Shown: positions 1-7,206 of the stretch, piece after piece | Position numbering within the stretch: position 1 is the stretch's first letter | Layout: every line of letters starts with the position of its first letter | NCBI GenBank assembly: GCA_016209865.1 | Contig: JACQVL010000093.1 | Location: 1 to 7,206, forward strand | DNA from: Candidatus Latescibacterota bacterium | Lineage (GTDB): Bacteria > JAAXHH01 > JACQVL01 | Direction: 5' to 3' | DNA: 7,206 nucleotides | The notes under the pieces: model-generated | Databases searched by the model: none | What the model saw: the letters and a program-made list of their open reading frames with translations, nothing else | What the model was told of the DNA's origin: nothing | Position numbers and translations under genes: made by a program

Positions 1-339
1 GATGACGGCAGCATCCGCGCGTTCCTGCCCGATTTAGTGGAGATGGGAATCGATATCCTCAACCCGGTGCAGTGGACCTGTCCCGGCATGGACCGGGTGG
101 AACTGAAACAGGAATTTGGGGATCGACTCTGCTTCCACGGCGCGGTCGATAATCAACGCATCCTCCCGTTCGGGACGCCGGAGGACGTGCGCGCCGAAGT
201 GCGACGCTGCATCGATGCCCTGGCCAGCGACAGGACAGGCTACATCCTCGCCCCCTGTCACAACATTCAGCCAGTCACTTCGTTAGACAACATCCTCGCC
301 ATGTATGACGAAGCCTGGCAGTATGGACGGTACGCATAA
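1..339 (+). CDS. URO-D superfamily (methyltransferase-like) protein, C-terminal part
   Basis: The reading frame is open from the first base and ends at TAA 337-339, giving 112 residues; the start lies upstream of the window. The visible part begins DDGSIRAFLPDLVEMGIDIL and runs into NPVQ, the segment that follows the metal-binding H-x-C/D-G motif in URO-D-like proteins. If the motif is kept, the residue just before the window should be His, with Asp2 in the usual Cys position. Further on are GTPEDVRAEV (a helix typical of the last repeat of the barrel) and YILAPCHNIQP with Cys86, near the usual third zinc ligand, then a NILAMYDEAWQYGRYA tail. That tail resembles the C-terminus of the URO-D-like protein at 2457-3617, so the two are probably paralogues. 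Such proteins often act in corrinoid-dependent methyl transfer. Substrate unknown. A 215-nt gap separates it from the next gene, so it may belong to a different transcript. Confidence 0.85.
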   Translation, partial: DDGSIRAFLPDLVEMGIDILNPVQWTCPGMDRVELKQEFGDRLCFHGAVDNQRILPFGTPEDVRAEVRRCIDALASDRTGYILAPCHNIQPVTSLDNILAMYDEAWQYGRYA

Positions 340-352
340 ACGACCATATTTT

Positions 353-381
353 CACCGCAAAGAGCGCAAAGGACGCAAAGG
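353..381. repeat. 9-bp tandem repeat, three copies of CGCAAAGRN
   Basis: CGCAAAG occurs at 356, 365 and 374, an exact 9-bp period, preceded by CAC and followed directly by GTCAATACGG. It lies 14 nt after the stop of the first gene. Similar CACCGCAAAG-type strings are common in intergenic DNA of several GC-rich phyla (recalled, not searched here). On the minus strand it reads as Phe-Ala-Ser-Phe-Ala-like codons, which creates a false ORF. Function unknown. Confidence 0.7.
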
Positions 382-470
382 TCAATACGGCGAGAATAGA
401 TTTCATGGTACGAGAATTGCTAATGAATTTTGATGAACAGATTCGATCATCGATTGATTCATGGCACGGC

Positions 471-500
471 TGTAGGGGCGCAGGATTCTGCGCCCCTACA
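471..500. repeat. perfect 13-bp inverted repeat with 4-nt loop
   Basis: The arms TGTAGGGGCGCAG (471-483) and CTGCGCCCCTACA (488-500) are exact reverse complements around the loop GATT. The stem is GC-rich and could form a strong hairpin in DNA or RNA. No T-run follows it, so it does not look like a standard intrinsic terminator. It could still act as a transcript-end or processing hairpin between the first gene and the AOR gene. The same type of palindrome (TGTAGGGGCGCAG...) is known to me as a dispersed intergenic repeat in some bacterial genomes, so a small non-autonomous repeat element is the likeliest reading. Confidence 0.8.
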
Positions 501-554
501 ACATCCCTACAACGATGACTCCGCACTCCGCGATAAATAGACAGGAGACATGCC

Positions 555-2453
555 ATGCCATACGGCTATAACGGAACGATCCTGCGCGTCAACCTGACGA
601 CCGGGGCGATCACGACCGAGGAACCGGGAGAGGCCATCTACCGGCGCTACTTGGGCGGCGGAGGGTTGGGCGCTTACTATCTGCTGAAGGAGGTGCCTGC
701 CGGGATCGACCCCTTCGGGCCGGAGAATAAACTCATCTTCATGACCAGCGTGATCAACGGGACGCCGCTGTCCGGGGTCAACCGCTACGCGGCGGTGGCC
801 AAGTCCCCACTGACCGACGGCTACGGCGAGTCCGAGGCCGGCGGCTACTGGGGGCCGGCCCTGAAAGCCGCCGGGTTCGACGGGATCATCGTGGAGGGGC
901 AGGCCGAGAGGCCGGTCTACCTGTACGTCAACGACGGGGAATGCGAAATCCGCGACGCGTCGCGCTACTGGGGACAGTTAGCCGACGCCGTGCAGCACGG
1001 GCTGGAGGAAGAGATCGGGGACAAGAAAATCCGGGTGCTCCAGACGGGCGTCGCCGGGGAGAACCTGGTGCGCTTCGCGGCCATCGTCAACCAGCAGCGG
1101 CATTTTCACGGACGGGCCGGACTGGGAGCGGTGATGGGGTCGAAGAGACTCAAAGCCATCGTCTGCCGGGGCCGGAAACGGATGGAACTGGCCGACAAAG
1201 AGGACATGCAGCGGGTGCTCCAGTGGTTCAAGGAGGCGTACGACCCGGACACAGACCCCAGGCATGACATGGGAACCGCCCAGGCGGTGCGGCTCCTGAA
1301 CGCGGACGGCATCCTGCCGACGTACAACTTCCGGGATGGGTCGTTCGAACAGGCGATGAACATCAGCGGCCAGACGATGCGGGATACCATCTTGGCCAAC
1401 CGTGGCACCTGCTACGCCTGTGTCGTCGCCTGCAAACGGGAGGTGGAGGTCGAGGGCACGGATGTGACCCCGGAGTACGGCGGGCCGGAGTACGAGACGA
1501 TCGCGGCGCACGGCTCCCTGTTAGGCATCGGCAACCTGAACCATATCGCACTGGTCAACAAGATGCTGGCCCAGTATGTCCTCGATTCGATCTCGACCGG
1601 CGCGGTCATCGGGTTTGCGATGGAATGTTACGAGCGGGGCATCATCACCCGTGAGGACACGGACGGGCTTGAACTCACTTTCGGGAACGAGGAGGTCGCC
1701 TTGCGGCTGATCGACCTGATCGCCCGCCGGGAAGGGATCGGGGCTATCCTGGCCGACGGGGTGATGCGAGCGGCGGCTCGATTCGGCCAGGGGGCGGAAC
1801 ACTACGCCCTGCACGTGAAGGGCCAGGAAATCCCGATGCACGAGCCGCGCGGCAAGCGGAGCCTGGCCTTAGCCTACGCGACCTCCCCGACGGGCGCGGA
1901 TCACATGGAAGCCCCGCACGACCCGTTCTACGAGTCGTTCAACCCGGCCGGCCATCACGCTCTGTCGGCGCTCGGCCTGATCGAGCCGGTCGACCGGCTC
2001 GACATGGGGCCGAAGAAAGTCAAAGCGTTCTACTACACCCAGCTCGTCTGGAGCCTCTACGATACCGTCGGGATGTGCGATTTCGTCTGTGCACCCATCA
2101 ACGACCTGGAGCTGGATAAACTGGTCGATTACGTGAGCGCCGTGACCGGCTGGGAAGTCAGTCTGTGGGAACTCCTCAAAGTCTCCGAACGGGGGAACGC
2201 CATGAAGCGAGCGTTCAACGTGCGCGAAGGGTTCGGTCCGGAAGACGATACCCTGCCGGAGCGCCTGTTCGAACCCCTTCAATCGGGCGCGCTCAAGGGG
2301 GTGGCCATCGACCGGGACGAGTTTGCCCGGATGAAGCGCCTCTACTACGACATGGTCGGCTGGGACCGCACGACCGGCTTCCCGACGACGGCGAAGCTGG
2401 CCGAGCTCGACCTGGACTGGCTGGAGCCGGATCGGCCAGGGAACGGAGAATAA
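555..2453 (+). CDS. aldehyde:ferredoxin oxidoreductase (AOR) family protein
   Basis: A 632-residue protein of normal family length. AOR enzymes are oxygen-sensitive cytoplasmic tungstopterin/[4Fe-4S] enzymes that oxidise aldehydes to acids and pass electrons to ferredoxin. The N-terminal domain (about 5-205) opens with GYNGTILRVNLTTG and carries the pterin-binding stretch KSPLTDGYGESEAGGYWGP (83-101). The C-terminal domains (about 215-615) hold the cluster ligands Cys286, Cys289, Cys293 (CX2CX3C) and Cys508 in DTVGMC, five residues after Asp503, as in Pyrococcus furiosus AOR (Asp489/Cys494). PEYE (311-314) and TGADH (446-450) supply likely active-site Glu and His. One pterin-contact position looks altered: Ala339 stands five residues before Asp344, where Asp or Asn is usual. 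Start: ATG 555 with AGGAG 543-547, seven bases upstream; the ATG at 550 is out of frame. It leads the operon; no ferredoxin-like partner subunit is adjacent. Aldehyde substrate not predictable. Confidence 0.95.
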   Translation: MPYGYNGTILRVNLTTGAITTEEPGEAIYRRYLGGGGLGAYYLLKEVPAGIDPFGPENKLIFMTSVINGTPLSGVNRYAAVAKSPLTDGYGESEAGGYWGPALKAAGFDGIIVEGQAERPVYLYVNDGECEIRDASRYWGQLADAVQHGLEEEIGDKKIRVLQTGVAGENLVRFAAIVNQQRHFHGRAGLGAVMGSKRLKAIVCRGRKRMELADKEDMQRVLQWFKEAYDPDTDPRHDMGTAQAVRLLNADGILPTYNFRDGSFEQAMNISGQTMRDTILANRGTCYACVVACKREVEVEGTDVTPEYGGPEYETIAAHGSLLGIGNLNHIALVNKMLAQYVLDSISTGAVIGFAMECYERGIITREDTDGLELTFGNEEVALRLIDLIARREGIGAILADGVMRAAARFGQGAEHYALHVKGQEIPMHEPRGKRSLALAYATSPTGADHMEAPHDPFYESFNPAGHHALSALGLIEPVDRLDMGPKKVKAFYYTQLVWSLYDTVGMCDFVCAPINDLELDKLVDYVSAVTGWEVSLWELLKVSERGNAMKRAFNVREGFGPEDDTLPERLFEPLQSGALKGVAIDRDEFARMKRLYYDMVGWDRTTGFPTTAKLAELDLDWLEPDRPGNGE

Positions 2454-2456
2454 TCC

Positions 2457-3617
2457 ATGCGCCCCATCGATTACGCCCAGCATAACGCAGAGGTAAAGGC
2501 GATTTGGGACGCCTACTATAAGCGTGAGCCCATCCGGGTGCCGATCATCCTGGGGATCAACCCCCGGTACACGATGTTCGACGACGAGACCAACCCCGAC
2601 CGCATCTCCTTTACGGCCTACTCGACCGACTCCCTGGTCATGTTAGAGCGCCAACTGATCCATCAGGATTGGATCCGCCATCACATCCCCCAGGACATGG
2701 AGATGGGACCGCCTCAAAACGGATGGGCGGTGTACGTTGACTTCCAGAACTACTACGAGGCTGCCTGGCTGGGCTGTGACGTCCACCACTATCAGGGCCA
2801 GGTGCCCGATACCGCGCCCCTCTTGCAGGACGACACCAACAAACACCGCCTGTTCGACCAGGGAATTCCCGACCCGTTCGAGGGTGGGCTCATGCGGCGC
2901 AACTGGGCCTTCTTCGACTACTTCAAGCAAAAGCAGGCCGGGGGGTACACCTACAAAGGCCTGCCCATCGCCTCTGTCGCTCCCGCCGGACTGGGAACGG
3001 ACGGTCCACTCACCGTCGCCTGCAACCTGCGTGGGACGACGGAGTTCATGACCGACCTGTTGGCCGATCCCGGCTACGCCCGCGCCTTGCTCGACTACAT
3101 CACCGAGGCGACGATCGTCAGGATCACCGCCTACCGGCAGCGGCTCGGCCTGCCGCTCAAGACCCCGGAATGGGGGTTCGCGGACGACGCCCTTCAACTC
3201 ATCTCTACAGACCTGTACGAATCCCTCATCCTGCCTTTCCACAGACGGCTGGTCGAGACGTTCTCGGAGGGGGGGCCGAACTCCATCCACCTCTGCGGGG
3301 ACGCGACCCGCCATTTCGGGTTCCTACGGGGTGCGCTGAACATCCAGAGCTTCGATACGGGCTTCCCGATCGACTTTGCGTGGGTGCGCGATCAGGTCGG
3401 GCCGGACGTGGAGATCAGAGGCGGCCCTTCGGTCATGCTGCTCCAGACCGGGTCGCCGGCACAGGTCCGGGCAGAGGTGCGTCGCGTCCTCAGTTCCGGC
3501 GTCATGCGCGGGGGACGGTTCATCCTGCGGGAAGCGAACAACCTTCCGCCGGGCGTTCCCGTGGAGAATCTCTGGGCGATGTATGAGACAGGCAAGGAGT
3601 ATGGACAGTACGAATGA
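2457..3617 (+). CDS. URO-D superfamily protein lacking the third zinc Cys
   Basis: A 386-residue protein of the uroporphyrinogen decarboxylase-like barrel superfamily. It begins three bases after the AOR stop, with CGGAGA 2444-2449 as ribosome binding site, so the two are very probably cotranscribed. Visible motifs: GPLTVACNLRGTTEFMTDLL (183-202), the central repeat typical of MtaA/CmuA-like proteins; FADDALQLISTDLYESLILP (241-260), the substrate-pocket strand; and HLCGD (His278, Cys280), two of the usual zinc ligands. The third ligand, a Cys in the C-terminal Y-I-L-x-x-C segment, is replaced: here FILREANNLPPGVP (355-368) has Ala360-Asn361 instead. There is no RQAGR signature of HemE. The N-terminal segment (1-110) is longer than in standard MtaA-like proteins. 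Likely role is methyl transfer with a corrinoid protein, or a related reaction; substrate unknown. The C-terminal tail NLWAMYETGKEYGQYE resembles that of the first gene in the window. Confidence 0.9.
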   Translation: MRPIDYAQHNAEVKAIWDAYYKREPIRVPIILGINPRYTMFDDETNPDRISFTAYSTDSLVMLERQLIHQDWIRHHIPQDMEMGPPQNGWAVYVDFQNYYEAAWLGCDVHHYQGQVPDTAPLLQDDTNKHRLFDQGIPDPFEGGLMRRNWAFFDYFKQKQAGGYTYKGLPIASVAPAGLGTDGPLTVACNLRGTTEFMTDLLADPGYARALLDYITEATIVRITAYRQRLGLPLKTPEWGFADDALQLISTDLYESLILPFHRRLVETFSEGGPNSIHLCGDATRHFGFLRGALNIQSFDTGFPIDFAWVRDQVGPDVEIRGGPSVMLLQTGSPAQVRAEVRRVLSSGVMRGGRFILREANNLPPGVPVENLWAMYETGKEYGQYE

Positions 3618-3629
3618 AAGGAGCCAAAG

Positions 3630-4874
3630 ATGTCTGATCAACCCCAGTTAACCGCAGAAGAACACGACCGCATCCGGCGGATGCGATGGTGGCACGAGGC
3701 CAAGTTTGGTCTGTTCATCCATTGGGGACTGTACAGCGTGATCGGCCGGCACGAGTGGGCGATGGAAGTGGAAGGGATTCCGGTCGCCGAGTATGAGCAG
3801 TTAGCCACACGGTTCACCCCCAAGCCCCACGCGGCACGTGACTGGGCGCGGCTGGCCAGACGCGCCGGGATGAAGTACATGGTGATGACCACGAAGCACC
3901 ATGAGGGGTTCTGTCTGTTCGATACCCAGTACACCGACTACTGCGCCCCGAAGCGGGCGTGCGGGCGCGACCTCGTCGCCGAGTACGTCGAGGCGGCGCG
4001 GGCAGAAGGGCTGCGGGTGGGGTTCTACTATTCGTTGATGGACTGGCATCATCCCGATGGAGCGCGCTGCGCGCAGGATGAGGCGGCACGGAAGCGCTTC
4101 GTCGAGTACATCCACGGCCAGGTGCGCGAACTCTGCACGAACTACGGCACGCTGGACATCCTGTGGTACGACGTGGCCTGGCCGCTGGACGCGGACGGGT
4201 GGGAATCCGCTAAGATGAACCGCATGGTGCGCGAGCTTCAGCCCGACATCATCCTCAACAACCGTTCGCGGCTCCCTGAAGACTTCAGCACCCCGGAGCA
4301 GCACATCCACGCTGAGGCCGCGGGCCGCGCCTGGGAAGCGTGCATGACGATGAACGAGAGCTGGGGATACCATCAATCGGACGACGCCTGGAAGACGCCC
4401 AAACAGATCATCCGGAACCTCGTCACCTGCGCGCGAGACGGGGGAAACTACCTGCTCAACATTGGCCCCAAGCCGGACGGGTCGATCCCTGAACCGTCGA
4501 TCCAGATTTTGAATGCTGTCGGCGCGTGGATCGACCGGAACGGAGAGACGATCTACGGGGCGGAGCGCTGCGGCGTCACCAGTTCGCTGTTCGCCAACTT
4601 CACCCGCAAGGGGAACACCCTGTACGTGCATGCTCACTTCTGGCCGGGGGAATCGTGGTCGATCGCCGGCCTGAAGACGGAAGTCAAATCTGCTCGTCTG
4701 CTCCGCACCGGCCAGTCGGTCGCGTTCGAGCAGACCCCGTTCCACGTGCGCCTGACCGGTCTGCCGGCCGACGCCCCCGACGACCCGGCGACCGTCCTGG
4801 CCTTAGAATGCGCGTCCGTCCCTGAACAGGACATGCTGGCCGTCCGGACCGGGATGCCGCGCGGCACGGTCTGA
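3630..4874 (+). CDS. GH29 alpha-L-fucosidase, cytoplasmic
   Basis: A 414-residue glycoside hydrolase family 29 enzyme, which releases L-fucose from alpha-linked fucosides with retention of configuration. The catalytic barrel (about 12-310) shows the family hallmarks in order: WWHEAKFGLFIHWGLYSV (20-37), the fucose-binding KHHEGFCLFDT (89-99), GFYYSLMDWHHP (131-142), the nucleophile region LDILWYD with Asp181, WEACMTMNESWGY (235-247) and LLNIGPKPDGSIP (275-287). The acid/base residue varies in this family; Glu223 and Glu236 are candidates but I cannot choose. Residues about 315-395 form the small C-terminal beta-sandwich. The N-terminus (MSDQPQLTAEEHDRIRRM) is hydrophilic, with no signal peptide or lipobox, so it should act on imported oligosaccharides or small glycosides. 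AAAGGAG 3617-3623 sits six bases before the ATG, and the gene starts 12 bases after its neighbour, inside the operon. Whether fucose or an O-methylated deoxysugar is the real substrate cannot be seen. Confidence 0.95.
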   Translation: MSDQPQLTAEEHDRIRRMRWWHEAKFGLFIHWGLYSVIGRHEWAMEVEGIPVAEYEQLATRFTPKPHAARDWARLARRAGMKYMVMTTKHHEGFCLFDTQYTDYCAPKRACGRDLVAEYVEAARAEGLRVGFYYSLMDWHHPDGARCAQDEAARKRFVEYIHGQVRELCTNYGTLDILWYDVAWPLDADGWESAKMNRMVRELQPDIILNNRSRLPEDFSTPEQHIHAEAAGRAWEACMTMNESWGYHQSDDAWKTPKQIIRNLVTCARDGGNYLLNIGPKPDGSIPEPSIQILNAVGAWIDRNGETIYGAERCGVTSSLFANFTRKGNTLYVHAHFWPGESWSIAGLKTEVKSARLLRTGQSVAFEQTPFHVRLTGLPADAPDDPATVLALECASVPEQDMLAVRTGMPRGTV

Positions 4875-4877
4875 TAT

Positions 4878-4883
4878 AAGAGG
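4878..4883 (+). promoter_or_regulatory. ribosome binding site deciding a GTG start
   Basis: AAGAGG lies eight bases before GTG 4892. The protein motif that starts there, MQPRDRMFHVFTGQPVDRLP, matches the usual opening of MtaA-like proteins (basic/acidic RxR, then G-x-x-x-D-R-x-P). This supports GTG 4892 over the internal ATG 4910. Confidence 0.7.
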
Positions 4884-4891
4884 TTCCTCCC

Positions 4892-5962
4892 GTGCAACCC
4901 AGAGACCGCATGTTTCATGTCTTCACCGGCCAGCCGGTCGACCGCCTGCCCGCCCAGCCGATCTGCATGACCTTTGCCGCCCGGACGGCGGGGGTCGATT
5001 ACTACTCGTACGTCACCGACTACCGAGTGCTGGTCGATGCCCAGGTTCGGACGGCGGAACGCTTCGACCTCGACATCGTCACCCTCTGCTCCGACCCCTG
5101 CCGGGAGGCCGCCGACTGCGGCGCGCCCGTCCGGTGGTTTCCCGATCAGCCCCCAGCACACGACCCGCGGGACCCCCTGATCAAGGAGAAACGGGACCTG
5201 GGACGGCTACAACAGCCCGACCCATACAGCGGCGGGCGCATGTACGACCGGGTGAAAGGCGCGGCCCTATTGAAGGAGAAGGTCGGGGGCGATCTCCCCA
5301 TCTTAGGTTGGATCGAAGGGCCGATGGCTGAGGCGGCTGACCTGCGGGGCATGAACGAGATCATGCTCGACCTGATCGACGACCCCGCCTTCGTCCACGA
5401 CCTGTTCGCGTTCATCGTGGAGATGGAGCTGAACTTCGCGCGCGCCCAGATCGACGCCGGGATCGACATCATCGGCATCGGAGACGCGGCGGCGTCCCTG
5501 GTCGGCCCCGACCTCTACCACACGCTGATCTTCCCGTACCAGCAGCAGATGGTGGACATCCTGCACGCGATGGACTGTCCGGTCCGGCTCCACATCTGCG
5601 GGAATGCCACACATCTGCTGGCCGATATGGGACGGCTGGGCGTGGAGATGGTGGACATCGACGCCCCGGTCGACCTGAGGCTGGCGCGCGAACGGATGGG
5701 ACCGGACGTGGCCATCCTGGGGAACATCCATCCGGTGCAGTACCTGCTGGAAGGAACCCCGGAGGATGTGTTTGAAGGACTGGCCATCTGTCACGAGCAG
5801 GTCGGCGACCGGTACATCGTCGGGCCGGGGTGCGAAGTTCCGCCGCTGAGTCCGCCGGAGAACGTGCGCGCCGTGGTGGACTATGCGAAGGCAACAGCAG
5901 TGACCCCTCACCCCCGGCCCCTCTCCCACAGCGGGGAGAGGGGAGACACCCATGCCCTCTAA
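4892..5962 (+). CDS. MtaA/CmuA-like URO-D family methyltransferase with full zinc triad
   Basis: A 356-residue protein starting at GTG. It is the most canonical of the URO-D-like set: opening PRDRMFHVFTGQPVDR (3-18), SDPCREAADCGAPV (67-80), LGWIEGPMAEAADLRGMNEI (138-157), IGIGDAAASLVGPDLY (194-209), HICGN with His234 and Cys236, LGNIHPVQYLLEGTPEDV (276-293) and YIVGPGCEVPP with Cys314. His234, Cys236 and Cys314 match the zinc site that activates a thiol methyl acceptor in MtaA-type enzymes, so transfer of a methyl group between a corrinoid protein and a thiol or folate acceptor is the likely reaction. Cys66, Cys70 and Cys76 are an extra cluster of unknown meaning. Natural family sequence ends near VVDYAKATAV (residue 337); the last 19 residues (from TPHPRPLSHSGERG) come from the repeat at 5905-6020 and are probably a non-functional tail. 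No HemE RQAGR signature. It starts 17 bases after the fucosidase stop. Acceptor and donor unknown. Confidence 0.92.
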   Translation: MQPRDRMFHVFTGQPVDRLPAQPICMTFAARTAGVDYYSYVTDYRVLVDAQVRTAERFDLDIVTLCSDPCREAADCGAPVRWFPDQPPAHDPRDPLIKEKRDLGRLQQPDPYSGGRMYDRVKGAALLKEKVGGDLPILGWIEGPMAEAADLRGMNEIMLDLIDDPAFVHDLFAFIVEMELNFARAQIDAGIDIIGIGDAAASLVGPDLYHTLIFPYQQQMVDILHAMDCPVRLHICGNATHLLADMGRLGVEMVDIDAPVDLRLARERMGPDVAILGNIHPVQYLLEGTPEDVFEGLAICHEQVGDRYIVGPGCEVPPLSPPENVRAVVDYAKATAVTPHPRPLSHSGERGDTHAL

Positions 5963-6020
5963 GCACTCTCCCTTTCTCGCCCCTTGTGGGAGAGAAAGGG
6001 GGTCGGGGGGATAGTGAGGG
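5905..6020. repeat. 116-bp imperfect inverted-repeat element across a gene end
   Basis: The outer arms match: CCCTCAC 5905-5911 with GTGAGGG 6014-6020, and CTCTCCCACA 5921-5930 with TGTGGGAGAG 5985-5994, with C-rich/G-rich tracts between. Each half also folds on itself: CCCCTCTCCC 5918-5927 pairs with GGGAGAGGGG 5934-5943 (10 bp, 6-nt loop), and CCCTTTCTC 5970-5978 pairs with GAGAAAGGG 5992-6000 (9 bp, 13-nt loop). It covers the last codons and the TAA (5960-5962) of the preceding gene and fills most of the gap to the next. Elements encoding PHPRPLSHSGERG-like peptides are known to me as common intergenic repeats. It resembles a REP/MITE-like unit; no transposase is present. The two hairpins may damp expression of the downstream gene. 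Confidence 0.8.
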
Positions 6021-6022
6021 CC

Positions 6023-6029
6023 AGAGAAG
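6023..6029 (+). promoter_or_regulatory. ribosome binding site deciding the start of the last gene
   Basis: AGAGAAG ends five bases before ATG 6035 and eleven before ATG 6041. It lies just outside the repeat. An upstream in-frame TTG at 5984 would start inside the repeat and add a repeat-encoded leader, so ATG 6035 is preferred; ATG 6041 remains possible. Confidence 0.55.
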
Positions 6030-6034
6030 ACCTC

Positions 6035-7108
6035 ATGGACATGGAATTCAAACCCGACTGGCCTCAAGCCGTCGAACGCTTTCAAGCCTGGTGGGCGGGC
6101 GACATCATCGATCGCGTCGCTCTCCAGGTGACCGCCCCCAAAGCCGGGTATCAGCCCAGACCAGTCCCCCCACCCCCCACGCTCGAAGCACGCTGGACGA
6201 GCGTCGATTACGTCATCGAAGCGGCGGAAGAGCGCATGCGGGCCACGTTCTACGGGGGCGAAGCGTTCCCCATCTTCTTCCCCAGCTTAGGGCCGGACGT
6301 GTTCAGCGCCTACCTGGGGTGCGAATCGATCTTCGCCCCGGACACGATCTGGGTGAAGCCCAACATCACGGATTGGGACAATCCCCCGCCCCTGACGCTC
6401 GACCCGAGCAATCGCTGGTGGCGGTTGACCTTAGAGATGATCGAACGGGCGTTAGAGCGAGCGCCGGGACGGTATTTCGTCGGCCTCACCGACCTCCACG
6501 GCGGGATGGACGCGCTCTCCGCCATGCGGGGGCGTGAACAGCTCTGCGTTGATCTGATCGATTGTCCAGAGAAGATTAAGGTGGCGATGGAGGACTTCAT
6601 CACCCCGCTGTGGTTCGACATCTATGAAGCCATGCATCAGCCAATCCAGGAGAAGATGACCGGCTCGACTTCCTGGTTCCCCGTCTGGTCGCCCGGACGG
6701 TGGTACCCGACCTCCTGCGACTTCGCGGCGCTGGTCTCCCCGGCGATGTTCGATGACTTCATCCTGCCGGACATCGTCGCTGAGGTCGAATGGCTCGACC
6801 ATTCACTCTACCATCTCGACGGCCCGGACGCGATCGTCCACCTGGATTCCCTGCTCAACATCCCCAGGCTCGGCGGCATCCAGTGGGTGCCGGGCGCCCG
6901 GTACTCGTCAATGCTGCCCTGGCTGCCGCTCCTGAAACGCATTCAGCGGGCGGGCAAACTGTTGCATCTAAGTGTCAACCCCTATGAGATCGAGCCGCTC
7001 TTGCGCGAATTATCCCCCAACGGGGTGATGTTCCATACATCCTGTCCCACTGAAGCCGAAGCGCGGGCGTTGCTGTCAACAGCGGAACGATGGACCCGGA
7101 GTGGATAA
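6035..7108 (+). CDS. divergent URO-D-like protein with HLDG in place of HxCG
   Basis: A 357-residue protein from ATG 6035. It opens MDMEFKPDWPQAVERFQAWWAGDIIDRVAL, the amphipathic helix plus D-R-x-x-L/P turn seen at the front of URO-D-like proteins. Other recognisable parts are YFVGLTDLHGGMDALSAMRG (147-166), matching the central G-P/L-x-x-x-x-x-x-R-G repeat; CVDLIDCPEKIKVAMEDF (171-188); SPAMFDDFILPDIV (235-248); and YHLDGPDAIVHLDSLL (259-274). The last holds His260 and Asp262 where zinc-type relatives have His-x-Cys, so metal binding, if any, differs. NPYEIEPLLREL is followed by FHTSCPTEAEARALL with Cys337. The family is often labelled uroporphyrinogen decarboxylase or trimethylamine corrinoid protein 2-like in databases (recalled), without proven function. 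HemE signature residues are absent. It is probably the last gene of the operon, separated from its neighbour by the repeat at 5905-6020 and followed by another repeat copy. Methyltransferase activity is a weak inference. Confidence 0.85.
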   Translation: MDMEFKPDWPQAVERFQAWWAGDIIDRVALQVTAPKAGYQPRPVPPPPTLEARWTSVDYVIEAAEERMRATFYGGEAFPIFFPSLGPDVFSAYLGCESIFAPDTIWVKPNITDWDNPPPLTLDPSNRWWRLTLEMIERALERAPGRYFVGLTDLHGGMDALSAMRGREQLCVDLIDCPEKIKVAMEDFITPLWFDIYEAMHQPIQEKMTGSTSWFPVWSPGRWYPTSCDFAALVSPAMFDDFILPDIVAEVEWLDHSLYHLDGPDAIVHLDSLLNIPRLGGIQWVPGARYSSMLPWLPLLKRIQRAGKLLHLSVNPYEIEPLLRELSPNGVMFHTSCPTEAEARALLSTAERWTRSG

Positions 7109-7170
7109 GGGGTCTGTGATAGATATAGTTTTTCAGATAATGTTTTGGACTACGCCTCCTGCTCTCACAC

Positions 7171-7206
7171 CTCACCTCATCCCCCGCTCCCCCTTCCCCT
7201 CTCCGC
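7171..7206. repeat. probable second copy of the C-rich repeat, cut by the window end
   Basis: CCTCAC, then a TCCCCC and CTCCCCCTTCCCCTCTCC tract, follow the same order as the reverse complement of the right arm of the 5905-6020 element (CCTCAC, ATCCCCCCGACCCCC, TTTCTCTCC). Only one arm is inside the window. The 62 bases before it (7109-7170) contain an AT-richer patch with TTTTT but no hairpin I can support as a terminator. Confidence 0.55.

Follow-up and report, generated by a model that had tools for sequence, protein, structure and literature searches.

A Run of Aldehyde Oxidoreductase, URO-D-Superfamily, and GH29 Fucosidase Genes in a Latescibacterota Genome, with a Possible Role in Sugar Catabolism

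RESULTS

Organization of the Locus

The stretch of DNA that we analyzed (7206 bp, hereafter the window) is an entire contig (C41) of a draft genome of 3.75 Mb that is divided into 356 contigs and is 83% complete. It carries five intact open reading frames (AOR, U1, FUC, U2, and U3) on one strand, separated by gaps of 3, 12, 17, and ~72 nt, and these are preceded by the end of a further gene, U0 (Table 1). A Shine-Dalgarno-like sequence precedes AOR, U1, and FUC. The G+C content of the five genes is even (0.62–0.66), so there is no hint of a chimera within the run. An earlier reading, made from the sequence alone, had described five complete, closely spaced genes encoding a tungsten-type aldehyde oxidoreductase, three different URO-D proteins (with a fourth upstream), and a GH29 enzyme; both the arrangement of the genes (open frames, a single strand, and matching gene families) and the family assignments (by Pfam or profile alignment) bear this out.

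Table 1. Coordinates of Genes and Other Features in the Window
Feature	Position	Strand	Evidence or remark
U0, URO-D-superfamily protein, C-terminal 112 codons	1..339	+	Pfam URO-D, E 1.5e-14; 352 aa once joined to C173
Non-coding gap, 215 nt, with 28-nt palindrome at 472-499	340..554	+	48% GC versus 60-66% in genes
AOR, tungsten-type aldehyde:ferredoxin oxidoreductase, 632 aa	555..2453	+	Pfam AFOR_N and AFOR_C; 1AOR
U1, URO-D-superfamily protein, 386 aa	2457..3617	+	Pfam URO-D, E 1.3e-19
FUC, GH29 alpha-L-fucosidase, 414 aa	3630..4874	+	Pfam Alpha_L_fucos, E 7e-88; 6GN6
U2, MtaA/CmuA-like URO-D-superfamily protein, GTG start	4892..5962	+	Pfam URO-D, E 3e-63; 4AY7
G+C-rich repeat-like element entering the 3' end of U2	5904..5943	+	
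U3, divergent URO-D-superfamily protein	6035..7108	+	Profile alignment; start at 6035 or 6041, TTG at 5984 possible
Repeat-like sequence ending the contig, similar to one on C173	7171..7206	+	

The first 119 bases of the window overlap exactly with the end of another contig of the same genome (C173), which extends the locus upstream. Exact overlaps are typical of neighboring contigs in an assembly graph but may also mark a branch point, and so the join between C173 and C41 is likely, judging from the overlap, rather than proven. Toward the window, C173 carries closely spaced genes for a xylose-isomerase-like TIM barrel, a BKACE protein, a zinc dehydrogenase, and the remainder of U0. Farther upstream (L142, 5130-8766 and 8957-9829) are two ABC-exporter-like genes and a PhyH-family gene. 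Because the gap between U0 and AOR is 215 nt long and contains a repeat-like palindrome, U0 need not be on the AOR transcript, and U0 and the upstream genes may constitute a unit separate from the AOR run. In the downstream direction, the contig breaks in repeat-like sequence after U3. In addition to the three repeat-like elements of the window (472-499, 5904-5943, and 7171-7206), one lies upstream of the isomerase gene on L142.

Searches for Rfam families and tRNA genes gave no matches, and the number of promoter-like sites was close to the chance level. Terminator-like sites numbered 7, compared with 3.4 in shuffled sequences, and were mostly on the minus strand or within genes.

Properties of the Encoded Proteins

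AOR matches its family over its full length (Pfam AFOR_N, E 9e-74; AFOR_C, E 6e-128), its top solved relative is 1AOR (E 1.7e-113), and the alignment shows that the CxxCxxxC motif and the distal cysteine that hold the iron-sulfur cluster of 1AOR are retained. FUC aligns with 6GN6 (E 6e-106), including the aspartate of the WxD motif, and has no signal peptide that was obvious by eye.

U0, U1, and U2 share 23–31% identity with one another, and U3 has no significant BLAST match to any of them, indicating that the four URO-D proteins did not arise by recent duplication. The top solved relative of U2 is 4AY7, a methylcobalamin:CoM methyltransferase, to which it aligns over its full length with the H-x-C motif and the distal cysteine in register. 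At the columns that form the zinc site of MtaA, U2 has H/C/C (H234, C236, and C314), U1 has H/C/N, and U0 has H/D/H; the full MtaA triad is thus present only in U2 among these three proteins. The H/C/C set occurred in 4 of 42 rows of the alignment, the others having H/C/H, H/D/N, H/D/H, and further combinations. U2 nevertheless falls below the NCBIfam cut-offs for mtaA_cmuA (164 versus 235 bits) and MtaA (125 versus 400), and likewise for MtbA. Its C-terminal ~18 codons (TPHPRPLSHSGERG...) are a translated repeat-like element. U0 has a weak match to CdmB (E 0.0014). A search by sequence found no solved relatives of U1; proteins related to it at 43–53% identity are encoded in three other genomes (G053, G059, and G030). 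One U1 relative (L208, 5839-7025; G059:C123) is split over two open reading frames, which reflects either disruption of the gene or an error in the assembly.

U3 has no match in Pfam or NCBIfam, and sequence searches found no solved relatives. When the profile of the U3 family was aligned with that of URO-D, hhalign gave a probability of 98.6–98.8% over nearly the full length, compared with 0.3% for a GH29 control. By this profile comparison, U3 is a remote member of the URO-D superfamily, too divergent for its zinc site to be judged. A structure prediction from the single sequence was set aside (mean pLDDT 41.6). Conserved positions of the family (the window protein and 23 relatives, L143-L211) include W37, D176, D246, H277, and Q300. 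For 8 of the 24 U3-family genes there is a URO-D gene on the same strand within ~120 nt, and these 8 include the three closest relatives of U3 with known flanks.

The Gene Order Is Not Conserved, but Parts of It Recur

The sequence-only reading had proposed an undescribed operon and had named a comparison of neighborhoods as one test that could refute it. We examined 80 GTDB loci that encode AOR relatives (46–81% identity) and found no relatives of U1, U2, U3, or the GH29 enzyme in their flanks at E 1e-6; the neighbors differed among the ten loci that were inspected. We rejected AOR as a marker of the cluster, since its neighbors were unrelated at every locus inspected. The marine genome SI072_bin148 (G001 = G060; labelled Latescibacterota) belongs to the same order as the window genome. 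There, relatives of U0 (73–76%) and U2 (75%) adjoin on one contig with no AOR, U1, or GH29 gene between them; a U3 relative (64%) lies beside other URO-D genes on a second contig, an AOR relative (81%) on a third, and a GH29 relative (39%) on a fourth. The remaining members of the order that were searched are from another family, and U1 had hardly any matches in them. In G053, relatives of U1 (42%) and U3 (44%) share a contig, ~16 kb apart. In two other genomes, a BKACE gene adjoins a TIM-barrel isomerase gene, without URO-D, AOR, or GH29. The order of the five genes was thus kept in no relative examined, the exact five-gene set was in no other genome examined, and a conserved five-gene operon was rejected; the proposed operon does not survive as a conserved unit.

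What does recur is a set of smaller modules: U0 with U2, URO-D with U3, GH29 near URO-D, and the isomerase with BKACE. At 5 of 20 GH29 loci in other genomes, there is a same-strand URO-D gene no more than 5 kb away, compared with 1.2 expected from the genome-wide density of URO-D genes (Poisson P 0.008). This proximity beyond expectation is at most suggestive because few loci were sampled, the genomes were picked via earlier hits rather than at random, the Poisson model ignores the clustering of URO-D genes, and two of the genomes (G081 and G068) have URO-D counts of at least 60; kinship is not visible for genomes that were reached through loci. The recurring pieces suggest that such bacteria may use the URO-D superfamily in sugar breakdown.

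These results bear on the main rival to a common function for the genes, which is that rearrangement in a genome rich in URO-D genes placed a loner AOR, a GH29 gene, and URO-D genes side by side by chance; the genes could be cotranscribed but would serve no single pathway. This reading would account for the 80 AOR loci that lack the other genes, the different neighbors of AOR everywhere, the direct adjacency of U0 and U2 in SI072_bin148, and the repeat-like elements in the region, but it sits less easily with gaps of only 3, 12, and 17 nt on one strand and with the recurrence of GH29/URO-D and URO-D/U3 proximity across genomes. We regard it as doubtful, although a serious contender.

Corrinoid Machinery Is Encoded Elsewhere in the Genome

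Among the open reading frames examined in the window and upstream on C173, none encodes a corrinoid protein or its activator. The earlier observation that the window has no corrinoid protein thus holds, but the genome does encode one: a different contig (C245; L148, 452-7691) encodes a 211-aa corrinoid protein and a RACo-type activator, together with DUF1638, two URO-D proteins, and a homocysteine S-methyltransferase-family protein. This row of genes is likely to be a corrinoid methyl-transfer cluster of the window genome. All 15 of the URO-D-rich genomes tested had RACo, compared with 1 of the 14 control genomes.

The window genome has 22 URO-D matches against a single PF02607 match, an unusual proportion if specific methyltransferases were paired with corrinoid proteins. 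G059 (93% complete) has 26 URO-D matches and no PF02607 match, although other B12-binding-domain matches are present. These numbers caution that not all of these URO-D proteins need be methyltransferases. Many of the genomes examined (G068, G081, and others) have from 22 to at least 60 URO-D-superfamily genes each.

On a further contig of the window genome (C231; L145 and L146), several URO-D genes lie among genes for GH10, GH2, CBM9, a PfkB sugar kinase, and mannitol dehydrogenase, and so the association of URO-D with sugar enzymes occurs more than once in this genome. The same contig carries an inositol-phosphate-synthase-like gene. It also has an MtaA-type URO-D gene (H/C/C) followed directly by a U3-family gene, the same arrangement as in the window.

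The URO-D-like proteins of the locus could instead share the fold without transferring methyl groups and catalyze a different, so far undescribed reaction of sugars or sugar acids. The wide variation in the zinc-site columns, the excess of URO-D genes over corrinoid proteins, and the position of URO-D genes among sugar enzymes are in keeping with this alternative, whereas U2 keeps the MtaA residues and RACo is present in every URO-D-rich genome tested. Moreover, the UroD-superfamily corrinoid methyltransferase CdmB is zinc independent (PMC13222342), and the lack of a zinc motif therefore does not exclude methyl transfer. On balance, we consider a non-methyltransferase function of these proteins unlikely.

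DISCUSSION

O-methylated sugars are found in many algal and bacterial glycans. We tentatively favor, at somewhat less than even confidence, the interpretation that the window is a mosaic, lineage-specific sugar-catabolism locus of an anaerobe, in which aldehyde oxidation is combined with corrinoid-linked demethylation in trans. The GH29 enzyme would act in the cytoplasm on an oligosaccharide taken up by the cell and release from it an alpha-L-fucosyl or similar residue. If the sugar is O-methylated, its methyl group would probably be removed by the URO-D proteins with a corrinoid protein in trans: U0 and U1 are candidate donor-side methyltransferases, U2 may be an MtaA-like zinc methyltransferase that hands the methyl group on, and the corrinoid protein and RACo activator of C245 could serve the locus from a distance. 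We infer the methyl transfer, the substrate, the cotranscription of the run, and its link to the upstream genes, whereas the gene families, their order, the motif residues, and the corrinoid machinery of the genome were observed directly. AOR, with ferredoxin, would oxidize an aldehyde (an aldose, lactaldehyde, or similar). Should the upstream genes function jointly with the run, the zinc dehydrogenase could yield a keto acid for cleavage by BKACE; U0 and the 215-nt gap lie between these two genes and AOR.

Several points stand against this interpretation: the whole gene order is kept in no relative examined, no corrinoid protein is encoded beside the genes, U0 and U1 lack the full zinc triad, U3 is too divergent to judge, URO-D matches far outnumber PF02607 matches in the window genome and in G059, the upstream genes stand apart from AOR, and the contig join is deduced from an overlap. 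The idea of sugar catabolism coupled to corrinoid methyl transfer, which the sequence-only reading had raised, gains support from our analysis; its fucoside and its demethylation step were deduced from family membership and context, and they stay at that level.

A broader proposal is that URO-D proteins, including the U3 family, constitute a large, scarcely described toolkit with which Latescibacterota, Poribacteria, and other lineages rich in URO-D genes strip O-methyl groups from the sugars of glycans under anaerobic conditions. Many URO-D proteins, each specific for its substrate, would then depend in trans on the same corrinoid protein or on a small number of them. We rate this as distinctly unlikely on present evidence. 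If true, it would give a function to the dozens of unexplained URO-D paralogues per genome and would connect the one-carbon metabolism of uncultured bacteria with their degradation of glycans.

Our searches of the open-access literature gave no match to the gene set of the window, in agreement with the earlier statement that no characterized pathway is known to have it, and nothing direct on URO-D with GH29 or on corrinoid demethylation of sugars. The corrinoid O-demethylase systems described in the papers that we consulted act on aromatics or haloalkanes, and we found no corrinoid route for O-methyl sugars in that literature. Single-cell genomes of Latescibacteria have been described as having many GH29 and GH95 genes and a fucose pathway with a microcompartment (PMC4454575); GH29 is common to that system and the window, and we met no link to URO-D or AOR in that description.

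U2 resembles the soluble coenzyme M methyltransferases MtaA and MtbA in its full-length match to 4AY7 and its zinc residues, but it is below the family cut-offs, the context is not that of a methanogen, and neither U0 nor U1 has all three zinc residues. The substrates of the known O-demethylases and dehalogenases of the UroD superfamily, which work with a corrinoid protein and an activator, are methoxylated aromatics or haloalkanes (PMC13222342). These systems (MtvB, OdmB, VdmB, MtoB, and CdmB) have the superfamily in common with the window, and the window genome also has a corrinoid protein and RACo; we found none that is tied to a glycoside hydrolase, and in the window genome the corrinoid protein is encoded on a different contig.

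In type 1 mlp clusters, several different MtaA-like proteins are encoded together (PMC10418091), just as several different URO-D proteins are grouped in the window. Those clusters combine Mlp2 and Mlp3 with a corrinoid protein and a Ram protein, whereas the window has neither of the latter and has AOR and GH29 in addition. The proteins of the locus might belong to methyl-sulfur or methyl-selenium metabolism of this kind, unrelated to the adjacent GH29 gene; the similar make-up of C245 is consistent with such a role, but the window has sugar enzymes and no corrinoid protein or activase, and we judge it very improbable.

Finally, the oxidative pathway for deoxyribose and deoxyribonate proceeds by metal-dependent aldehyde oxidation, hydroxyl oxidation, and BKACE cleavage (PMC6365646). 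If the upstream genes belong to the locus, the order of AOR, zinc dehydrogenase, and BKACE would by analogy resemble this route, which employs a molybdenum hydroxylase and an SDR, whereas the genes described here encode an AOR-family protein and a zinc MDR.
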